Of a stretch of DNA of 64,000 nt, positions 1 to 64,000 are shown one piece after another. How positions within the stretch are numbered: the stretch's first letter is position 1; every line of letters starts with the position of its first letter. Origin of the DNA: Nocardioides sp. CFH 31398 (GTDB taxonomy: Bacteria > Actinomycetota > Actinomycetes > Propionibacteriales > Nocardioidaceae). The notes below the pieces were generated by a model. It ran no database searches and was not told the origin of the DNA. It saw nothing but the letters and a program-made list of their open reading frames with translations. The DNA is taken from positions 248,001 through 312,000 of the forward strand of contig NZ_JAKUHT010000005.1 of assembly GCF_022436705.1 (NCBI RefSeq). The letters are read 5' to 3'. The translations under genes were made by a program, and so were the position numbers.

Positions 1-246
1 GTACTCCCCCGGCGTCCCCGAGATCGCGCCGCCGAAGACGAACGTGAACATGACGGTGAACATCACCGGGAACATCGTGACGTCGAACAGCTGCTCCGGG
101 ACGTGCTTGATCTTCAGCAGCGCCCGCCAGCCGAACGTCAGCGACGAGCTCAGCGGCCCGGCGGGCGCCGGGCGCTCGGAGGACCCGAGGGCGGCGAGGA
201 CCTTGTCGGTCTCGGTGCGGGGCGGGGCGGCCTGGACGGTGCTCAC
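1..246 (-). CDS. ABC-2 type exporter permease, DrrB-like (N-terminal part only)
   Basis: Partial gene: only the first 82 codons are inside the window and it continues past the left edge. The translation begins with a GTG that overlaps the stop of the upstream ATPase gene (GTGA). It shows a soluble leader of about 45 residues followed by [20 protein letters not shown] and a hydrophobic stretch, the usual entry of DrrB/ABC-2 permeases before their first membrane helix. With the adjacent DrrA-type ATPase it should form a membrane exporter for a hydrophobic compound or drug. The substrate cannot be told. The overlap implies translational coupling with the ATPase. Confidence 0.85.
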
Positions 247-1232
247 GCGACGGTCTCCTTCTGCTGGTCCTGGTGGTCCTGGTCGTCGGCCGGACGGCCG
301 GTGAGGGCGAGGAAGACCTCGTCCAGGCTGGGCTGGCCGAGCGCGTACTCGCTGATGCGGACGCCGTGGTCCCCGACGCGGGCGAGCGCCCCGGCCACCG
401 CCGTGGGGTCGTCGACCCGCATCGACAGCGACGCCGGGTCGGACCCGAGGTCGGCGGGGGCGCCGAGGCTCTCGGTGAGCAGGGCGGCGACCTCGGTGCG
501 GCGTGCCGGGTCGGCCACCCTCACCGTCAGGGCGCCGGAGCCGACCGAGGCCTTCAGCTCACCGCTGGTGCCCTCGGCGATGACGCGGCCGTGGTCGATG
601 ACCGAGATCCGGTCGGCGAGCTGGTCGGCCTCCTCGAGGTACTGGGTCGTCAGTAGGATCGTCGTCCCCGCCCCGACCAGCGCCCGCACGATCGCCCACA
701 CCTGGTTGCGGCTGCGGGGGTCCAGGCCCGTGGTGGGCTCGTCGAGGAACATCAGCTCGGGGCGGACGACGATGCTGCCGGCGATGTCGATGCGCCGTCG
801 CATGCCGCCCGAGTAGGCCTTGACCTGCTTGCCCGCCGAGGCGCTCAGGTCGAAGGCCTCGAGCAGCTCGGCGGCGCGGTCGCGGGCCGCCGTCCGCGAG
901 TAGCCGTACAGCCGCGCGAGGAGCACCAGGTTCTCGAAGCCGGTGAGGTCCTCGTCGAGGGAGGCGAACTGGCCCGTCATCGCGACCCGCGCCCGCACCT
1001 CGGGGGCCTCGCGGACGACGTCGTACCCGAGCACGCGGGCCTCGCCCGCGGTCGGGACCGTGAGCGTCGCCAGCATGCGGATCGTGGTGGTCTTGCCGGC
1101 GCCGTTGGGCCCCAGCACGCCGTGGATGCCGCCGGAACCGACCGCCAGGTCGACACCGTCCACGGCGCGGTTCTCCGTCTGTCCGGACCGGTAGACCTTC
1201 ACCAGGTCCGTGGTCTCGATGGCCAGGCTCAC
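243..1232 (-). CDS. ABC exporter ATP-binding protein, DrrA family
   Basis: Nucleotide-binding subunit (329 aa) of a DrrAB-like exporter. Walker [10 protein letters not shown] is near residues 41-49, the Q-loop follows, the signature SGGMRRR is near 141 and Walker [13 protein letters not shown] near 161. The C-terminal 80 residues match the DrrA extension (DUF4162-like). I chose the GTG at 1232 because an AGGAGG lies 5-10 bases upstream. The longer open frame to 1901 runs antisense to ppk1 and has no support. The stop overlaps the permease start, so the two are one operon. The family includes daunorubicin and other drug exporters, but no substrate can be assigned here. Confidence 0.9.
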
Positions 1233-1334
1233 GAGGTGTCCTCCTGCTCGACGCGGGGTGTGCGTGCTGGGTCGACCGCGGCGTGGCGCAGAACTCATCG
1301 GTCGCCCCCCGAGGCCGTGGCGAGGACACCATCC

Positions 1335-1345
1335 GTTCACCCGGC
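1335..1345 (+). promoter_or_regulatory. possible single PHO-box unit upstream of ppk1
   Basis: The 11-mer GTTCACCCGGC matches the direct-repeat unit described for PhoP sites in streptomycetes. Only one good unit is visible; the preceding 11 bases match weakly. It ends 17 bases before the ppk1 start codon, close to the ribosome site. It could be chance, but the phosphate context makes it worth noting. Confidence 0.3.
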
Positions 1346-1362
1346 GGTGGGAGGATGAGGGC

Positions 1363-3552
1363 ATGACCACCGACTCCTCCTCGCTGGCCGCCCACGTCGC
1401 CGGGTCGGTCGAGGACGGCCCCGTGGACGTCGGCCCCGCCGCGGTCGGGTCGGACAGCTTCGACGTGGAGCCGCCGTACGTGCCGGACCTCGAGGCCGTC
1501 GGCGCCGTCCAGAAGTACGACGACCGGTTCCTCGACCGTGAGCTGTCGTGGCTGGCGTTCAACCAGCGCGTCCTGGAGCTCGCGGAGGACCCCGACCTGC
1601 CGCTGCTCGAGCGGGTGCGCTTCGCCGCGATCTTCGCGAGCAACCTGGACGAGTTCTTCATGGTCCGCGTCGCCGGCCTGAAGCGTCGCATCGCCGCCGG
1701 CGTCGCCGTCCGCGCCGCCTCGGGGCTGCTGCCGCGCGAGGTGCTCAACGCGATCCATGCCAAGACCGGGGAGCTCGCCGAGCGCCACTCGGGGCTGTTC
1801 GTCGACACCCTGATCCCCGAGCTGGAGTCGGCGGGCATCGAGCTGCTCCGCTGGGAGGAGCTCGACCGCGACGAGCAGAAGCACTGCAAGCGGCTGTTCA
1901 AGGACCGGGTCTTCCCGGTGCTGACCCCGCTCGCCGTCGACCCCGCGCACCCGTTCCCCTACATCTCCGGGCTGTCGCTGAACCTCGCGGTGATGGTGCG
2001 GCACCCGAAGACGGGCAAGGAGCACTTCGCCCGCGTGAAGGTGCCGCCGATCTTCGACCGGTTCGTCTCGCTGGGCAACCAGCGCTTCGTGCCCCTCGAG
2101 GACGTCATCCGCGAGCACCTCAAGCGGCTGTTCCCGGGCATGGAGATCGTCAAGGTCCACTCGTTCCGCGTCACCCGCAACGAGGACCTCGAGGTCGAGG
2201 AGGACGACGCCGAGAACCTGCTCGCCGCGCTCGAGAAGGAGCTGCTGCGCCGCAAGTTCGGCCCCGCCGTCCGTCTCGAGGTCGAGGAGTCGATCGACCC
2301 CGACGTCCTCGGGCTGCTGAAGTCGGAGCTCGACGTCACCGACGACGAGGTCTTCCGCCTCCGCGGTCCGCTCGACCTGCGGGGCCTCGGCGACATCGCC
2401 GACCTGCCGCGCGAGGAGCTGAAGTACCCGACCTTCGTCCCGACGACCCACACCCACCTCGCGGAGGTCGAGTCGTCGTCCCCGGTGGACGTGTTCAAGT
2501 CGGTACGCCGCCGCGACGTGCTGCTGCACCACCCGTACGACTCGTTCGCGACCTCGGTGCAGCGGTTCATCGAGCAGGCCGCGGCGGACCCGCAGGTGCT
2601 GGCGATCAAGCAGACGCTCTACCGCACCTCGGGCGACAGCCCGATCATCGACGCCCTCATCGACGCCGCCGAGGCCGGCAAGCAGGTGCTGGTGATCGTC
2701 GAGATCAAGGCGCGCTTCGACGAGCAGGCGAACATCCGGTGGGCCCGCAAGCTGGAGCACGCCGGCTGCCACGTGGTCTACGGCCTCGTCGGGCTGAAGA
2801 CCCACTGCAAGCTGGCGATGGTCGTCCGCGACGAGCCGGACGGCATCCGGCGCTACACCCACATCGGCACCGGCAACTACAACCCCAAGACCGCCCGCCA
2901 CTACGAGGACCTCGGCCTGCTGACCGCCGACGAGGTCATCGGCGAGGACGTCGCGCACCTGTTCAACAACCTGTCGGGCTACTCGCGGCAGAGCACCTAC
3001 CAGCGGCTGCTGGTCGCACCGGACTCCATCCGGGACGGGCTCGTCGCGCAGATCCACGCCGAGATCGCCCACCACAAGGCCGGGCGGCCCGCGCGCATCC
3101 GCATCAAGGCCAACTCGATCGTCGACGAGGCCGTGATCGACGCGCTCTACCTCGCCTCGCAGGCCGGCGTACCGGTGCAGCTGTGGGTGCGGGGCATCTG
3201 CGCGCTGCGGCCCGGCGTACCGGGGCTGTCGGAGACCGTCGAGGTCCGCTCGGTGCTCGGTCGCTACCTCGAGCACTCCCGGATCACGTGGTTCGAGAAC
3301 GGCGGCGAGCCCGCGGTGTGGATCGGCTCCGCCGACCTGATGCACCGCAACCTGGACCGGCGGGTCGAGGTGCTCGTGCGTCTGCCCAGCGAGGCCTCGA
3401 TCATGGAGGTCGGCCGCCTGCTGGACCTGGGGCTCGGCGACGACGCCGACACGTGGCACCTCGACAGCGACGGCGGGTGGACCCGCCACCGCGGCCCGGT
3501 GCACGTGCAGGACGAGCTGATCGCCCGCCAGCGCGCGCGGCGACGGGGCTGA
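1363..3552 (+). CDS. ppk1: Polyphosphate kinase 1
   Basis: PPK1 (729 aa) reversibly transfers the gamma phosphate of ATP onto polyphosphate. The N-terminal domain opens with [18 protein letters not shown] and the head domain has [14 protein letters not shown]. Three histidines have the spacing of the E. coli active site: His481 in KTHCK (the autophosphorylated position), His500 in HIGTGNYN and His638 in LEHSR. I chose the ATG at 1363 because GGGAGGATGAGG precedes it; a longer frame from 1210 has no ribosome site. There is a 50-residue acidic N-terminal extension. It lies next to phosphate uptake genes (DUF47-pit, pst), consistent with storage of imported phosphate. Length is normal for actinobacterial PPK1. 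Confidence 0.97.
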
Positions 3553-3574
3553 GGGGACCGACGCACCGGGCGGG

Positions 3575-3605
3575 TTGTCCGGTCCGGCGGGCGCGGTCCT
3601 AGAGT
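3575..3605 (+). promoter_or_regulatory. candidate promoter of the DUF47-pit operon
   Basis: TTGTCC at 3575-3580 and TAGAGT at 3600-3605 are separated by 19 bases and lie 37 bases upstream of the DUF47 start. They resemble the vegetative -35/-10 boxes, with a slightly long spacer. Judged by eye only. Confidence 0.35.
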
Positions 3606-3641
3606 GGGTCGCCGTCCGTCCCCCACCCATCGAGGTCCGCA

Positions 3642-4265
3642 GTGGCATTCCGGTTCCGTCCGGTCGACGCGTCCTTCTTCGACCTCTTCTCCGAGTCGGC
3701 CAAGCACCTCGTCGTCGGTGCCGGCCTCCTCGCCGAGATGCTCGCCGAGGGCGCCGACCACGCCGACGTGGCGCGACGCATGCGCGACGCCGAGCACGCC
3801 GCCGACGAGACGACCCACAGGATCATCCGTGAGGTGAACTCGACGTTCGTGACGCCCTTCGACCGCGAGGACATCTACCGTCTGGCGTCCGGGCTCGACG
3901 ACGTCATGGACCTGATGGACGAGGCCGTCGACTTCATCCTCCTCTACGAGGTGAAGGAGCTGCCCGCCGAGCTCTCGACCCAGGTCGAGGTCCTGCAGCA
4001 GTGCGCCGAGGTCACCGCCGCGGCCATGCCGAAGCTGCGGTCGATGAAGGACGACGAGCTGTCGGAGTACTGGATCGAGATCAACCGGCTCGAGAACGCC
4101 GGCGACAAGCAGCACCGCCGCATCCTCGCCGCCCTGTTCGGCGGGAAGTTCAAGGCGATCGAGGTCCTCAAGCTGAAGGACATCGTGGAGACCCTCGAGG
4201 AGGCCGTCGACGCCTTCGAGAAGGTCGCGAACACGGTCGAGACCATCGCGGTCAAGGAGTCCTGA
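3642..4265 (+). CDS. DUF47 / PhoU-like Pit accessory protein
   Basis: A 207-residue, strongly helical, charged protein of the DUF47 family (distant PhoU relatives). It begins FRPVDASFFDLFSESAKHLV and contains repeated acidic helices with metal-binding E/D-rich faces such as HRIIREVNSTFVTPFDREDIYRLASGLDDVMD, typical of the family. Members are usually encoded directly before Pit transporters and are thought to modulate low-affinity phosphate uptake. Here the stop is followed after 22 bases by pit, so they are probably co-transcribed. The start is a GTG at 3642 without a strong ribosome site. No PhoU proper occurs in the window. Confidence 0.9.
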   Translation: MAFRFRPVDASFFDLFSESAKHLVVGAGLLAEMLAEGADHADVARRMRDAEHAADETTHRIIREVNSTFVTPFDREDIYRLASGLDDVMDLMDEAVDFILLYEVKELPAELSTQVEVLQQCAEVTAAAMPKLRSMKDDELSEYWIEINRLENAGDKQHRRILAALFGGKFKAIEVLKLKDIVETLEEAVDAFEKVANTVETIAVKES

Positions 4266-4287
4266 ACGCTGCGATGAGCACCCGCTG

Positions 4288-5292
4288 ATGAGCGCCGAGC
4301 TCGCGATCGTCATCACGGTCGTCGTCGTCGCCCTGGTCTTCGACTACACCAACGGCTTCCACGACGCCGCCAACGCGATCGCCACCTCCGTCTCGACGCG
4401 CGCGCTGACGCCGCGCATCGCGCTGGCCATGGCCGCGGTCATGAACTTCCTCGGCGCGTTCCTGGGCCAGAAGGTCGCGAACACCGTGTCGGAGGTGATC
4501 AGCCCACCCCCCGACGCCCACGGCCTGGTGATCGTGCTCGCCGGCCTGCTCGGGGCGATCGCCTGGAACATGGTGACCTGGTACTTCGGCCTGCCCTCGT
4601 CGTCCTCGCACGCGCTGATCGGCGGCCTCGTGGGCTCCGCCGTCGCCGCCGGGACGGTCGTCAAGTGGGACACCGTGATCGACAAGGTCCTGATCCCCAT
4701 GATCTTCTCGCCGCTGTTCGCCTTCGCGGCCGGCGGCCTGGTGATGCTCGCGATCATGTGGATCTTCCGCCGCGCCAACCCCGGCCGCGCCAACCGCCGC
4801 TTCCGCGCCGCCCAGACCGTCTCCGCCGCGGCGATGGCCCTCGGCCACGGCCTGCAGGACGCCCAGAAGACGATGGGCGTGATCTTCCTGGCGCTGCTGA
4901 CCGGCGGGTACGCCTCCGCCGGCGACGACCTCCCCTTCTGGGTGATCTTCTCCGCGGCCGCCGCGATCTCGCTGGGCACCTGGTCGGGCGGCTGGCGCAT
5001 CATGCGCACCCTCGGCCGCCGCATCATCGACCTCGACCCCGCCCGCGGCTTCGCCGCCGAGTCCGTCGCCGCCTCGGTGCTGTACACCACGGCGTACGTC
5101 TACGAGGCCCCCATCTCCACCACCCACACCATCACCTCCGCGGTGATGGGCGTCGGCGCCACCAAGCGCCTGTCCGCCGTCCGCTGGGGCGTGGCCCGCT
5201 CGATCCTGACCGCCTGGGTCCTCACGTTCCCCGCCGCCGGCCTCGTCGCCGCCGGCTCCTACCTCGCGCTCTACGCCGCGCTGGGGATCTAG
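4288..5292 (+). CDS. pit: Low-affinity inorganic phosphate transporter, Pit/PiT family
   Basis: A 334-residue polytopic membrane protein that imports metal-phosphate (in bacteria usually H+ symport). It has the two PiT signature repeats: GFHDAANAIATSV near the N-terminus with GLPSSSSHALIGGL after it, and the second-half motif ALGHGLQDAQKTMG with APISTTHTITSAVMG. About ten hydrophobic segments are apparent. It follows the DUF47 gene in the same operon. Together with the high-affinity pst system downstream, the locus encodes both uptake modes. Confidence 0.95.
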   Translation: MSAELAIVITVVVVALVFDYTNGFHDAANAIATSVSTRALTPRIALAMAAVMNFLGAFLGQKVANTVSEVISPPPDAHGLVIVLAGLLGAIAWNMVTWYFGLPSSSSHALIGGLVGSAVAAGTVVKWDTVIDKVLIPMIFSPLFAFAAGGLVMLAIMWIFRRANPGRANRRFRAAQTVSAAAMALGHGLQDAQKTMGVIFLALLTGGYASAGDDLPFWVIFSAAAAISLGTWSGGWRIMRTLGRRIIDLDPARGFAAESVAASVLYTTAYVYEAPISTTHTITSAVMGVGATKRLSAVRWGVARSILTAWVLTFPAAGLVAAGSYLALYAALGI

Positions 5293-5337
5293 CGGCGCCG
5301 TTCCGCTCGTCGTCCACAGGCTCGGAGCGGCGATCCG

Positions 5338-5400
5338 GGTAGTCCCCTGACCTTCTGTCGCCGGCGGGCCCCTTTGACGACCGATGCTCAGGGGACTACC
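5338..5400. repeat. 63-nt palindromic element, copy 1
   Basis: Perfect 13-bp inverted arms GGTAGTCCCCTGA (5338-5350) and TCAGGGGACTACC (5388-5400) around a 37-nt centre. The centre carries a second short complementarity (GTCG with CGAC). A second copy, 6509-6571, has exactly the same length and lies in inverted orientation on the other side of the gene at 5440-6441. Aligned to the reverse complement of copy 2, 49 of 63 positions agree, including blocks inside the centre. It resembles REP/MITE-like elements more than a terminator, because the loop is long. No further copies were noticed in the window. Confidence 0.8.
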
Positions 5401-5439
5401 GCAAGAGAGGGCGTGACCTGTGGATCAGCGGCGACCGGG

Positions 5440-6441
5440 TCAGCTGGCGCGGCGATCGGCGACGGTGAGTCGGGGGTGCCAGCCGCGGGGCGGGGTGAGT
5501 GTCCATGCCCTGGCGGAGGGGTCCTCCCAGCGGGCCCGGGCCCGGGTCCGCCGCATGCGCGCCGCGAGGGCCTCGCGCGAGGCCACCTGCCCGGCGACGA
5601 CGGTGAACGTCTCGAGCCCGGCACCGCGCAGGTGGTCCTCCCGCCGGACGTCACGGCGGCGGTTGGTCGGTCCGAGATGCCAGGCGGCGCCGTCGTACTC
5701 ACCCGCCACGCCGGCGACGGGGTCCAGGAGGTCCGGGGTTCCCAGGTGCCGGCCGCGACGGTCGAACACCGGTTGGTTGCACAACACCATTGGTAGGTGG
5801 GCGTCGAGGAGCCAGACCAGTCGCATGCGGGTCTCGGGAGGGGACCAGGAGTTCTCGGAGATGAGCGGGAGAGCGTCGCGCACCCGCTGCACGCCGGTCC
5901 AGCCCGACAGGTACGGGAGGTAGGCGTCGATCTCGGAACGGGACACGAGGTTCGCGAACGCCGCCATGTCGGCCGCGACGATGCCCTCGCGGTCGCCCAC
6001 CGGGTAGCGCAGCTCGAAACAGACACTGCGTACCGGGACGGTCACCGGGACGCCGTCGACGACCACCACGTCGGCGGGACTGAGTCGCTCGGCGGAGAAC
6101 GCGTGGCCGGGGAACGGCCGGAGGTCGGCGTTCATGGCGAGAAGGACGACGTCCCGCTCCTCGCGCCCGTCCGGTGTGCGCCCGTCGAGCCAGCCGGCGC
6201 CCAGCCACCGCAGTCCGGCCCACCCGGTGATCGCCCCCCGCTCGGGCAACCGTGCGGCCGCCTCGACGATGCGTTGCTCGGGCGTGTGGGCGTCCACCCA
6301 CGACGGCACGTAGAGACCGGGCCCGCTGCGGCGCCACCCGGGACCCCGGGCCTTCCCCGGGGTCGGCCCCACCTCACCGGCAGGGTCGATCCGCACCGGC
6401 CACACCAAGCCGGGTCGCAGGTCGGAGGGCGCTGGTCGCAC
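5440..6441 (-). CDS. DUF559/AbiEi-like protein with PD-(D/E)XK nuclease-type C-terminus
   Basis: A 333-residue protein of the type annotated in actinobacteria as hypothetical, DUF559 or AbiEi-like. Residues about 50-100 look like a small DNA-binding/AbiEi-type region (THTPEQR-like start, ITGWAGLRWLGA). The C-terminal part has the Vsr/DUF559 pattern: SPPETRMRLVWLL (Glu203), PDLLDPVAGVAGEYDGAAWH (Asp239, Glu248, Asp250, His255) and RREDHLRGAGLETF (Glu268, Asp269). I infer a restriction-endonuclease-like fold; activity is unproven. The GTG at 6441 has no clear ribosome site, so the start is uncertain. The gene stands alone between two inverted 63-nt palindromic elements and separates pit from pstB, so it may be a small mobile cassette. 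Confidence 0.7.
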   Translation of the reverse strand: MRPAPSDLRPGLVWPVRIDPAGEVGPTPGKARGPGWRRSGPGLYVPSWVDAHTPEQRIVEAAARLPERGAITGWAGLRWLGAGWLDGRTPDGREERDVVLLAMNADLRPFPGHAFSAERLSPADVVVVDGVPVTVPVRSVCFELRYPVGDREGIVAADMAAFANLVSRSEIDAYLPYLSGWTGVQRVRDALPLISENSWSPPETRMRLVWLLDAHLPMVLCNQPVFDRRGRHLGTPDLLDPVAGVAGEYDGAAWHLGPTNRRRDVRREDHLRGAGLETFTVVAGQVASREALAARMRRTRARARWEDPSARAWTLTPPRGWHPRLTVADRRAS

Positions 6442-6508
6442 CCGGCGATCGTGGACCGATCAGCGGCTCGCGCGTGGTGGTCTGTCCTCAGGCCCTGAGG
6501 ACGGTGCG

Positions 6509-6571
6509 GGTAGTCCCCTGAGCAACGGTCGCCTCGAGGGGTCCGGGACGACAGAACCTCAGGGGACTACC
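6509..6571. repeat. 63-nt palindromic element, copy 2 (inverted relative to copy 1)
   Basis: Arms GGTAGTCCCCTGA (6509-6521) and TCAGGGGACTACC (6559-6571) are identical to those of 5338-5400. Here the pairing extends one base further on each side (6508/6572). The central 37 nt correspond to the reverse complement of the first copy, so the two elements face each other across the single gene they enclose. No obvious target duplication is visible outside the pair. Confidence 0.8.
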
Positions 6572-6619
6572 CGGCGGAGGGACTCCCGCTGTGGAGAACT
6601 CCGTCCTGGGACGGGCTGT

Positions 6620-7399
6620 TCAGCCGAAGCGGCCGGAGATGTACGCCTCGGTGGCGGGCTCGTCGGGGTTGGAGAAGACCTTCTTGGTCGGGTTGAACTC
6701 GACGAGCTGGCCGGGCTGGCCGGTGGCCTTGAGGTTGAAGAAGCCGGTCTCGTCGGAGACGCGCGCGGCCTGCTGCATGTTGTGGGTGACGATGACGATC
6801 GTGTAGTCGGACTTCAGCTCGTGGATGAGGTCCTCGATCGCGGACGTCGAGATCGGGTCGAGGGCGGAGCAGGGCTCGTCCATGAGGAGCACCTGGGGCT
6901 CGACGGCGATCGCGCGGGCGATGCACAGGCGCTGCTGCTGGCCGCCGGAGAGACCCATGCCGGGCTTGTTGAGGCGGTCCTTGACCTCGTTCCAGAGGTT
7001 GGCGCCCTTGAGGGAGCGCTCGACGATCGAGTCGGCCTCGGACTTCTTCATCCGGCGGGAGTTCAGGCGGTTGCCGGCGAGGACGTTGTCGTAGATCGAC
7101 ATCGTCGGGAACGGGTTCGGGCGCTGGAAGACCATGCCGATCTGGCGGCGTACGGCGACCGGGTCGATCGACGGGTCGTAGAGCGACTGCCCGTCGACGA
7201 CGACCTTGCCCTCCACGCGCGCGCCGGGGATCACCTCGTGCATGCGGTTCAGGGAGCGCAGGAAGGTCGACTTCCCGCAGCCCGACGGACCGATGAAGGC
7301 GGTGACCGAGCGGGCCTTGATCGTCATGTTGACGCCCTGCACGGCGAGGAAGTCCCCGTAGTAGATGTTCAGGTCGGAGACGTCGATGCTCTTGGCCAT
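6620..7399 (-). CDS. pstB: Phosphate ABC transporter ATP-binding protein PstB
   Basis: A 259-residue ATPase powering high-affinity phosphate import. Walker [11 protein letters not shown]-loop [15 protein letters not shown], signature [16 protein letters not shown] and Walker [14 protein letters not shown] are all intact, with the switch histidine in [22 protein letters not shown]-type wording is diagnostic for PstB. It is the last gene of pstSCAB on the minus strand, 48 bases after pstA. No phoU follows; the next feature is the 63-nt palindromic element. Confidence 0.97.
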
Positions 7400-7447
7400 G
7401 GTTCCAGTGTGTCCTTCTCTGGGTGGTGCCCGGTGCAGGTCGGCGCG

Positions 7448-8527
7448 TCAGCGCCCGGTCTTGGGGGCGAAGACCTTGCCGACGACGCGCGCCAGCAGGT
7501 TCAGCAGCATGACGATCGCGATCAGCACGAGCGCCGCGCCCCAGGCGCGCTCGATGCTCGGGTCCGGCGGCACGCCCGGCTGGGTGTAGGCGTAGTAGAT
7601 GAAGACCGGCAGGGTCTGCATGCGGTCGGCGAACAGGTTGAAGTTCACCGAGTCCGTGCTGCCGGCGATGATCAGCAGCGGGGCGGTCTCGCCGATGACG
7701 CGGGCGATCGCCAGCGTGACGCCGGTGAGGATGCCGCTCAGCGAGGTCGGCAGGACCACCTTCACGATCGTGCGCCACTTCGGCACGCCCAGCGCGTACG
7801 ACGCCTCGCGGAGCTCGTCCGGGACGAGCTTCAGCATCTCCTCGGTCGCGCGGACGACGACGGGGATCATCAGCAGGCTCAGCGCCACCGAGCCACCGAA
7901 GCCCAGGCGGACGCCGGGTCCGAAGATGAGGACGAACAGGGCGTAGGCGAACAGGCCGGCGACGATCGACGGGATGCCGGTCATGACGTCGACCAGGAAG
8001 GTGATGGCCTTCGCGAGCCGGGCCGTGCGGCCGTACTCGACGATGTAGATCGCCGTCATGATGCCGACCGGGACCGAGATCACGGTCGCGCCGAGCGTGA
8101 TGAGCAGCGTGCCGATGAGGGCGTGGTAGATCCCGCCCGGCTCGTCGCCGATCACGCCGCGCATCGAGTAGGTGAAGAACTCGGCGGACAGGGCCGGGAT
8201 GCCGTTCGACAGCACCGTCCACACCAGCGACGCCAGCGGGACGAGGGCGACAGCGAAGGCCGCCCACACCACGGACATGACGAGCCGGTCGACGCCGCTG
8301 CGACGGCCCTCCAGCGCCCACGCCCACACCGTGATGCCCACGATGAAGGTCAGGCCGGCCAGGATCGCCATCGCGATCAGGCCGCCACCCAGGATCATGC
8401 CCAGGCCGACACCGACGGCCAGGGCCGCTGCGGCGACGAGGTACGGCGCGGAGCCCGGCATGCGGGGGCCCGACAGCGGCATCGCGTCCCGCGACGGCGC
8501 CGGCTTCTTCTCCAGCGTCTGGCTCAT
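7448..8527 (-). CDS. pstA: Phosphate ABC transporter permease PstA
   Basis: A 359-residue inner-membrane permease. It has an N-terminal pair of hydrophobic segments (residues about 28-70), then the conserved core with GIYHALIGTLLITLGATVISVPVGI, DVMTGIPSIVAGLFAY and the coupling-helix segment EASYALGVPKWRTIVKVVLP (EAA loop) typical of PstA. The ATG at 8527 overlaps the pstC stop (ATGA), implying coupled translation. An open frame reaching to 9259 is antisense-like noise inside pstC. It partners PstC to form the phosphate channel. Confidence 0.96.
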   Translation of the reverse strand: MSQTLEKKPAPSRDAMPLSGPRMPGSAPYLVAAAALAVGVGLGMILGGGLIAMAILAGLTFIVGITVWAWALEGRRSGVDRLVMSVVWAAFAVALVPLASLVWTVLSNGIPALSAEFFTYSMRGVIGDEPGGIYHALIGTLLITLGATVISVPVGIMTAIYIVEYGRTARLAKAITFLVDVMTGIPSIVAGLFAYALFVLIFGPGVRLGFGGSVALSLLMIPVVVRATEEMLKLVPDELREASYALGVPKWRTIVKVVLPTSLSGILTGVTLAIARVIGETAPLLIIAGSTDSVNFNLFADRMQTLPVFIYYAYTQPGVPPDPSIERAWGAALVLIAIVMLLNLLARVVGKVFAPKTGR

Positions 8528-9453
8528 CGGCTCATCCTCCGGGCGGAGCTCCCCGCGATGTAGCGGGCGGCGAAGTTGACGGCGAAGGTGATCGCGAAGA
8601 GCACCAGGCCGCTGGCGATCAGCAGGTTCACCGCGAGACCCGTCGCCTCGGGGAAGCGCAGCGCGATGTTCGCGGCGATCGTCGACGGGTTGGTGCTCGA
8701 GATGAAGTTCAGGGTGATGACGCCGCTGGCGGACAGCACGAGCGCGACGGCCATCGTCTCGCCGAGGGCGCGGCCCAGGCCGAGCATGGTCGCCGAGATC
8801 ATGCCGGAGCGGGCGTACGGGAACACCGCCATCCGGATCATCTCCCAGCGGGTGGCGCCCAGGGCCAGGGCGGCCTCCTGGTGCAGCGTCGGCGTCTGGG
8901 CGAAGATCTCGCGGCAGATCGCGGTGATGATCGGCAGGATCATGATCGCCAGCACGACGCCGGCGGTGAAGATGGTGCGGCCGGTGGTGGACGCCGGGCC
9001 CGCGAAGAACGGGATCCACGGCACCGTGTCGGCGAGCCACCGGTAGAGCGGGACGAGCTGCGGGCCGAGGACCGTGATCCCCCAGACGCCGTACACGACG
9101 CTGGGGACGGCGGCCAGCAGGTCGACGACGTACCCCAGCGGCTTGGCGATCCGCTTCGGGGCGTAGTGGGAGATGACCAGCGCCATGCCCACCGCGAAGG
9201 GGGTGGCGATGACCAGGGCGATGAGCGCCGCCACGAGGGTGCCGTAGACCAGCGGCCACACGTAGGAGACGAAGGAGGCGTCGGTCTCCTCCCTGGCCCC
9301 GAGGATGCCGGGGATGCCCTCGTACAGCAGGAAGACGGCCACACCGGCCAGGGCCAGCAGGATGACCAGGGCCGCGGCGATGGCCGTGCCCTTGAAGATC
9401 GCGTCGCCCGGCCGGCGTCCGCCCGCCCGCGTCTCGTCGATCGTCGTACTCAC
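8524..9453 (-). CDS. pstC: Phosphate ABC transporter permease PstC
   Basis: A 309-residue permease with a first membrane helix near residues 27-47, the PstC hallmark region SFVSYVWPLVYGTLVAALIALVIATPFAVGMAL, the motif AAVPSVVYGVWGITVLGP and the coupling loop EAALALGATRWEMIRMAVFPYARSG. It pairs with PstA. It starts 145 bases after the pstS stop; a strong hairpin sits in that gap, which would favour more PstS than PstC from a common transcript. Confidence 0.96.
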   Translation of the reverse strand: MSTTIDETRAGGRRPGDAIFKGTAIAAALVILLALAGVAVFLLYEGIPGILGAREETDASFVSYVWPLVYGTLVAALIALVIATPFAVGMALVISHYAPKRIAKPLGYVVDLLAAVPSVVYGVWGITVLGPQLVPLYRWLADTVPWIPFFAGPASTTGRTIFTAGVVLAIMILPIITAICREIFAQTPTLHQEAALALGATRWEMIRMAVFPYARSGMISATMLGLGRALGETMAVALVLSASGVITLNFISSTNPSTIAANIALRFPEATGLAVNLLIASGLVLFAITFAVNFAARYIAGSSARRMSR

Positions 9454-9540
9454 TCGTGCTCCTCGTGCTCGCCCTGCCGTCCCGGTCCTCCGGACACGGC
9501 GCGGTCGTCAGTCTGGCCGGACCCCCCGCTCACCGCGCAA

Positions 9541-9575
9541 GGTCCCGGGACCGCGACGAGCGCGGTCCCGGGACC
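9541..9575. promoter_or_regulatory. strong hairpin between pstS and pstC
   Basis: Perfect 15-bp stem GGTCCCGGGACCGCG / CGCGGTCCCGGGACC with a five-base loop (ACGAG), about 23 bases after the pstS stop on the minus strand. There is no T-run. Inside an operon such hairpins act as partial terminators or protect the upstream message, giving high expression of the binding protein relative to the permeases. Confidence 0.65.
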
Positions 9576-9598
9576 CGAGTGCACGGTGCTCAGCGGAT

Positions 9599-10702
9599 TC
9601 AGCTGATCTTGTCGACGATCTCGGTCGCCTCGCTGCTGACGTCGTCCGACAGCGGGGCGGAACCGGCGGTCTCGGCGGCCGCCTGCTGGCCGTCGGGGCT
9701 GACGACGTACGACAGGTAGGCCTTCACCAGCTCGGCCTCGTCGGCGTCCTCGTAGGTCTCGCACGCGATCATGTAGGACGCGAGGACGACGGGGTAGACG
9801 CCGGCCTCCTCGGTCTCGCGGTCGATGTCGACGGCCATCGAGTTGGCCTCGCGGCCCTCGACGCGCGGGGAGGCGTTGATGATCTCGGCCGCGGCCTCGG
9901 GGCTCGGCGCGACGAACTCGTCGCCGACCTGGACCGACGCGGCGGACAGGTCGCCGGCCTGGCTGGCGTCGGCGTACCCGATGGTGCCGTCACCGCCGCC
10001 GACGGCCTCGACCACGCCGGAGGTGCCCGTCGCGGCCTCGCCGCCCTGGATCGGCCAGACGTCGCTGGGCTCCTCGCTCCAGCCGCCGGCGGCCGCGAGG
10101 TACTCGGTGAAGTTCTCGGTGGTGCCCGAGTCGTCACCGCGGTGGACCGGGGTGATGTCGGTGGAGGGCAGCTCGACGCCGTCGTTGGTGGCGGCGATCG
10201 CGGGGTCGTCCCACGTGGTGATGTCGCCCTCGAAGATGCCGGTGATGGTCTCCGGGTCGAGCTGGAGCTCGTCGACGCCCTCGAGGTTGAAGATGACCGC
10301 GATCGGGCTCACGTACGCCGGGACCTCGATGGGGTCGGTGCCGCCGCAGCGCTCGGTGGCGGCGGCCAGCTCCTCGTCGTCCATGTAGGCGTCGGAGCCG
10401 GCGAAGGCGACGCCGCCGTCGATGAACTGCTCACGACCGCCGCTGGAGCCGATGGGGTCGTAGTTGACGGTCACGTCGGGGTTGGCGTCCAGGAAGCCGG
10501 ACTGCCACGCGCCCTGGGCGGCCTCCTGCGAGGACGCGCCGGCACCGGCGATGGTGCCGGACAGGCCCGTCTCCTCGGCGCCGCCGCCGCCGCCGGAGCC
10601 CTCCTCGTTGCCCGCGCCGCAGCCGGCGAGGACGGCGGTCAGGGCGACGGCCGCGATGCCGGGCACGACGACCCGCTTGGACCGCTGGGAAGTGATGCGC
10701 AC
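9599..10702 (-). CDS. pstS: Phosphate-binding lipoprotein PstS
   Basis: Periplasmic-type phosphate receptor tethered as a lipoprotein (367 aa). The signal peptide ends in the lipobox LAGC (TAVLAGCG near residue 24), followed by a Gly/Glu-rich linker. The mature part shows PstS motifs: GAGASSQEAAQGAWQ, GSSGGREQFIDGGVAFAGSD and the phosphate-binding segment HRGDDSGTTENFTEYL. I chose the GTG at 10702 because AGGAG lies 8 bases upstream; an upstream GTG lacks one. It is the first gene of pstSCAB, with a PHO box 60-105 bases upstream. Low-phosphate induction by PhoP is therefore expected. Confidence 0.96.
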   Translation of the reverse strand: MRITSQRSKRVVVPGIAAVALTAVLAGCGAGNEEGSGGGGGAEETGLSGTIAGAGASSQEAAQGAWQSGFLDANPDVTVNYDPIGSSGGREQFIDGGVAFAGSDAYMDDEELAAATERCGGTDPIEVPAYVSPIAVIFNLEGVDELQLDPETITGIFEGDITTWDDPAIAATNDGVELPSTDITPVHRGDDSGTTENFTEYLAAAGGWSEEPSDVWPIQGGEAATGTSGVVEAVGGGDGTIGYADASQAGDLSAASVQVGDEFVAPSPEAAAEIINASPRVEGREANSMAVDIDRETEEAGVYPVVLASYMIACETYEDADEAELVKAYLSYVVSPDGQQAAAETAGSAPLSDDVSSEATEIVDKIS

Positions 10703-10764
10703 TTCGTACTCCTGGTTCGTGTTCACTGCAGGGGGATCTCGTTGACGTGTCAGAAGGTAGGGAG

Positions 10765-10808
10765 CCGAGGTGACACGCCCGGCCGTCAGCGGTGAACGAG
10801 CGGTGAAC
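10765..10808 (-). promoter_or_regulatory. PHO box upstream of pstS (four 11-nt units)
   Basis: On the minus strand two perfect-phase direct repeats, GTTCACCGCTC and GTTCACCGCTG (10808-10787), are followed by a degenerate 11-mer and then TGTCACCTCGG (10775-10765), all in 11-nt register. This is the architecture of PhoP-binding direct-repeat units in streptomycetes. The position upstream of pstS fits activation under phosphate starvation. Confidence 0.8.
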
Positions 10809-10917
10809 GGGGGCGGGAGACTCGGCGCCGACAGGGCAAAAGCGGAGACGTGGATCACGTCGGTGGGCTGGAGTTCGCCCCCGCGTGACGCGGCCGTGAC
10901 CTCGGACCCGCGGCGCC

Positions 10918-11814
10918 CTAGCGGCCGAAGGGCGCCGCGACGGTCCCCGACGCGAGCACGAGGCCGTGGCGGTGGTGGGCGACCAGCACGCCGCCCGGCT
11001 CGAGACGCGGCTCCGCCGAGCCGAGCGCGGCGTACACCAGCGGCAGCACGGGGCGGTGGGTGCACAGGACGACGGCGCGGCCCAGGTCGCGGGCCTCCTC
11101 GACGACCTCACGGACGCCGGCCGCGGTGGCGCCCTCCTCGCTCAGGGCGTCGCGGGTGCGAAGCTTCTTGGCGAGCGTCGCCGCGAACGGCTCGACGGTC
11201 TGCGTGCAGCGCCTGCTGGGCGAGGAGACGACCCGGTCCGCGCCGTACGACGACAGCACGGGCACGAGCCGCTCGGCCTGGCGCACGCCGGCGGCGGTGA
11301 GCGGCCGGAGCCGGTCGTCCTTTCGCCACGCCTTGCGCGAGCGCGCCTCGCCGTGCCGAAGGACCAGGACGGCGTCCGAGCGCCGCTGCAGCGCGGCGGC
11401 CTCCCGCACCGTCGCGCGGTCGCGGGAGTAGGTGAGCCGGTCGAGCGCCTCGACCCAGCCGAGCCAGACGACCTCGTCGATCTCGTCGCCGCGGCGGTAG
11501 CCGGCGACGTCGTCGTCGCCGTCGACCGTGGCGGTCCAGTAGTGGACGGTCTTGCTGCGCCGCGAGCGCCCCGTGCCCACGGTGTAGCGCTGCTCGCCCA
11601 GCGCCGCGCCGAGGACGACGTCGAGGCCGGTCTCCTCGGCGACCTCGCGGCGCGCGGCCACGGTGGCGTGCTCACCCCGGTCGAGCTTGCCCTTCGGCAG
11701 CGACCAGTCGTCGTACCGGGGTCGGTGGACGAGGAGGACCTCCGGCGGGACCGAGGAGGAGCGACGCCTCGTCACCACCGCGCCGGCGGCGACCACGTGC
11801 CTGCGCTGAGCCAT
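10918..11814 (-). CDS. mutT1: MutT1-like Nudix hydrolase fused to histidine phosphatase
   Basis: A two-domain protein of 298 aa. The N-terminal Nudix domain has the box GKLDRGEHATVAARREVAEETGLDV (about residues 46-68). The C-terminal histidine-phosphatase domain starts at VLVLRHGEARSR (RHG, about 155) and includes a second conserved His in CTHRPVLP. Mycobacterial MutT1 has this architecture and degrades 8-oxo-(d)GTP and diadenosine polyphosphates, so nucleotide-pool sanitising is the likely role. I chose the ATG at 11814; a GTG 15 bases upstream is the alternative, and neither has a good ribosome site. It is divergent from the exported-protein gene with only 44 bases between starts. Confidence 0.88.
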   Translation of the reverse strand: MAQRRHVVAAGAVVTRRRSSSVPPEVLLVHRPRYDDWSLPKGKLDRGEHATVAARREVAEETGLDVVLGAALGEQRYTVGTGRSRRSKTVHYWTATVDGDDDVAGYRRGDEIDEVVWLGWVEALDRLTYSRDRATVREAAALQRRSDAVLVLRHGEARSRKAWRKDDRLRPLTAAGVRQAERLVPVLSSYGADRVVSSPSRRCTQTVEPFAATLAKKLRTRDALSEEGATAAGVREVVEEARDLGRAVVLCTHRPVLPLVYAALGSAEPRLEPGGVLVAHHRHGLVLASGTVAAPFGR

Positions 11815-11858
11815 GGCCGTTAGTCTCACAGCACCCGCGGCCCAGGAGGACCCACCCC

Positions 11859-12941
11859 ATGCAGAGACGGCTCGTGTCCGTCGTCGCCGGCGCGGTCGTC
11901 GTCGCGCTGGTCGTGGCCGGCGGGGTCGCCGCCTACCGGTTCCTCACCGCCCCGGAGGGGCAGCTCGTGCGGGCCGCCGAGGTCTCCCCGGCCTCGTCGC
12001 AGCGGCTGTCGTACACCGACTGGGCCGGCGTCCGCGACGAGCTCGACGCCGACGTCGACGCACGGTCGCCCGGCAGCGCCGTCCGCCGCTTCCTCGACGA
12101 GGGCTTCTCCTCCGACCTCACCTCCACCTCGGCGATGGTCTCCTCGGCGAGCGGCCTGCAGGACGCGCTGGGCCTCTCCCCCGCCACCGTCGAGTGGGAG
12201 GGCTTCAGCCAGTCGGCCGACGGGCAGGTCGTCGCCATGGCCATGCCCGCCGACGACGTCGAGGCCCTCGCGGACCGGCTGGAGGAACAGGGCTTCACCG
12301 CCCCGTCCGCCGACGACGGCACCTGGGACGGCGGCGCCGACCTGCTGGCCTCGATCGACCCGACCATCGACGCGGTGTTCGGCTACGTCGTCCTGCTGGC
12401 CGACGAGGGCCTCGTCCTCGCCTCCAACGCACGGTCGTACGTCGGCGCCGCGGCGGCGGTGGTCGCCGGCGACGAGCCGTCGATGCTCGACGCGGTCGGT
12501 GACGTCGTCCGGGCGGTCTCCGCCGACGAGGTGCCGCTGTCCGCGGCGGTGTCGACGGCGGAGTGGACCTGCGTCGAGCTCGGCTTCTCGCGGGCCGCCC
12601 CGGAGGCGGAGGTCGCCGCCGACCGCCTCGTGGACGCCGCCGAGGCCGAGGGCGGGGACGTCGACCCGATCACGGCGTTCGCGATGGCCAAGGTTCCCGG
12701 CGGGGCGGTGCGGACGGCCCTGTCGTTCGAGACCGACGAGCAGGCCGAGGACAACGCCGACCCGCGGGCCCGGCTGGCGTCCGGCCCGGCACCCGGCCAG
12801 GGCGGGACCTTCCGCACCCGCTTCCGTCTCCGCTCCGTCGTCGCCGACGGCAACGTCGTCGTCCTCGACATGGAGCCGCGGGCCCGTCAGCAGCTGCTGA
12901 GCGACCTGACCTCGGGCCCGCTGCTCTTCGCGATCTGCTGA
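11859..12941 (+). CDS. Exported/membrane-anchored protein of unknown function
   Basis: A 360-residue protein with a short basic N-terminus and one hydrophobic helix (residues about 6-28), then a large acidic Ala/Asp-rich extracytoplasmic domain. No lipobox Cys follows the helix, so it is probably anchored by an uncleaved signal or cleaved after it. Repeating segments such as LSYTDWAGVRDELD, EWEGFSQSADGQVVAMAMP and ADRLEEQGF are seen in uncharacterised actinobacterial exported proteins. I recognise no catalytic motif. The start is supported by AGGAGGA eight bases upstream. A strong bidirectional terminator follows. Confidence 0.8.
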   Translation: MQRRLVSVVAGAVVVALVVAGGVAAYRFLTAPEGQLVRAAEVSPASSQRLSYTDWAGVRDELDADVDARSPGSAVRRFLDEGFSSDLTSTSAMVSSASGLQDALGLSPATVEWEGFSQSADGQVVAMAMPADDVEALADRLEEQGFTAPSADDGTWDGGADLLASIDPTIDAVFGYVVLLADEGLVLASNARSYVGAAAAVVAGDEPSMLDAVGDVVRAVSADEVPLSAAVSTAEWTCVELGFSRAAPEAEVAADRLVDAAEAEGGDVDPITAFAMAKVPGGAVRTALSFETDEQAEDNADPRARLASGPAPGQGGTFRTRFRLRSVVADGNVVVLDMEPRARQQLLSDLTSGPLLFAIC

Positions 12942-12970
12942 ACTGCTGAGCGCGGCGCCCCCGGACAGCA

Positions 12971-13007
12971 CGAGGCCCCGCCCGGCAGTGTGCCGGGCGG
13001 GGCCTCG
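12971..13007. terminator. bidirectional hairpin terminator
   Basis: Perfect 17-bp stem (CGAGGCCCCGCCCGGCA with its complement) and a 3-base loop between two convergent genes ending at 12941 (+) and 13034 (-). Long GC-rich stem without a marked T-tract, as is common in actinobacteria. Confidence 0.85.
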
Positions 13008-13033
13008 CTCAGAAAGTCCTGGGTGTGGCCAGG

Positions 13034-13237
13034 TCAGACGGGACGGACGTTCTCCGCCTGCGGGCCCTTCGGGCCCTGGGTGACGTCGAACTCGACCTTC
13101 TGGTTCTCGTCGAGGGACTTGTAGCCCTGGACCTGGATGGCCGAGTAGTGCACGAAGACGTCGTCGCCGCCGTCCTCCTGCGCGATGAAGCCGAAGCCCT
13201 TCTCAGCGTTGAACCACTTCACGGTGCCTTGAGCCAT
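13034..13237 (-). CDS. cspA: Cold-shock protein, CspA family
   Basis: A 67-residue single OB-fold RNA/DNA chaperone. RNP1 KGFGFI and RNP2 VFVHYS are intact, and the whole sequence ([18 protein letters not shown] start, [10 protein letters not shown] end) is a standard actinobacterial CspA. GAGGAGT precedes the ATG. The roughly 300 bases upstream are gene-free, leaving room for the long structured leader that csp genes often have. Confidence 0.97.
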
Positions 13238-13535
13238 GGTGCCTTGTACTCCTCAATCAAGTGTGAGCCGCCACCTCGGCGACCCGCCCCAGGTGCGGGT
13301 GACACGTCGCTCCCACCCGCACACCCGAGAAGTACACGGAAAGAAACGCCGTTGGACACGAACTCCGCGGGCGTTGGACCAGCAAAGAAACATGCACCTG
13401 TTGCAGTTGTGACAGTACCAACTTGGCCGCCCCCTCACGCCATCCCCGCGTCCGAACTGTGGATGACCACCTCGGGAACAAACACCTGTTGCCCTCGGTT
13501 ACCATTGCCGAAAGCAATGATTGTGGGAGGAACGG
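13238..13535. other. divergent intergenic region (cspA leader / MarR promoter)
   Basis: No convincing gene on either strand. It should hold the cspA leader and promoter (minus) and the MarR-exporter promoter (plus). The only clear element is the inverted repeat at 13503-13519. Base composition is less GC-rich than the flanking genes around 13320-13520, as expected for a promoter region. Confidence 0.6.
13503..13519. promoter_or_regulatory. inverted repeat, candidate MarR operator
   Basis: CATTGC (13503-13508), five-base spacer, GCAATG (13514-13519), located 16 bases before the MarR start codon and just upstream of its GGGAGG ribosome site. Position and symmetry suit an autoregulatory MarR-family operator. 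Confidence 0.5.
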
Positions 13536-14108
13536 ATGTCAGCCAGCACCGCGGACGTCGGCAGCCGAGCCAGTCGCGAGATCGTCGAGGCCCTGCGCCT
13601 CATCGGTCCGCTGCGTCGTGAGATCGCCCGGCTGGTGCCCGACGAGGTCGGGCCCGGGGGCCTCACGGCGTTGCGGGTCATCTCCGAGTCGCACGCCGCC
13701 GGGGGCGCGGCCCGGGTCAGCGACGTCGCGGCCGCGCAGCACATCGGGCTGCCCGTGGCGAGCCGTCAGGTCCGCCAGCTCGAGGACGACGGGCTCGTGA
13801 CCCGCGAGGTCTCCCCCGCGGACCGCCGGGCGCACCGGCTCACGCTCACCGACAGCGGCCGCGGGCTGCTGGAGCGGGTCCACGCCGACCTCATCGCGTC
13901 GATCGACGCGGTCCTCGACGACTGGGACGCCGAGGACGCCGTCCAGCTCGCGCGCCTCATGGCCCGGCTGCACGAGGGCATCTCCCGACTCCCGGACGCC
14001 GTCCGGCACGACCACGCCGGGCGCGCCGCTCCCACCGAGAACACCGAGACCACACAGACCACCCAGGCCACGAAGACCGCACGCACCCTGCAGGAGAGCG
14101 CCGTATGA
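13536..14108 (+). CDS. MarR-family transcriptional regulator
   Basis: A 190-residue winged-helix regulator. The helix-turn-helix region is ARVSDVAAAQHIGLPVASRQVRQLEDDGLVTRE (about residues 57-90), followed by the wing SPADRRAHRLTLTDSGR that is typical of MarR. The C-terminal tail is Thr/Glu-rich and low-complexity. I chose the ATG at 13536 behind GGGAGGAA rather than an in-frame upstream start at 13521. Its stop overlaps the exporter start (ATGA), so it probably represses itself and that exporter in response to a toxic ligand. Confidence 0.92.
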   Translation: MSASTADVGSRASREIVEALRLIGPLRREIARLVPDEVGPGGLTALRVISESHAAGGAARVSDVAAAQHIGLPVASRQVRQLEDDGLVTREVSPADRRAHRLTLTDSGRGLLERVHADLIASIDAVLDDWDAEDAVQLARLMARLHEGISRLPDAVRHDHAGRAAPTENTETTQTTQATKTARTLQESAV

Positions 14109-15832
14109 CCACTGCACCACCCGACCCCACCACCCGCGCCGAGAGCGAACCCGCAGCCGGCGACGCGAGCCCCGCGCCGATGACCCCGCGCGAGATCATC
14201 ACCGCGCTGTCGGGCCTGATGATGGGGATGCTCGTCGCGATCCTGTCGAGCACCGTCGTGTCGACCTCGCTGCCGCGGATCTTCGCCGACCTCGGCGGCG
14301 GCCAGTCGTCGTACACCTGGGTCGTCACCGCCACCCTGCTCGCCATGACCGTGTCGACGCCGGTCTGGGGCAAGCTCGCCGACATCTTCGACCGCAAGCT
14401 GCTGCTGCAGCTGTCGCTCGGGCTCTTCACGGTCGGCTCGGTCCTGGCGGCGTTCAGCCAGAGCGCCGGTCAGCTGATCGCCTGCCGCGGCGTCCAGGGC
14501 CTCGGCGTCGGCGGCCTGATGTCGCTGGCGATCATCGTGATCTCGGACATCATCAGCCCGCGTGAGCGCGGCAAGTACATGGGCGTCCTCGGCGGCGTCA
14601 TGTCCATCGGCACCATCGGCGGCCCGCTGCTCGGCGGCCTGGTCACGGACGCCATCGGGTGGCGCGCGAACTTCTTCCTCGTCGTCCCGCTGTCGCTCGG
14701 CGCGCTGATCGTCATCCAGAAGACGCTGCACCTGCCGAAGCGCGCCCGCGGCCCGGTCCGCCTCGACTACCTCGGCGCCGTGCTCGTGACCGCCGCCGTG
14801 TCGACCCTGCTGATCTGGGTGACCCTCGCCGGCTCGGAGTTCGACTGGGCCTCCACGACGTCGTACGTCATGGTCGGCGGGTCGCTGCTCGCCGCGGTGC
14901 TGTTCGTGCTCGTCGAGCGCCGGGCGGCCTCGCCGCTGCTGCCGATGTGGCTGTTCGGCAACCGCACCGTCGTCCTCACCGTCATCGCGAGCATCGCGGT
15001 CGGCGTGGCGATGTTCGGCACCACCGTCTTCCTGTCGCAGTACATGCAGCTCGCCCGTGGCGAGACCCCGACGACCTCGGGGCTGCTGACGCTGCCGATG
15101 GTCCTCGGGTCGGTGGTCTCCTCGATCATCATCGGCCAGCTGATCAGCCGGACCGGCGTCTGGAAGCGCTACATGGTCACCGGCACGCTGTTCCTCACCG
15201 TGGGCCTCGCGCTCATGGGGACCATCCACTACGACACGCCCTTCTGGCACCTCGTGATCTTCATGGCGATCGTCGGTGTCGGCATCGGCGCCGTGATGCA
15301 GAACCTGATGCTGGTCACGCAGAACGTCCTGCCCGTCACGCAGATGGGTGCCGGCTCGTCGTCGGTGACCTTCTTCCGCAGCCTCGGCGGCGCGGTCGGC
15401 GTGTCCGCGATGGGCGCGCTGCTCGGCAGCCAGGCCTCCGACCGGATCGTCGACGGCCTCACCCGCCTCGGCGTGCCCGCGTCGGCGATGGGCTCCGGCG
15501 GCAGCGGGCAGATCCCCGACCTGTCGCAGCTGCCCGGCCCGGTGCGCCTCGTGGTCGAGGAGGCGTACGGCGAGGCCGTCGCCCACGTGTTCCTCGCCGC
15601 CGTCCCGCTGGCGATCGTCGCCTTCGTCGCGGTCGCGCTGCTGCCGAACCTCCCGCTGGGCACCAAGACCGGTATCGAGCAGATGGCGGAGGAGCGTGCG
15701 CTCAGCGAGGGCGCGACGGAGCCGAGGCCGGAGACGGGTGCGGAGGCCGAGGAGCTCGAGGTCACCCGCATCGAGGAGCCTCACGAGCCCGGCGCCCACA
15801 AGGCGGAGGCGGTCGGCACCCACCGCCGCTGA
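14105..15832 (+). CDS. DHA2-family multidrug exporter (MFS, 14 TM)
   Basis: A 575-residue major facilitator of the EmrB/QacA type. After a soluble N-terminus, membrane segments begin at IITALSGLMMGMLVAILSSTVVST. The DHA motifs LPRIFADLGGGQSSYTWVVTATLLAMTVSTPVWGKLADIFDRK (motif A region) and GVGGLMSLAIIVISDIISPRERGKYMG are clear, and length and segment count suit 14 helices. The C-terminal 60 residues are acidic and soluble. The start overlaps the MarR stop by 4 bases. The exported drug is unknown. Confidence 0.93.
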   Translation: MTTAPPDPTTRAESEPAAGDASPAPMTPREIITALSGLMMGMLVAILSSTVVSTSLPRIFADLGGGQSSYTWVVTATLLAMTVSTPVWGKLADIFDRKLLLQLSLGLFTVGSVLAAFSQSAGQLIACRGVQGLGVGGLMSLAIIVISDIISPRERGKYMGVLGGVMSIGTIGGPLLGGLVTDAIGWRANFFLVVPLSLGALIVIQKTLHLPKRARGPVRLDYLGAVLVTAAVSTLLIWVTLAGSEFDWASTTSYVMVGGSLLAAVLFVLVERRAASPLLPMWLFGNRTVVLTVIASIAVGVAMFGTTVFLSQYMQLARGETPTTSGLLTLPMVLGSVVSSIIIGQLISRTGVWKRYMVTGTLFLTVGLALMGTIHYDTPFWHLVIFMAIVGVGIGAVMQNLMLVTQNVLPVTQMGAGSSSVTFFRSLGGAVGVSAMGALLGSQASDRIVDGLTRLGVPASAMGSGGSGQIPDLSQLPGPVRLVVEEAYGEAVAHVFLAAVPLAIVAFVAVALLPNLPLGTKTGIEQMAEERALSEGATEPRPETGAEAEELEVTRIEEPHEPGAHKAEAVGTHRR

Positions 15833-15850
15833 CCCTGAGGCGTCACCAGT

Positions 15851-15886
15851 GCGGGCGTCCTGACGCAGATGCGTCGGGACGCCCGC
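15851..15886 (+). terminator. hairpin terminator after the DHA2 exporter
   Basis: A 16-bp stem with a single G-T pair (GCGGGCGTCCTGACGC / GCGTCGGGACGCCCGC) and loop AGAT, 18 bases beyond the exporter stop. Confidence 0.75.
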
Positions 15887-15928
15887 GCTGTCATGTCACC
15901 GAGAGAGCCCCGACGCGCTCCACAGACC

Positions 15929-16006
15929 CCGAGTCGGCCCGAACGCCCACCTCAGCAACACCGAGTCGGCCCGAACGCTCACCTCAGCAACACCGAGTCG
16001 GCCCCA
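15929..16006. repeat. 32-bp tandem array A (2.4 units)
   Basis: Three cores CCGAGTCGGCCCGAACG start at 15929, 15961 and 15993 (the last truncated), separated by a 15-base segment that differs by one base between units. The core contains the odd palindrome GCCGAGTCGGC. The same core occurs in reverse complement in array B downstream with the same 32-bp period but a different intervening sequence. Confidence 0.85.
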
Positions 16007-16081
16007 GTTGCACGATCACCTGGCTTCGACGTGCTCGACGAGCATCGGGTGCCTGAGCAACCAGGGCCACCGGCACGCCCC

Positions 16082-16257
16082 GGCTCGGGCCGACTCGGCG
16101 TCCTACAGCGGCCCGTTCGGGCCGACTCGGCGTCGTACAGCGGCCCGTTCGGGCCGACTCGGCGTCGTACAGCGGCCCGTTCGGGCCGACTCGGCGTCGT
16201 ACAGCGGCCCGTTCGGGCCGACTCGGCGTCGTACAGCGGCCCGTTCGGGCCGACTCG
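16082..16257. repeat. 32-bp tandem array B (about 5.5 units), inverted relative to array A
   Basis: Cores CGTTCGGGCCGACTCGG begin at 16082 (degenerate), 16114, 16146, 16178, 16210 and 16242, exactly 32 bp apart. Intervening bases CGTCGTACAGCGGCC are identical except for one change in the first unit. The core is the reverse complement of the array A core. The array ends three bases before the soxG stop. Period 32 is not a multiple of three and no conserved reading frame is expected. Confidence 0.9.
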
Positions 16258-16259
16258 CG

Positions 16260-16760
16260 CTACCGGTACGGCGTCGCGGCGTCGGTGAGCCAGGCGGCGA
16301 GGTGGCGGGCGTACGACGCGCGGACGTAGCAGCGCCAGCCGTCGTCGGCGACGCGACCGAGGACGACCTGGCAGCCGGCGAGGACGCCCTGCACGGCGTC
16401 GCCGACCGCGACGACCTCGAGGTCGACCGGGCAGCCGTGAGCCAGGACCGTCAGGGCGTGCGCGCCCGTCAGCGTGACGACGGTGCGCTGGCCGGAGACG
16501 TCCACGCCGCGGTTCCCGGGGGCGAGCGGGGCCTCGAGGGCGACCACCTCGGACGGCGGCCCGTCGACCAGCCACCACCCCGGGCCGAGGCCCCACACGT
16601 GGCCGCGGTCGACGTCGGCGGGACGCTCGCCCCGCACCTCGACCAGCTGGCGGAACGGGTCCTCGACCATCGTCAGGCCGGGTGACGACAGGCCGAACGC
16701 CGAGCCCGCGAGGGGCGAGCGGCGCAGCTCCAGCAGGGCGGTGGACTCAGGCACCGTCAC
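16260..16760 (-). CDS. soxG: Sarcosine oxidase gamma subunit
   Basis: The gamma subunit (166 aa) of heterotetrameric sarcosine oxidase, a GcvT-like fold protein of about 170-200 residues. The recognisable family pattern includes LRRSPLAGSAFGL at the N-terminus, GPGWWLVDGPP, and the late segment CQVVLGRVADDGWRCYVRASYARHLAAWL. The start overlaps the 3' end of soxA by 14 bases, so it is translated from the same message. It is the last gene of the betaine/sarcosine operon; the 32-bp array begins just beyond its stop. Confidence 0.88.
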   Translation of the reverse strand: MTVPESTALLELRRSPLAGSAFGLSSPGLTMVEDPFRQLVEVRGERPADVDRGHVWGLGPGWWLVDGPPSEVVALEAPLAPGNRGVDVSGQRTVVTLTGAHALTVLAHGCPVDLEVVAVGDAVQGVLAGCQVVLGRVADDGWRCYVRASYARHLAAWLTDAATPYR

Positions 16761-19341
16761 GGCGGGCCCCCTCCGGGTCGTAGCTGACCGGGGCGGTCAC
16801 CCGCACCGGCGTGCCGACGAGGTCGTCGACGGCGTCGAGGACCTCGCCGATGCGGTCGCGTCCGCCGTCCAGCAGCGCGAGGGCGAAGGGTCCCTCGACG
16901 CCCGCGGCGTACGCACTGGTCACGTGCCCGAGCATCGGCACGGGCGTCGCGCTGAGGTCGGCGCCGTGGGCGACGAGCTGCGAGCCCTCGGCGATCAGGC
17001 TGGTGCCGTCGACCGGCGCCAGGCCGACGAGGTGGCGGCGGTCGGGGCGCTGAGCGTCGGGACGGGCGTGGGAACGCTTGCCGACGTAGTCCGTCTTCTT
17101 CCTCGACAGCGCCCACCCAAGCCCCAGGTCGGCGGGGGTGACGGTGCCGTCGGTGTCCTGCCCGACGATCGGGAACGCCTTCTCGGCGCGCAGCACGTGC
17201 ATCGTCTCGGTCCCGTACGGCGTGATCCCGTGCGGCGCCCCGGCCTGCGCGACGGCGTCCCAGAGGGCGGCGCCGTACCAGGCGGGCACGGAGACCTCGA
17301 AGGCCAGCTCGCCGGAGAACGACACCCGGGCGAGACGTGCCGGCATCCCCGCGACCACCGCCTCGCGGTGCGTCATGAAGCCGAAGCCCTCGGCGCTGAC
17401 GTCCTCGTCGGGCGCCAGGGCGGCGACGACGTCGCGCGACAGCGGCCCGGCGATCGCGACGGTCGACCAGTGGTCGGTCTGCGAGGTGCAGACGACGTCG
17501 AGGTGCGGCCACTCGGTGAGCAGCCACTCCTCGAGGGTGTCGAGGACGGCGGCGGCGTTGCCGGTCGTGGTCGACATCAGCCAGTCGGTCTCCGACAGCC
17601 GCATCGTGGTGCCGTCGTCGACGACCATGCCGTCGGGGCCGCACATGACGCCGTACCGGACCTTGCCGACGGCGAGCGTCGAGAAGAGGTTCGTGTAGAC
17701 CATGTCGAGCAGGACGCCGACGTCCGCGCCGCGCAGGTGGATGGCGCCGAGGGTGGAGGCGTCCATCATCCCGACGCCGGTGCGCACCGCCCGGCACTCG
17801 CGGACGACGGCCTCGTCGAGGGACTCGTCGACCGACGGGAACGCGTAGGGCCGCTTCCACTGCCCGACGTCCTCCATCGGGGCGTGGGCGACGCGGTCGT
17901 GGATGGGCGTCACGCGCACCGGGTCGGAGAGCACGCCGCGGTTGCGGGCCGCGAGCAGCCCGAACGGCACGGGCACGAGCGGCGGCCGGGCCCCCGTCGC
18001 GCCGACGCGGCCGAGCGGCTCGCCGAGCAGCTGCGCGAGGACGCCGGCGGCGAGGACGCCGGAGCAGCGGCCCTGGTCGGCGCCGGTGCCGATCGTCGTG
18101 TGGCGCTTGACGTGCTCGACGCTGCGCAGCCCCGCCTCGACGGCGTGGCGGACGTCGGCGAGCGTGGCGTCGCGGTGCAGGTCGAGGTAGGTCCCGGCCG
18201 CCTGCTCGTCGGTGAGGTCGGTGGCGCAGAACCAGGCCGCGGGTGCGCGCCCCCCCGTGTCGGCCGCGGTGCGCTCCGTCCCCGCCCACGAGAACCGGCC
18301 GCCCTGCGGCGGGGCGTCGGGGACGAACCCGGCGACGTCGTCGGACCAGCGGGTGGTGCCGCCGGCGTGGGTCCACAGGCGGGTCTCGGGGGTGACGGCA
18401 CCGGACACGGCGAGCAGGTCGACCTCGACGGTGCCGGACGTGGTGTGGACGGCGGTGACCCTCCCGGTGTCGGAGCCGCCGTCGGTCCCCGTCACGACGT
18501 CGCCGTCGCGGACGTCGAGCACGGCCACGACGTCGACGCCGGCCTCGGCGAGGGCGGCCGCGGCGGCGTGGCCGCCGTCGTGGGCGGTCCACACGACCGC
18601 GCGGCGCCCGGGCAGGACGCCGTAGCGCTCGACGTACGCCGCGGCGGCGCCGGCGAGCATGACGCCCGGGCGGTCGTTGCCGGGGAAGGCCATCGGCCGC
18701 TCCTCCGAGCCGGTCGCGAGGACGACGCGCCGCGCCTGCACCTGCAGGAGGCGGCGGGCGCCGCCACCGTCGGCGGAGTCGAGACGCTGCACCGCGACGA
18801 GCCGGCCGTGGGCGTGCGCGCCGACCACGGTCGTGTCCGGCAGGCAGCGGGCGCCGTCGACGACCGGCGCGGTCGGGGCGTCGTCCAGGACGATCACGCG
18901 TCCCTCCCCCGCCGCGACGGCGGCACGGGCCGCGGCGACGCCGGCCTCCCCGCCGCCGACGACCGCGACCTCGCAGTGCAGGTGGAGGACGTCGTACCGC
19001 GTCTCGTCGGTGTGGGGCAGCAGCCGGCCGCGGCCGGCGAGGCGCTCGACCGTCAGGCCGTCGTACGCCGGCTGGGTGGTGGCCTGGACCATCGGCTCGC
19101 CGGTGCCCGGCCCCCCGTGATCCAGCACCTGGACCCACGCGTTCGGCTCCTCGCGCCCGATGCCGACGAGGCCGCGGGGGCGTCCGGTGTAGATGCCGGC
19201 GCCGACGACGTCGAGGTCGTTCGCGAGCATCGCGGAGGCCAGGGTGTCGCCGGCGTACGCCGTGAGCTCGACGCCGTCCACGGTCACGGTGAGCGGACGG
19301 GTGCGGTCGATCCGGCTGCCGCCGGTGGGGAGCCTGCTCAT
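16747..19341 (-). CDS. soxA: Sarcosine oxidase alpha subunit
   Basis: Large subunit (864 aa) of tetrameric sarcosine oxidase. It begins with the Fer2-like N-terminal domain ending GRPRGLVGIGREEPNAWVQV, then an NAD-binding Rossmann motif VAVVGGGEAGVAAARAAVAAG (about residue 126), and a C-terminal tetrahydrofolate-binding GcvT domain (KKTDYVGKRSHARP, EGPFALALL). It oxidises sarcosine with SoxB to glycine and 5,10-methylene-THF or formaldehyde. GGAGGGGG lies upstream of the ATG at 19341, which overlaps the soxD stop (ATGA). It is about 100 residues shorter than the best-known SoxA proteins, with no obvious missing domain. Confidence 0.93.
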   Translation of the reverse strand: MSRLPTGGSRIDRTRPLTVTVDGVELTAYAGDTLASAMLANDLDVVGAGIYTGRPRGLVGIGREEPNAWVQVLDHGGPGTGEPMVQATTQPAYDGLTVERLAGRGRLLPHTDETRYDVLHLHCEVAVVGGGEAGVAAARAAVAAGEGRVIVLDDAPTAPVVDGARCLPDTTVVGAHAHGRLVAVQRLDSADGGGARRLLQVQARRVVLATGSEERPMAFPGNDRPGVMLAGAAAAYVERYGVLPGRRAVVWTAHDGGHAAAAALAEAGVDVVAVLDVRDGDVVTGTDGGSDTGRVTAVHTTSGTVEVDLLAVSGAVTPETRLWTHAGGTTRWSDDVAGFVPDAPPQGGRFSWAGTERTAADTGGRAPAAWFCATDLTDEQAAGTYLDLHRDATLADVRHAVEAGLRSVEHVKRHTTIGTGADQGRCSGVLAAGVLAQLLGEPLGRVGATGARPPLVPVPFGLLAARNRGVLSDPVRVTPIHDRVAHAPMEDVGQWKRPYAFPSVDESLDEAVVRECRAVRTGVGMMDASTLGAIHLRGADVGVLLDMVYTNLFSTLAVGKVRYGVMCGPDGMVVDDGTTMRLSETDWLMSTTTGNAAAVLDTLEEWLLTEWPHLDVVCTSQTDHWSTVAIAGPLSRDVVAALAPDEDVSAEGFGFMTHREAVVAGMPARLARVSFSGELAFEVSVPAWYGAALWDAVAQAGAPHGITPYGTETMHVLRAEKAFPIVGQDTDGTVTPADLGLGWALSRKKTDYVGKRSHARPDAQRPDRRHLVGLAPVDGTSLIAEGSQLVAHGADLSATPVPMLGHVTSAYAAGVEGPFALALLDGGRDRIGEVLDAVDDLVGTPVRVTAPVSYDPEGARRDGA

Positions 19342-19601
19342 GCGCGCACCCCCTCCGAGACCGGACGGAACTCGTCGGACACGGTGTGGCGGTCGATCGT
19401 GAACCACTGCCGGCACGCGGCGACGTGGCACCAGCGCTCGGTGAACCAGCCGGCGGGGTCGGCGCGGACGAAGAGGTACTCCGCCCAGGCGACGTCGTCC
19501 AGCGCGGACGGGTCGGCGGGGTAGTCGACGCCGGCCTCGCCCCCGTAGTGGAACTCGGTCTCGTCTCGCTCCCCGCAGTGCGGGCAGGGGATCCTCAGCA
19601 C
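19338..19601 (-). CDS. soxD: Sarcosine oxidase delta subunit
   Basis: An 87-residue zinc-binding subunit. The zinc ligands of the characterised enzyme are all present: Cys6 and Cys9 in CPHC, His59 and Cys63 in WCHVAACRQWF. The DETEFHYGG motif is also typical. It lies between soxB and soxA in the canonical soxBDA order, its stop overlapping the soxA start. Confidence 0.95.
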   Translation of the reverse strand: MLRIPCPHCGERDETEFHYGGEAGVDYPADPSALDDVAWAEYLFVRADPAGWFTERWCHVAACRQWFTIDRHTVSDEFRPVSEGVRA

Positions 19602-19649
19602 GGTCGTCCTCCAGGTGCCGGGTCGGTCAGCAGTGGTGCAGACAGGGGG

Positions 19650-20879
19650 TCAGTGGGCGACGGCGGCGGCGCCGTGCTCGTCGATCAGGCGGCCGGTGGT
19701 GAACCGCTCGAGCGCGTACGGCTCGACCAGCGGGTGGGCGCGGCCGTGGGCGACGGAGTCGGCGAAGACGTGGCCGATGCCGGGGGTGGCCTTGAAGCCG
19801 CCGGTCCCCCAGCCGCAGTTGATCCACACGTTGTCGCCGGCGGCCGCCAGCGGCCCCACGATGGGCGAGGCGTCGGGGGTGACGTCGACGATCCCGGCCC
19901 AGGTCCGCAGCACGTGGGCGCGGGCGAAGATCGGGAAGAGCTCGACGGCCGCGGCCATCTGCTCCTCGACGACGTGGAACGAGCCGCGCCGTCCGTAGCC
20001 GATGTGCGCGTCGACGCCGGCGCCCATCACCAGCTCGCCCTTGTGGGCCTGGCTGACGTAGACGTGGACGGCGTTGCTCATCACGACGGTGTCGAGGACC
20101 TGCTCGAGCAGCTCGGAGACCAGCGCCTGCAGCGGGTGCGACTGCACCGGCAGGCGGACGCCGAGCTCCTCGGCCAGGACGGCGGAGTGCCCTGCGGCGC
20201 ACAGCACGACCGTGCCCGCGGAGATCTCGCCGCGCGTCGTGGACACCGAGGTGACCCGGCCGCCGGCCTGGGTGAAGCCGGTGACCTCGCAGTCGCTGAC
20301 GAGGTCGACGCCCATCTCGTACGCCGCCCGCGCGTAGCCCCACGCGACGTAGTCGTGCTTCGCGATGCCGGCCCGCGGCTGGAAGGTCGCCCCGTGCACC
20401 GGGTGCCGCGGGCGCTCACTCACGTCGAGGACCGGCGCGAGCTTGCCGACCTCGGCGGGGGTGAGCCAGTGCGCGTCGATGCCGTTGAGCTGGTTGGCGT
20501 TGACCCGCCGCTTGCCCTCGCGGACGTCGGACAGGTTGTGCGCCAGGTTGAGCACGCCGCGCTGGTCGAACATCACCGTCGTGCCGAGCCGCTCCTCGAG
20601 GGTCTCCCAGAGCCCGAGTGCGTGCTCGTAGATGCCGGCGGAGGCGTCCCAGAGGTAGTTCGACCGGATGATCGTGGTGTTGCGGGCCATGTTCCCGCCG
20701 GCGAGCCACCCCTTCTCGAGCACGGCGACGTTCGTGATGCCGTGGTCGGCCGCGAGGTGGTACGCCGTGGCGAGGCCATGCCCGCCACCGCCGACGACGA
20801 CGACGTCGTAGGCCTTCTTCGGCTCGGCGTCCTTCCAGAGGCGGGGCGGGTGCTCCGGCAGGCGCGGCGCGGGCTTCAT
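19650..20879 (-). CDS. soxB: Sarcosine oxidase beta subunit
   Basis: FAD/FMN-binding catalytic subunit (409 aa). The dinucleotide motif [18 protein letters not shown] is at about residues 26-43. AKHDYVAWG places His174 at the position of the histidine that covalently carries FMN in corynebacterial SoxB. It catalyses oxidative demethylation of sarcosine. The ATG at 20879 shares one base with the stop of the dimethylglycine oxidase gene (TGATG), and an AGGAACTCC-type ribosome site precedes it. A 48-base gap separates it from soxD. Confidence 0.95.
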
Positions 20880-23308
20880 CAGGAGTTCCTCACCCTCGCC
20901 ATGTCGGCGTCGTACAGCGGCTCGGCGGTCACGGTGTAGGGCAGCGCCTCGCCGAACGAGCCGACGGACAGCTCGGTGCCGACCTCGGCCAGCTGGGGCG
21001 GCACCCAGGCGTAGGCGATCGCCCTGCCGACGGTGAAGCCCCAGGCGCCGATGGTCGTGTACCCGACGCACTCGCCGCCGGCGTGGACCGGCTCGTGCCC
21101 GAGGACGACGGCCCGCGGGTCGGGCGAGGTCAGGCAGACGAGGCGCTGGCGGGGCTCGCCGACGACCTCGGGCGCCGGGCCGCGCCCGCCGCGGACGGCC
21201 CAGGCGAGGCCGGCCTCCTCGGCGGTGTGGTCGGAGGTCATCTCCGAGCCGTAGGCGCGGTAGCCCTTCTCCAGGCGCATCGAGGTGAACGACGTGCGGC
21301 CCGCGGCGACGATGCCGTGCTCGCGGCCCGCCTCCATCAGCGTGTCCCACAGACGGCGACCGAGGTCGGCGGTGCACGACAGCTCGTAGCCGAGCTCCCC
21401 GACGTACGAGACGCGCAGGGCGGTCACGGGGACCATCCCGACGTGCGCCTCGGTGCCGCGGAAGTAGCGCAGCGCCTCGTTGCTCCAGTCGTCGGTGCTG
21501 ACCGACTCGATCACCGCGCGTGCCTTCGGGCCCCACAGGCCGATGCAGCAGGTGCCGGGCGTCAGGTCGGTGACGGTGACGTCGTCGGGCGCGAGGCGCG
21601 TCAGCAGGTCGACGTCGCGGGGACCGTTCACGCCGAGGAGGAACCGGTCGCGGCCGTAGCGCGGCGCGAGCCGCGCGACGGTGACGTCGGAGAGCACCCG
21701 GCCGCGCTCGTCGAGGATCAGGCAGTACGTCACCCGGCCCACCGGGGTGTCCATCTTCGCGGTCACCAGGCCGTCGAGGAAGGCGACCGCGCCGCGGCCG
21801 GCGACCTCGACGCGGGTCAACGACGACAGGTCGTGCAGCGCGACGCCCTCGCGGGTGGCGCGGACCTCGGCGCCGGCGATCGGCGACCAGTAGCGCGCCG
21901 CCCACTCGCCCGGCCGGGCGGCCTCGTCGGCCTCGGTGACCAGCGACGCGTTGGCGCCGTACCAGAGCGGGCGCTCCCAGCCGGACGCCGACTCGCAGAC
22001 GGCGTCAAGCTCGCGCTGGCGGTCGGCGAACGGGGGCAGCCGCAGCGGTCGCGGGTCGTCCATCGACTGGTGCGGGTGGATGATGTCGTAGACCTCGACG
22101 AAGCCCTGCTGGCCCCGGGCGGAGACGAACTCGGGCCCGTCGCCGTGGGGCGGGAAGCGGTGCACGTCGGCACCCGCCGGGTCGATCGTGGAGACGCCGT
22201 CGACGAGCAGCTCGGCGACCATGCGGCCGACGCCCGCGGAGTGCGTCACCCAGACCGCCTCGGCCACCCAGAAGCCGGGCACGTCGCGGCTCTCGCCGAC
22301 GAGCGGGCCGCCGTCGGAGGTGAACGAGAACATGCCGTTGATGCCGTGCTCGACCTCGACCTCCCGCAGGCCGGGCAGGAGCTCCTGCGACGCCTTCCAC
22401 GGGCCCTCGAAGTCCGCCGGCGTCCACGGCCGGACCGACGGCATGACGTCGCCGCCCCAGTCGTCGAAGTCGTGCACCGACACCGGCATCGGCCGGTGGG
22501 CGTAGGAGCCGATCATCTGCTTCTCGCCGGCGTCGCGGTAGTAGAGGTCCTCACCCTGGTGGCGCAGGATCGGGCGGACGGCCTCGGCGGTCTGGCCGGC
22601 CTGGGCGGGCAGCGCGGTGGTGGTCGCGAGCTGGTGCTCGAGCGGCACGAGCGGCAGGCGCATCCCGGCCATCGCGGCGACCTTCTGGCCCCAGATGCCG
22701 GCGCAGCAGACGACGACGTCGGCGTCGATCTCGCCGGCGGTGGTCTCGACGCCGGCGACCCGGCCGTCCTCGCCGCGCAGCAGGCCGGTGACCTCGACGC
22801 CGGACCGCAGCGTGGCGCCGCGGGACTCCGCCCGCCTCGTCTGGGCGTCGACCGCGCGGACGGCCTTCGCCAGGCCGTCGCCGGGCGTGTGGAGACCGCC
22901 GAGGACGGCGTCGGGGTCGAGCAGGTCGTGCAGGCGCACGCACTCCTCGGGGCCGACGACACGCGCCTCGATGCCGTGGGTGGCGAGCCAGCCGGCGCGG
23001 CGGTGCAGCTCGGCGAGGCGCTCCGGGGTGGTCGCGACCTCGAGCCCGCCGACGGGCAGGAAGCAGGGCCCCTCGTCGGTCGAGAGGGTGTTCAGCTTGT
23101 CGACCGTGTACGCCGCGAGGTCGGTCATCATCCGCGACCCGCTGGCCCGGAAGACCAGGCCGGGGGCGTGGGTGGTCGACCCGCCCGGCGTCGGGATGGG
23201 GCCCGCGTCGAGGACCGTGACGTCGGTCCAGCCGCGCTCGGTCAGCTCGTCGGCCACGGCGGCGCCGACGACGCCGGCGCCGATGACGACCACTCTCTTC
23301 TGGGTCAT
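20879..23308 (-). CDS. Dimethylglycine oxidase/dehydrogenase
   Basis: A bifunctional flavoprotein of 809 aa. The N-terminal half is a DAO-type FAD oxidoreductase ([17 protein letters not shown], then [13 protein letters not shown] with His47 at the covalent-flavin position of Arthrobacter dimethylglycine oxidase; [24 protein letters not shown]). From about residue 430 it is a GcvT-like tetrahydrofolate domain ([57 protein letters not shown]). It converts N,N-dimethylglycine to sarcosine. GGAGGGAAC precedes the ATG. Its stop abuts soxB and its start overlaps the Rieske oxygenase stop (ATGA). Confidence 0.93.
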
Positions 23309-24555
23309 GACGTTCCCTCCACACGGTCCCGCACCCAGGCGTGGAACGCCTCGATGTGGTGCTCCGACGGCACGAGGACCCCGCCGTCGGCGTACAGGCG
23401 CGAGCCCATCGCGGGCTGGCACCGCTCGCAGGCCTCGAAGTCCTGCGCGTTGACCCGGTGGAACAGCTCGACGGACGCGTCGAGGCGCGCCGCCAGCTCC
23501 GGGTCGGCGTCGTCACCCGTCGCGGCCTCGACCACGCCGGGGGCGTAGAGCCAGTCGCACTCGACGACCGTGCGGTCCGGGCCCATCGGGTACATCCGGT
23601 GCCAGATCACGTGGTCGGGCACGAGGTTTACGAACACCTGCGGGCGCACGGTGATCGCGTAGTAGCGGCGGTCCTGGTCGTCGGTCATGCCCGGCAGCGG
23701 GTCGAAGCCGGCCGTGCCGTCGACGGTGAACCCGGCGACCTCCTCACCGAACTCCGCGCCGTGGCCCACGTAGTACTGCGCCGCGAGCCCGTCCGCGAAC
23801 TCCGGCAGCACCTCGGTGAGCTCGGGGTGGATCGTCGCGCAGTGGTAGCACTCCATGAAGTTCTCGACGATGAGCTTCCAGTTCGCCGCGACGTCGTAGG
23901 TGATGCGGCGACCGAGGCTCAGCGAGCCCACGTCGTACGCCGCGAGCGGCTCGAGGCTGCCGAGGCGCTCGGCGAGGTCGGCCTGGACGGTGTCGGCGAA
24001 CGACGGCGGCTCCTCGCCGGCGAGGGGCGCGAGGCTGACCCAGACGTAGCCGAGCCAGGAGTGGACGGCGACCCGCTTGAGACCGAACTCGATGCGGTCG
24101 ACGTCCGGCATCGACGTGAGGTTCGGGGCGGCGATGAGCTTGCCCTCGAAGTCGTAGGTCCAGGCGTGGTAGGGGCACTGGAAGTTGCGGCGCCTCTCCC
24201 CCGCGTCCTCGGTGCAGATCCGGGCGCCGCGGTGGCGGCACACGTTGAGGAACGCGCGGACCTCGCCGCGGCGGGTGCGGGTCAGCAGGACCGACTCCCG
24301 CCCGACGGTGACGGTGCGGAACGACCCGGCGTTCGGCAGGTCGTCCTCGCGGACCGCGCAGAACCAGTCGTGCTCGAAGATCCGCTCGCACTCGGCGTCG
24401 AACCAGGCGCGGTCGACGTACGTGTGGCCGGGCAGGGTCGGCAGCAGGCTGGACGGCGTGACGCCGCGGGCCTTCTGCTCGTCGGTCGTGGTGACCGGGG
24501 GCTCGTCGTGGCTCTGCGGGAGCCCCTGGTCGACGCCGGGGTCGAGGGTCGTCAC
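23305..24555 (-). CDS. Rieske non-heme iron oxygenase, glycine-betaine demethylase (GbcA-like)
   Basis: Oxygenase component of 416 aa. The Rieske [2Fe-2S] ligands are Cys106-X-His108 and Cys127-X2-His130 (CRH ... CPYH). The mononuclear iron site is in NWKLIVENFMECYHCATIHPEL (His238, His243) with a later acidic ligand. The wording resembles GbcA/stachydrine demethylases rather than aromatic dioxygenases. I infer oxidation of glycine betaine to dimethylglycine plus formaldehyde, because the next gene uses dimethylglycine. The GTG at 24555 overlaps the reductase stop (GTGA). Proline-betaine demethylation is the main alternative. Confidence 0.88.
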   Translation of the reverse strand: MTTLDPGVDQGLPQSHDEPPVTTTDEQKARGVTPSSLLPTLPGHTYVDRAWFDAECERIFEHDWFCAVREDDLPNAGSFRTVTVGRESVLLTRTRRGEVRAFLNVCRHRGARICTEDAGERRRNFQCPYHAWTYDFEGKLIAAPNLTSMPDVDRIEFGLKRVAVHSWLGYVWVSLAPLAGEEPPSFADTVQADLAERLGSLEPLAAYDVGSLSLGRRITYDVAANWKLIVENFMECYHCATIHPELTEVLPEFADGLAAQYYVGHGAEFGEEVAGFTVDGTAGFDPLPGMTDDQDRRYYAITVRPQVFVNLVPDHVIWHRMYPMGPDRTVVECDWLYAPGVVEAATGDDADPELAARLDASVELFHRVNAQDFEACERCQPAMGSRLYADGGVLVPSEHHIEAFHAWVRDRVEGTS

Positions 24556-25760
24556 GCGGCGACGCTCGCGACGCCGAGGCTGCGCTTCCAGCGGTTGAAC
24601 AGCTTGGGCTGGCCCATGCCGAGGACGGCGACGGCGGTCGCGCCGTGCCACCAGACGACGAGGGCGTCGCCGCCCTCGAGGCTGCCCGACTCGACGGTGA
24701 GCACCTCCCCGCCGGTGCGACGGCCGGCGAACTGCAGGCGCACGCCGTACTGGTCGGACCAGAAGTACGGCGCGGCGGCGACCGCGGCGGGGGCCTGGCC
24801 GAGGACCGAGGCGGCGACCGCACGCGGGCGGGTCAGGGCGTCGTTCCAGTGCTCGGTGCGGTGGTGGGCGGCGCGCTCGACGTCCCACCAGGCCGAGCAG
24901 TCGCCGACCGCCCAGACGCCCGGGACGGCGGTCGCACCGGTCGCGTCGGTCGCGACGGCACCCGCGTCGGTCAGCGGGACGCCGGAGCCGGCCAGCCAGT
25001 CGGTGGCAGGCACGGAGCCGATGCCGGCGACGACCACGTCGGCGGGCAGGTGCGTGCCGTCGTCGAGCAGGACGCCGTCCACCTGGGTCGTGCCGGTGAG
25101 ACGGGCGACGGGGACGCCGCAGTAGAGGGGCACGCCGTGCGCGGTGTGCAGGCCGGCGACGGCGGCGCCGACCTCCTCGCCGAGCGGGCCGGCGAGCGGC
25201 GTCGTGGAGGCCTCGACCAGCGACACCTCGACGCCGAGCTTGTGGGCCGTGGCCGCGATCTCGGCGCCGACGAAGCCGGCGCCGACCAGCACGAGGCGGC
25301 TGCCGGCGACGAGCTCGGTGCGCAGCGCCAGGGCGTCGTCCAGCGTGCGGAGCACGTGGACGCCGGCCAGGTCGCCACCGAGGTGGGCGGGAAGGCGACG
25401 GGCGCGCGCGCCGGTGGCGAGCACGACCGCGTCGGCGACCAGCACCGTGCCGTCGTCCAGGGTCACGCAGTGGGTGGGCTCGACGCCCGCGGCGCCGAGG
25501 CCGACGTCCAGGCCGACGGCGCGACGCCCGACCAGCCAGGTGGCGGCGAGGTCGGTGTCGTCGGCGTCCTCCAGGGCGAGGTCCTCCGGCGAGAGCGACC
25601 CGTCCAGGAAGCCCTTCGACAGCGGCGGCCGGTCGTAGGGACGGTGCTGCTCGTCGCCCACGACCGTCAGCGCGCCGTCGTACCCCGCGTCACGGAGGGC
25701 ACGGGCGGTGGCGTGGCCGGCGAGCGAGGCGCCGACGACGACCACGTGGCGGGGGCTCAC
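24552..25760 (-). CDS. Ferredoxin reductase of the betaine oxygenase (FAD, BphA4-type)
   Basis: A 402-residue pyridine nucleotide-disulfide-fold reductase. The FAD motif VVVVGASLAGHATARALRDAGYDG and RPYDRPPLSKGFL are typical of ferredoxin reductases serving Rieske oxygenases and P450s. The NAD(P)-binding motif is LVLVGAGFVGAEIAATAHKLG and the FAD-closing motif is GVWAVGDCSAW. It should pass electrons from NAD(P)H to the Rieske ferredoxin encoded just upstream. Overlaps GTGA on both sides tie it into the operon. Confidence 0.9.
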   Translation of the reverse strand: MSPRHVVVVGASLAGHATARALRDAGYDGALTVVGDEQHRPYDRPPLSKGFLDGSLSPEDLALEDADDTDLAATWLVGRRAVGLDVGLGAAGVEPTHCVTLDDGTVLVADAVVLATGARARRLPAHLGGDLAGVHVLRTLDDALALRTELVAGSRLVLVGAGFVGAEIAATAHKLGVEVSLVEASTTPLAGPLGEEVGAAVAGLHTAHGVPLYCGVPVARLTGTTQVDGVLLDDGTHLPADVVVAGIGSVPATDWLAGSGVPLTDAGAVATDATGATAVPGVWAVGDCSAWWDVERAAHHRTEHWNDALTRPRAVAASVLGQAPAAVAAAPYFWSDQYGVRLQFAGRRTGGEVLTVESGSLEGGDALVVWWHGATAVAVLGMGQPKLFNRWKRSLGVASVAA

Positions 25761-26122
25761 GACGGCGCTCCGCCCGCGACGCCGGCGGCCACGCCGGGGG
25801 GCAGGTTCGGCGCGTCGGTCGAGAGCTCGGCCCAGACCTGGCCGTCGACGACCTTCGCCGCGTGGGTGCGCACCGGCTTCTTCGCCGGGGGCTGGTCGAC
25901 GGCGCCGGTGCGCAGGTCGAAGCGGGACTCGTGCAGCGGGCACTCCACCCAGCACCCCTCGAGGTAGCCGTCGGCGAGCGAGGCGTCCTGGTGGGTGCAG
26001 GTGTCGTCGACGACGTACACGTCGTCGTCCTCGGTGCGGAACACCGCCACCGGCGGGGAGGTCGTCGTGACCCTCAACCCCTCGCCGGGGACGACGTCGT
26101 CGAGTGCGCACAGGTGGTGCAT
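25757..26122 (-). CDS. Rieske-type ferredoxin
   Basis: A 121-residue [2Fe-2S] electron carrier. Ligands Cys42-X-His44 and Cys61-X2-His64 (CTH ... CPLH) define a Rieske domain, with the usual GYLEGCWVECPLHESRFDLRTG context. As first gene of the operon it supplies electrons to the oxygenase. Known GbcAB systems instead use a reductase with a plant-type 2Fe-2S domain, so this is a three-component arrangement. It lies divergent from the IclR regulator. Confidence 0.9.
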   Translation of the reverse strand: MHHLCALDDVVPGEGLRVTTTSPPVAVFRTEDDDVYVVDDTCTHQDASLADGYLEGCWVECPLHESRFDLRTGAVDQPPAKKPVRTHAAKVVDGQVWAELSTDAPNLPPGVAAGVAGGAPS

Positions 26123-26200
26123 GGGCTCTCCCGGGATCGTGCTGTCTTACCCGCAGCCTGAGTCCCCTCGAGGCGCCGTGTCAATCACCCTGGCCTGAGA

Positions 26201-26223
26201 AACACGGATGAAATCTCGGTGTT
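26201..26223. promoter_or_regulatory. imperfect palindrome in the betaine operon / IclR intergenic region
   Basis: AACACGGA at 26201-26208 and TCGGTGTT at 26216-26223 are complementary at seven of eight positions. It lies between the divergent operon start (26122) and the IclR gene, so it is a candidate operator for the operon. No independent support. Confidence 0.4.
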
Positions 26224-26290
26224 GCCTACCGGACCTCAAGGAACGTTCAAAACCCGCGCTGACCTGCAAGAACTCCGGGTGGACAAGTGT

Positions 26291-26323
26291 TTGCGCTGTT
26301 CCGCTGAGTGCAACTACTGTTGC
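26291..26323 (+). promoter_or_regulatory. candidate leaderless promoter and 5-bp inverted repeat before the IclR gene
   Basis: TTGCGC (26291-26296) and TACTGT (26315-26320) are 18 bases apart, and the -10 ends 6 bases before the ATG at 26327, which has no ribosome site; this suits a leaderless message. GCAAC-TACT-GTTGC (26310-26323) overlaps the -10 and could be an autoregulatory operator. Confidence 0.4.
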
Positions 26324-26326
26324 GAC

Positions 26327-27103
26327 ATGCGGAACACTGCTGAGCAGACGTCATCAGCTCCCGGCGTCATCGACAGAGCAGCCCAGCTGCTCGCCCTGGT
26401 GGTGCGTGCCGAGCGCGGCCCGACGTTCACCCAGCTGGTCGCCGAGACCGGCATGACGAAGGCGACGGTCTCGCGCACGATGGCCGCCCTGGAGCGCAAC
26501 GACCTCGTCGAGCGCACCGAGGAGGGCACCTTCCGCGGCGGCGCGCTGTTCGTCGAGTACGCCGCCCGCTTCGACCGCACCGAGGCGCTCATCGCGCAGG
26601 CGCGCCCGCTGATGCAGACGCTGATGCAGCGCACGGGCGAGACCGTGCACCTCGCGGTCGCGCTGGGCGACACCGTGACCATCGTCGAGCAGGTCGACGG
26701 CCCCCACATCGTCGGGGCGGTGAGCTGGGTCGGGTACGACGTCCCGCCCCACTGCTCGGCGCTCGGCAAGGTCCTCATCGCCTGGGGCGTCGTCCGCTTC
26801 CCGTTCGGTCGCCTGTCCATGCCGACCTCCCAGACCATCTCGACCCACGCGGAGCTGCGCGAGCACCTCGAGGCCTGCCGCGACCGCGGCTGGGCGACCA
26901 CCCTCAGCGAGCTGGAGGAGGACCTCGACGGCATCGCCGTGCCCGTGCGCGGGACCGGCGACCGTGTCGTGGCCGCCCTCGGCGTCTCGGGGCCGACGTA
27001 CCGCTTCGGGGACCGGCTCGAGGAGGTCGCCGACCTGCTCGGCTCGGCCGCCGACGACCTGCATCGGGCGCTGGTGCGTCAGTCGCGACGCACGATCCGC
27101 TGA
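26327..27103 (+). CDS. IclR-family transcriptional regulator
   Basis: A 258-residue regulator with an N-terminal winged helix (GVIDRAAQLLALVVRAERGPTFTQLVAETGMTKATVSRTMAALERNDLVER, about residues 14-64) and the C-terminal IclR effector domain (GETVHLAVALGDTVTIVEQVDGPHIV; CSALGKVLIAW; RGWATTLSELEEDLDGIAVPV). I chose the ATG at 26327 because it gives the normal family length; the frame stays open to 26219 but the extra residues are Cys-rich and unlike IclR. Divergent orientation makes it the likely regulator of the betaine operon. Confidence 0.9.
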   Translation: MRNTAEQTSSAPGVIDRAAQLLALVVRAERGPTFTQLVAETGMTKATVSRTMAALERNDLVERTEEGTFRGGALFVEYAARFDRTEALIAQARPLMQTLMQRTGETVHLAVALGDTVTIVEQVDGPHIVGAVSWVGYDVPPHCSALGKVLIAWGVVRFPFGRLSMPTSQTISTHAELREHLEACRDRGWATTLSELEEDLDGIAVPVRGTGDRVVAALGVSGPTYRFGDRLEEVADLLGSAADDLHRALVRQSRRTIR

Positions 27104-27113
27104 GCCTCAGCGG
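27097..27113. terminator. short hairpin shared by two convergent gene ends
   Basis: CCGCTGA-GCC-TCAGCGG, a perfect 7-bp stem that contains the stop codons of both the IclR gene (27103, +) and the small convergent gene (27107, -). Modest strength, possible bidirectional terminator. Confidence 0.4.
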
Positions 27114-27400
27114 GTAGGGCGCTGCCCGGGCCCCCGGTCGCGGACCATCCGCCGGACGAGCTGGTACTCCCGCTGGGCGCGCCCCGCGTGCTCCCAGGCC
27201 TCGTCGTACCGCCCGTGGCGAGCCGCGGTGTCCGAGAGGAAGGCCGCGTCGTCGGCGGCGATGGCGTGCTTGCCGAGGTCGGCGTACGCCAGCTCGCCCC
27301 ACACCTGCGTCGACAGCCGCAGCGCCCGGTCGGCACGGCTCCGCGCCAGCGCGGACGCGATCCTGCTCGAGAAGGCCCGCAACCCCCGTGGCGTGCTCAC
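27107..27400 (-). CDS. Small uncharacterised protein
   Basis: A 97-residue, basic, mostly helical protein. Residues LRAFSSRIASALARSRADRALRLSTQVWGELAYADLGKHAIAADDAAFLSDTAARHGRYDEAWEHAGRAQREYQLVRRMVRD suggest two or three amphipathic helices, TPR-like in rhythm. I recognise no family. The GTG at 27400 is a guess; the frame extends to 27529, but the extra N-terminus reads like intergenic sequence. It is convergent with the IclR gene and precedes tRNA-Lys on the other strand. Confidence 0.5.
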   Translation of the reverse strand: MSTPRGLRAFSSRIASALARSRADRALRLSTQVWGELAYADLGKHAIAADDAAFLSDTAARHGRYDEAWEHAGRAQREYQLVRRMVRDRGPGQRPTR

Positions 27401-27531
27401 CCGTCGTTTGTACCCCGCAGGTGTCGATCGTGCAGGTGGATGGCCGATTCGGGTCGTTGCGGAGGTAATGGACGTTGCGGTCACGCCCCTCTCGCCGACC
27501 TCGGTCGCCCGTCTAGGCTCGGCGGGCACCC

Positions 27532-27604
27532 GGGCCTCTAGCTCAACCGGCAGAGCAGCGGACTTTTAATCCGCGGGTTGTGGGTTCGATCCCCACGGGG
27601 CCCA
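27532..27604 (+). tRNA. tRNA-Lys (anticodon TTT)
   Basis: A 73-nt cloverleaf without encoded CCA. The acceptor stem GGGCCTC pairs with GGGGCCC (one G-U), the anticodon arm GCGGA-CTTTTAA-TCCGC gives TTT, and the T-arm is GTGGG-TTCGATC-CCCAC. All arms fold. Confidence 0.95.
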
Positions 27605-27636
27605 CGCGCGACCGGGGTCGGGGCCCGACCCGGCGC

Positions 27637-28977
27637 CTACGGACGCAGGACCCCGTCGAGGGCGGCGACGAGGGCGGCGTGACGGGCACGGACGTCGGCG
27701 TAGGCGGTGACCCACGCGGGGTCCGGGTGGGCGGCCTCGCCGAGGTGGACCATCGCGTCGACGGCGTCCGGCCAGGTCGGGTGGAGACCGACACCGACCG
27801 CGGCCGAGACCGCGGCGCCGAGGCCGGCGGCCGAGGGCGCGGTGGGCGCCCGGACGGGAGCCTGGAGGCAGGCCGCGACCATGGCGAGGACGAGAGGCGA
27901 GCGTCCCCCTCCTCCGGAGACGACGACGGTGGTGACGTCGAGACCGACCTCGTCGGCCATGGCGCGGGCGTGGCCGGTCACGGTCAGCACGAGGCCCTCC
28001 AGGACGGCCCGGTACAGGTGGGCGGGGCCGTGGCGGCCGTCGAACCCGACGAAGGCCCCACGCCGCCAGGGTGCGTCGGGCGGGGCGAGCCAGTCCGGGA
28101 CGCACAGCAGCCCGTCCGCACCGACGTCCAGCGCCGCCGCGGCCTCGCCGAGGGCGACCTCGTCGCCCGCGCGCCCGTCGACGGCGAGGTGGTGGCCGAC
28201 GAGGTCGCGGACCCAGGAGACGGTCCACATGCCGCGGCGCACCCCGGTGCTCTCGAGCAGCACCGCGCCCGGCACCGCCGCCGGGTTGGCCCAGTACGAC
28301 GTCCCGGACGCCTCGGCCCCGGGGGGCCCCACCGCCATCGACGCGACGAACGTGCCGAGCGAGACCAGCAGCGGTCCGGGCTGCAGCAGGCCGCAGCCGA
28401 GCGCCTCGACCGCCTTGTCGTTCGCGGTCGCGACCACGGGCACCCCCGCGGGCAGCCCGGTGGCCGCGGCGGCGGCCACCGTGACCTCCCCGAGCACCTC
28501 CCCCGGCTCGACGACGTCCTCGGGCGGCTCCTGCCACAGCGCGTAGGCCGCCGTGGAGTCGCGGACGACGCCGGTCAGCCGGGCCGTCAGGTACGCCGAC
28601 GACGCGACGACGTGGACCGTCCCCGGGGGCGGGTCGTCGGCGCCGCGGACGTCCATCCAGGAGCGAACCGGGGCCGCGAGCGAGCCGTCGGCACGCAGCA
28701 GGGCGGTGCAGAAGCGGATGCCGCACAGGCCCACCGCCCGCACGTCGGCCACCCTCGGGCCCAGCGCCGCCACCGCCTCGGTGGAGGCCGCCGCGAGTGA
28801 GTCCCACAGGTCGTCCCCGGGGTGCTCGACCTGCCCCGGGGCGGGCGCCACGGTCGGCGCCAGCGGCCGCTGCGCCGAGGCCACGACTCCCCCGGCGAGG
28901 TCGTGGACGACGACCTTCGCGCTCTGCGAGCCGAGGTCGATGCCGACGACCAGGGCGCCGTCCGCACGGGCCACCAC
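27637..28977 (-). CDS. FGGY-family carbohydrate kinase
   Basis: A 446-residue kinase of the FGGY family (xylulokinase/glycerol kinase type). The N-terminal phosphate-binding motif is VVGIDLGSQSAKVVVHDL, and the catalytic Asp is in ATANDKAVEALGCG. The second-domain motif ESTGVRRGMWTVSWV and the ATP-site Gly-rich segment VVVSGGGGRSPLVLAMVAA follow. It is shorter than typical pentulose kinases (about 490). GTG at 28977, 8 bases after the FAD oxidase stop; ribosome site weak. Its neighbours oxidise alcohols, so the substrate is probably a ketose made from a polyol. The exact sugar is unknown. Confidence 0.85.
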   Translation of the reverse strand: MVARADGALVVGIDLGSQSAKVVVHDLAGGVVASAQRPLAPTVAPAPGQVEHPGDDLWDSLAAASTEAVAALGPRVADVRAVGLCGIRFCTALLRADGSLAAPVRSWMDVRGADDPPPGTVHVVASSAYLTARLTGVVRDSTAAYALWQEPPEDVVEPGEVLGEVTVAAAAATGLPAGVPVVATANDKAVEALGCGLLQPGPLLVSLGTFVASMAVGPPGAEASGTSYWANPAAVPGAVLLESTGVRRGMWTVSWVRDLVGHHLAVDGRAGDEVALGEAAAALDVGADGLLCVPDWLAPPDAPWRRGAFVGFDGRHGPAHLYRAVLEGLVLTVTGHARAMADEVGLDVTTVVVSGGGGRSPLVLAMVAACLQAPVRAPTAPSAAGLGAAVSAAVGVGLHPTWPDAVDAMVHLGEAAHPDPAWVTAYADVRARHAALVAALDGVLRP

Positions 28978-28985
28978 CGGGGCGC

Positions 28986-30476
28986 CTAGAGGTCGTCGCC
29001 GAGCGGGAAGATCGTGCCCGCGTTCATCGTGCCGTTCGGGTCGAACGTCCGCTTCAGCCCGGCCAGGATCGGGTAGGCGCTGCCGTGCTCCTCGCGCGTC
29101 CACTCGGTGCGGTACTTGCCGATCCCGTGGTGGTGCACCATCGACCCGCCGACGGCCAGCGCCTCCTCGACCACGATCGCGTTCAGCGGCCGGTGGTAGA
29201 GGTCGATCTCCTCCCGCGGCTCGCAGGTGATGTCGTAGTCGTAGACGAAGTAGAGGTTCGTGCCGGTCTGGTAGCTGTGCGAGGAGTGCGCGCCGAGCAT
29301 CGTGAGGTCACCGGCGCGGGGGAACTCCTCGCGGACGCGACGCATGACGTTGTCGTAGAGCGCCGGGACGGCCGACCAGCTGGCCGAGACCTCGGTCGTG
29401 TAGCCGAGGTGGGCCTCGCGCAGCATCGCGGCCTTCTCCGCCTCGATCTTGTCCGGGCCCCAGTTGAGGTGGGTGAACCACTCCTCGACGAGGCCCTGCT
29501 CGACCGGGGTGACGCGGTGCTCCTCGGCACACCGGGCGACGGCGTCGTCGATGCCGGCGGCGGTGGCCTCGACGAGCCGGCGCGGACCCTCCGCGACGAG
29601 GACGACGACGCTGGTGCGCTCGGCGTCGAAGCCGGGCAGGTGGCTGAAGTGCTGCTGCGCGTCGCCGGGCGAGTAGGCGCGGGCGACCGACGGCCGGTAG
29701 CCCCCGACGACGACCTCGCGGAGGATCTCGATGCCGGCGGCGAAGTCGTCGATCAGGTAGCCGCGGAACTCGAGGGCCTCGGGGGCGCGGAAGACCTTCA
29801 CGGTGACCTCGGTGACGACGCACAGCGCGCCCTCGTTGCCGATGACGACGTGGCGCAGGTCGGGGCCGGCGGCCCGGCGGGGGACGTTCTTGATCCGGGC
29901 GACCGTGCCGTCGGGGAACACCGCCTCGAGCCCGACGACCATGTCCTCGATGCCGCCGTACAGGGTGGACAGCTGCCCGATCGAGCGCGTCGCGACGAGT
30001 CCGCCCATCTGCGCGATGGGCTTCGACTGCGGCGAGTGGCCGGTGGTGAGGCCCTGGGCCCGCAGCTCGTCCTCGAGCCGCTGGAGGCCGACCCCGCACT
30101 GCACGGTGGCCTGCATGTCGACCGGGTCGATCGAGAGGATCGCGTCCATCGGCGAGCAGTCAAGGACGATCGAGTCCGCGACCGCGGTCTCGAGGCCGCC
30201 CTCCGTCGCCGTACCGCCGGTGCGCGGGACGACGTTCAGGCCGTGGGCGTCGGCGTAGGTCAGCACCGCCCGGACGTCGTCCGTCGAGCGGGCGCGGACG
30301 ATCGCGGCGGGGAACGGGCCGTCGAAGATGCCGTGGACGGCCGTGTACTTCTTGAACCGGTCGACGCTGGCGGCGCGGATCGCGTCGGGGTCGACCTCGA
30401 CCTGCGACTCGCCGAGGAGGTCGACGAGGTCGGCGACGATGCCGGCGGTGGCGGGGGTGGTGAGCTCTGCGGTCAT
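28986..30476 (-). CDS. FAD-linked oxidase (VAO/AGPS-like)
   Basis: A 496-residue flavoenzyme of the VAO/FAD-binding type 4 family. The FAD pyrophosphate motif is VVPRTGGTATEGGLETA (about residue 84) with PMDAILSIDPVDMQATVQCGVGLQRLEDELRAQGLTTGHSP, a pattern shared with alkyldihydroxyacetone-phosphate synthases and related dehydrogenases. The C-terminal cap includes GGSMVHHHGIGKYRTEW and ends FDPNGTMNAGTIFP. A GGAGCACCCCGG site precedes the ATG. Set between a sugar kinase and an SDR, it probably oxidises a polyol or hydroxy acid (inference). An ether-lipid role is less likely in this context. Confidence 0.83.
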   Translation of the reverse strand: MTAELTTPATAGIVADLVDLLGESQVEVDPDAIRAASVDRFKKYTAVHGIFDGPFPAAIVRARSTDDVRAVLTYADAHGLNVVPRTGGTATEGGLETAVADSIVLDCSPMDAILSIDPVDMQATVQCGVGLQRLEDELRAQGLTTGHSPQSKPIAQMGGLVATRSIGQLSTLYGGIEDMVVGLEAVFPDGTVARIKNVPRRAAGPDLRHVVIGNEGALCVVTEVTVKVFRAPEALEFRGYLIDDFAAGIEILREVVVGGYRPSVARAYSPGDAQQHFSHLPGFDAERTSVVVLVAEGPRRLVEATAAGIDDAVARCAEEHRVTPVEQGLVEEWFTHLNWGPDKIEAEKAAMLREAHLGYTTEVSASWSAVPALYDNVMRRVREEFPRAGDLTMLGAHSSHSYQTGTNLYFVYDYDITCEPREEIDLYHRPLNAIVVEEALAVGGSMVHHHGIGKYRTEWTREEHGSAYPILAGLKRTFDPNGTMNAGTIFPLGDDL

Positions 30477-30505
30477 TCCGGGGTGCTCCGGTTCACGAGT
30501 CGGGG

Positions 30506-31276
30506 TCAGCGGACGAGGTAGCCGCCGTCGACGGCCAGGACGTGGCCGTGGACGTAGTCGGAGGCGCGGCTGGCGAGGAAGACGACGGCGCCCATGAGGT
30601 CCTCCGGCTCGCCCCAGCGGCCGGCCGGGACGTGGTCGACGACGACCTGGCTCGCCGCGGGGTCGGCGCGGCGGGCGGCGGTCATGGGGGTGGCCATGTA
30701 GCCGGGGGCGATGGCGTTGACGCAGATGCCGTCGGCGGCGAGCTCGTCGGCGTACGCCTTGGTGAGGCCGGCGATGCCGTGCTTGGTGGCGGCGTACGCC
30801 GGGGACCCCCGGCCCCCGAGGACGCTGAACAGCGACGCGACGTTGATGATCTTGCCGCCGCCCTGGGCGCGCATCGTGGGCACGCACTCCTGGGAGAGCT
30901 CGAAGGCGGCGGTGAGGTTGAGCGCCACCATGGCGTCCCAGCGCGCCCGCCCGAACGACTCGACGTCGCCGATCAGGCTGATCCCGGCGGAGTTCACGAG
31001 CACGTCGAGGCGCCCGTACGTCGCGAGGCAGCGCTCCACCACCTGCCGCGGCGCGCCGGGGGCGGTGAGGTCGATCGTCAGCTCGTCGTACGACGCCCCA
31101 CGGGCCTCGACCAGCGCGCGCGTCTCGCCGCCGTCGTCCGCGACGGTGGGCACGAGGACGTCGGCGCCCGCCGCGGCGAGCGCGAGGGTGAAGGCCCGGC
31201 CCAGGCCGCCGTTGCCACCGGTCACCACCGCGACGCGCCCGGCCAGGGAGAACGCGTCGAGCGAGAACTGCTCCAC
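30506..31276 (-). CDS. Short-chain dehydrogenase/reductase (classical SDR)
   Basis: A 256-residue SDR. The cofactor motif is VVTGGNGGLGRAF (TGxxxGxG, about residues 18-30), with NSAGIS after beta-4 and the catalytic Ser...Tyr-X3-Lys in NVASLFSV...YAATK. It ends GHVLAVDGGYLVR. Acidic residues after beta-2 are not obvious, so cofactor preference is unclear. I use the GTG at 31276, which lies 8 bases after a TAGTGT -10-like box (possibly leaderless); an ATG at 31297 is the alternative. First gene of the SDR-FAD oxidase-kinase cassette, likely for polyol or sugar-alcohol oxidation. Confidence 0.88.
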   Translation of the reverse strand: MEQFSLDAFSLAGRVAVVTGGNGGLGRAFTLALAAAGADVLVPTVADDGGETRALVEARGASYDELTIDLTAPGAPRQVVERCLATYGRLDVLVNSAGISLIGDVESFGRARWDAMVALNLTAAFELSQECVPTMRAQGGGKIINVASLFSVLGGRGSPAYAATKHGIAGLTKAYADELAADGICVNAIAPGYMATPMTAARRADPAASQVVVDHVPAGRWGEPEDLMGAVVFLASRASDYVHGHVLAVDGGYLVR

Positions 31277-31343
31277 GGAACCGCACACTAGGACCATCCG
31301 CCGCGAGCGATGAGTCAGGTCCGTCCCGCGGGTCCTCCCGACC

Positions 31344-31694
31344 ATGACGTTCACCGGAGTGATGGCCAACCTGACCGTCGGCGACCTGGACCGCAGCCGT
31401 GCCTGGTACGCGGCCGTGGTCGGGCGCGAGCCCGACGAGTCACCGATGGAGGGACTGCTGGCCTGGTACCTGGGCGAGGCCTCCCACCGGGTCGGTCTCC
31501 AGGTCCACGAGGAGCCCGACCGTGCCGGGCGCGGTGGGGTCGTGCTCCACACCGAGGACCTGGCCGCCACCGTCGCCCGCCTCGACGCGGCCGGCGTCGC
31601 GCACGACGAGCCGTTCGACGCCACGCACACCCAGGTCATGGTGATGAGCGACCCGGACGGCAACCGCGTCGTCGTCACCGCCCCGTTCGCCTGA
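31344..31694 (+). CDS. VOC/glyoxalase-like protein
   Basis: A 116-residue single-domain member of the vicinal-oxygen-chelate superfamily: MANLTVGDLDRSRAWYAAVVGREPDES at the start and HTQVMVMSDPDGNRVVVTAPF at the end, with two beta-alpha-beta-beta-beta modules. Such proteins act on or bind small electrophiles and antibiotics; no substrate is implied. No ribosome site is seen ahead of the ATG. Confidence 0.82.
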   Translation: MTFTGVMANLTVGDLDRSRAWYAAVVGREPDESPMEGLLAWYLGEASHRVGLQVHEEPDRAGRGGVVLHTEDLAATVARLDAAGVAHDEPFDATHTQVMVMSDPDGNRVVVTAPFA

Positions 31695-31765
31695 GGGCGG
31701 GCCCGGGGGTCGAGGCGCTCGCAGGGACGCCGCTCCGCGCGAGTTGCCCCTCGTGAGACGGCGTG

Positions 31766-31799
31766 GTTCCATATGAGACATCAATGTCTCATATGGAAC
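31766..31799. promoter_or_regulatory. perfect 34-bp palindrome, TetR operator
   Basis: Arms GTTCCATATGAGACAT (31766-31781) and ATGTCTCATATGGAAC (31784-31799) with a two-base centre, 11 bases before the TetR start codon. It is AT-rich against the local background and perfectly symmetric over 16 bp per arm, long enough for two TetR dimers. Very likely the autoregulatory operator of the regulator-exporter pair. Confidence 0.85.
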
Positions 31800-31810
31800 G
31801 AGAGTGACCC

Positions 31811-32419
31811 ATGTCCACGCGTGAGCAGGTGCTGGACGCCGCGCTGCGCACCCTGAACGCCGACCCCACCGCCAGCCTCGCGACGATCGCCGAGGCCGCC
31901 GGGGTGGGCCGGGCGACGCTGCACCGCCACTTCCCCGGCCGCGACGACCTCGTGCGCGAGCTCGGCGACCGCTCGCTCGACCGGTGGGAGCAGACCCAGG
32001 ACGCCAGCGGGATGGCCGACGCCATCGCCGACGGCGGCGCCGAGGCGGTCACGGCCTGCCTGCACTCGATGTTCCCGCGCCTCGTCGTCGACGCCGAGGA
32101 CCACGGCTTCGCCCTGACCGACTCCTTCCTCGTCTGCGACCCCGAGCTCGCCGCACGCACCGCCGCGCTCGAGGAGCGCGAGGTCGGTCTGTGGCGCACC
32201 GCCCAGGCCGCGGGCGTCGTGCGACCCGAGCTGCCGGCGCGCTGGTACCTCCACGCGGGCTACGGCCTGCTCGTCGCCGCGCGCGACGCGCTGCGCGCCG
32301 GGGACGTCGCCCGCCGCGACGTCGCCGACCTCGTCCTGGACACGCTCCTGCACGGCATCGGCACGAGCACCCCGACCACCACGAGCACCACCACGACCCC
32401 GGAGGGAGGGGCCCGATGA
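31811..32419 (+). CDS. TetR-family transcriptional regulator
   Basis: A 202-residue regulator. The N-terminal HTH is REQVLDAALRTLNADPTASLATIAEAAGVGRATLHRHFPGRDDLVREL (about residues 4-50), a standard TetR_N domain. The C-terminal ligand domain is helical and the tail is Thr-rich. Its stop overlaps the exporter start (ATGA), and the 34-bp palindrome lies just upstream, so it should repress its own operon until bound by an exported compound. Confidence 0.93.
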   Translation: MSTREQVLDAALRTLNADPTASLATIAEAAGVGRATLHRHFPGRDDLVRELGDRSLDRWEQTQDASGMADAIADGGAEAVTACLHSMFPRLVVDAEDHGFALTDSFLVCDPELAARTAALEEREVGLWRTAQAAGVVRPELPARWYLHAGYGLLVAARDALRAGDVARRDVADLVLDTLLHGIGTSTPTTTSTTTTPEGGAR

Positions 32420-33963
32420 CCACCCTCACGCCCGACACCCACCCGCACGACACCCCGGCCCACCCCCGACGCTGGGCCGGGCTCGCCGTCCTGTCCGCCA
32501 GCCTGCTGCTGGTCGTCATGGACGTGACGATCCTCAACGTCGCGCTGCCCGCCATCACCGCGGACCTGCGGCCCGACTCGGTGCAGCTGCTGTGGATGGT
32601 CGACGCCTACCCGCTGGTGCTGGCCGGCCTGCTCGTCACGGTGAGCGCGCTCGGGGACCGGTGGGGCCGCAAGCGGATGCTCCTCGCGGGCTTCTCCGTC
32701 TTCGGTCTCGCGAGCACCCTCGTGCTGCTCGCCGACTCGCCGGAGGCCGTCATCGCCGTCCGAGCGCTGCTCGGCGTCGGCGGGGCGATGATCATGCCGT
32801 CGACCCTGTCGATGATCCGCACCCTGTTCGCCGACCCCCGCGAGCGCGCCACCGCGCTCGGCGTCTGGGGCGCCATGGCCGCCGTCGGAGGTGCGCTCGG
32901 CCCGATCGTGGGCGGCGCGCTGCTGGAGTTCTTCGACTGGCACGCCGCGTTCCTCGTCAACGTGCCGGTCATGGCCGTGGCGCTCGTCGCGGGCGTCGTC
33001 CTGCTGCCCGAGGGCCGTTCGGCCCGCCCGCCGCGCATCGACGCGCTCGCCGCCGTGCTGTCGGTCGTCGGCATGGTGAGCCTCGTCCACGCCGTCAAGA
33101 ACGGCGGCAAGGACGGCCTCGAGCCGGACGTCGCGCTGACCGGCGTGGTCGCCGTCGTGGCGCTCGTGTGGTTCGTGCGGCGCTGCCTCGCGGCGAGCGA
33201 CCCGATGCTCGAGGTCCGGCTGTTCCGCGGCCGCGCCTTCACCGCGGGCGTCCTGGCCGCGCTGGCGTCGGCGATCGCCATGGCGGCGATGCTGCTGCTC
33301 GGCGCCCAGTGGCTGCAGCTGGTCGAGGGCTTCTCGCCCCTGCAGACCGGCCTCGCGCTGCTGCCGATGGCCGTCGGCGGCGTGCTGGGGTCGCCGTACG
33401 CGCCGACGCTGGCGGAGCGGGTGGGCGCCCGGACGGTCCTCGCCGGCGGCCTCCTCGTCGGGGGCACCGGCTTCTCGCTGCTCTTCGTGGCCCCGGCCCC
33501 GCTCACCTACCCGTGGCTGGCCGCCGGCCTGACCCTCGTGGGCATCGGCATGGCGTCCCTCGCGGTCGCCTCCGCGGTGATCATGGCGGGGGCGCCGAGC
33601 CACCAGGCCGGCAGCGCCGCGGCGGTCGAGGAGACGTCGTACGAGGTCGGCAGCGTGCTCGGCGTCGCCGTCCTCGGCAGCCTGGCCGCCGCCGTCTACC
33701 GCTCGGGGGTGCCCGCCGACGAGCTCGCCGCCCGCGGCGTGGACGCCGACTCCGCGGCCGCCGCCCGGGAGTCGCTAGGCGGGGCGCTGGAGGTGGCCTC
33801 CACCACGCCCGCCGGCGGCTGGCTGGCCGAGGCGGCCACGTCGTCCTTCACCGCGTCGCTCGCCGACTTCGGCCTCGTCGGGGGCGCGCTGATGATCGTG
33901 ACCGGCGTCGTCGTGTGGTGGCTGACGCCGGCCGACCTCGACCTCGCCCACGCGAGTCACTGA
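32416..33963 (+). CDS. MFS drug exporter, DHA2-like
   Basis: A 515-residue, 14-helix-type exporter. It starts with a His/Pro-rich soluble leader and then RWAGLAVLSASLLLVVMDVTILNVALPAITADL, the DHA2 motif D1 (MDxTILNVALPxI). LVTVSALGDRWGRKRMLLAG is motif A, and motif C-like GALGPIVGGALLE is present. GGAGGGAGGGG precedes the ATG. Coupled to the TetR gene. A longer frame from 31984 is an out-of-register shadow of tetR. Confidence 0.93.
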   Translation: MTTLTPDTHPHDTPAHPRRWAGLAVLSASLLLVVMDVTILNVALPAITADLRPDSVQLLWMVDAYPLVLAGLLVTVSALGDRWGRKRMLLAGFSVFGLASTLVLLADSPEAVIAVRALLGVGGAMIMPSTLSMIRTLFADPRERATALGVWGAMAAVGGALGPIVGGALLEFFDWHAAFLVNVPVMAVALVAGVVLLPEGRSARPPRIDALAAVLSVVGMVSLVHAVKNGGKDGLEPDVALTGVVAVVALVWFVRRCLAASDPMLEVRLFRGRAFTAGVLAALASAIAMAAMLLLGAQWLQLVEGFSPLQTGLALLPMAVGGVLGSPYAPTLAERVGARTVLAGGLLVGGTGFSLLFVAPAPLTYPWLAAGLTLVGIGMASLAVASAVIMAGAPSHQAGSAAAVEETSYEVGSVLGVAVLGSLAAAVYRSGVPADELAARGVDADSAAAARESLGGALEVASTTPAGGWLAEAATSSFTASLADFGLVGGALMIVTGVVVWWLTPADLDLAHASH

Positions 33964-34088
33964 CCACTCAGCGGGCGGGCCTTTACCCGCGAAACGCCCC
34001 CGCAGAGGGCCGATCACCGCGCCGCATGGCTAGGGTGCGGGGGAACCCCCGGTTGCTCCGCGCGACCACCACCGACGAGAGTGAGCAC

Positions 34089-34364
34089 ATGAACAAGAAG
34101 GAACTGAGCGACGCCATCGCGTCCAGCACCGACCTGAACGGCTCGCAGGCCACCGCCGCGCTGGACGCCGCCGTCGAGACCATCAGCGCCGCCCTGAAGA
34201 AGGGTGACAAGGTCACGATCGCCGGCTTCGGCACCTTCGAGACGCGTCAGCGCTCCGCCCGCACGGGTCGCAACCCGCAGACCGGCGAGACGATGCAGAT
34301 CGCGGCGAGCACCACCCCGGCCTTCAAGCCGGCCGCGGGCCTGAAGCGCGCCGTCGACAGCTGA
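34089..34364 (+). CDS. hup: DNA-binding protein HU
   Basis: A 91-residue nucleoid protein: MNKKELSDAIASSTDLNGSQATAALDAAVETISAAL, the HU signature GFGTFETRQRSARTGRNPQTGE and the C-terminal FKPAAGLKRAVD. It lacks the long Lys/Ala/Pro tail of mycobacterial and streptomycete HupB/HupS, so it is the short form. An in-frame extension back to 32592 overlaps the exporter gene and is spurious. A hairpin terminator follows. Confidence 0.96.
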   Translation: MNKKELSDAIASSTDLNGSQATAALDAAVETISAALKKGDKVTIAGFGTFETRQRSARTGRNPQTGETMQIAASTTPAFKPAAGLKRAVDS

Positions 34365-34409
34365 GCCGACGGCCGGGCCAGGGGTCCGGCCGGACCGCAG
34401 CACTCCGAG

Positions 34410-34442
34410 GATCCGTCCCGCCGAAACGGCGGGGCGGATCTT
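34410..34442 (+). terminator. hairpin terminator after hup
   Basis: A 14-bp stem GATCCGTCCCGCCG / CGGCGGGGCGGATC with one wobble pair, loop AAA, followed by TT. Confidence 0.8.
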
Positions 34443-34476
34443 CGTCGTTCGGGCCTCCCCGGTGGCGTCGTCGCTC

Positions 34477-34489
34477 TACCGTGGCCTCA
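34477..34489 (+). promoter_or_regulatory. leaderless-type -10 box before the PH-like membrane protein
   Basis: TACCGT at 34477-34482 is followed by six bases and the ATG at 34489; no ribosome site is present. This spacing places transcription start at or next to the start codon. Confidence 0.4.
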
Positions 34490-35094
34490 TGTCGATCTCG
34501 GACGACAGCACGACGACGGGCGTGGGCGGACCGCCCCACGTCGAGCCCGGGCTGCTGGCGGTGCACCGCTTCGCCCGGCCCGCCGGCATCCGGCGGTTGC
34601 AGGCGGCGACGGCGCTCGGCGTCGTCGCCCTCACGGCGTTCCTCGGTCTGTGGGCACGTCTCGACGAGCGGGCCCTGGCCGGCCTGCCCATCCTCATGCT
34701 GGCGCTCAGCGTCGCCCTGGTGCTGGCGTGGTTCGGCCGGCCCGTGAGCGAGGTGCGGGTGGAGTACGGCACCCTCGTCGTCTCCACCGGGGACAGCGAG
34801 CAGCGGCTCGACGTCGCCGGGGTGGAGCTCGACGTGGTCGGCTCACCCGAGCAGCGTGGCTGGCGGGTGAGGTTCCGCCGGCCCGGACGCCGGGCGCTCG
34901 TGGTCGACGCCTCGATGGTCGACCCGCGCGAGTTCACCGAGGTGATGGGTCGCTGGCGGCCCGACCTGGCGTCACCCGTCGACCCGACCCGGGAGGGGTC
35001 GCGGTCCCGGTGGGCGGGGCGTCGGACGGCGGCTCCGGCGCGGGGCTCGTCCGGGCGCGGCGTCCGGGGCGCGGTCGCTCCGGACGCACCGTGA
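34489..35094 (+). CDS. Membrane protein with PH-like domain, uncharacterised
   Basis: A 201-residue protein. Two adjacent hydrophobic helices (about residues 41-58 and 66-83) are followed by a beta-rich region (VRVEYGTLVVSTGDSEQRLDVAGVELDVV...WRVRFRRPGRRALVVDASMVDPREFTEVM), the usual layout of small bacterial PH-like membrane proteins. The C-terminal 40 residues are Arg/Ser/Pro-rich and disordered. I prefer the ATG at 34489 to an upstream GTG at 34462. Its 3' end overlaps the convergent YibE/F gene by 161 bases, so the true C-terminus deserves caution. Confidence 0.7.
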   Translation: MSISDDSTTTGVGGPPHVEPGLLAVHRFARPAGIRRLQAATALGVVALTAFLGLWARLDERALAGLPILMLALSVALVLAWFGRPVSEVRVEYGTLVVSTGDSEQRLDVAGVELDVVGSPEQRGWRVRFRRPGRRALVVDASMVDPREFTEVMGRWRPDLASPVDPTREGSRSRWAGRRTAAPARGSSGRGVRGAVAPDAP

Positions 35095-36364
35095 GCGCCG
35101 CGATCCCCGTCGTCACCGGCACCGCCAGGACCAGCCCGATCGCCGAGGCCAGCGTGCGCACGATCTCCTCGGCGACCACCTCGTCGGTGAGCACCTCGGT
35201 CAGCGGCCGCTCGTAGAGCGACGTCAGCATCAGCACGGCCAGCGCGGAGCCGACGTACACGAAGACGATCGTGTAGATCGTCGAGGCGATGTGGTCGCGC
35301 CCGATGCGCATGCCGCTCGCGAACAGCCGCGTGCGCGACATCTCGGGCGCCGCGGAGCGCAGCTCCCAGACCGCCGACGACTGCGTGATGGTCACGTCGT
35401 TCAGGACCCCGAGGCCCGCGATGATGATGGCCGACGTCAGCAGGCCCTGGTAGTCCAACCCGTCGGCGTACAGCAGGAGCAGCTCGCCGGTGTCGTCGGA
35501 GACCCCGGACAGTCGCGCCGAGTCGACGCCCCACAGGGCGATGACCGTGGTGATGGCGATGCCGACGAGCGTCCCGGCGAGCGCCGTCGACGTCCGCACC
35601 GACAGGCCGTGGGCGAGGTACAGGACGACGAACATGATCACCGACGAGCCGACCAGCGCCACCGCGAGGCCGTTGCCGCCGGCGAGCAGCGCGGGGAGCA
35701 TGAAGAAGGCGACCACCAGTCCGGCGAACCCCAGCCCCACCATCGCCAGCACGCCGCGGAGGCGGGCGACGGCGACGACCACGACGAGGAACGCGATGCC
35801 CAGCGCGAGCAGCGGCGGGTCGCGCTCGACCTTCGACCAGCCGTACGACGCGTCGCCGTCCGGGCTCAGGCCCGAGCCGGTGGCCGGGCCGTCCTGGCCC
35901 GACCCGGCGCCCGCGTCCGGGGCGCCGCCCGGGGTCGGGATCCGGATCAGCTGGACGTCGTCGCCCGGGACCAGCCCGGCGCGCGTGACGTAGGGCGGCA
36001 CCTGCAGCGACACGTCGTCGCCCGCGCCGTCCCCGTCGGCGACGGTGACCTCGAGGACGTTGCAGCCCTCCGGGAACGGCTCGTCGCCGCCCTCCTCCCC
36101 CGCCGGCGGCGGGGCGTTGGGGTCCGCGCGGACCACCGGGCACGGCTCCCCCACCGAGCGCACCTCGGCGGTCGGGAAGGTCACCCCCTCCTGCGCGAAC
36201 TCCACGGGCTCGGGGGCGTCCGCCGCGGAGGGCCACAGCAGGGCCATGCCGACCACCGACGCGAGGCCGGCGAGGGCGAGGGCGACGACCAGGACGGTCC
36301 GGGCCAGCCCGGAGACCTCGACGTCGTCGTCGTGCGTGCTCCCGTGCGCGTGCGACCCGCCCAT
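34934..36364 (-). CDS. YibE/F-family membrane protein
   Basis: A 476-residue multipass membrane protein of the YibE/F family. It has an N-terminal His/Asp-rich cytoplasmic stretch, a first helix (about 20-42), a large extracytoplasmic domain (EEGGDEPFPEGCNVLEVTV...), then six or seven helices including LRGVLAMVGLGFAGLVVAFFMLPALLAG, and the conserved signature GLGVLNDVTITQSSAVWEL. Function is unknown; membership is clear from the signature. The ATG at 36364 has GGGAGGA ten bases upstream, better than the GTG/ATG further up. The Pro/Ser/Arg-rich tail lies opposite the 3' end of the convergent gene. Confidence 0.85.
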   Translation of the reverse strand: MGGSHAHGSTHDDDVEVSGLARTVLVVALALAGLASVVGMALLWPSAADAPEPVEFAQEGVTFPTAEVRSVGEPCPVVRADPNAPPPAGEEGGDEPFPEGCNVLEVTVADGDGAGDDVSLQVPPYVTRAGLVPGDDVQLIRIPTPGGAPDAGAGSGQDGPATGSGLSPDGDASYGWSKVERDPPLLALGIAFLVVVVAVARLRGVLAMVGLGFAGLVVAFFMLPALLAGGNGLAVALVGSSVIMFVVLYLAHGLSVRTSTALAGTLVGIAITTVIALWGVDSARLSGVSDDTGELLLLYADGLDYQGLLTSAIIIAGLGVLNDVTITQSSAVWELRSAAPEMSRTRLFASGMRIGRDHIASTIYTIVFVYVGSALAVLMLTSLYERPLTEVLTDEVVAEEIVRTLASAIGLVLAVPVTTGIAALTVRPERPRPGRRARTSPAPEPPSDAPPTGTATPPGSGRRVTPGRAASDPSPR

Positions 36365-36417
36365 GGGCGTTGATCCTCCCATCGGCACCTCCGTGACCGC
36401 CCGGGCCCCGCGCCACG

Positions 36418-36540
36418 GGCGGTCGAGCCCGTCGAGACCACGACCCCCGTCCCACCGGGTCTCGACACGCGCCGTCGCGACCTCGCGGTTCCTGAGCCTG
36501 TCGAAGGGCGGTCGCGGTCGCTGCTCGACCTCCCGCCGCT
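36418..36540. repeat. actinobacterial intergenic repeat of the TCGACAGGCTCAGGAACC type
   Basis: The stretch contains GTCGAGACC (36431-36439), its complement GGTCTCGAC (36458-36466), and GGTTCCTGAGCCTGTCGAAGG (reverse strand of the common element) near 36488-36507. Such segments recur between genes in many high-GC actinobacterial genomes; function unknown. No gene is apparent here. Confidence 0.5.
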
Positions 36541-37090
36541 ACGCCGGACTCGCGGGCTCGCCCGGCTGCGGCGTGACCCAGTAGCGGCGCTTGACGCCGC
36601 GGACGTCCTCGAGGACCCCGCCGTTGCGCTCGATGGTGCGGGCACTGGCGACGTTGTCGTCGTCGCAGGTCACCAGGACCCGGTCGATGCCGAGGCGGGC
36701 GCACATCGGCAGCGCCAGGGCGAGGGCGCGGCCGGCGTGGCCCTCCCGCCGGCGGGAGGGGCGGACGGCGTAGCCGACGTGGCCACCCTGCTCGAGCAGA
36801 AAGTCGTTGAGGCGGTGGCGGATCGCCAGGAACCCGAGGACGTCAGGCGAACCGGGCCCCTCGACGATCCACGCGAACGAGCAGGGCACCCGACCCTCCG
36901 GCGGCTCCCAGGCCGGGTCGGCCATGAGGAGCCGCTCCGCGACGTACGACGCGAAGCCCTCGCGCGAGGTGTCGGCGGGCGGGCCGTGATAGCCGGAGCC
37001 GTCCATGTGGGCGGCCCCGAAGTCGGCGACGCAGGCCGCCCACCCGTCGTACCGGTCGAGCGACGGGGGGACGAGCGCCGTCGTCGTCAC
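36539..37090 (-). CDS. GNAT-family acetyltransferase
   Basis: A 183-residue N-acetyltransferase. The acetyl-CoA motif A is VGYAVRPSRRREGHAGRALALALPMCARLG (about residues 105-134), followed by VTCDDDNVASARTIERNGGVLE, the standard beta5-alpha4 region of GNATs. The sequence resembles predicted acetyltransferases acting on small molecules, substrate unknown. The ATG overlaps the stop of the NADH dehydrogenase gene (ATGA). Confidence 0.87.
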   Translation of the reverse strand: MTTTALVPPSLDRYDGWAACVADFGAAHMDGSGYHGPPADTSREGFASYVAERLLMADPAWEPPEGRVPCSFAWIVEGPGSPDVLGFLAIRHRLNDFLLEQGGHVGYAVRPSRRREGHAGRALALALPMCARLGIDRVLVTCDDDNVASARTIERNGGVLEDVRGVKRRYWVTPQPGEPASPA

Positions 37091-38574
37091 CCGGCGCGCT
37101 GCTCCACCGGCACGCCGCGCTCACCGGCGTCGGTGAGGCGGGCCTCCTCACGGGCACGCTCCTCGAGCTCCTCGCGGCGCACCCGCTCCAGCTCCGAGGG
37201 GTCGCGCGGCACCGTGTCGGGCTCGGAGACCAGGTCCGACGCCCCGCCCGCGAGCTGCTTCAGGGCGTTGCGGGCGAAGATCTGCTGCTCGGTCGACGTC
37301 CGCTCCGAGCGGCCGCGGCCCAGGAACGACACGAACCAGTGCAGGACGGCCGTCACCCGGTTCTTGAACCCCGTGATGTAGACGAGGTGCACCGCCAGCC
37401 ACATGAGCCAGGCGATCACGCCGGTCAGGCGCAGCTTGCCGACCATCGCGACCGCGCGGAAGCGGCTGATGATCGCCATCGAGCCCTTGTCGAAGTAGTG
37501 GAACGGCTCCTGCGGCGGCTTGTTCTTCAGGCGGCCGTCGATCTCCTTCGCGGCGTACTTCGCCCCCTGGATCGCGACCTGCGCCACACCGGGCAGGTGG
37601 TCGAGGTTGATCATGTCGCCGACGACGAAGACCTCGGGGTGACCGGGCAGCGTCAGGTCGGGGTTGACGGCGATCCGGCCGGCGCGGTCGAGCGGGGCGC
37701 CGGTCTGCTGCGACAGGGTCTTGGTCAGGGGGTTGGCCTGGACACCGGCGGCCCACATCTTGGTGACGGCGGAGATCCGCTCGGTGCGGCCGGTGCGGTA
37801 CTTGACCTCGAGGCCGCGCTCGTCGACGCCGGTCACCATCGCGCCGAGCATGACCTCGACACCCAGCTTCTCCAGCTCCTTCTTGCTGCTGGCGCCGAGG
37901 CGCTCGCCGAACGGCGGCAGCACCTGGTCGGCGGCGTCCACGAGGATCACCCGCGCCTCGCGGGTGTTGATGTAGTGGAAGTCCCGCTTCAGGGTGCGGT
38001 GCGCGAGCTCGGCGATCTGGCCGGCCATCTCCACGCCGGTCGGACCCGCGCCCACCACGACGAACGTCAGCAGGTGGTCGATGTCGTCGCCGCGCTGGGC
38101 GCCGAGCTCGGCGAGCTCGAAGGCACCGAAGATGCGCCCGCGCAGCTCGAGGGCGTCGTCGACGCTCTTCATGCCCGGGGCGTACTCGGCGAAGTGGTCG
38201 TTGCCGAAGTAGGACTGCGAGGCGCCGGCGGCGACGATGAGGGAGTCGTACTCGGAGACCGTCTGACGGCGCAGGACGTGGCTCGTGACGGTACGACGCT
38301 CCAGGTCGATGTCGGTGACCTCGCCGAGCAGCACCTTGGCGTTCTTCTGACGGCTGAGGATCTCGCGCGTCGGGGGCGCGATCTCGCCCTCGGAGAGGAT
38401 CCCGGTCGCGACCTGGTACAGCAGCGGCTGGAAGAGGTGGTGCGTCGTCTTGGCGACCATCGTCACCTCGACGTCGCTGCGGCTCAGCGCCTTCGTCCCG
38501 AACAGGCCGCCGAAGCCGGACCCGATCACCACCACGCGGTGGGGCGACGTGGGCGTGCGGTCGGTGCTGGTCAT
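37087..38574 (-). CDS. ndh: Type II NADH dehydrogenase
   Basis: A 495-residue single-subunit NADH:quinone oxidoreductase. FAD motif RVVVIGSGFGGLFGTKAL (about residues 13-30), NADH motif FVVVGAGPTGVEMAGQIAEL and the second FAD contact VFVVGDMINLDHLPGVAQVAIQGAKYAA are intact. The C-terminal region FRAVAMVGKLRLTGVIAWLMWLAVHLVYITGFKNR is the membrane-associating helix typical of actinobacterial Ndh. It feeds electrons to menaquinone without proton pumping. GAGGAG lies before the ATG at 38574. Confidence 0.94.
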   Translation of the reverse strand: MTSTDRTPTSPHRVVVIGSGFGGLFGTKALSRSDVEVTMVAKTTHHLFQPLLYQVATGILSEGEIAPPTREILSRQKNAKVLLGEVTDIDLERRTVTSHVLRRQTVSEYDSLIVAAGASQSYFGNDHFAEYAPGMKSVDDALELRGRIFGAFELAELGAQRGDDIDHLLTFVVVGAGPTGVEMAGQIAELAHRTLKRDFHYINTREARVILVDAADQVLPPFGERLGASSKKELEKLGVEVMLGAMVTGVDERGLEVKYRTGRTERISAVTKMWAAGVQANPLTKTLSQQTGAPLDRAGRIAVNPDLTLPGHPEVFVVGDMINLDHLPGVAQVAIQGAKYAAKEIDGRLKNKPPQEPFHYFDKGSMAIISRFRAVAMVGKLRLTGVIAWLMWLAVHLVYITGFKNRVTAVLHWFVSFLGRGRSERTSTEQQIFARNALKQLAGGASDLVSEPDTVPRDPSELERVRREELEERAREEARLTDAGERGVPVEQRAG

Positions 38575-38778
38575 CTCGCGGCTCCTCGCGATCATCGCGC
38601 GGCGGGCTCCCGCCGCACCTCCATTGTCCTCCCGCCGAGGCGGGGCGCACCAATCCCAGTGCCCAGGAAACCCGTCCGACAAGGGTGGTTTCGGACACGT
38701 CGCGGGCGGGTAGGCGGAGCCGGAGCAGCAGCGCGTCGGCCCCCTCGGGGGTCGGCGATGCCCCGGAGGAGACCCCCG

Positions 38779-39786
38779 ATGAGCCTGGACGGGAGCGCGC
38801 TGGCCCTGGAGCCCGCGCCGCGCTCGGTCCAGCGTGCCCGCCGGTGGGTGGCCGAGGTGTGCCGGTCGGCCGGCCGCGAGGACCTCGTCGAGTCGGCCGA
38901 GGCCGGGACCTCCGAGCTCGTCACCAACGCCCTCCTCCACGCCCCCGGGCCCATCGACCTCCGGGTCAGCGGGACGGCCGAGCACCTGCGGATCGAGGTG
39001 CACGACGCCTCGCGGGTCCCACCACGGCCGCAGCCGGCCCACCGGGCACCACCGGCGCCGGACCCGGACGACCTCGACGCGCTCCTGGCCTCCCTCGACG
39101 ACTCGCTCAGCACCGTGAGCACCGTCGGACGGGGCCTCCACATCGTCGCCACCAGCGCCCTCGCCTGGGGCGCCGAGATCACCGGTGACGGCAAGGTCGT
39201 CTGGTTCGAGCCCGCCCCCGGGCTGCGGGAGGACCTCACCGAGGCCGAGCTCGCGGGCTCCGTCTACGCCACGGGCGAGGCGTCCGCCGGTGCCGCCGTG
39301 GACCCGCGCTCGGCGGGGGCCGAGCTCCTCGAGGTCCGCCTCGTCGGCGTGCCCGTCGACCGGCTCGCCGCGTTCCGGCGCCACCACCTCGAGCTCCGGC
39401 GCGAGCTGCGGCTCCTCGCCCTCGCCCACGCCTCCGACTACCCGCAGGCCGAGCGGCTCTCGGCGCTGTTCGCCGACTTCGAGGCCGACTTCGGGCCGGC
39501 GGTCTCGGGCCCCGAGGTCACCTCCGCGCTGCGCTCGGCCGCGCCGTACGCCGACCTGGTGCTGCGGGTGCCCGCGGACGCGTCGTCCTCCGTCGACACC
39601 ATGCTGCGCCTGCTCGACCTCGCCGACGAGTTCTGCCGGGCCGCCCGCCTGCTGACGCTGGCCCGCAGCGACGCCGACGTGGCGTTCGCCCAGTGGTTCC
39701 TGGGTGAGATCGGGGCACGGGCCGGGGGGCGCCCGGCCACGCCGTGGGGCGACGCCGGGCCGGACGCCCGATACTCGTCCCCGTGA
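38779..39786 (+). CDS. GHKL ATPase-domain regulator (RsbW-like) with helical C-terminal domain
   Basis: A 335-residue protein. Residues about 5-150 form a HATPase_c fold: N-box ELVTNALLHA (Asn50), G1-like EVHDAS, and G2-like VGRGLHIVATSALAWG, as in RsbW/SpoIIAB anti-sigma kinases. A Pro-rich insert (about 80-100) replaces part of the ATP lid. The second half (about 190-320) is a helical domain often joined to such ATPases in actinobacteria, function unknown. The ATG has GGAGGA upstream. The stop overlaps the first crcB start (GTGA), which links a signalling-type protein to fluoride export. Confidence 0.82.
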   Translation: MSLDGSALALEPAPRSVQRARRWVAEVCRSAGREDLVESAEAGTSELVTNALLHAPGPIDLRVSGTAEHLRIEVHDASRVPPRPQPAHRAPPAPDPDDLDALLASLDDSLSTVSTVGRGLHIVATSALAWGAEITGDGKVVWFEPAPGLREDLTEAELAGSVYATGEASAGAAVDPRSAGAELLEVRLVGVPVDRLAAFRRHHLELRRELRLLALAHASDYPQAERLSALFADFEADFGPAVSGPEVTSALRSAAPYADLVLRVPADASSSVDTMLRLLDLADEFCRAARLLTLARSDADVAFAQWFLGEIGARAGGRPATPWGDAGPDARYSSP

Positions 39787-40196
39787 CTCCGCCCGACGTG
39801 GGACCGCCCTCCGGGCCCGCGCCGTGGCTCCTGCTCGTCGTCGTCGCGCTCGGCGGCGCCGTCGGCGCGGTCGGCCGCTGGGCGGCAGTCGGGCTGACGC
39901 CCGCCGAGACCGGCTTCCCGGTCACGACCTTCGCGATCAACCTGTCGGGGTCGTTCGTGCTCGCGATGCTGCCCGGCCTGCTCGGGGCACTGCGCCCCCG
40001 CGCCCGCGCGCTGGCCGCCGCCGCGCTCGGGCCCGGCCTGCTGGGCGGGTGGACCACCCTCTCGGCGTACGCCGAGCAGTCGCGCGCGCTGCTGGCCGAC
40101 GGCCGGCTCCTCCTCGCGGGGGCCTACCTCGCGGGCACGCTCGCGGCGTGCCTGCTCGCGGTCGTGCTCGGACGTCGACTGGTGCCGGCCCCGTGA
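39783..40196 (+). CDS. crcB: CrcB/Fluc fluoride channel, subunit 1
   Basis: A 137-residue, four-helix protein of the CrcB/Fluc family, which exports fluoride. The family motifs are LGGAVGAVGRWAAV near the first helix, FAINLSGSFVLAML (NxxGSF) and LGPGLLGGWTTLSAYAEQ; the last is diverged from the canonical GFCGGFTTFST. Paired genes of unequal conservation are typical of heterodimeric Fluc channels. The GTG at 39783 overlaps the GHKL ATPase stop; the stop overlaps the next crcB. Confidence 0.88.
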   Translation: MTPPDVGPPSGPAPWLLLVVVALGGAVGAVGRWAAVGLTPAETGFPVTTFAINLSGSFVLAMLPGLLGALRPRARALAAAALGPGLLGGWTTLSAYAEQSRALLADGRLLLAGAYLAGTLAACLLAVVLGRRLVPAP

Positions 40197-40570
40197 CCGG
40201 GACCCTGCTGACCGGCCTGCTCGTCGGGCTGGGCGGCGGCGCCGGTGCCGCCGCGCGCTACGCCCTGCAGCGGCGCCTGGACGCGGACCGGCCCTGGGGG
40301 GTCCTGGTCGCCAACGTGGTCGGCTCGGCGCTGCTGGGCGTCTTCTCGGCCCTCGCGCTCGCCGGGACGCTGTCGGCGGAGGGTCTCGCCCTGCTCGGCA
40401 CCGGCTTCTGCGGCGGGTTCACGACGTACTCGACGTTCGCGGTCGGCACCCACGACCTCGGGGCGCGGCGCGGGTGGGCGTACGCCGCGCTGACGACCGG
40501 ACTGTCCCTGGCGGCCTGCGCGGCCTGCTTCGCGCTGACCGGCGTCGCGACGGGGCTCCCTCAGGCGTAG
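40193..40570 (+). CDS. crcB: CrcB/Fluc fluoride channel, subunit 2
   Basis: A 125-residue CrcB protein with well-kept motifs: GLGGGAGAAARYALQRR, LVANVVGSALLGVFSAL (N in the NxxGSxxLG motif) and GTGFCGGFTTYSTFAVGT, which includes the Na+-site and the Ser/Thr/Phe fluoride track. With subunit 1 it should form the dual-topology channel that protects against cytoplasmic fluoride. GTGA overlap with subunit 1. No fluoride riboswitch is visible ahead of the operon. Its end overlaps the convergent metallopeptidase gene by 10 bases. Confidence 0.92.
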   Translation: MTGTLLTGLLVGLGGGAGAAARYALQRRLDADRPWGVLVANVVGSALLGVFSALALAGTLSAEGLALLGTGFCGGFTTYSTFAVGTHDLGARRGWAYAALTTGLSLAACAACFALTGVATGLPQA

Positions 40571-40920
40571 CCCAGGTCGTGCAGCCGGTCGTCGTCGATG
40601 CCGAAGTGGTGCGCCACCTCGTGGACGACGGTGACGCGGACCTCCTCGACGAGCTCCTCGCGCGTGTCGCACATCTCGAGCAGCGGGCGCCGGAACACGA
40701 GGATCCGGTCCGGCAGCGGCACCTCGAGCCCCCCGTCCCCGCCGCGCTCGGTCAGCGACACCCCGTCGTACAGGCCGAGCAGGTCGGGGTCGTCGGCCGG
40801 AGGCTCGTCCTCGACGAGCACCACGAGGTTGTCGACGTGGGCGGCGAGCTCGGCGGGGATGCCGTCCAGGGCGTCGCCCACCAGGGCCTCGAACTCGGCC
40901 CGGTCCATCTCCACCGCCAT
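40561..40920 (-). CDS. Small zincin-like metallopeptidase (DUF1025 family)
   Basis: A 119-residue minimal zincin. The HExxH motif is in TVVHEVAHHFGIDDDRLHDLGY (His100, Glu101, His104), preceded by the family pattern ILVFRRPLLEMCDTREELVEEVRVT. Proteins of this family are widespread in actinobacteria; physiological substrate unknown. The ATG at 40920 gives the usual length; the open frame reaching 41076 reads through the tRNA-Asp gene and is not part of the protein. Confidence 0.85.
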   Translation of the reverse strand: MAVEMDRAEFEALVGDALDGIPAELAAHVDNLVVLVEDEPPADDPDLLGLYDGVSLTERGGDGGLEVPLPDRILVFRRPLLEMCDTREELVEEVRVTVVHEVAHHFGIDDDRLHDLGYA

Positions 40921-41005
40921 GCGGCCATTGAACCGGGTGCGGCAACCGGTGCCCCCGGAGACCAGCAGGTCCCGGCCACTGACGTGACCGGGACCTGGAG
41001 GTTCC

Positions 41006-41082
41006 TGGCGACCTCGACGGGACTCGAACCCGCGACCTCCGCCGTGACAGGGCGGCGCGCTAACCAACTGCGCCACGAGGCC
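41006..41082 (-). tRNA. tRNA-Asp (anticodon GTC)
   Basis: 77 nt including encoded CCA. The acceptor GGCCTCG pairs with CGAGGTC (one G-U), the anticodon arm CCGCC-CTGTCAC-GGCGG gives GTC, and the T-arm is GCGGG-TTCGAGT-CCCGT. Confidence 0.96.
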
Positions 41083-41179
41083 AGGATGTGCTGATCGTTC
41101 TCGGCCCCCTCGTGAGGAGCCGGAAGAACACTAACGCAGACACGGGGCGCGGCCCAATCGGGGCCCCGACGACCGGGAC

Positions 41180-41255
41180 TGGCACCCCCAACGGGATTCG
41201 AACCCGTGCTGCCGCCGTGAAAGGGCGGAGTCCTAGGCCGCTAGACGATGGGGGC
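41180..41255 (-). tRNA. tRNA-Glu (anticodon TTC)
   Basis: 76 nt including encoded CCA. The acceptor GCCCCCA pairs with TGGGGGT, the anticodon arm CCGCC-CTTTCAC-GGCGG gives TTC, and the T-arm ACGGG-TTCGAAT-CCCGT is intact. Upstream of tRNA-Asp on the same strand. Confidence 0.96.
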
Positions 41256-41302
41256 CTTGGCGGGGCCAGCGTACTGATCGCGCCGCCGCGACCGACCCGG
41301 TG

Positions 41303-42232
41303 TCACCGGCCTGCGCCGTCCGACGCCGGTGCGGCCAGCCAGGGCCGCAGCTCGGCGAGGACCTCGTCGCTCGCCTCCTCCTGCAGCGAGTGCCTGCCCG
41401 CCAGGGCGCGACCGGTGACGAGGGCGTCGTCCGCCGCCTTCTCCCGCCACGTCGCCAGCACGTCGTACGTCCTGCCGACGAGGCCCGCCTCGCCCCAGAG
41501 CGCGAGCAGGGGGACGGCGACCCGCGCGTCGGCGTCCGCGCGGTCGTGGTCGAGGTCGATCGTCGCGGAGGCGCGGTAGTCCTCGCAGACGGCGTGGATC
41601 ATCGCCTCCTGCGAGTAGCAGCGGAGGTAGTCGGCATACAGCCGCGGGTCGGCGGCGGCCGGGTCCGCGAGCTGCGAGTCGTGGTGGGGGCGCAGGAACG
41701 CGTCGGGGTCGGCGCCGATCATCCGCTCGGGCCACGGCTCGGGCTGGATGAGGAAGAACCAGTGCCAGTACCCGGCCGCGAAGGCCATGTCGGTGCGCTC
41801 GTACATGGTGCGGGTGGGCGCGATGTCGATCACCGCGAGCCGGGTGACGGCGTCCGGGTGGTCGAGCGCGGCGCGGTGACCCACCCGGCCGCCGCGGTCG
41901 TGGCCGACGAAGGCGAACCGCTCGTGGCCGAGCGAGGCCATGAGGGCGACGACGTCGGCGGCCATCGTCCGCTTGCTGTACGCCGCGTGGTCGCCGCCGC
42001 CCCGCGGCTTGGCGGAGTCGCCGTACCCCCGCAGGTCGGGGCAGACGACCGTGTGGTCCTCGGCGAGCGCCGGCGCCACGCGCGACCACGTCAGGTGGTT
42101 CTGCGGGTGCCCGTGCAGGAGCAGCACCGGCGGCCCGTCGCCCGCGGTGGCGACCCGCAGCGTCGTGCCGCCCTGGTCGTGCTCGACGTCGACGTCGCGG
42201 TGGCTGAATCCCGCCAGCAGGTCCTCCGACAT
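41303..42232 (-). CDS. Fluoroacetate/haloacetate dehalogenase-like alpha/beta hydrolase
   Basis: A 309-residue alpha/beta hydrolase closely following the fluoroacetate dehalogenase pattern. HGHPQNHLTWSRVAPALA precedes the nucleophile Asp112 in GHDRGGR, with carboxylate-binding Arg113 and Arg116, acid Asp136 in VIDIAPT, halide-pocket His157-Trp158 in YWHWFFL, Tyr219 in EDYRA and base His281. These match D110, R111, R114, D134, H155, W156, Y219 and H280 of the Rhodopseudomonas enzyme almost position for position. It would cleave C-F (or C-Cl) of haloacetates to glycolate. Two CrcB fluoride channels lie 0.7 kb away. The ATG has a -10-like box 7 bases upstream and looks leaderless. Other haloacetates could be the real substrate. 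Confidence 0.85.
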   Translation of the reverse strand: MSEDLLAGFSHRDVDVEHDQGGTTLRVATAGDGPPVLLLHGHPQNHLTWSRVAPALAEDHTVVCPDLRGYGDSAKPRGGGDHAAYSKRTMAADVVALMASLGHERFAFVGHDRGGRVGHRAALDHPDAVTRLAVIDIAPTRTMYERTDMAFAAGYWHWFFLIQPEPWPERMIGADPDAFLRPHHDSQLADPAAADPRLYADYLRCYSQEAMIHAVCEDYRASATIDLDHDRADADARVAVPLLALWGEAGLVGRTYDVLATWREKAADDALVTGRALAGRHSLQEEASDEVLAELRPWLAAPASDGAGR

Positions 42233-42239
42233 CCTCCTG

Positions 42240-42263
42240 ACGGTAGGGCACCGGACGTATCTT
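42240..42263. promoter_or_regulatory. overlapping divergent leaderless promoters
   Basis: The start codons at 42232 (-) and 42271 (+) are 38 bases apart. A TACCGT box (minus strand, 42245-42240) ends 7 bases before the hydrolase ATG, and TATCTT (42258-42263) ends 7 bases before the DUF2071 GTG. Neither gene needs a separate leader. -35 boxes are weak. Confidence 0.45.
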
Positions 42264-42270
42264 CTGCCCT

Positions 42271-43011
42271 GTGCACGCCGAGCCCGTGACGACGGACGCC
42301 CCCGCCCTGCCCCGTCCGGTGGTGATGAGCCAGGACTGGCGCGACCTGACCTTCCTCCACTGGGCGGTCGACCCGTCCTCGCTGGAGCGCTTCATGCCTC
42401 CCGGGGTGCGCCCGGACGTCCACGAGGGCCGGAGCTACGTCGGCCTGGTGCCGTTCCGGATGGTCGACGCCGGCTTCGCGAACGGCCCCGCCGTGCCCTT
42501 CTTCGGCACCTTCCTCGAGACCAACGTCCGTCTCTACTCGGTCGGCGCCGACGGGCGGCGCGGCGTGGTGTTCCTGAGCCTCGACACCGACCGCCTGGCC
42601 GTCGTCGCGGGCGCGCGGGCGGCGCTGCGGCTGCCCTACCGGTGGGCGTCGATGTCGTACCGCGTCGACACCGTCGCCGGGGCACCCGAGCACACCTACA
42701 CGGCGCGGCTGCGGACCCCCTCCCGTGCCACGTCGCGCCTGGTGGTCCGGGTCGGCGAGCGGCGGGAGGCCACCGACCTCGACGTGTTCCTCACCGCCCG
42801 GTGGGGCCTGCACACGCGGGCCTGGGGCCGGACCCTCTACGTGCGCAACTCCCACCCGGCGTGGCCGCTGCACGACGCCGAGGCCGTCGTCCTGGACGAC
42901 GGCCTGACGGCGTCGGTGGGCCTGCCCGGGCTGGCCGACCGGGCCCCCGACCACGTCGCCTTCAGCCCGGGCGTGCACACCCGGTTCGGGCGGGCCGTCA
43001 GGAGTCGTTGA
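42271..43011 (+). CDS. DUF2071 (YqjF-like) protein
   Basis: A 246-residue protein of the YqjF/DUF2071 family (acetoacetate-decarboxylase-like beta barrel). Typical segments are QDWRDLTFLHWAVDPSSLERFMPPGVRPDVHEGRSYVGLVPFRM, FLETNVRLYSVGADGRRGVVFLSLDTDRLAVVAGARAALRLPYRWASM and FSPGVHTRFGR at the end. Molecular function is unknown. The GTG at 42271 appears leaderless. Divergent from the dehalogenase-like gene. Confidence 0.85.
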   Translation: MHAEPVTTDAPALPRPVVMSQDWRDLTFLHWAVDPSSLERFMPPGVRPDVHEGRSYVGLVPFRMVDAGFANGPAVPFFGTFLETNVRLYSVGADGRRGVVFLSLDTDRLAVVAGARAALRLPYRWASMSYRVDTVAGAPEHTYTARLRTPSRATSRLVVRVGERREATDLDVFLTARWGLHTRAWGRTLYVRNSHPAWPLHDAEAVVLDDGLTASVGLPGLADRAPDHVAFSPGVHTRFGRAVRSR

Positions 43012-43152
43012 GGACGAGCCGCGGGTTCGCGGCCGCGAGAGGCCCGGCGTCGGGGTGGCGGGTCGGCGCGGGGCACGAGCCCGGGGAGGCCGCGTCCAGC
43101 GCTCCGGTCGTCCGCCTGTATGCTCGTCCCCGATCCGGCCAGCCGGGTCGAT

Positions 43153-43229
43153 GGGCAGGTAGCTCAGTTGGTACGAGCGTCCGCCTGAAAAGTGGAAGGT
43201 CGGCGGTTCGACCCCGCCCCTGCCCACCA
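43153..43229 (+). tRNA. tRNA-Phe (anticodon GAA)
   Basis: 77 nt including encoded CCA. The acceptor GGGCAGG pairs with CCTGCCC, the anticodon arm TCCGC-CTGAAAA-GTGGA gives GAA, and the T-arm GGCGG-TTCGACC-CCGCC is intact. Confidence 0.95.
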
Positions 43230-43253
43230 CACCCGCAGGCCACCGGCCTGCAC

Positions 43254-43290
43254 GAACGCCCCCTCCCGGACCGCCGCGGAGGGGGCGTTC
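43254..43290 (+). terminator. hairpin terminator after tRNA-Phe
   Basis: Perfect 13-bp stem GAACGCCCCCTCC / GGAGGGGGCGTTC with an 11-base loop, 24 bases beyond the tRNA end. Confidence 0.75.
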
Positions 43291-43437
43291 GCCGTCTCCG
43301 TGCCCCCCTCCCACCGGGCGGTCTAGACCACCTCGGAACCTTCTGCGCCGGCGCTGGGCGTCGGGCCGCCGGGTCTGTACCTTCGGCCTCCCGTCGGTGC
43401 GCACGACCGCGCGCCGACCGAGAACGGGGGATCTCAC

Positions 43438-45222
43438 ATGACCGTCCACCACCACCGTCGGCGCCGCCTCGCCTCCCTGGCCGGCCTCGCCTCCCTGGGC
43501 CTCGCCGCCCAGGCCGTCGTCGCCGTCGCGGGGGCGCCGGCCCAGGCCGCAGCCGCCGAGGACTGCACGGCCGCCTTCCCGGTCGCCGAGCTCGCCGCCG
43601 GCGACGCCGTCACCGGCCTCACCGTCACCCGCGGCACCGAGCCCACGGGGTTCACCGGCGAGGTCCTCGGGGTCCTCGAGGACGGCATCTACCCCGGCCT
43701 CGACATGATCATGGCCGAGCTCGACATGCCGGAGTTCGACCGCACGGGCGGCATCTGGCAGGGCATGTCCGGCTCGCCGGTCTACGCCGACGACGGCCGC
43801 CTGATCGGCGCCGTCGCCTACGGCCTGTCCTTCGGCCCCTCCCCCGTCGCCGGGATCACGCCCTTCGAGGACATGGACGACTACCTCGACGCCGGCGCGC
43901 CGCCCAGGCGGATCGCGCTGTCGGGCGCCGACGCCCGCACCGTCGCCCGCGAGGCCGGCATCGGTGCGGCCCAGGCCTCCCGCGGGTTCGCCCAGCTCGA
44001 GATCCCGCTCGGGGTCTCCGGCGTCTCGGCGCGCCGCCTCGCCCAGGCGAGGGCCGAGGGTCCGGCGTTCCTGGCCGAGAACACCGTCGTGGCGGGCAAG
44101 GCCTCGGCGGGAGCGGCCGACGCGGACACCATCGTGGCGGGCGGCAACGTCGCGGGGTCCGCGGCCTACGGCGACATCTCGTTCGCCGGCGTCGGCACGG
44201 CCACCTCGGTGTGCGACGGCCGCGTGGTCGGCTTCGGCCACCCGCTGGCGTTCCTGGGCTCGACCACCCTCGGCCTGCACCCCGCCGACGCCCTCTACGT
44301 GCAGCCCGAGAGCATCGGCGCGCCGTTCAAGGTCGCCAACGTGGCCCCGCCCGTGGGCACCGTGACCGACGACCGGCTGACCGGCATCACCGGCACGTTC
44401 GGCGCCGTCCCCGACGGCGCGGAGGTCACCTCGACCGTGGAGTACGCCGGCCGTTCGCGCACCGGGAGCACCGAGGTCTACACACCCCTGTTCCTCCCCG
44501 ACGTGAGCTTCTTCCAGGTCATCGCCAACCAGGACCGGGTCGTCGACGGCCCGTCCGACGGCTCCGAGCTGATGACGTGGACCATCACGGGCTCGGAGGA
44601 CGGCGAGCCGTTCTCCCTGACGTACACCGACCGGTGGACCGCCCGGCAGCTCACGTTCCGGACGGCGTACAGCCTGGCCGAGGTCGTCGCCCGGACGAGC
44701 AGGATCGACGGCGTCACCGTCGACTCCGTCACCACGGAGGCGAGCGTCGACGACACCGACGAGCGCCACACGCTGACCGCGGTCCAGCAGCTGCGGAACG
44801 GCCGGTGGGTCACCGTCACGAGGAAGGCGCCCGCCCAGGGCACGGCCGGCGAGGTGATGAACCTGCGGGCCGTCCTCGGCGGGAGCGCCGGGTCGACGAC
44901 CGTGCCGCTGGGCCCGATCACCCTGCCCCGCGACGCGCCGCGTCGCCTGCGACTGGTCGCCGAGGGCGGTGACGCCGGCTTCGGCTTCGTCCGGGGGAAC
45001 ACCGTCGCCAGGCTGCGCGCGGCCCTGGCCTCGCAGCTGCGGCACGACCAGGTCCGCGTGCAAGTCGGCACGCCCGACAAGGTGAGGTCCGGCGTGGAGG
45101 AGGACTACTACCTCTCCGCCCGCGGCGAGCGTGGTGCGTCCTTCGTCCGCACCCGCACCACCGCGCCCCAGGCCTTCGTGGTCAGGGGCGTGCGCAGCCT
45201 GAGGGTGCTCGTCGACCGCTGA
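43438..45222 (+). CDS. Secreted SpoIVB/S55-like serine peptidase domain protein
   Basis: A 594-residue exported protein. Signal peptide with a poly-basic start and hydrophobic core, cleavage expected after AQAAAA (about residue 40). The S55 nucleophile motif GMSGSPVYADDGRLIGAVAYG is at residues 109-129 (Ser111/Ser113 region) and the histidine motif GRVVGFGHPLAF at 261-272 (His268). In SpoIVB the histidine motif comes before GMSGSP, so the order is reversed. The rest (about 300-590) is beta-rich and without a recognised domain. I infer an extracellular serine peptidase or a processed surface protein. GGGGG lies ahead of the ATG; a strong terminator follows. Confidence 0.8.
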   Translation: MTVHHHRRRRLASLAGLASLGLAAQAVVAVAGAPAQAAAAEDCTAAFPVAELAAGDAVTGLTVTRGTEPTGFTGEVLGVLEDGIYPGLDMIMAELDMPEFDRTGGIWQGMSGSPVYADDGRLIGAVAYGLSFGPSPVAGITPFEDMDDYLDAGAPPRRIALSGADARTVAREAGIGAAQASRGFAQLEIPLGVSGVSARRLAQARAEGPAFLAENTVVAGKASAGAADADTIVAGGNVAGSAAYGDISFAGVGTATSVCDGRVVGFGHPLAFLGSTTLGLHPADALYVQPESIGAPFKVANVAPPVGTVTDDRLTGITGTFGAVPDGAEVTSTVEYAGRSRTGSTEVYTPLFLPDVSFFQVIANQDRVVDGPSDGSELMTWTITGSEDGEPFSLTYTDRWTARQLTFRTAYSLAEVVARTSRIDGVTVDSVTTEASVDDTDERHTLTAVQQLRNGRWVTVTRKAPAQGTAGEVMNLRAVLGGSAGSTTVPLGPITLPRDAPRRLRLVAEGGDAGFGFVRGNTVARLRAALASQLRHDQVRVQVGTPDKVRSGVEEDYYLSARGERGASFVRTRTTAPQAFVVRGVRSLRVLVDR

Positions 45223-45232
45223 GGTCGAGGGT

Positions 45233-45265
45233 GAGGGGCCGCCGGTGGAGCACCGGCGGCCCCTC
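45233..45265 (+). terminator. hairpin terminator after the S55-like gene
   Basis: Perfect 15-bp stem GAGGGGCCGCCGGTG / CACCGGCGGCCCCTC with loop GAG, 10 bases after the stop. Confidence 0.85.
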
Positions 45266-45315
45266 GTCCGTGCCGGGCACCCGCATGCCCGCCGCTGCCC
45301 GGGGCACCCGGGGAG

Positions 45316-46083
45316 ATGGACATCCCGGTGTGGCTGGAGGCGGGCCTCTGGGGCCTCCTCGCCGGCGGGGCCCTCATCATGGGGGCCGGTGTCGCCTGGG
45401 TGGTCGACGTCCCGGCACGTGTGGTCGCCGGGATCATGGCCTTCGGCGCGGGGGTGCTGATCTCCGCGCTCTCCTTCGACCTCGTGGAGGAGGCCGAGAG
45501 GACCGGTGGCCTGGGCCCGACCCTGGCCGGCTTCCTCGCCGGCACGCTCGTCTACGTCGCCGCGAACGCCGCGCTGGCGCGCCGGGGAGCGCGACACCGC
45601 AAGCGCTCCGGGGCGGAGCGGTCACCCCGGCAGTCCTCCGAGTCCGGGCAGCCGGGCAGTGGGCTCGCGATCGCGGTCGGGGCGCTGCTGGACGGCGTGC
45701 CCGAGTCCACGGTGCTGGGGTTGTCGCTGCTCGGCGGGGGCGGCGTGGGCGTGTCCGTCCTGGCCGCCGTGTTCATCTCGAACCTGCCGGAGGGCCTGTC
45801 CTCGGCGGCGGGCATGAAGCGCGCCGGCCGCAGCGCCGGTTACGTCTTCGGGGTCTGGACGGCGGTCGCGGTCGCGAGCGGCGTCGCCGGCGCGGCCGGT
45901 GTCCTGCTGCTGGCGGGCGCCTCGGCAGCGGTGGTCGCGCTGATCACCGCCGTAGCCGCCGGCGCGATCCTCGCCATGGTCGCGGACACGATGGTCCCCG
46001 AGGCCTTCGCCGAGGAGCAGGGGAGCACCGGCCTCCTCGTCGCCCTGGGTTTCGCCGTCGCCTTCACGATCGGGCGGCTCTGA
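45316..46083 (+). CDS. ZIP-family metal transporter
   Basis: A 255-residue membrane protein of the ZIP family (Zn/Fe uptake type). About eight hydrophobic segments with a basic cytoplasmic loop (ARRGARHRKRSGAERSPRQSSES) between the third and fourth. The metal-site helices are VGALLDGVPESTVLGLSL (usually HxxxDG/E) and FISNLPEGLSSAAGMKRAG (usually HNxPEG, here SNLPEG), so the canonical first histidines are replaced. Metal selectivity or direction may therefore differ. Confidence 0.85.
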   Translation: MDIPVWLEAGLWGLLAGGALIMGAGVAWVVDVPARVVAGIMAFGAGVLISALSFDLVEEAERTGGLGPTLAGFLAGTLVYVAANAALARRGARHRKRSGAERSPRQSSESGQPGSGLAIAVGALLDGVPESTVLGLSLLGGGGVGVSVLAAVFISNLPEGLSSAAGMKRAGRSAGYVFGVWTAVAVASGVAGAAGVLLLAGASAAVVALITAVAAGAILAMVADTMVPEAFAEEQGSTGLLVALGFAVAFTIGRL

Positions 46084-46132
46084 CCCACCGGCCCGACCTC
46101 ACCGGCCCGGCGGCCCGACCCCCGCTCCGACC

Positions 46133-46172
46133 CACGACGCCCCCTCCGGCCCGATCCGGAGGGGGCGTCGTG
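46133..46172. terminator. bidirectional hairpin terminator
   Basis: Perfect 17-bp stem CACGACGCCCCCTCCGG / CCGGAGGGGGCGTCGTG with a 6-base loop, between the convergent ZIP (+) and subtilase (-) genes. Confidence 0.85.
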
Positions 46173-46210
46173 AGCCCCTGCAGGGATGAAGGTCCGTGTC
46201 CGGCCCGGCG

Positions 46211-47419
46211 TCAGCGGGCCGTGAACAGCAGGCGGTTCGGCGAACCCTTGGCGTCGATGACCACGCCGGTGGTGGCGTCGCCGACGATCGCGGAGGTCAC
46301 GGCCGCCGGAGAGGCGCCGGGGCTGCCCTGGAGCACCTGGGCGGCGACGCCCGCGACGTGCGGGGAGGCCATCGAGGTGCCCGAGATGGTGTTCGTCGCG
46401 GTGTCGTTCGTGTACCAGGCCGAGGTGATGTCCTGGCCGGGGGCGAACACGTCGACGCAGGAGCCCCAGTTCGAGAAGGAGGCGCGGGAGTCGGTGCGGG
46501 TGCTCGCGGCGACGGTGATCGCGGATGAGGCGCGGGCCGGCGAGGAGCCGCAGGCGTCGGCGTCCTCGTTGCCGGCCGCGACCACGACGGTCACCCCGGC
46601 GTCCGTCATGCGCTGGACGGCGGCGTCCGTGGCGGCGTTGGCCCCGCCACCGAGGCTCATGTTGGCGACGGACGGACCGTCGGCGTTCTGCGCGACCCAG
46701 TCCATGCCGGCGACGACGCCCGAGTTCGAGCCGCTGCCGAGGCAGTTGAGCACCTGGACCGGGATCAGGTTCACCTGCTTGGCGATGCCGTACGTCGCGC
46801 CGCCGACGGTGCCCGCGACGTGCGTGCCGTGGCCGTTGCAGTCGTTGCGGGCGTTGCCGAGCAGCACCGAGCTGTAGCCGCCCTGCACCCGGCCGCCGAA
46901 GTCGGTGTGCGTGGCGCGGATGCCGGTGTCGATGACGTAGGCGTCGACGCCGGCGCCGGTGGCGGACCAGGAGTAGGTCCCCGAGAGCGGCAGGCTGCGC
47001 TGGTCGGTGCGGTCCAGGCCCCAGGTCGCGTCCTGCTGGGTGTCGCTGATGGAGACGCGGCCGTCCTGCTGGACGAGCGCGACGTCGGGGTCGCGACGGA
47101 CGTCGCGGAGCTGCGCGGCCGTGAGGGTGGCGGTGTAGCCGCCGACCGCGGGGTAGACGTGCTCGATGGCGTCGCCCAGCCCGTCGACCGCCGAGCGGGC
47201 CTCGCTGCGGGCGGACGGCGCGTCCTCGTCGAGCACCACGATGTAGCGCGACGCGATCGCGTCGTCGACCCTCACGAGCGGGGCGAGGTCGGACCGGGCC
47301 GCAGCAGGGGCCGCAGCAGGGGCCGCAGCAGGGGCGGAGACGGCGGGGACGGGCGCGGCGAGCGCGGTGAACCCGGCCACCGCCGCGAGCGCGGTGGTGG
47401 CAGCGGCGATCTTGGACAT
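46211..47419 (-). CDS. Secreted subtilisin-like serine protease (S8, proteinase K/aqualysin type)
   Basis: A 402-residue preproprotease. Signal peptide, an Ala/Pro-rich segment from three 12-bp DNA repeats (AAAP), an I9 propeptide (RYIVVLDED...AVGGYTATLTAAQLRDVRRDPDVALVQQD), and the S8 catalytic domain with Asp164 (YVIDTGI), His197 (NGHGTHVAGT) and Ser349 (GTSMASPHVAG). The oxyanion Asn lies in AAGNEDADACG. GGGAGG is 9 bases before the ATG. It probably acts outside the cell as a scavenging protease. Divergent from the 705-residue secreted protein. Confidence 0.95.
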   Translation of the reverse strand: MSKIAAATTALAAVAGFTALAAPVPAVSAPAAAPAAAPAAARSDLAPLVRVDDAIASRYIVVLDEDAPSARSEARSAVDGLGDAIEHVYPAVGGYTATLTAAQLRDVRRDPDVALVQQDGRVSISDTQQDATWGLDRTDQRSLPLSGTYSWSATGAGVDAYVIDTGIRATHTDFGGRVQGGYSSVLLGNARNDCNGHGTHVAGTVGGATYGIAKQVNLIPVQVLNCLGSGSNSGVVAGMDWVAQNADGPSVANMSLGGGANAATDAAVQRMTDAGVTVVVAAGNEDADACGSSPARASSAITVAASTRTDSRASFSNWGSCVDVFAPGQDITSAWYTNDTATNTISGTSMASPHVAGVAAQVLQGSPGASPAAVTSAIVGDATTGVVIDAKGSPNRLLFTAR

Positions 47420-47764
47420 GCGTGGAGAACCTCCCGGGCCCCGAGGCCCGTGTCGTCTGCGCGGCCGGGGGACCGCGGTCGGTCCCGAGCGGCCGACCCG
47501 CCCCACTGTGCCCGCGGCACGCCGCCCGGTGAAGTGATCGGTGCCCGCAGGAACCTGCGGTGCACGAACGTGCACGCACCGACGAGCACCCGACGACCAC
47601 CCGACGACCACCACCGGGCACCGCTGGACATCTGCTGAGCAAATCTTTACCGTCCCGAGCCGTCGAGCCCCTCCCGGACGGGCGCCGGGCGGCCCTAGCC
47701 TGCACTCGGCTCGGGACCGCAGACCTCGTCGCGCCCCCGGGCGCCGGACCAAGGGACACCCCTC
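47420..47764. other. divergent promoter region with two adjacent palindromes
   Basis: A gene-free region of 345 bases between the subtilase and the secreted-protein gene. It contains two abutting 16-bp palindromes, CCGCAGG-AA-CCTGCGG (47545-47560) and GTGCACG-AA-CGTGCAC (47560-47575). A run of CCCGACGACCA-type direct repeats follows (about 47581-47615). The palindromes suit a shared operator; nothing else is recognised. Confidence 0.55.
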
Positions 47765-49882
47765 ATGACCTCCCCCCTCGGCCGCGGCCTCGCCGCCTCC
47801 GCCGTCGCCGCCCTCACCCTCGGCGGCCTCGTCGCGCCGCTCTCCCCCGCGTCCGCCGCGTCCGCCGCGTCCGCCGAGGGCCCACAGCTGCGCCTGATCG
47901 CGCCGTACAACGCCCAGCGGGCCATCTCGTTCGAGCCGGAGCGGATCTTCTCCAGCGACGCCAGCGTCCACCTCGTCGCGGAGGTCGACGACCGCGACGC
48001 CACCATCACCTTCGAGTGGAACGCGACCCCCGACGCCGCCGAGGACGACCCCGGCTGGACGGCGATCACGGACCCGACCCTCGTCACCGGGCGGTTCGCC
48101 TCCGTCGAGTGGCGCGACGGCCCGCCGGCGGCGGGCTCGCGGATCGCCGTGCGCGTCGCCTCGAGCACCTCGACCGGCGAGACCCGGTACTCCACCCTGC
48201 GCGACGTGCTGGTCGCCGGCGCCGAGGAGCCGGAGGTCGTGAGGAGGGACGCCGCGTCCCTGCCCCCGGTGCGCTTGTTCCTCGGCGGCGAGCAGGGCTT
48301 CTTCACGCAGCCCTACGCCGACACCCGTCGCACGCGCGCGCTCACGGGGGTCACCGGGACGACCCGGGCGACCGACGGCTCGGTCGCCCTGTCGGCCTGG
48401 AGGTCCGGCACCGGCACCTTCCAGGGCATCAGCCGCGCCCGGGTGGTGCGCAACCCGAACAAGGCTCCCAACGAGCCCGCCGACGGCACCTTCGCCACCA
48501 GCCTCGACCTGACGTCCGTGAGGCCCGCCGACGGGCGCGTGGTGGTGCTCGGCGCCGAGCGGGGGACGGACGACGCCGTCCCGGTCACGCTCTACCGGCA
48601 GAGCATCGAGGAGGTCGTGGCCGAGGCCCGGCCCGGTCGGGAGGGGGAGGACTCCGAGGTGACGGTCGGCGTCCTCGACCAGCAGGGGCGCGGGGTGGCC
48701 GGGGCCGAGGTGTTCACCCGCGCCACGCGCTCCGGCCCCGCCCGGCGGGTCGGGTACACCGACCACCAGGGCCTGGTGGTCGCGACGCAGCCGACCGGCA
48801 CCACCGCGAGGTACTACGCGAACGGCGACGACGCCGACGGGTTCTCCTCCACCTCCGACCGGACCACCGGGCCCGTCGTCGTCCAGTCCTACGAGCCCCA
48901 GCCGTCCAGCATCGACGACTACTTCGCCGACACCACCGTCTTCGACGTCGACGAGTACGCCCCCGGGGACGTCGCCCTCACCGTGCTCGACCAGCAGGGC
49001 CGCCCGGTCGCGGCGGGGGCCGAGGTCGAGTACCGGGTCTACGAGCAGGGCCAGGAGCCGGGCCCCTGGGTGGTCGGCACCACCGACGACACCGGACGGG
49101 TGCCGGTCGACCCCGGCACCGGGGTCGACCCCGACCTCCGCCGTGGCGTCCTCGAGTACCGCTTCCCCGGCGACGGCTTCTTCGGCGGCACCGGCTTCAC
49201 CACGGGTCAGGCGTCCCTGACGCTGACGCCCGCCGAGGAGGGCGCGCTCCCCTCGGGCGGGGCCCGCACCTGGACCGGCTCCCTCACCCTCGACGGGCAG
49301 CCCCTCGCGGGTCGCGCGATCGACCTGATGTACCGCCGCGGCGTCGAGAACGTCCCTGGCCGCGACGCCGACGCCGGGCTCGTGACCCGCGACGGCATCG
49401 CGCTGTCCCGTCGCGTCGTGACCCGGTCGGACGGCGGCTTCGGCGTCGAGGTCACCGACGTCGCCGAGCGGGGCGACCCCGCCGAGCTCGGCGGCCGGCT
49501 GACGGCCGCCACCGGGGAGACCCTGCCCGACGCGGACAGCACCCTGTCCGGCGACGCCGGTGCGAGCGCGTCGGACCGCGTCGACTTCGGCAGCGGCAAG
49601 GGCGGCGTGACCCTCCACCGGTCCGGCGTCGGCGACGGCGCGGGGTCCGACCGGGTCACCGTGACCGGTCCGAGGTCCGTCGCCGGCGAGAAGGTGCGCT
49701 TCGTGCGCGTCGGCGCCCAGGGCGGGCGCACCGAGCTCGCCGTCCGTCGGCTCGACGCGGCAGGCGACCGGACGCTGACGTTCCCCGACGGCAACGGCAC
49801 CCGGACCACGACGTACGTCGTGGAGCTGCTCGAGAGCCGCCGCGTCCGGCCCACCGAGACGGAGCCGCTGCCCCTGCGCTGA
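47765..49882 (+). CDS. Large secreted protein of unknown function, Ig-like repeats
   Basis: A 705-residue exported protein. Signal peptide ends near ASAASAASA (about residue 35). The mature part is beta-rich, with repeated segments resembling Ig-like or carboxypeptidase-regulatory folds: EVTVGVLDQQGRGVAGAEVFTRATRS and DVALTVLDQQGRPVAAGAEVEYRVYEQ are clear internal repeats about 110 residues apart, and WTGSLTLDGQPLAGRAIDLMYRR is a related third. No catalytic motif is apparent. Cell-surface or extracellular role inferred. AAGGGA lies upstream of the ATG. Confidence 0.78.
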   Translation: MTSPLGRGLAASAVAALTLGGLVAPLSPASAASAASAEGPQLRLIAPYNAQRAISFEPERIFSSDASVHLVAEVDDRDATITFEWNATPDAAEDDPGWTAITDPTLVTGRFASVEWRDGPPAAGSRIAVRVASSTSTGETRYSTLRDVLVAGAEEPEVVRRDAASLPPVRLFLGGEQGFFTQPYADTRRTRALTGVTGTTRATDGSVALSAWRSGTGTFQGISRARVVRNPNKAPNEPADGTFATSLDLTSVRPADGRVVVLGAERGTDDAVPVTLYRQSIEEVVAEARPGREGEDSEVTVGVLDQQGRGVAGAEVFTRATRSGPARRVGYTDHQGLVVATQPTGTTARYYANGDDADGFSSTSDRTTGPVVVQSYEPQPSSIDDYFADTTVFDVDEYAPGDVALTVLDQQGRPVAAGAEVEYRVYEQGQEPGPWVVGTTDDTGRVPVDPGTGVDPDLRRGVLEYRFPGDGFFGGTGFTTGQASLTLTPAEEGALPSGGARTWTGSLTLDGQPLAGRAIDLMYRRGVENVPGRDADAGLVTRDGIALSRRVVTRSDGGFGVEVTDVAERGDPAELGGRLTAATGETLPDADSTLSGDAGASASDRVDFGSGKGGVTLHRSGVGDGAGSDRVTVTGPRSVAGEKVRFVRVGAQGGRTELAVRRLDAAGDRTLTFPDGNGTRTTTYVVELLESRRVRPTETEPLPLR

Positions 49883-49888
49883 CACGGG

Positions 49889-49917
49889 GGGCCCGCCGGG
49901 TCCGACCGGGAGGGCCC
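49889..49917. terminator. imperfect hairpin between convergent genes
   Basis: GGGCCC at 49889-49894 pairs with 49912-49917, and inner CCGG/CCGG pairing is interrupted by a bulge. Located between stops at 49882 (+) and 49923 (-). Confidence 0.45.
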
Positions 49918-49922
49918 GACGG

Positions 49923-51059
49923 CTAGTCGAGCGACTCCAGGTACTCCGCGAGGTAGGGCAGCGCGAAGCGGACCCGGCCCCGGCCGACGGGCTCGATCAT
50001 CCCGGCCAGGATCAGCCGCTGGCGGTAGCGCGAGCCGTAGGAGTGGGTCACCCCCATCCGGTCCAGCACGTCGGCCACGGCCGAGACCCCGCCGTCGCCG
50101 AGCATGGCGGCGAGGTAGTCGCGGTCGCGGTCCGACAGGTCGTTCACGGCGACCTGGTGCACCTGGGTCCCGAGGTCGCGGATCGCGCGGGGGACGGCCT
50201 CGGCGACGTGGTCGTCGGTGACGAGCTCGGAGGACGGGTCCGCCTCCCAGGCGTGCTGACCGATGATCTGCACCAGGTAGGGGTAGCCCCGGCTCGCCCG
50301 GGCGGCCTCGTCCAGGGCCGACGGCCCGATCCGGCGTCCGGCCCGCACGATCGGCTCCCGGAGGGCCTGGGCGGCGTCGTCGTAGGTCAGGGGACCGAGG
50401 TCGAAGCGGGTCGCGCGGCGCAGGAACGTGACGACGTCGTCGGTCAGGACGTCGTGGACCGCCGCCGGCAGGCCTGCGCCGGCGAAGGCGACCTGACGCC
50501 CCTCACGGACGAGGTGCTGGAAGGTCGCCGCCACCGTCGCGAGGTCGTCCCCCGCGCGCCCGGCCCGGTGCACCTCGTCGAGGGTCAGCAGGATCCCGGC
50601 GCCACGCTCGGCCATCGCCTCGGCGAGCGCGGAGAGGTTCGCGCGCAGTCCCTCGAGGGTCCCGCCCGCCTCCCGCTCGACCTCGACGCCGACGCCGCCG
50701 GGGAGCGACACCCCGGTCACCCGCGTGCGCGGCCGGGGGTCGACCGGGGTGGGGGTCGTCTCCGCCGCGACGTCCCGCCAGGCCTGCGGGACCAGCTCGG
50801 TGAGCAGGCGGTCCAGCAGGCCGGGCGAGACCGTGTCGTTGAGGACGAGCCAGCCCTGGGAGCGCGCCTCGTCCTCGACCTCGTTCAGCGCCACCGTCTT
50901 GCCGATCCCGCGGGCGCCGGTGAACAGCACGGTCCGCGCCGCGGCGCCGGGGCCGGCCCGGAGCGCGTCGCCGAACCGGCCGACCTGCACGCTCCTGCCG
51001 GCGACCACCGGCGGGCTGGCGCCGAAGGACGGGCGGAAGGGGCTGTAGCGGGCGTTCAT
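49923..51059 (-). CDS. AAA-type ATPase with C-terminal winged-helix-like region
   Basis: A 378-residue protein. Walker A GARGIGKT (residues 48-55), Walker B ILLTLDEVH (156-164), sensor-1-like AGAGLP and a lid segment SRGYPYLVQIIGQHAW typical of AAA/STAND ATPases related to Orc1/Cdc6. The last 80 residues (LSDRDRDYLAAMLGDGGVSAVADVLDRMGVTHSYGSRYRQRLILAGMIEPVGRGRVRFALPYLAEYL) look like a winged helix. It may be a DNA-binding ATPase. A leaderless promoter and two palindromes overlap its start, suggesting autoregulation. Cellular role unknown. Confidence 0.82.
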   Translation of the reverse strand: MNARYSPFRPSFGASPPVVAGRSVQVGRFGDALRAGPGAAARTVLFTGARGIGKTVALNEVEDEARSQGWLVLNDTVSPGLLDRLLTELVPQAWRDVAAETTPTPVDPRPRTRVTGVSLPGGVGVEVEREAGGTLEGLRANLSALAEAMAERGAGILLTLDEVHRAGRAGDDLATVAATFQHLVREGRQVAFAGAGLPAAVHDVLTDDVVTFLRRATRFDLGPLTYDDAAQALREPIVRAGRRIGPSALDEAARASRGYPYLVQIIGQHAWEADPSSELVTDDHVAEAVPRAIRDLGTQVHQVAVNDLSDRDRDYLAAMLGDGGVSAVADVLDRMGVTHSYGSRYRQRLILAGMIEPVGRGRVRFALPYLAEYLESLD

Positions 51060-51099
51060 AGAACGTCATACTAGGCGTTGACGTTCATAGAACGTCATA
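51053..51099 (-). promoter_or_regulatory. twin palindromic operators over a leaderless promoter
   Basis: The 18-mer CGTTCATAGAACGTCATA occurs perfectly at 51053-51070 and 51082-51099 (29-bp offset). Copy 2 is a full palindrome, TGACGTTC-ATA-GAACGTCA (51079-51097). On the minus strand a TAGTAT -10 box (51073-51068) ends 8 bases before the ATG at 51059, which lies inside copy 1. Copy 2 covers the -35/spacer. Binding to either would block transcription. Confidence 0.75.
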
Positions 51100-51103
51100 G
51101 ACG

Positions 51104-52108
51104 TCACCAGCGGTGGTGGACCTCCGGCCGGATGCGGGCGTCGTACAGGTCACGCACCGCCGCGTGGAAGTCCTCGCCGAGGGCGGGCAGCCGGCCCGCG
51201 GCCGCGTTCGAGCGGGCCTGGTCGACGTTGCGCGCGCCCGGGATGACGGTGGTGCACCCGTCCTGCTGCAGGCACCAGGCGATGGCGGCCTGGGCGGGGC
51301 TCGCCTCGCCGTCCAGCCCACGGGCGAGGGCGACGAACTCCTGGGCGGCGGCCACGCCGACGTCGTAGGGGACGCCGGAGAAGGTCTCCCCCACGTCGAA
51401 CGCCGAGCCGTCGCGGTTGAACGTGCGGTGGTCGTCGGCGGCGAACGTCGTCGACGCGTCGTACCGGCCGGACAGCAGGCCAGAGGCCAGCGGCACCCGC
51501 GCGATGATCCCGACGCCGGCCGTCGCGGCGGCGGGCAGCACCTGCTCCAGGGGCTTGAGGCGGAAGGCGTTGAGGATGATCTGCACGCTCGCGACGCCCG
51601 GCCGCGCGATGGCCGCGAGGGCCTGGTCGCAGGTCTCGACGGACACGCCGTACGCCGCGATCGAGCCGTCGGCGACGAGCGCGTCGAGGGCGTCGTACGT
51701 CGCGTCGTCGGTGATGGTCGCCGAGGGCGGGCAGTGCAGCTGGACGAGGTCGACGGTGTCGACGCCGAGGTTGGAGCGGGAGCGGTCGATCCACGCCCGG
51801 AAGTTGTCGGGGTTGTAGTTCTCCGGCACCTGCTCCTCGCGGCGCCCGAACTTCGTCGCGACGACGATCCCGGCGTCGGGGTGGTCGGCGAGGAACCGGC
51901 CCACCACGCGCTCGCTGCGGCCGTCGCCGTACACGTCGGCGGTGTCGTAGAAGGTGACCCCCGCCTCGAGGGAGGCCTCGAGCACGTCGCGGGCGTCGGA
52001 CTCGCTCACCTCGCCCCAGTCGGCGCCGAGCTGCCAGGTGCCGAGGCCGACGACGGTGACGTCGCGTCCGGTGCGGCCGAGGGTGCGGGTCTCGAGTGTC
52101 TCGCTCAT
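51104..52108 (-). CDS. Aldo/keto reductase
   Basis: A 334-residue (beta/alpha)8 oxidoreductase. The catalytic tetrad is visible: Asp in TFYDTADVYG, Tyr in the same segment, Lys in VVATKFG and His in VQLHCPP. The NADPH-site segment GARNVDQARSNAAA is present near the C-terminus. It is the last gene after araA in the arabinose operon, 20 bases from it, and could reduce an aldose or a toxic aldehyde. The link to arabinose is inferred from position. Confidence 0.9.
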   Translation of the reverse strand: MSETLETRTLGRTGRDVTVVGLGTWQLGADWGEVSESDARDVLEASLEAGVTFYDTADVYGDGRSERVVGRFLADHPDAGIVVATKFGRREEQVPENYNPDNFRAWIDRSRSNLGVDTVDLVQLHCPPSATITDDATYDALDALVADGSIAAYGVSVETCDQALAAIARPGVASVQIILNAFRLKPLEQVLPAAATAGVGIIARVPLASGLLSGRYDASTTFAADDHRTFNRDGSAFDVGETFSGVPYDVGVAAAQEFVALARGLDGEASPAQAAIAWCLQQDGCTTVIPGARNVDQARSNAAAGRLPALGEDFHAAVRDLYDARIRPEVHHRW

Positions 52109-52128
52109 GGGTCGATCCTCTCGCGCGC

Positions 52129-53655
52129 TCACAGGCGCGCGGCCAGGCGGTGGTAGGCGGCGTTCCAGCGCAGCTCGCGGGCGAAGGTGCGGGGGGTGGT
52201 GTCGGCGTCGATGGTGACGACCTCGACCGAGACCATCTCCCCGAAGTCCTCGAGCACCTCGCGACCCAGCGCGGTGGTGAGCACGGTGTGGTGCGGGGCG
52301 CCCGCGAGCAGCCACGACTCGGCGGACGTCGACAGCGACGGCCGGGGCTCCCAGACCGCGCAGGCGACGGGGAGTCGCGGGAGGTCCTCGTCCGGCTCGA
52401 CGACGTCGATCTCGTTGACGGTGAGGCGGAACCGGTCGCCCAGGTCGGACAACCCGGCGACGAGGCCGGCGGCGGGGGTGGCGGTGAAGCGCAGGCGCAC
52501 GGGGTCCTCGCGACCGCCGATGGCCAGCGGGTGCACCTCCAGGCTCGGGGTCGCCCGGGTGATCGTCGGGCAGACCTCGAGCATGTGCGCGCCGAGGATC
52601 TTCTCGGCGCCGGGGACCAGGTGGTACGTGTAGTCCTCCATGAAGGAGGTGCCGCCCGGACGGCCCTCGGCCATCGCCTTCATGCCGCGCAGGAGCACCG
52701 AGGTCTTCCAGTCGCCCTCGCCGCCGAAGCCGTAGCCGTCCGCCATCAGCCGCTGGACGGCGAGACCGGGCAGCTGCCGGAGCCCGCCGAGGTCCTCGAA
52801 GTTCGTGGTGAAGGCGCGGTAGCCGCCGTCGACGAGGAAGGTCCGCAGGCCGAGCTCGATGCGGGCGCCGTACCGGAGCGACTCGTGGCGCTCGCCGCCG
52901 GGCAGCAGCTCGGGGGCGACGCGGTAGCGGTCGGCGTACTCGACGACGAGCTTGTCGACGTCGTCGTCGCCCATCGCGTCGACGACCTCCACGAGGTCGT
53001 TCACGCCGTGGGTGTTGACCGAGACGCCGAAGCGCAGCTGGGCCTCGACCTTGTCGCCCTCGGTGACGGCGACGTCGCGCATGTTGTCGCCGAAGCGGAC
53101 CAGGCGCAGCGTCGACAGCTCGTGGCGGCCCACGGCCGCGCGGGCCCAGTCCTCGACGCGGCGGCGGACGGCGGGGTTGCCGACGTGGCCGGCCACCACG
53201 GTCCGGGCCACGCCGACGCGGGCCTGCACGTGGGCCATCTCGCGGTCGCCGTGGGCGGCCTGGTTGAGGTTCATGAAGTCCATGTCGATGGTCGACCACG
53301 GCAGCTCCATGCCCGCCTGCGTGTGCAGGTGCAGCAGCGGCTTCGACAGCGCGTCGAGGCCGGCGATCCACATCTTCGCCGGCGAGAAGGTGTGCATCCA
53401 CGTCACGACGCCCACGCACTGCGGGGCCGCGTTGGCCTCGAGCATCTGGGCGTGGATGGCCCCGGCGTCGAGGAGCACCGGCTTCCACACCACCGCGACG
53501 GGCAGGTCGCCGTCGGCGGCCAGACGCTCGGCGACGCCGCGCGACTGCTCCGCGACCTGGTCGAGGGTCTCGGGGCCGTAGAGGGACTGGCTGCCCGTCA
53601 GGAACCAGACCTCGGGTGGGGGCTGGGTCCTCGCCGGGGAGGTGATGGCGGTCAT
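52129..53655 (-). CDS. araA: L-arabinose isomerase
   Basis: A 508-residue enzyme converting L-arabinose to L-ribulose. N-terminal [32 protein letters not shown] and [22 protein letters not shown] are diagnostic. The metal ligands lie in [13 protein letters not shown] (Glu) and [28 protein letters not shown] (Glu, His, His). Third enzyme gene of araBDA, 25 bases after araD. Confidence 0.97.
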
Positions 53656-53680
53656 GGGTGGACTCCTTCGGACCGGCGCG

Positions 53681-54358
53681 TCAGCGCTGGCCGTAGACGT
53701 TCTGGTAGCGGTCGAAGAGGCTGTCGACGGCGTCGGCGGCGATGGGCAGCGGCTGGCCGAGCTGGCGGGCGACGTGCACGGTCCTCGCGACGTCCTCGCA
53801 CATCACGGCGGCCTTCACCGCGGAGCGGGCGTCCCTGCCCACCGTGAAGGGCCCGTGGTTCTGCATCAGCACCGCCTTGGAACGGCTGTGGCGCAGGGTC
53901 TCGACGATGCCGCGGCCGATCGAGTCGTCGCCGATGACGGCGAACGGCCCCACGGGGATCTCACCGCCGAACTCGTCGGCGCCCATCGTCAGCACGCAGG
54001 GCACGGGCTCGCCGCGGGCCGCCCAGGCCGTCGCGTACGTCGAGTGGGTGTGGACGACGCCGCCCACCTCCGGCATGTGCCGGTAGACGTAGGCCTGCGC
54101 GTCGGTGTCGGAGGACGGGGCGTGCTCGCCCTCGACCACCCGGCCGTGCAGGTCGCAGACGACCATGTTCTCCGGGGTGAGGTCGTCGTAGGAGACCCCG
54201 GAGGGCTTGATGACGAGCAGGTCGTGACCGGGCACCCGGGCGGAGACGTTGCCCGCGGTCCACACGACCAGCTGGTAGCGCGTGAGCTGCTCGTGCAGCG
54301 CGCACACCTCCCGCCGCAGGTCGAGCAGGGTGTCGCGGACGTCGGCGGTGACGGTCAC
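53681..54358 (-). CDS. araD: L-ribulose-5-phosphate 4-epimerase
   Basis: A 225-residue class II aldolase-family epimerase making D-xylulose 5-phosphate. SGN-type segment [24 protein letters not shown], acidic/hydroxyl motif [25 protein letters not shown] with the zinc histidines, and [13 protein letters not shown] start at 54358 with GAGGAGGAG immediately upstream, overlapping the araB stop (GTGA). Confidence 0.96.
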
Positions 54359-56058
54359 CGCTCCTCCTCCCTCGCCGCGCGCCGCTCGGCGGCGGCGCGG
54401 CGGATCGCGCCGAGGCGCCGCATGGCCCGGTCGTCGCGACCGAGCCGGTCGTGCAGGGCGCGGTACTCGGCGTACAGCTCGTCGTAGACGGCGGAGGCCG
54501 CCTCGTCGGGCTGGAACACCCCGCGGCGGACCTTCCCCATCGACTTCGCGGCGGTCGGGACGTCCGGGTGGAGACCGGCGGCCACCGCGGCGTGGATCGC
54601 CGAGCCGAGCGCCGGGCCCTGCTCGGAGTCCGCGACGGACAGCGGCAGCCGGGTGACGTCGGCGTAGACCTGCATGAGCAGCGGGTTCTTCGCCAGGCCC
54701 CCGGCGACGACGAACTCGTCGACCCCGACGCCGGCCTCGCGGAAGGTCTCGACGATGACGCGGGTGCCGAAGGCGGTGGCCTCGAGCAGGGCGCGGTAGA
54801 CGTCCTCCGGCCGGGTGGCGAGGGTCAGGCCCATCACGAGCCCGGTGAGCTGGTGGTCGACCAGCACCGAGCGGTTGCCCGACAGCCAGTCGAGGGCGAC
54901 GAGCCCGTGCTCGCCGACCTCCTGCTGCGCGGCCAGCCGGGTGAGGTGCTCGTGCAGCCCCTCCCCGGCGGCCGCCGCCGCCTCGGCGTACGACGCGGGG
55001 ACGGCGTTGTCGACGAACCAGCCGAAGACGTCCCCGACGCCGCTCTGGCCGGCCTCGTAACCCCAGAGGCCGGCGACGATGCCGCCGTCGACGACCCCGC
55101 ACATGCCGGGGACCTCGCGCAGCACCTCGGCGCTCATGACGTGGCACGTCGAGGTGCCCATGATGGCGACCATCTGGCCGGGGTCGACCGCCTGCGCCGC
55201 CGGGGCCGTGACGTGGGCGTCGACGTTGCCGACGGCGACGGCGATGCCCTCCCGCAGACCGGTCCAGGCCGCCGCCTCGGCGGTCAGCCCCCCGGCGCGG
55301 TCGCCGAGCGCGCCCACGGGGTGCTCGACCTTGTCGGCGACGAACGACCCGAAGCCGGGGGCCAGGGCCTCGAGGAACTCCGGCGACGGGTGCCCGCCGT
55401 CCTGCAGCATCCCCTTGTAGCCCGCGGCGCAGGCGTTGCGGACGTAGGTGCCGCACAGCTGCCAGACGATCCAGTCGGAGGCCTCCACGAACCGTTGGGT
55501 CGCGTCGTAGGCCTCGCGGTCGGCCTCGAAGACCTCCAGGCCCTTGGCGAACTGCCACTCCGAGGAGATGAGCCCGCCGTAGCGGGGCAGCCACGACTCG
55601 CCCCGCTCCGCGGCGAGGGCGTTGATGCGGTCGGCCTGCGGCTGGGCGGCGTGGTGCTTCCAGAGCTTCACGTACGCGTGCGGCCGAGCGGCCCAGCCGT
55701 CGACCTCGCTGAGCGGGGTGCCGTCGTCGAGGCAGGGCACGACGGTGCTGGCGGTGAAGTCGGTGGCGATGCCGACCACGTGGGCCGGGTCGACGCCGGC
55801 GGCGGCCACCGCGGCCGGCACCGCGACCCGCAGCACGTCGCGGTAGTCGTCGGGCACCTGCAGCGCCCAGTCCGGCGGCAGGCGGCGCCCGCTGCCGGGC
55901 AACCGCTCGTCGACGACCCCGTGGGGGTAGGGGTGCACGGCGGAGCCCAGCTCCGCCCCGTCGGCCACGCGGACGACGACCGCGCGACCGGAGAGCGTGC
56001 CGTAGTCGACGCCGACGACGTACGACGGCCGCTGCTCCTCGTACCGGTGCTCGCTCAC
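54355..56058 (-). CDS. araB: Ribulokinase
   Basis: A 567-residue FGGY kinase phosphorylating L-ribulose. N-terminal YVVGVDYGTLSGRAVVVRV, FTASTVVPCLDDGTPL, KLWKHHAAQPQADRIN and the C-terminal ATP-site VVAGGLAKNPLLMQVYADV are characteristic of AraB. The catalytic Asp lies in VAVGNVDAHVTAPAAQA. AAGGAG precedes the GTG, which overlaps the upstream lacI stop (GTGA). Confidence 0.96.
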   Translation of the reverse strand: MSEHRYEEQRPSYVVGVDYGTLSGRAVVVRVADGAELGSAVHPYPHGVVDERLPGSGRRLPPDWALQVPDDYRDVLRVAVPAAVAAAGVDPAHVVGIATDFTASTVVPCLDDGTPLSEVDGWAARPHAYVKLWKHHAAQPQADRINALAAERGESWLPRYGGLISSEWQFAKGLEVFEADREAYDATQRFVEASDWIVWQLCGTYVRNACAAGYKGMLQDGGHPSPEFLEALAPGFGSFVADKVEHPVGALGDRAGGLTAEAAAWTGLREGIAVAVGNVDAHVTAPAAQAVDPGQMVAIMGTSTCHVMSAEVLREVPGMCGVVDGGIVAGLWGYEAGQSGVGDVFGWFVDNAVPASYAEAAAAAGEGLHEHLTRLAAQQEVGEHGLVALDWLSGNRSVLVDHQLTGLVMGLTLATRPEDVYRALLEATAFGTRVIVETFREAGVGVDEFVVAGGLAKNPLLMQVYADVTRLPLSVADSEQGPALGSAIHAAVAAGLHPDVPTAAKSMGKVRRGVFQPDEAASAVYDELYAEYRALHDRLGRDDRAMRRLGAIRRAAAERRAAREEER

Positions 56059-57107
56059 GTGGTGCTCCTTCCGCGGGCGGCCGTGCTGCGCCGCTCGACG
56101 AGGGTCGGGGGGATGGTGCGCGCGGGGCCGTCCGCGGGACGCGCCCCGGCGATGGCGGCACCGAGGATCTCGATGGCCCGGCGGCCGACGGCCCGGAAGT
56201 CCTGCTTCACGGTGGTCAGCGGCGGGATCAGGTACGGCGCCTCGGGGATGTCGTCGAAGCCGACGACGCTGACGTCGTCCGGCACCGAGACGCCCCCCTC
56301 GGCGAGGGCCAGCAGGAGGCCGAGCGCCATGTGGTCGTTGGCGACGAAGACCGCCGTCGCGCCGCGGGCGAGGACCTCCCGGCCCGCGCGGTAGCCGCTG
56401 GCCGGCGTCCAGTCGCCCTCGACGACGCGCGACGTGCGCAGCCCCGCGTCGTGCATCGCGTCCTGCCAGCCCTCCCGGCGACCGCGGGCCTCGACCCACT
56501 CCTGCGGCCCGGCGACGTGGACGACCTCCGTGTGGCCGAGGTCGAGCAGGTGGCGGGTCGCGAGCACGGCGCCGGCCTGCTGGTCGACCCCGACGGTCCA
56601 GGGCGCCCGCGCGGGGTCGCCCTCGATGACGACCACGGGCAGCCCGGCGGCGGTGGAGCGGGCGGCGGTCTCGAGGGCGTGGTCGTTGGCGGCGATGAGG
56701 ACGACGCCCTCGACGTGCTGGTCGCGCAGGTGGCCGAGCGCGGCGTCGAGCTCCGGTCCGGTGACCTGGGGCAGGTTGACCGAGCTGACGAACATGCCCG
56801 CGGCGCGGCCGGCGGCCTGGACGGTGCGGTGCACCGTGCTCGGGCCCCACAGGCCGCCCGCGGTGCCGACGACGCCGATGGTGCCGGAGCGTCGGGTCAC
56901 CAGGGCCCGCGCCGCGTTGTTGGGCCGGTAGCCGAGCTGGGCGATCGCGGCCTCCACCCGTGCCCGGGTCTCCGGGCGCAGGTTGTTCTGGCCGTTCACG
57001 ACGCGCGAGACCGTCTGGTGGGAGACGCCGGCGAGCCGGGCGACGTCCGCCATCACCGGCAGGCGGCCGGCGGTCGTCGCCGGCGGCGGCGCGACGAGGT
57101 CGGTCAC
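56055..57107 (-). CDS. LacI-family transcriptional regulator (arabinose operon)
   Basis: A 350-residue repressor. The HTH is VMADVARLAGVSHQTVSRVVNGQNNLRPETRARVEAAIAQLGYRPNNAARAL (about residues 19-70), followed by a periplasmic-binding-protein-like effector domain ending DDVSVVGFDDIPEAPYLIPPLTTVKQDFRAVGRRA. It is locked between the last permease gene and araB by GTGA overlaps on both sides, so it is co-expressed with what it presumably controls. The TGTGAACG sites further upstream are candidate targets. Confidence 0.93.
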   Translation of the reverse strand: MTDLVAPPPATTAGRLPVMADVARLAGVSHQTVSRVVNGQNNLRPETRARVEAAIAQLGYRPNNAARALVTRRSGTIGVVGTAGGLWGPSTVHRTVQAAGRAAGMFVSSVNLPQVTGPELDAALGHLRDQHVEGVVLIAANDHALETAARSTAAGLPVVVIEGDPARAPWTVGVDQQAGAVLATRHLLDLGHTEVVHVAGPQEWVEARGRREGWQDAMHDAGLRTSRVVEGDWTPASGYRAGREVLARGATAVFVANDHMALGLLLALAEGGVSVPDDVSVVGFDDIPEAPYLIPPLTTVKQDFRAVGRRAIEILGAAIAGARPADGPARTIPPTLVERRSTAARGRSTT

Positions 57108-58327
57108 GGCTGCCGCCGGGTCAGCACCCGCTGCATCACGACGAAGACCAGCACCAGGGCGCCGATGACGATCTTCGTCCACCAGGAGCTGAGCGTGCCG
57201 TCGAAGGAGATGAAGGTCTGGATCGTGCCGAGCACGAGGACCCCGAGCAGCGACCCGACGACCAGACCCCGCCCGCCGGCGAGGAGGGTGCCGCCGATGA
57301 CGACCGCCGCGATGGCGTCCAGCTCCATGCCCACCGCGTGCAGGCTGTAGCCCGACAGCATGTAGAAGGCGAAGAGCAGGCCGCCGAGCGAGGCGCAGAA
57401 CCCGCTGACGGCGTACACCCCGACCTTCACGAGGCCGACCCGCAACCCCATGAGGAGCGCCGAGGCCTCGCTGCCGCCGATCGCGTAGACGGTCCGGCCG
57501 AACCGGGTCCGGTGCAGGACGAGCACGGCCACCGCCACGGTGGCCAGGGCGATGACGACCGAGTACGTCGTGGTGAGGGCCGGGTCACCCATCAGCAGGA
57601 GCGTCACCCACATGCCGACCCCGAGCCCGACGAGGACGGGCACCAGCGCGGAGCGCAGCGACCTCCGCCTCACCAGCGCGGCCAGCATCCCGAGTCCCAG
57701 CAGGCCGATGACGACCCCGCCCTGCCACGGCGCGAGCGCGATCGGGATCGGCTCCGAGGCGAGGAAGAAGAAGGTGTCGTCGCGGATCGGGATGGACTCG
57801 ACGGAGATCAGGTAGCACAGGCCCCGGGCCAGGAACATGCCGGCGAGGGTCGCGATGAAGGGCTGCACGTCGAAGTGGTGGATCACCAGCCCGGTGAGCA
57901 GGCCGAGCACGGTGCCGACGGTCAGCGTCGCCGCGATGGCGGCGTACGGCGACCACCCGTCCTGCAGGGTCCAGGCGGCGACCATCGTCGACAGCGCCAC
58001 CACCGAGCCGACGGACAGGTCGATGCCGCCGGTGAGGATGACGAAGGTCATCCCGACGGCGAGGACGACGAGGAAGGCGTTGTCGGTCAGCAGGTTCAGG
58101 ATGACCTGCGAGGAGGTGAACCCCTCGTAGCGCAGCCCGCCGACCTGGAGCATGCCCAGGAACAGGGCGAGCGTGGCGAGCAGCGGGACGAGCTGGGCCG
58201 AGGGCCGGTAGGTGCGCAGGGCGTGCCACCAGCGGCCCGGGCGCGAGCCTGCCGCCGGGGTGGAGGGCGCCGTCCTGGGGGCCGGGGTGGTCGCGCCGCC
58301 GGGCGCGGGCCGGGTCTGAGTGCTCAT
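57104..58327 (-). CDS. Sugar ABC transporter permease, YjfF-like
   Basis: A 407-residue permease of the RbsC/AraH family. It has the conserved VVLAVGMTFVILTGGIDLSVGSVVALSTMVAAW, FIATLAGMFLARGLCYLIS and ELDAIAAVVIGGTLLAGGRGLVVGSLLGVLVLG segments, with an N-terminal Pro/Thr-rich tail of 35 residues. The order binding protein-ATPase-permease-permease is that of ytfQRT-yjfF, known for furanose sugars. The ATG overlaps the stop of the other permease gene. Confidence 0.92.
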   Translation of the reverse strand: MSTQTRPAPGGATTPAPRTAPSTPAAGSRPGRWWHALRTYRPSAQLVPLLATLALFLGMLQVGGLRYEGFTSSQVILNLLTDNAFLVVLAVGMTFVILTGGIDLSVGSVVALSTMVAAWTLQDGWSPYAAIAATLTVGTVLGLLTGLVIHHFDVQPFIATLAGMFLARGLCYLISVESIPIRDDTFFFLASEPIPIALAPWQGGVVIGLLGLGMLAALVRRRSLRSALVPVLVGLGVGMWVTLLLMGDPALTTTYSVVIALATVAVAVLVLHRTRFGRTVYAIGGSEASALLMGLRVGLVKVGVYAVSGFCASLGGLLFAFYMLSGYSLHAVGMELDAIAAVVIGGTLLAGGRGLVVGSLLGVLVLGTIQTFISFDGTLSSWWTKIVIGALVLVFVVMQRVLTRRQP

Positions 58328-59430
58328 CGGGTGCCTGCCTTCGCGAGCGTCGGGGCCGAGGACTCCCCGGCCGGGGCGGGGTCGCCCGCGGGCGGCCCCT
58401 CGGGCGGCGCGGGTGTCGCGGAGGCGGTGCGGCGCCGTCGTAGCACCGCCCGGGCCTTCGGGGACTGCAGGAGGCAGACGACGATGACGACCACGGCCTT
58501 GAACAGGTAGTTGGTCTCCGACGGGATCCCGATGTTCGGGATCGTGGCGGCCAGCGTGGTGATGAGCAGGGCGCCGACGAAGGTGCCGGCGAGCGAGAAG
58601 CGGCCGCCGGCGAGCGAGGTCCCGCCGATGACGACGGCGAGGATCGCGTCGAGCTCGATCCACAGGCCGGCGTTGTTGGCGTCGGCGGCGGAGGTGTTGG
58701 CCGCGATCATCAGGCCCGCGAGGCCGGCGCAGAAGCCGGAGAAGACGTACACGGTCCAGCGGATGGTGACCGCACGGACACCGGCCAGCCGGCTGGCCTC
58801 CGGGTTGATGCCGACCGCCTCGACGAGCATGCCGAGCGCGGTGCGGCGAACCAGCAGCGCGGTGAGGGCGAAGACCGCCCACGCCACGAGCGCCGCGACG
58901 GGGAGCCCGAGGACGAACCCGACGCCGATGGTGCGGAACGACTCGTTGTTCACCGTGGTGATCTGCCCGTCCGTGACGAGCATGGCCAGGCCGCGGCCCG
59001 CGACGAGGAGCACCAGCGTCGCGATGATCGGCTGGATGCCCAGGACGGAGACCAGGAACCCGTTCCACAGCCCGAGCGCGACGCACGTCGCCAGTGCGAG
59101 GCCGCACGCCACGATCGCCGTGCCGAGGGCCGACTCGTCGGGCGCCGAGACCATGTGGACGCAGGCGACGGCTCCGCCGATGGCCGCGACCGCGCCGACC
59201 GAGAGGTCGATGCCGCGGGTGGCGATGACGAGGGTCATCCCGAGCGCGATCAGCAGCACCGGGGCGCCGTTGCGGACGATGTCGACGAGGCTGCCGAACA
59301 GCCTGCCGTCCTGGACGCGGACCTCGATGAAGCCGGGGTTCGCGGCGACGTTCACCACCAGCAGCCCGAGCAGGACCAGCAGCGGCCACAGCAGCGTGCT
59401 CGACAGCACGCGGGACGACGCGCTACGCAC
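58324..59430 (-). CDS. Sugar ABC transporter permease, YtfT-like
   Basis: A 368-residue RbsC/AraH-family permease: VLLIALGMTLVIATRGIDLSVGAVAAIGGAVACVH, IIATLVLLVAGRGLAMLVTDGQ and ELDAILAVVIGGTSLAGGRFSLAGTFVGALLI. A Pro/Ala-rich cytoplasmic tail ends the protein. GTG at 59430, overlapping the ATPase gene by 8 bases. Confidence 0.92.
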   Translation of the reverse strand: MRSASSRVLSSTLLWPLLVLLGLLVVNVAANPGFIEVRVQDGRLFGSLVDIVRNGAPVLLIALGMTLVIATRGIDLSVGAVAAIGGAVACVHMVSAPDESALGTAIVACGLALATCVALGLWNGFLVSVLGIQPIIATLVLLVAGRGLAMLVTDGQITTVNNESFRTIGVGFVLGLPVAALVAWAVFALTALLVRRTALGMLVEAVGINPEASRLAGVRAVTIRWTVYVFSGFCAGLAGLMIAANTSAADANNAGLWIELDAILAVVIGGTSLAGGRFSLAGTFVGALLITTLAATIPNIGIPSETNYLFKAVVVIVVCLLQSPKARAVLRRRRTASATPAPPEGPPAGDPAPAGESSAPTLAKAGTR

Positions 59431-61012
59431 GGGCGCCCACCTCCTCCGCGCGGGCGTCGCCCGCGATGATCTCCAGGACGTCGCCCACGGCGACGTCGAC
59501 GTTCGAGCGCTCGTCGATCTTGCGGCGGTCCCGCATGGTGACCACGCGGTCCGACAGGCGCAGCACCTCCTCCAGCTCGGCGGAGATGAACACGACGCCG
59601 AGACCGCGGCGGGCGAGGTCGGCGACGAGCTGCTGGATCTGTGCCTTCGCGCCGACGTCGATGCCCCGGGTGGGCTCGTCGAGGATCAGCAGGTCCGGCT
59701 CGGTGATCAGCCAGCGGGCCAGCAGGACCTTCTGCTGGTTGCCGCCCGACAGGTTGCGCATGAGGGCGTCGGGGTCCGCGGGGCGGATGTCCAGGGCCTC
59801 GATGTACTCGTCGACCAGCCTCCTGCGCGTGGCCGACGGGATGGGGCGCAACCAGCCGCGGGTGGCCTGGAGCGCCAGGAGCATGTTGTCGGCGACCGAG
59901 AGGTCGCCGATGACGCCCTCGGACCGTCGGTTCTCCGACAGGAAGGCGACCTTGCGGTCGATGGCCTGCCGCGGTGCGCGCAGCCGGGTGCGCCGCCCCG
60001 AGACCTCGAGCGTGCCGGTGTCGGAGGTGTCGGCGCCGAAGAGCAGCCGGGCGAGCTCGGTACGGCCCGAGCCGAGCAGCCCGGCGAGACCGACCACCTC
60101 CCCGGGCCTCACCTCGAGGTCGGTGGCGAGCAGCGAGCCCTTGCGCCCGAGCCCCACCGCCCGGAGGACGGGCTCGGACGACGCGGGCCCGGCGTCCTCG
60201 GCGTCGAGCTCGCGCTCCAGCTTCTCGAGGACCTCGAGCTCGCGGCCGATCATCAGCTGCACCAGCTCGAGCTGGGTGAGGTCGGCGGTCATCCGCTCCC
60301 CCACGAGCCGACCGTTGCGCAGGATGGTCATCCGGTCGGTGATCTCGAAGATCTGGTCCAGGAAGTGCGAGACGAACACGATCGCGACGCCGGCCGCCCG
60401 CAGGCGACGCATGACGGTGAAGAGCTTCTCGACCTCGTCGGCGTCCAGGCTGGAGGTCGGCTCGTCGAGGATCAGCACCTTCGCGTCGACGTCCACCGCC
60501 CGGGCGATGGCGACGAGCTGCTGGACGGCGATGGGGTGGTCGCCGAGGGTGGACGCCGGGTCGACGTCCAGGCCGAGGCGGTCGAGGGTGGCGCGGGCGC
60601 GGCGGTTCATCGCGCGGGTGTTGATGGCGCCGAGGAAGCGCGGCTCGCGGCCCAGCATCATGTTCTCGGCCACCGTGAGGTTCGTGCAGAGGTTCACCTC
60701 CTGGTAGACGGTGCTGATGCCCGCCTCCTGCGCCGCGGACGGGGAGGCGAGGCGGACCTGCCGCCCCTCGACGGTGACGGTGCCGGAGTCGATGCCGTAG
60801 ACCCCGGTGAGGGCCTTGATCAGCGTCGACTTCCCGGCCCCGTTCTCGCCCATGAGGGCGTGCACCTCGCCGGGGTAGAGGCGGACGGAGACGCCGTCGA
60901 GCGCGCGGACGGCGCCGAAGCTGATGCTGATGTCGTCCATGGCCACCACGGGGTCGCCCGGCGGGCCGCCGGCCGGGGCGCTGGTGGGCTTCACCGACTC
61001 CAGGTGGGCCAT
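59423..61012 (-). CDS. Sugar ABC transporter ATP-binding protein, YtfR-like
   Basis: A 529-residue ATPase with two tandem nucleotide-binding domains. The first has Walker A GENGAGKST (about 55-63) and Walker B VLILDEPTSSLD; its signature region HPIAVQQLVAIARAV is altered from LSxGQ. The second has a degenerate P-loop GLLGSGRTELARLLFG, signature LSGGNQQKVLLARWL and Walker B LLILDEPTRGIDVGAK, as in RbsA/MglA. GAGGAG lies upstream of the ATG at 61012. Confidence 0.94.
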   Translation of the reverse strand: MAHLESVKPTSAPAGGPPGDPVVAMDDISISFGAVRALDGVSVRLYPGEVHALMGENGAGKSTLIKALTGVYGIDSGTVTVEGRQVRLASPSAAQEAGISTVYQEVNLCTNLTVAENMMLGREPRFLGAINTRAMNRRARATLDRLGLDVDPASTLGDHPIAVQQLVAIARAVDVDAKVLILDEPTSSLDADEVEKLFTVMRRLRAAGVAIVFVSHFLDQIFEITDRMTILRNGRLVGERMTADLTQLELVQLMIGRELEVLEKLERELDAEDAGPASSEPVLRAVGLGRKGSLLATDLEVRPGEVVGLAGLLGSGRTELARLLFGADTSDTGTLEVSGRRTRLRAPRQAIDRKVAFLSENRRSEGVIGDLSVADNMLLALQATRGWLRPIPSATRRRLVDEYIEALDIRPADPDALMRNLSGGNQQKVLLARWLITEPDLLILDEPTRGIDVGAKAQIQQLVADLARRGLGVVFISAELEEVLRLSDRVVTMRDRRKIDERSNVDVAVGDVLEIIAGDARAEEVGARA

Positions 61013-61068
61013 GTGCGGTGCTCCTCGTCTGGTGCTGCTGGGGGTGGCGCTGGTGGTGCGGACGGAGC

Positions 61069-62073
61069 TCAGTACTGACGCTCGTCGATGACCTCGGCGG
61101 CCTCGTCCTGCGTGAAGGTGGTCTCCTCCGTCACGACGCGGGGCTCGACCTCCTCGCCGGCGACGACCTGCTCGGCGAGCTCCATGAGCTGGGGGCCGAG
61201 GAGCGGGTTGCACTCGACGATGTAGTTGATCTTGCCGTCGACCAGGGCCTGCATGCCGTCCTTGACGGCGTCGACGGTGATGATCTTGATGTCCTCGCCC
61301 GGGGTCATGCCGGCGGCCTCGATGGCCTCGATGGCGCCGAGCCCCATGTCGTCGTTGTGGGCGTAGACGACGTCGATGCCGTCCTCGGAGTTGAGGAAGG
61401 ACTCCATGACGCGCTTGCCGCCGTCACGGGTGAAGTCGCCGGTCTGCGACGCGGTGACCTCGATGGAGTCGTCGGAGGCGATGGTGTCGGCGAAGCCCTC
61501 GGCGCGGTCGATGGCCGGCGCGGCCCCGGTGGTGCCCTCGAGCTGGACGACGTTGACGTCGCCGTCGCCGTCCACGTCGGACTCCTCGGCGTTCTCGACC
61601 AGCCACTCGCCGGCCCGCTCGCCCTCGAGGACGAAGTCGGAGCCGAGGAAGGTCTCGTAGAGGCTGTCGTCCTCGGAGTCGACGGCGCGGTCGGTGAGGA
61701 TGACCGGGATGCCGGCGCGCTTGGCCTCGAGCAGGACGGCGTCCCAGCCGGTCTCGACCACGGGGCTGAAGGCGATGACGTCGACGTCCTGCTGGATGTA
61801 GGAGCGGATCGCCTTGATCTGGTTCTCCTGCTTCTGCTGCGCGTCGGAGAACACCAGCTCGATGCCCGCCTCCTCCGCGCTGTCCTGGATGCTCTGGGTG
61901 TTGGCGGTGCGCCAGCCGCTCTCGGCGCCGACCTGGGCGAAGCCCATGGTGATCGTGTCGTCGCCACCGCCGCCCGAGGCGTCGTCCGCACCGCTGCTGG
62001 TGCCGCCGCACGCCGTGAGGGCGAGGCTCCCGACGGCGAGGGCGGCCGCCGCGCTCATGGTCTTCTTCAGCAC
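61069..62073 (-). CDS. Sugar-binding lipoprotein, YtfQ-like
   Basis: A 334-residue substrate receptor. Signal peptide with lipobox LTAC (Cys22), then a Gly/Asp-rich linker and the type-1 binding-protein domain (TITMGFAQVGAESGWRTANTQSIQDSAEEAGIELVFSDAQQKQENQIKAIRSYIQQDVDVIAFSPVVETGWDAVLLEAK), very like E. coli YtfQ. I infer L-arabinose (probably the furanose form) from the adjoining araBDA. GGAGGAAG precedes the GTG at 62073. Two LacI-type operators lie upstream. Confidence 0.93.
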   Translation of the reverse strand: MLKKTMSAAAALAVGSLALTACGGTSSGADDASGGGGDDTITMGFAQVGAESGWRTANTQSIQDSAEEAGIELVFSDAQQKQENQIKAIRSYIQQDVDVIAFSPVVETGWDAVLLEAKRAGIPVILTDRAVDSEDDSLYETFLGSDFVLEGERAGEWLVENAEESDVDGDGDVNVVQLEGTTGAAPAIDRAEGFADTIASDDSIEVTASQTGDFTRDGGKRVMESFLNSEDGIDVVYAHNDDMGLGAIEAIEAAGMTPGEDIKIITVDAVKDGMQALVDGKINYIVECNPLLGPQLMELAEQVVAGEEVEPRVVTEETTFTQDEAAEVIDERQY

Positions 62074-62132
62074 TGTTCTTCCTCCGGGTCCAAGCGGGGC
62101 GGGAGCCCCTGTGACTGGTGTCACGCCAGGAG

Positions 62133-62146
62133 TGTGAACGCTAACA
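62133..62146. promoter_or_regulatory. LacI-family operator 1
   Basis: TGTGAACGCTAACA, a near-palindrome around a central CG, 60 bases before the sugar-binding-protein start. One of three related sites in this region. Confidence 0.7.
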
Positions 62147-62189
62147 TTCGATGCGGTCAACCACCTGGACCGTCTTGAGCGAATCTTGA

Positions 62190-62203
62190 TGTGAACGCTC
62201 ACC
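62190..62203. promoter_or_regulatory. LacI-family operator 2
   Basis: TGTGAACGCTCACC, symmetric GTGA-ACGC-TCAC, 57 bases from operator 1, between the mutarotase stop and the sugar-binding-protein gene. The spacing of the two sites would allow cooperative or looped repression. Confidence 0.65.
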
Positions 62204-62225
62204 CGACACCGCGGGCGGAGACCGG

Positions 62226-63239
62226 TCAGAGCGCGGAGAAGCGCCAGACGAGGCGCGAGCGCCACTCCTGGCCGGGCTCGAGGACCACGGAGGGCCACTC
62301 GGGGTGGTGCGGGCTGTCGGGGAAGCCCTGGGGCTCCAGGGCGATGCCGTCGCCCTGCCGGTGGGGCACGCCGCCGTGCCCGACGCTCGAGGCGTCGAGG
62401 AAGTTGCCGGTGTAGACCTGCAGCCCGGCACGGTCGGTCGACAGGGTCAGCCGGGTCCGCGAGGCGGGGTGGTCGAGCACGGCGGCCTCGCGCACGGCGC
62501 CCGTCTCGGCGGGAGGGTCGAGGACCACGTTGTGGTCGATCCCGCGGGCGTCGGCCAGCTGCGGGTGCGGCGTCCGCAGGACGTCGCCGAGACGACGCGA
62601 CTCCCGGAGGTCGAACGGCGTGCCGGCGACGTCCTCGTGCTCACCGAGGGGGATGCCGGTCGCGTCGACCGGCGTGAAGCGGCTCGCCCCCAGGCGCAGG
62701 TGGTGGTCGTCGATCGTCCCGGTGCCGACACCGCCGAGGTTGAAGTACGAGTGCTGGGTCAGGCCGACGACGGTGACCGCGTCGGTGGTGGCCGCCAGCT
62801 CGACCTCGACCGCGTCGTCGCTCACCCGGTACGTCGCCGTCGCCCGCAGCGTGCCCGGGTAGCCCTGGTCGCCGTCCGGGCTGGTGAGGGCGAACCGCGC
62901 CGAGCGTTCGTCGTGGGACTCGAGCTCCCACTCGCGGCGGTGGAAGCCGTCGGGCCCGCCGTGGAGGTGGTGGCCGCGGTCGTTGGTCGGCAGGCTCACC
63001 CGCCCGGTGGGCAGCGGGAGGTCGCCGTAGGCGATCCGGTTCGCGTAGCGACCGATGACCGCGCCGTGAAACTCGGTCGCCGCGAGCCGCTGCTCCGGCG
63101 TGTCGTGGCCGAGCACGACGTCGCGTCGGCGGCCGTCGCCGCCGGTGACCTCGAGCCGGTGGACGCACGCACCGAGGGTGAGCAGGTGCAGCACGGGGCC
63201 GGGAGCGGACCCCAGGGTCAGCGCTGTGGTCCCGGTCAC
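62226..63239 (-). CDS. galM: Aldose 1-epimerase (mutarotase)
   Basis: A 337-residue GalM-like mutarotase interconverting sugar anomers. Key segments: VIGRYANRIAYG, HLHGGPDGFHRREWE (His), VGLTQHSYFNLGG (catalytic His), DHNVVLD (Asp/His) and DGIALEPQGFPDSPHHPEW (catalytic Glu). GTG start at 63239 with a LacI-type operator three bases upstream, so it is probably the first gene under that control. Fits arabinose catabolism by feeding the isomerase the right anomer. Confidence 0.93.
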   Translation of the reverse strand: MTGTTALTLGSAPGPVLHLLTLGACVHRLEVTGGDGRRRDVVLGHDTPEQRLAATEFHGAVIGRYANRIAYGDLPLPTGRVSLPTNDRGHHLHGGPDGFHRREWELESHDERSARFALTSPDGDQGYPGTLRATATYRVSDDAVEVELAATTDAVTVVGLTQHSYFNLGGVGTGTIDDHHLRLGASRFTPVDATGIPLGEHEDVAGTPFDLRESRRLGDVLRTPHPQLADARGIDHNVVLDPPAETGAVREAAVLDHPASRTRLTLSTDRAGLQVYTGNFLDASSVGHGGVPHRQGDGIALEPQGFPDSPHHPEWPSVVLEPGQEWRSRLVWRFSAL

Positions 63240-63241
63240 GC

Positions 63242-63255
63242 TGTGAACGTTAACA
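63242..63255. promoter_or_regulatory. LacI-family operator 3
   Basis: TGTGAACGTTAACA, the most symmetric of the three sites (only one mismatched pair), between the mutarotase start (63239) and the stop of the second lacI gene (63256). Confidence 0.75.
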
Positions 63256-64000
63256 TCAGCCCGGCACCGCCCGGGGTGCCGCGGTCGTCGCCCGCAGCAC
63301 CACCTCGGGCACCAGCAGGTCGACGCTCGGGGACGTCTCGCCGGCGAGTGCGCGCAGCGTCACCTCCACGGCCCGGCTGCCGAGGCGGGCGAACTCCTGA
63401 CGCACGGTGGTCAGCGGTGGCCAGTAGAACGCCGCCTCGGGGACGTCGTCGAAGCCGACGACGCTGACGTCGTCCGGCACGCGGACGCCGCGCTCGTGCA
63501 GGGCGTTCAGCAGCCCCAGCGCCATGGAGTCGTTCGCGGCGAGGACGGCGGTCACGGCACCGGCCCCGGCGTCCCCGGCGAGGCGCCGGCCCGCGTCGTA
63601 CCCGCTGGCCGAGGACCAGTCCCCCACCAGCTCCGGACCGGGCTCGACCCCGCGACGCTCGTGCGCCAGGAGCCAGCCGCTGCGTCGCTGGGCGGCCTCG
63701 ATCCAGTCGAGGGGACCCGTCAGGTGCGCGACGGCGCGGTGGCCGAGGTCGAGCAGGTGGTCGGTCGCGAGGGTGGCGCCCTGCTGCTGGTCGATGCCGA
63801 CCGCCATCGGCTCGCCGGGCCCGACCCCCTGGACGAGGACCACGGGGACGCCGAGGTCGAGGTCCCGCGCCCAGGCCCGCGCGCCGCTGTGGGCGACCGC
63901 GACCACGACGGCCTCGACCGCACGGTCCAGCAGACGGTCGACGGCGGCCCGCAGGGCCTCCTCGGTCTGCTCGGTCATGCTCGCGAGGCTGAGCTCGTAG
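63256..64000 (-). CDS. Second LacI-family regulator (C-terminal part; runs off the window)
   Basis: Partial: 247 codons are present and the reading frame stays open to the window edge (YELSLASMTEQTEEA at the edge reads as the start of the effector domain), so the HTH is outside. The remaining part (VGIDQQQGATLATDHLLDLGHRAVAHLTGPLDWIEAAQRRSGW ... VSVVGFDDVPEAAFYWPPLTTVRQEF) is clearly paralogous to the LacI at 56055-57107. It probably recognises the TGTGAACG sites next to it. Confidence 0.9.
   Translation of the reverse strand, partial: YELSLASMTEQTEEALRAAVDRLLDRAVEAVVVAVAHSGARAWARDLDLGVPVVLVQGVGPGEPMAVGIDQQQGATLATDHLLDLGHRAVAHLTGPLDWIEAAQRRSGWLLAHERRGVEPGPELVGDWSSASGYDAGRRLAGDAGAGAVTAVLAANDSMALGLLNALHERGVRVPDDVSVVGFDDVPEAAFYWPPLTTVRQEFARLGSRAVEVTLRALAGETSPSVDLLVPEVVLRATTAAPRAVPG

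Follow-up and report, generated by a model that had tools for sequence, protein, structure and literature searches.

A predicted AbiEi/Vsr-like nuclease gene of Nocardioides flanked by matched 63-bp palindromes

Results

The pit–pstB locus

The stretch of DNA analysed here (the window) comprises 64,000 nucleotides from the 4.42 Mb, 49-contig genome of Nocardioides sp. CFH 31398 (G000). A gene encoding a predicted nuclease lies between pit and pstB and is flanked by two 63-nt palindromic elements (Table 1). As an earlier sequence-only reading of the window had described, both elements carry the same perfect 13-bp arm (GGTAGTCCCCTGA), and all four arm copies are exact; with up to two mismatches allowed, 1.3 arm matches are expected in the window, and four were reached in 6 of 100 shuffles. 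The reported alignment of the two elements in opposite orientation (49/63 positions) was reproduced, but 46/63 positions also agree in the same orientation, because each element is itself nearly palindromic (48/63 and 44/63), which leaves the notion that they face each other with little meaning. Both elements fold well as single strands. The gene is free-standing and intergenic between two intact sites, with no intron or intein and no interruption of its own target.

Table 1 Features of the window and solo palindromes elsewhere in the same genome
Feature	Position	Strand	Remarks
pit, phosphate transporter, left neighbour	4288-5292	plus	convergent with nuclease gene; named from translation
Outer box TCCACAG	5313-5319	plus	points to first palindrome
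Downstream 63-bp palindrome	5338-5400		half-sites 5338-5360 and 5378-5400; 17-bp centre 5361-5377
Outer box, other flank of first palindrome	5418-5424	minus	CTGTGGA on plus strand
Nuclease gene	5440-6396	minus	318 aa (P0001)
Longer ORF of nuclease gene	5440-6441	minus	333 aa
Nuclease protein domains (predicted fold)	residues 1-180; 183-290		AbiEi-like; Vsr-like nuclease
Upstream 63-bp palindrome	6509-6571		half-sites 6509-6531 and 6549-6571; 17-bp centre 6532-6548
Outer box beyond second palindrome	6589-6595	minus	CTGTGGA on plus strand; gene-side partner degenerate
pstB, right neighbour	6620-7399	minus	strand shared with nuclease gene; named from translation
Solo palindrome	C7:30022		
Solo palindrome	C15:52636		
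Solo palindrome	C35:173756		
Solo palindrome	C8:8052		one arm mismatch

Six copies of the palindrome were found in G000, comprising the flanking pair and four solo copies elsewhere in the genome. TCCACAG lies 17-18 nt outside the arm on one side of all six, and CTGTGGA on the other side of five. The sequence-only reading had passed over this outer box, as well as the second conserved block that extends each half-site to 23 bp. A tandem-repeat sequence is common to window positions 15925-16259 and to both flanks of the C8 solo (L043 4684-5251). Contigs C10 and C43 of this genome have several matches in mirrored order, two with equal scores, which suggests a duplicated assembly stretch.

Predicted fold and conserved residues of the protein

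On predicted fold, from which both assignments derive, the protein consists of an AbiEi-like domain followed by a Vsr/EDxHD-like nuclease domain. The sequence-only reading had called it DUF559/AbiEi-like; the second half of that name agrees with the predicted fold and with weak PADLOC matches to AbiEi, but DUF559 gave no Pfam match for the window protein or for 44 relatives likewise searched. The sole Pfam match was to MTES_1575, at a sub-threshold 16.3 bits versus a curated cut-off of 38.2, and neither this protein nor the 44 relatives matched the Pfam family of HUH tyrosine transposases (Transposase_17). Residues E188, D222, H240 and D249 are kept in 99-102 of 102 proteins, and we propose a mapping of these onto the EDxHD motif, made without a residue alignment. 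Position 233 is Q, L, M or D in place of E in 25/102 nuclease loci, where matched palindromes remain. An adjacent AbiEii/DUF1814 toxin gene is absent from the window, the neighbours being pit and pstB.

Association of the gene with matched palindromes

The exact arm pair was found in 1 of 59 genomes of the genus. A covariance model built on a 113-bp unit gave matches in 83/196 genomes (E 1e-3), with at most 18 candidates scored per genome, so that copy counts are lower bounds. At L080, L081, L082 and L095 (G173), palindrome matches lie ~1.2 kb apart with a homologue of the window protein exactly in between. The protein family itself was detected in 160/192 genus genomes (E <=1e-30); its 80 named loci are mostly from Nocardioides, with some from Marmoricola, Pimelobacter and metagenome-assembled genomes with other labels.

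Palindromes were present on both sides of the nuclease gene in 59 of the 73 testable loci (74 taken, one truncated), and in 57 of the 73 the arms were common to both sides. As a control, 316 shifted placements in 40 longer loci yielded 21 two-sided palindromes, none with common arms. Three loci (L080-L082) had been located via their palindromes and inflate the count, which is 54/70 without them; the remainder were picked by protein-search score or as second copies within a genome, independently of their flanks. A second test, using shorter arms and a register condition, was positive at 27/33, 32/40 and 61/76 loci versus 2/316 control placements; the first of these figures becomes 24/30 when L080-L082 are left out, and the last set consists of the 80 named loci taken and overlaps the loci of the first test. 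Inspection by eye shows matched palindromes with short arms at two loci that failed the strict test, L045 (G000) and L157. The pairing of palindromes with such genes anticipated by the sequence-only reading is thus borne out, and a random placement relative to these genes, which it had set against its own proposal, was checked and did not hold.

A class-wide search found the protein in 97/296 genomes (E 1e-8). Matched palindromes were flagged at seven of 20 further loci from this search, two of the 20 having no downstream sequence. Two flagged loci belong to the genus (L363, L365) and four to a further two genera within the same family (L355; L368, L373, L377), while the match at L372 is probably due to chance. 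Among eight more loci, L382 and L384, from the same two other genera, were matched, five were unmatched, and L383 is probably another chance match. In these 20 and 8 loci, homologues from other families were otherwise without matched palindromes, as were four distant paralogues in G000.

A probable resident gene with changing arms

The sequence-only reading had the block interrupting a phosphate island, a misleading description given that the nuclease gene lies no more than 1.5 kb from the 3' end of pstB in 22 of the best 30 pstB loci of the genus, and in 22/27 of those with full 3' room. Matched two-sided palindromes were read within the fetched stretch at 16 of these 22 loci. Arms are equal within a locus and unlike between loci, including GGTAGTCCCCTGA, GATAGTCCGTGACG, GATATCTGAGGACG, GTATCTAGGGACG, CGTCGTACCGGAC, GATACGACCCACC and others, and arm types differ even among loci at the orthologous pstB-side position. 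This variety at one orthologous position points to an old resident gene whose flanking sites change together, and the nuclease gene looks like a vertically inherited resident at pstB. At one locus (L190 in G071), three 50-bp palindromes stand in tandem 82-255 nt 3' of pstB, two of them with GATCCGTCATCCGTTC arms, and a nuclease gene was not detected in the fetched stretch, where other species carry one.

The ATCTGAGGACG arm type was found in 15/192 genomes, with none for a reversed-pattern control. The richest genomes hold 15, 9, 7, 7, 5 and 4 copies, counting flanking copies, and five of these six (G017, G022, G012, G113 and G030) encode a nuclease flanked by the ATCTGAGGACG arm; in the sixth, G096, one of two nuclease loci was read and carries another arm.

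Anatomy of the site

Across 204 palindromes from 102 loci, agreement between left and right halves is 0.68-0.99 at positions 1-23 and falls to 0.30-0.49 at positions 24-31. The search itself selects in part for the outer ~9 positions, a bias that touches neither the second block (18-23) nor its sharp edge. Outside the palindrome agreement is mostly ~0.3, rising to 0.5-0.6 in the two adjoining positions. The 63-mer is therefore organised as two 23-bp half-sites around a free 17-bp centre. Among 152 GTAGTC-type palindromes whose length was allowed to vary from 45 to 100, 119 measured exactly 63 bp and 142 measured 62-64 bp. Constant length combined with a free centre favours binding of a protein to double-stranded DNA and disfavours an RNA or single-strand hairpin.

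Of 408 flanks of 60 nt, 79 contain the heptamer TCCACAG directed toward the palindrome, versus 3.2 expected, the expectation being drawn from random locus stretches and not from intergenic ones. Its distances cluster at 3-8, 16-19, 26-30 and 38-41 nt, with a period of ~12 (strength 0.479 versus 0.378 for the 99.9% level of a uniform null). The half-agreement, heptamer, period and residue-conservation figures all include five doubtful rows of the 102 loci (L045, L298, L322, L324 and L133), whose palindromes appear to be due, in part or in whole, to chance. A box GT[CT]NTCCACAGG, aimed at the palindromes with helically clustered spacing and represented in the window by the three outer boxes of Table 1, resembles a DnaA box.

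Loci with more similar half-sites tend to have more similar AbiEi-like domains (Mantel r 0.377 with domain identity, p 0.001), whereas for identity of the nuclease domain the correlation is weak (r 0.121, p 0.010; 102 rows each); the permutations ignore common descent. In partial Mantel tests the AbiEi-like domain retains its correlation given the nuclease domain (0.376, p 0.001), and the nuclease domain given the AbiEi-like domain does not (-0.116, p 0.988). Omitting the five doubtful rows (n=97) gives 0.398 and 0.152, with partials of 0.382 for the AbiEi-like and -0.094 for the nuclease domain. At the level of sequence comparison, arm sequence follows the AbiEi-like domain and not the nuclease domain. 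AbiEi-family proteins are described as binding pairs of 23-bp inverted repeats (PMC7319586).

Solo copies and their turnover

A total of 52 solo palindromes were classified, of which three were repeats. Based on gene contexts from a simple codon-usage gene caller, 22 of the 49 distinct solos have convergent neighbours, 20 have tandem and seven divergent ones, and none lies within a called gene. The sister species G000 and G173 share the pit/pstB pair and two solos (L040/L254, and L042 with C2:730161 of G173), and differ in the presence of others. The G173 solo L091 is absent from G000, where 13 unaligned nucleotides stand in place of 148, with both flanks aligned; no target duplication is visible at this difference (L091/L255) between the two species, and the MITE-type arrangement to which the sequence-only reading had likened the block is, in the strict sense, not supported. 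For the G173 solos L094 and L093 both flanks also align to G000 with larger differences on both sides, and for L092 and L083 one flank only does. Conversely, G000 has L043 and G173 lacks it, with both flanks aligned but several hundred bp of tandem repeats going along with it, and for L041 a convincing orthologue was not found. A solo upstream of icmF was present in 2/30 genomes. In G173, palindromes of another type (GTAGTCCGTGACGT...TGCACC and related forms) adjoin CCCCTGA-type solos at L094, L083 and L093.

Discussion

Interpretation and alternatives

The reading we favour, with a probability of roughly 0.55, is that each palindrome is a pair of 23-bp sites bound by the AbiEi-like domain of the protein encoded between them, and that the Vsr-like domain cuts the 17-bp centre and thereby helps copies to spread to other intergenic places. 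Recognition by the AbiEi-like domain is likely and the best supported step, whereas cleavage and spreading by the nuclease are putative. If the predicted fold and the AbiEi operators known from the literature are a guide, two subunits would occupy one palindrome in inverted orientation, an arrangement whose geometry would hold two nuclease domains over the 17-bp centre. A cut or nick at the centre could then set off repair or copying, through which the two flanking sites would stay alike and a new solo might occasionally be seeded at another intergenic place. By analogy, the system is best read as a resident nuclease whose cognate binding site disperses slowly, a pair that would work in the manner of REP/RAYT with unrelated chemistry.

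The main rival is autoregulation, under which the palindromes would be operators only, the AbiEi-like domain repressing its own gene while the nuclease has other targets such as phage DNA; the solos would then be relics or a small regulon. Such a role is documented for AbiEi and Rv2827c, reported to autorepress via 23-bp inverted repeats (PMC7319586); each matched pair does place one palindrome upstream of the gene, and the co-variation with the site sits in the putative recognition domain. We nevertheless consider it the somewhat unlikely alternative, as the second palindrome follows the stop codon, a place where the gene should have no promoter, the predominantly convergent and tandem contexts of the solos fit promoters poorly, and the icmF-upstream solo is confined to two of 30 genomes.

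It is improbable that the palindromes are the ends or miniature derivatives of a conventional transposon, mobilised by a different enzyme and with the nuclease gene as cargo. Arms that follow the flanked protein's own AbiEi-like domain, the adjacency to pstB in 22 of 27 loci with full room, the lack of a target duplication at L091 and the failure of the protein to match any of 50,697 phage and 72,556 plasmid records (E 1e-3) all argue against this origin, notwithstanding the presence/absence differences between G000 and G173 and outer TCCACAG/CTGTGGA boxes that might serve as terminal repeats. Lower still is the probability we attach to transcription terminators or RNA hairpins insulating the gene, which the sequence-only reading had also thought unlikely. 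Although many solos lie between convergent genes and the window elements fold well single-stranded, the window hairpins are not followed by a T-run, total length is near-constant despite the free centre sequence, the arms are gene-specific, and no Rfam match was obtained up to E 1 in window positions 4801-7200.

Comparison with known systems

Likeness to AbiEi antitoxins lies tentatively in the predicted fold and, by sequence geometry, in the pairs of 23-bp inverted repeats described for them (PMC7319586). The Nocardioides protein differs in its fused nuclease domain and in a window without a neighbouring toxin gene, and its sites flank both sides of the gene, disperse, and have a 17-bp spacer versus the 3 or 13 bp given for AbiEi (PMC7319586). 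With Vsr and I-Bth0305I it shares the predicted fold of the catalytic domain and, by the proposed mapping, the conserved E, D, H and D. A review gives the target of the I-Bth0305I dimer as nearly 60 bp (PMC3943268). Here, however, there is no intron or intein, the gene does not interrupt its own target, and the front domain is AbiEi-like. Among MTES_1575-type and DUF559-type actinobacterial proteins, MTES_1575 is described as a novel restriction endonuclease domain of Vsr fold (PMC3710099), and the match of the window protein to it is weak and below the Pfam cut-off. Our literature searches returned no description of an AbiEi/Vsr-like nuclease paired with its own palindromes.

The REP/RAYT-like arrangement proposed by the sequence-only reading held up, in that paired flanking palindromes, gene-specific arms and solo copies all exist. 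REPtrons are described as a RAYT gene between two palindromic repeats, with cognate copies that are intergenic and mostly convergent or tandem; RAYT and repeat co-diversify, and orthologous RAYT genes keep their position (PMC2817692, PMC3733652, PMC8266576). The Nocardioides gene resembles these in its two flanking palindromes, dispersed cognate copies, co-diversification of enzyme and site, and kept gene place. RAYT, in contrast, is an HUH tyrosine transposase, whereas here an EDxHD-like nuclease with an AbiEi-like domain is predicted, and since the enzyme is unrelated the system does not belong to REP/RAYT. The sites differ as well: the Nocardioides site spans 63 bp with the geometry of a double-strand operator, and GTAG, which in REPs forms an unpaired head beside a short hairpin, falls within the paired arm and is missing in several arm types. 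REPs usually exceed 100 copies per genome, compared with six in G000 and at most 15 of the ATCTGAGGACG arm type among 192 genomes.

We tentatively propose, at slightly less than even odds, a second, independently evolved REP-like system, in which a 63-bp dyad belongs to an EDxHD nuclease with an AbiEi-type DNA-binding domain and is spread by it. The enzyme would be a natural paired-half-site nuclease, its specificity having evolved anew dozens of times within one bacterial family. If so, dozens of protein/site pairs could be read directly from genomes. Palindromic repeats that depend on a single enzyme have REP/RAYT as their model. A counterpart built on unrelated chemistry would show that arrangements of this kind arise repeatedly, and its double-strand site would open the spread of such repeats to direct tests. 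The ~100 naturally matched protein/site pairs, with their diverged 23-bp specificities, would also be a resource for working out the rules by which AbiEi-type domains recognise DNA.
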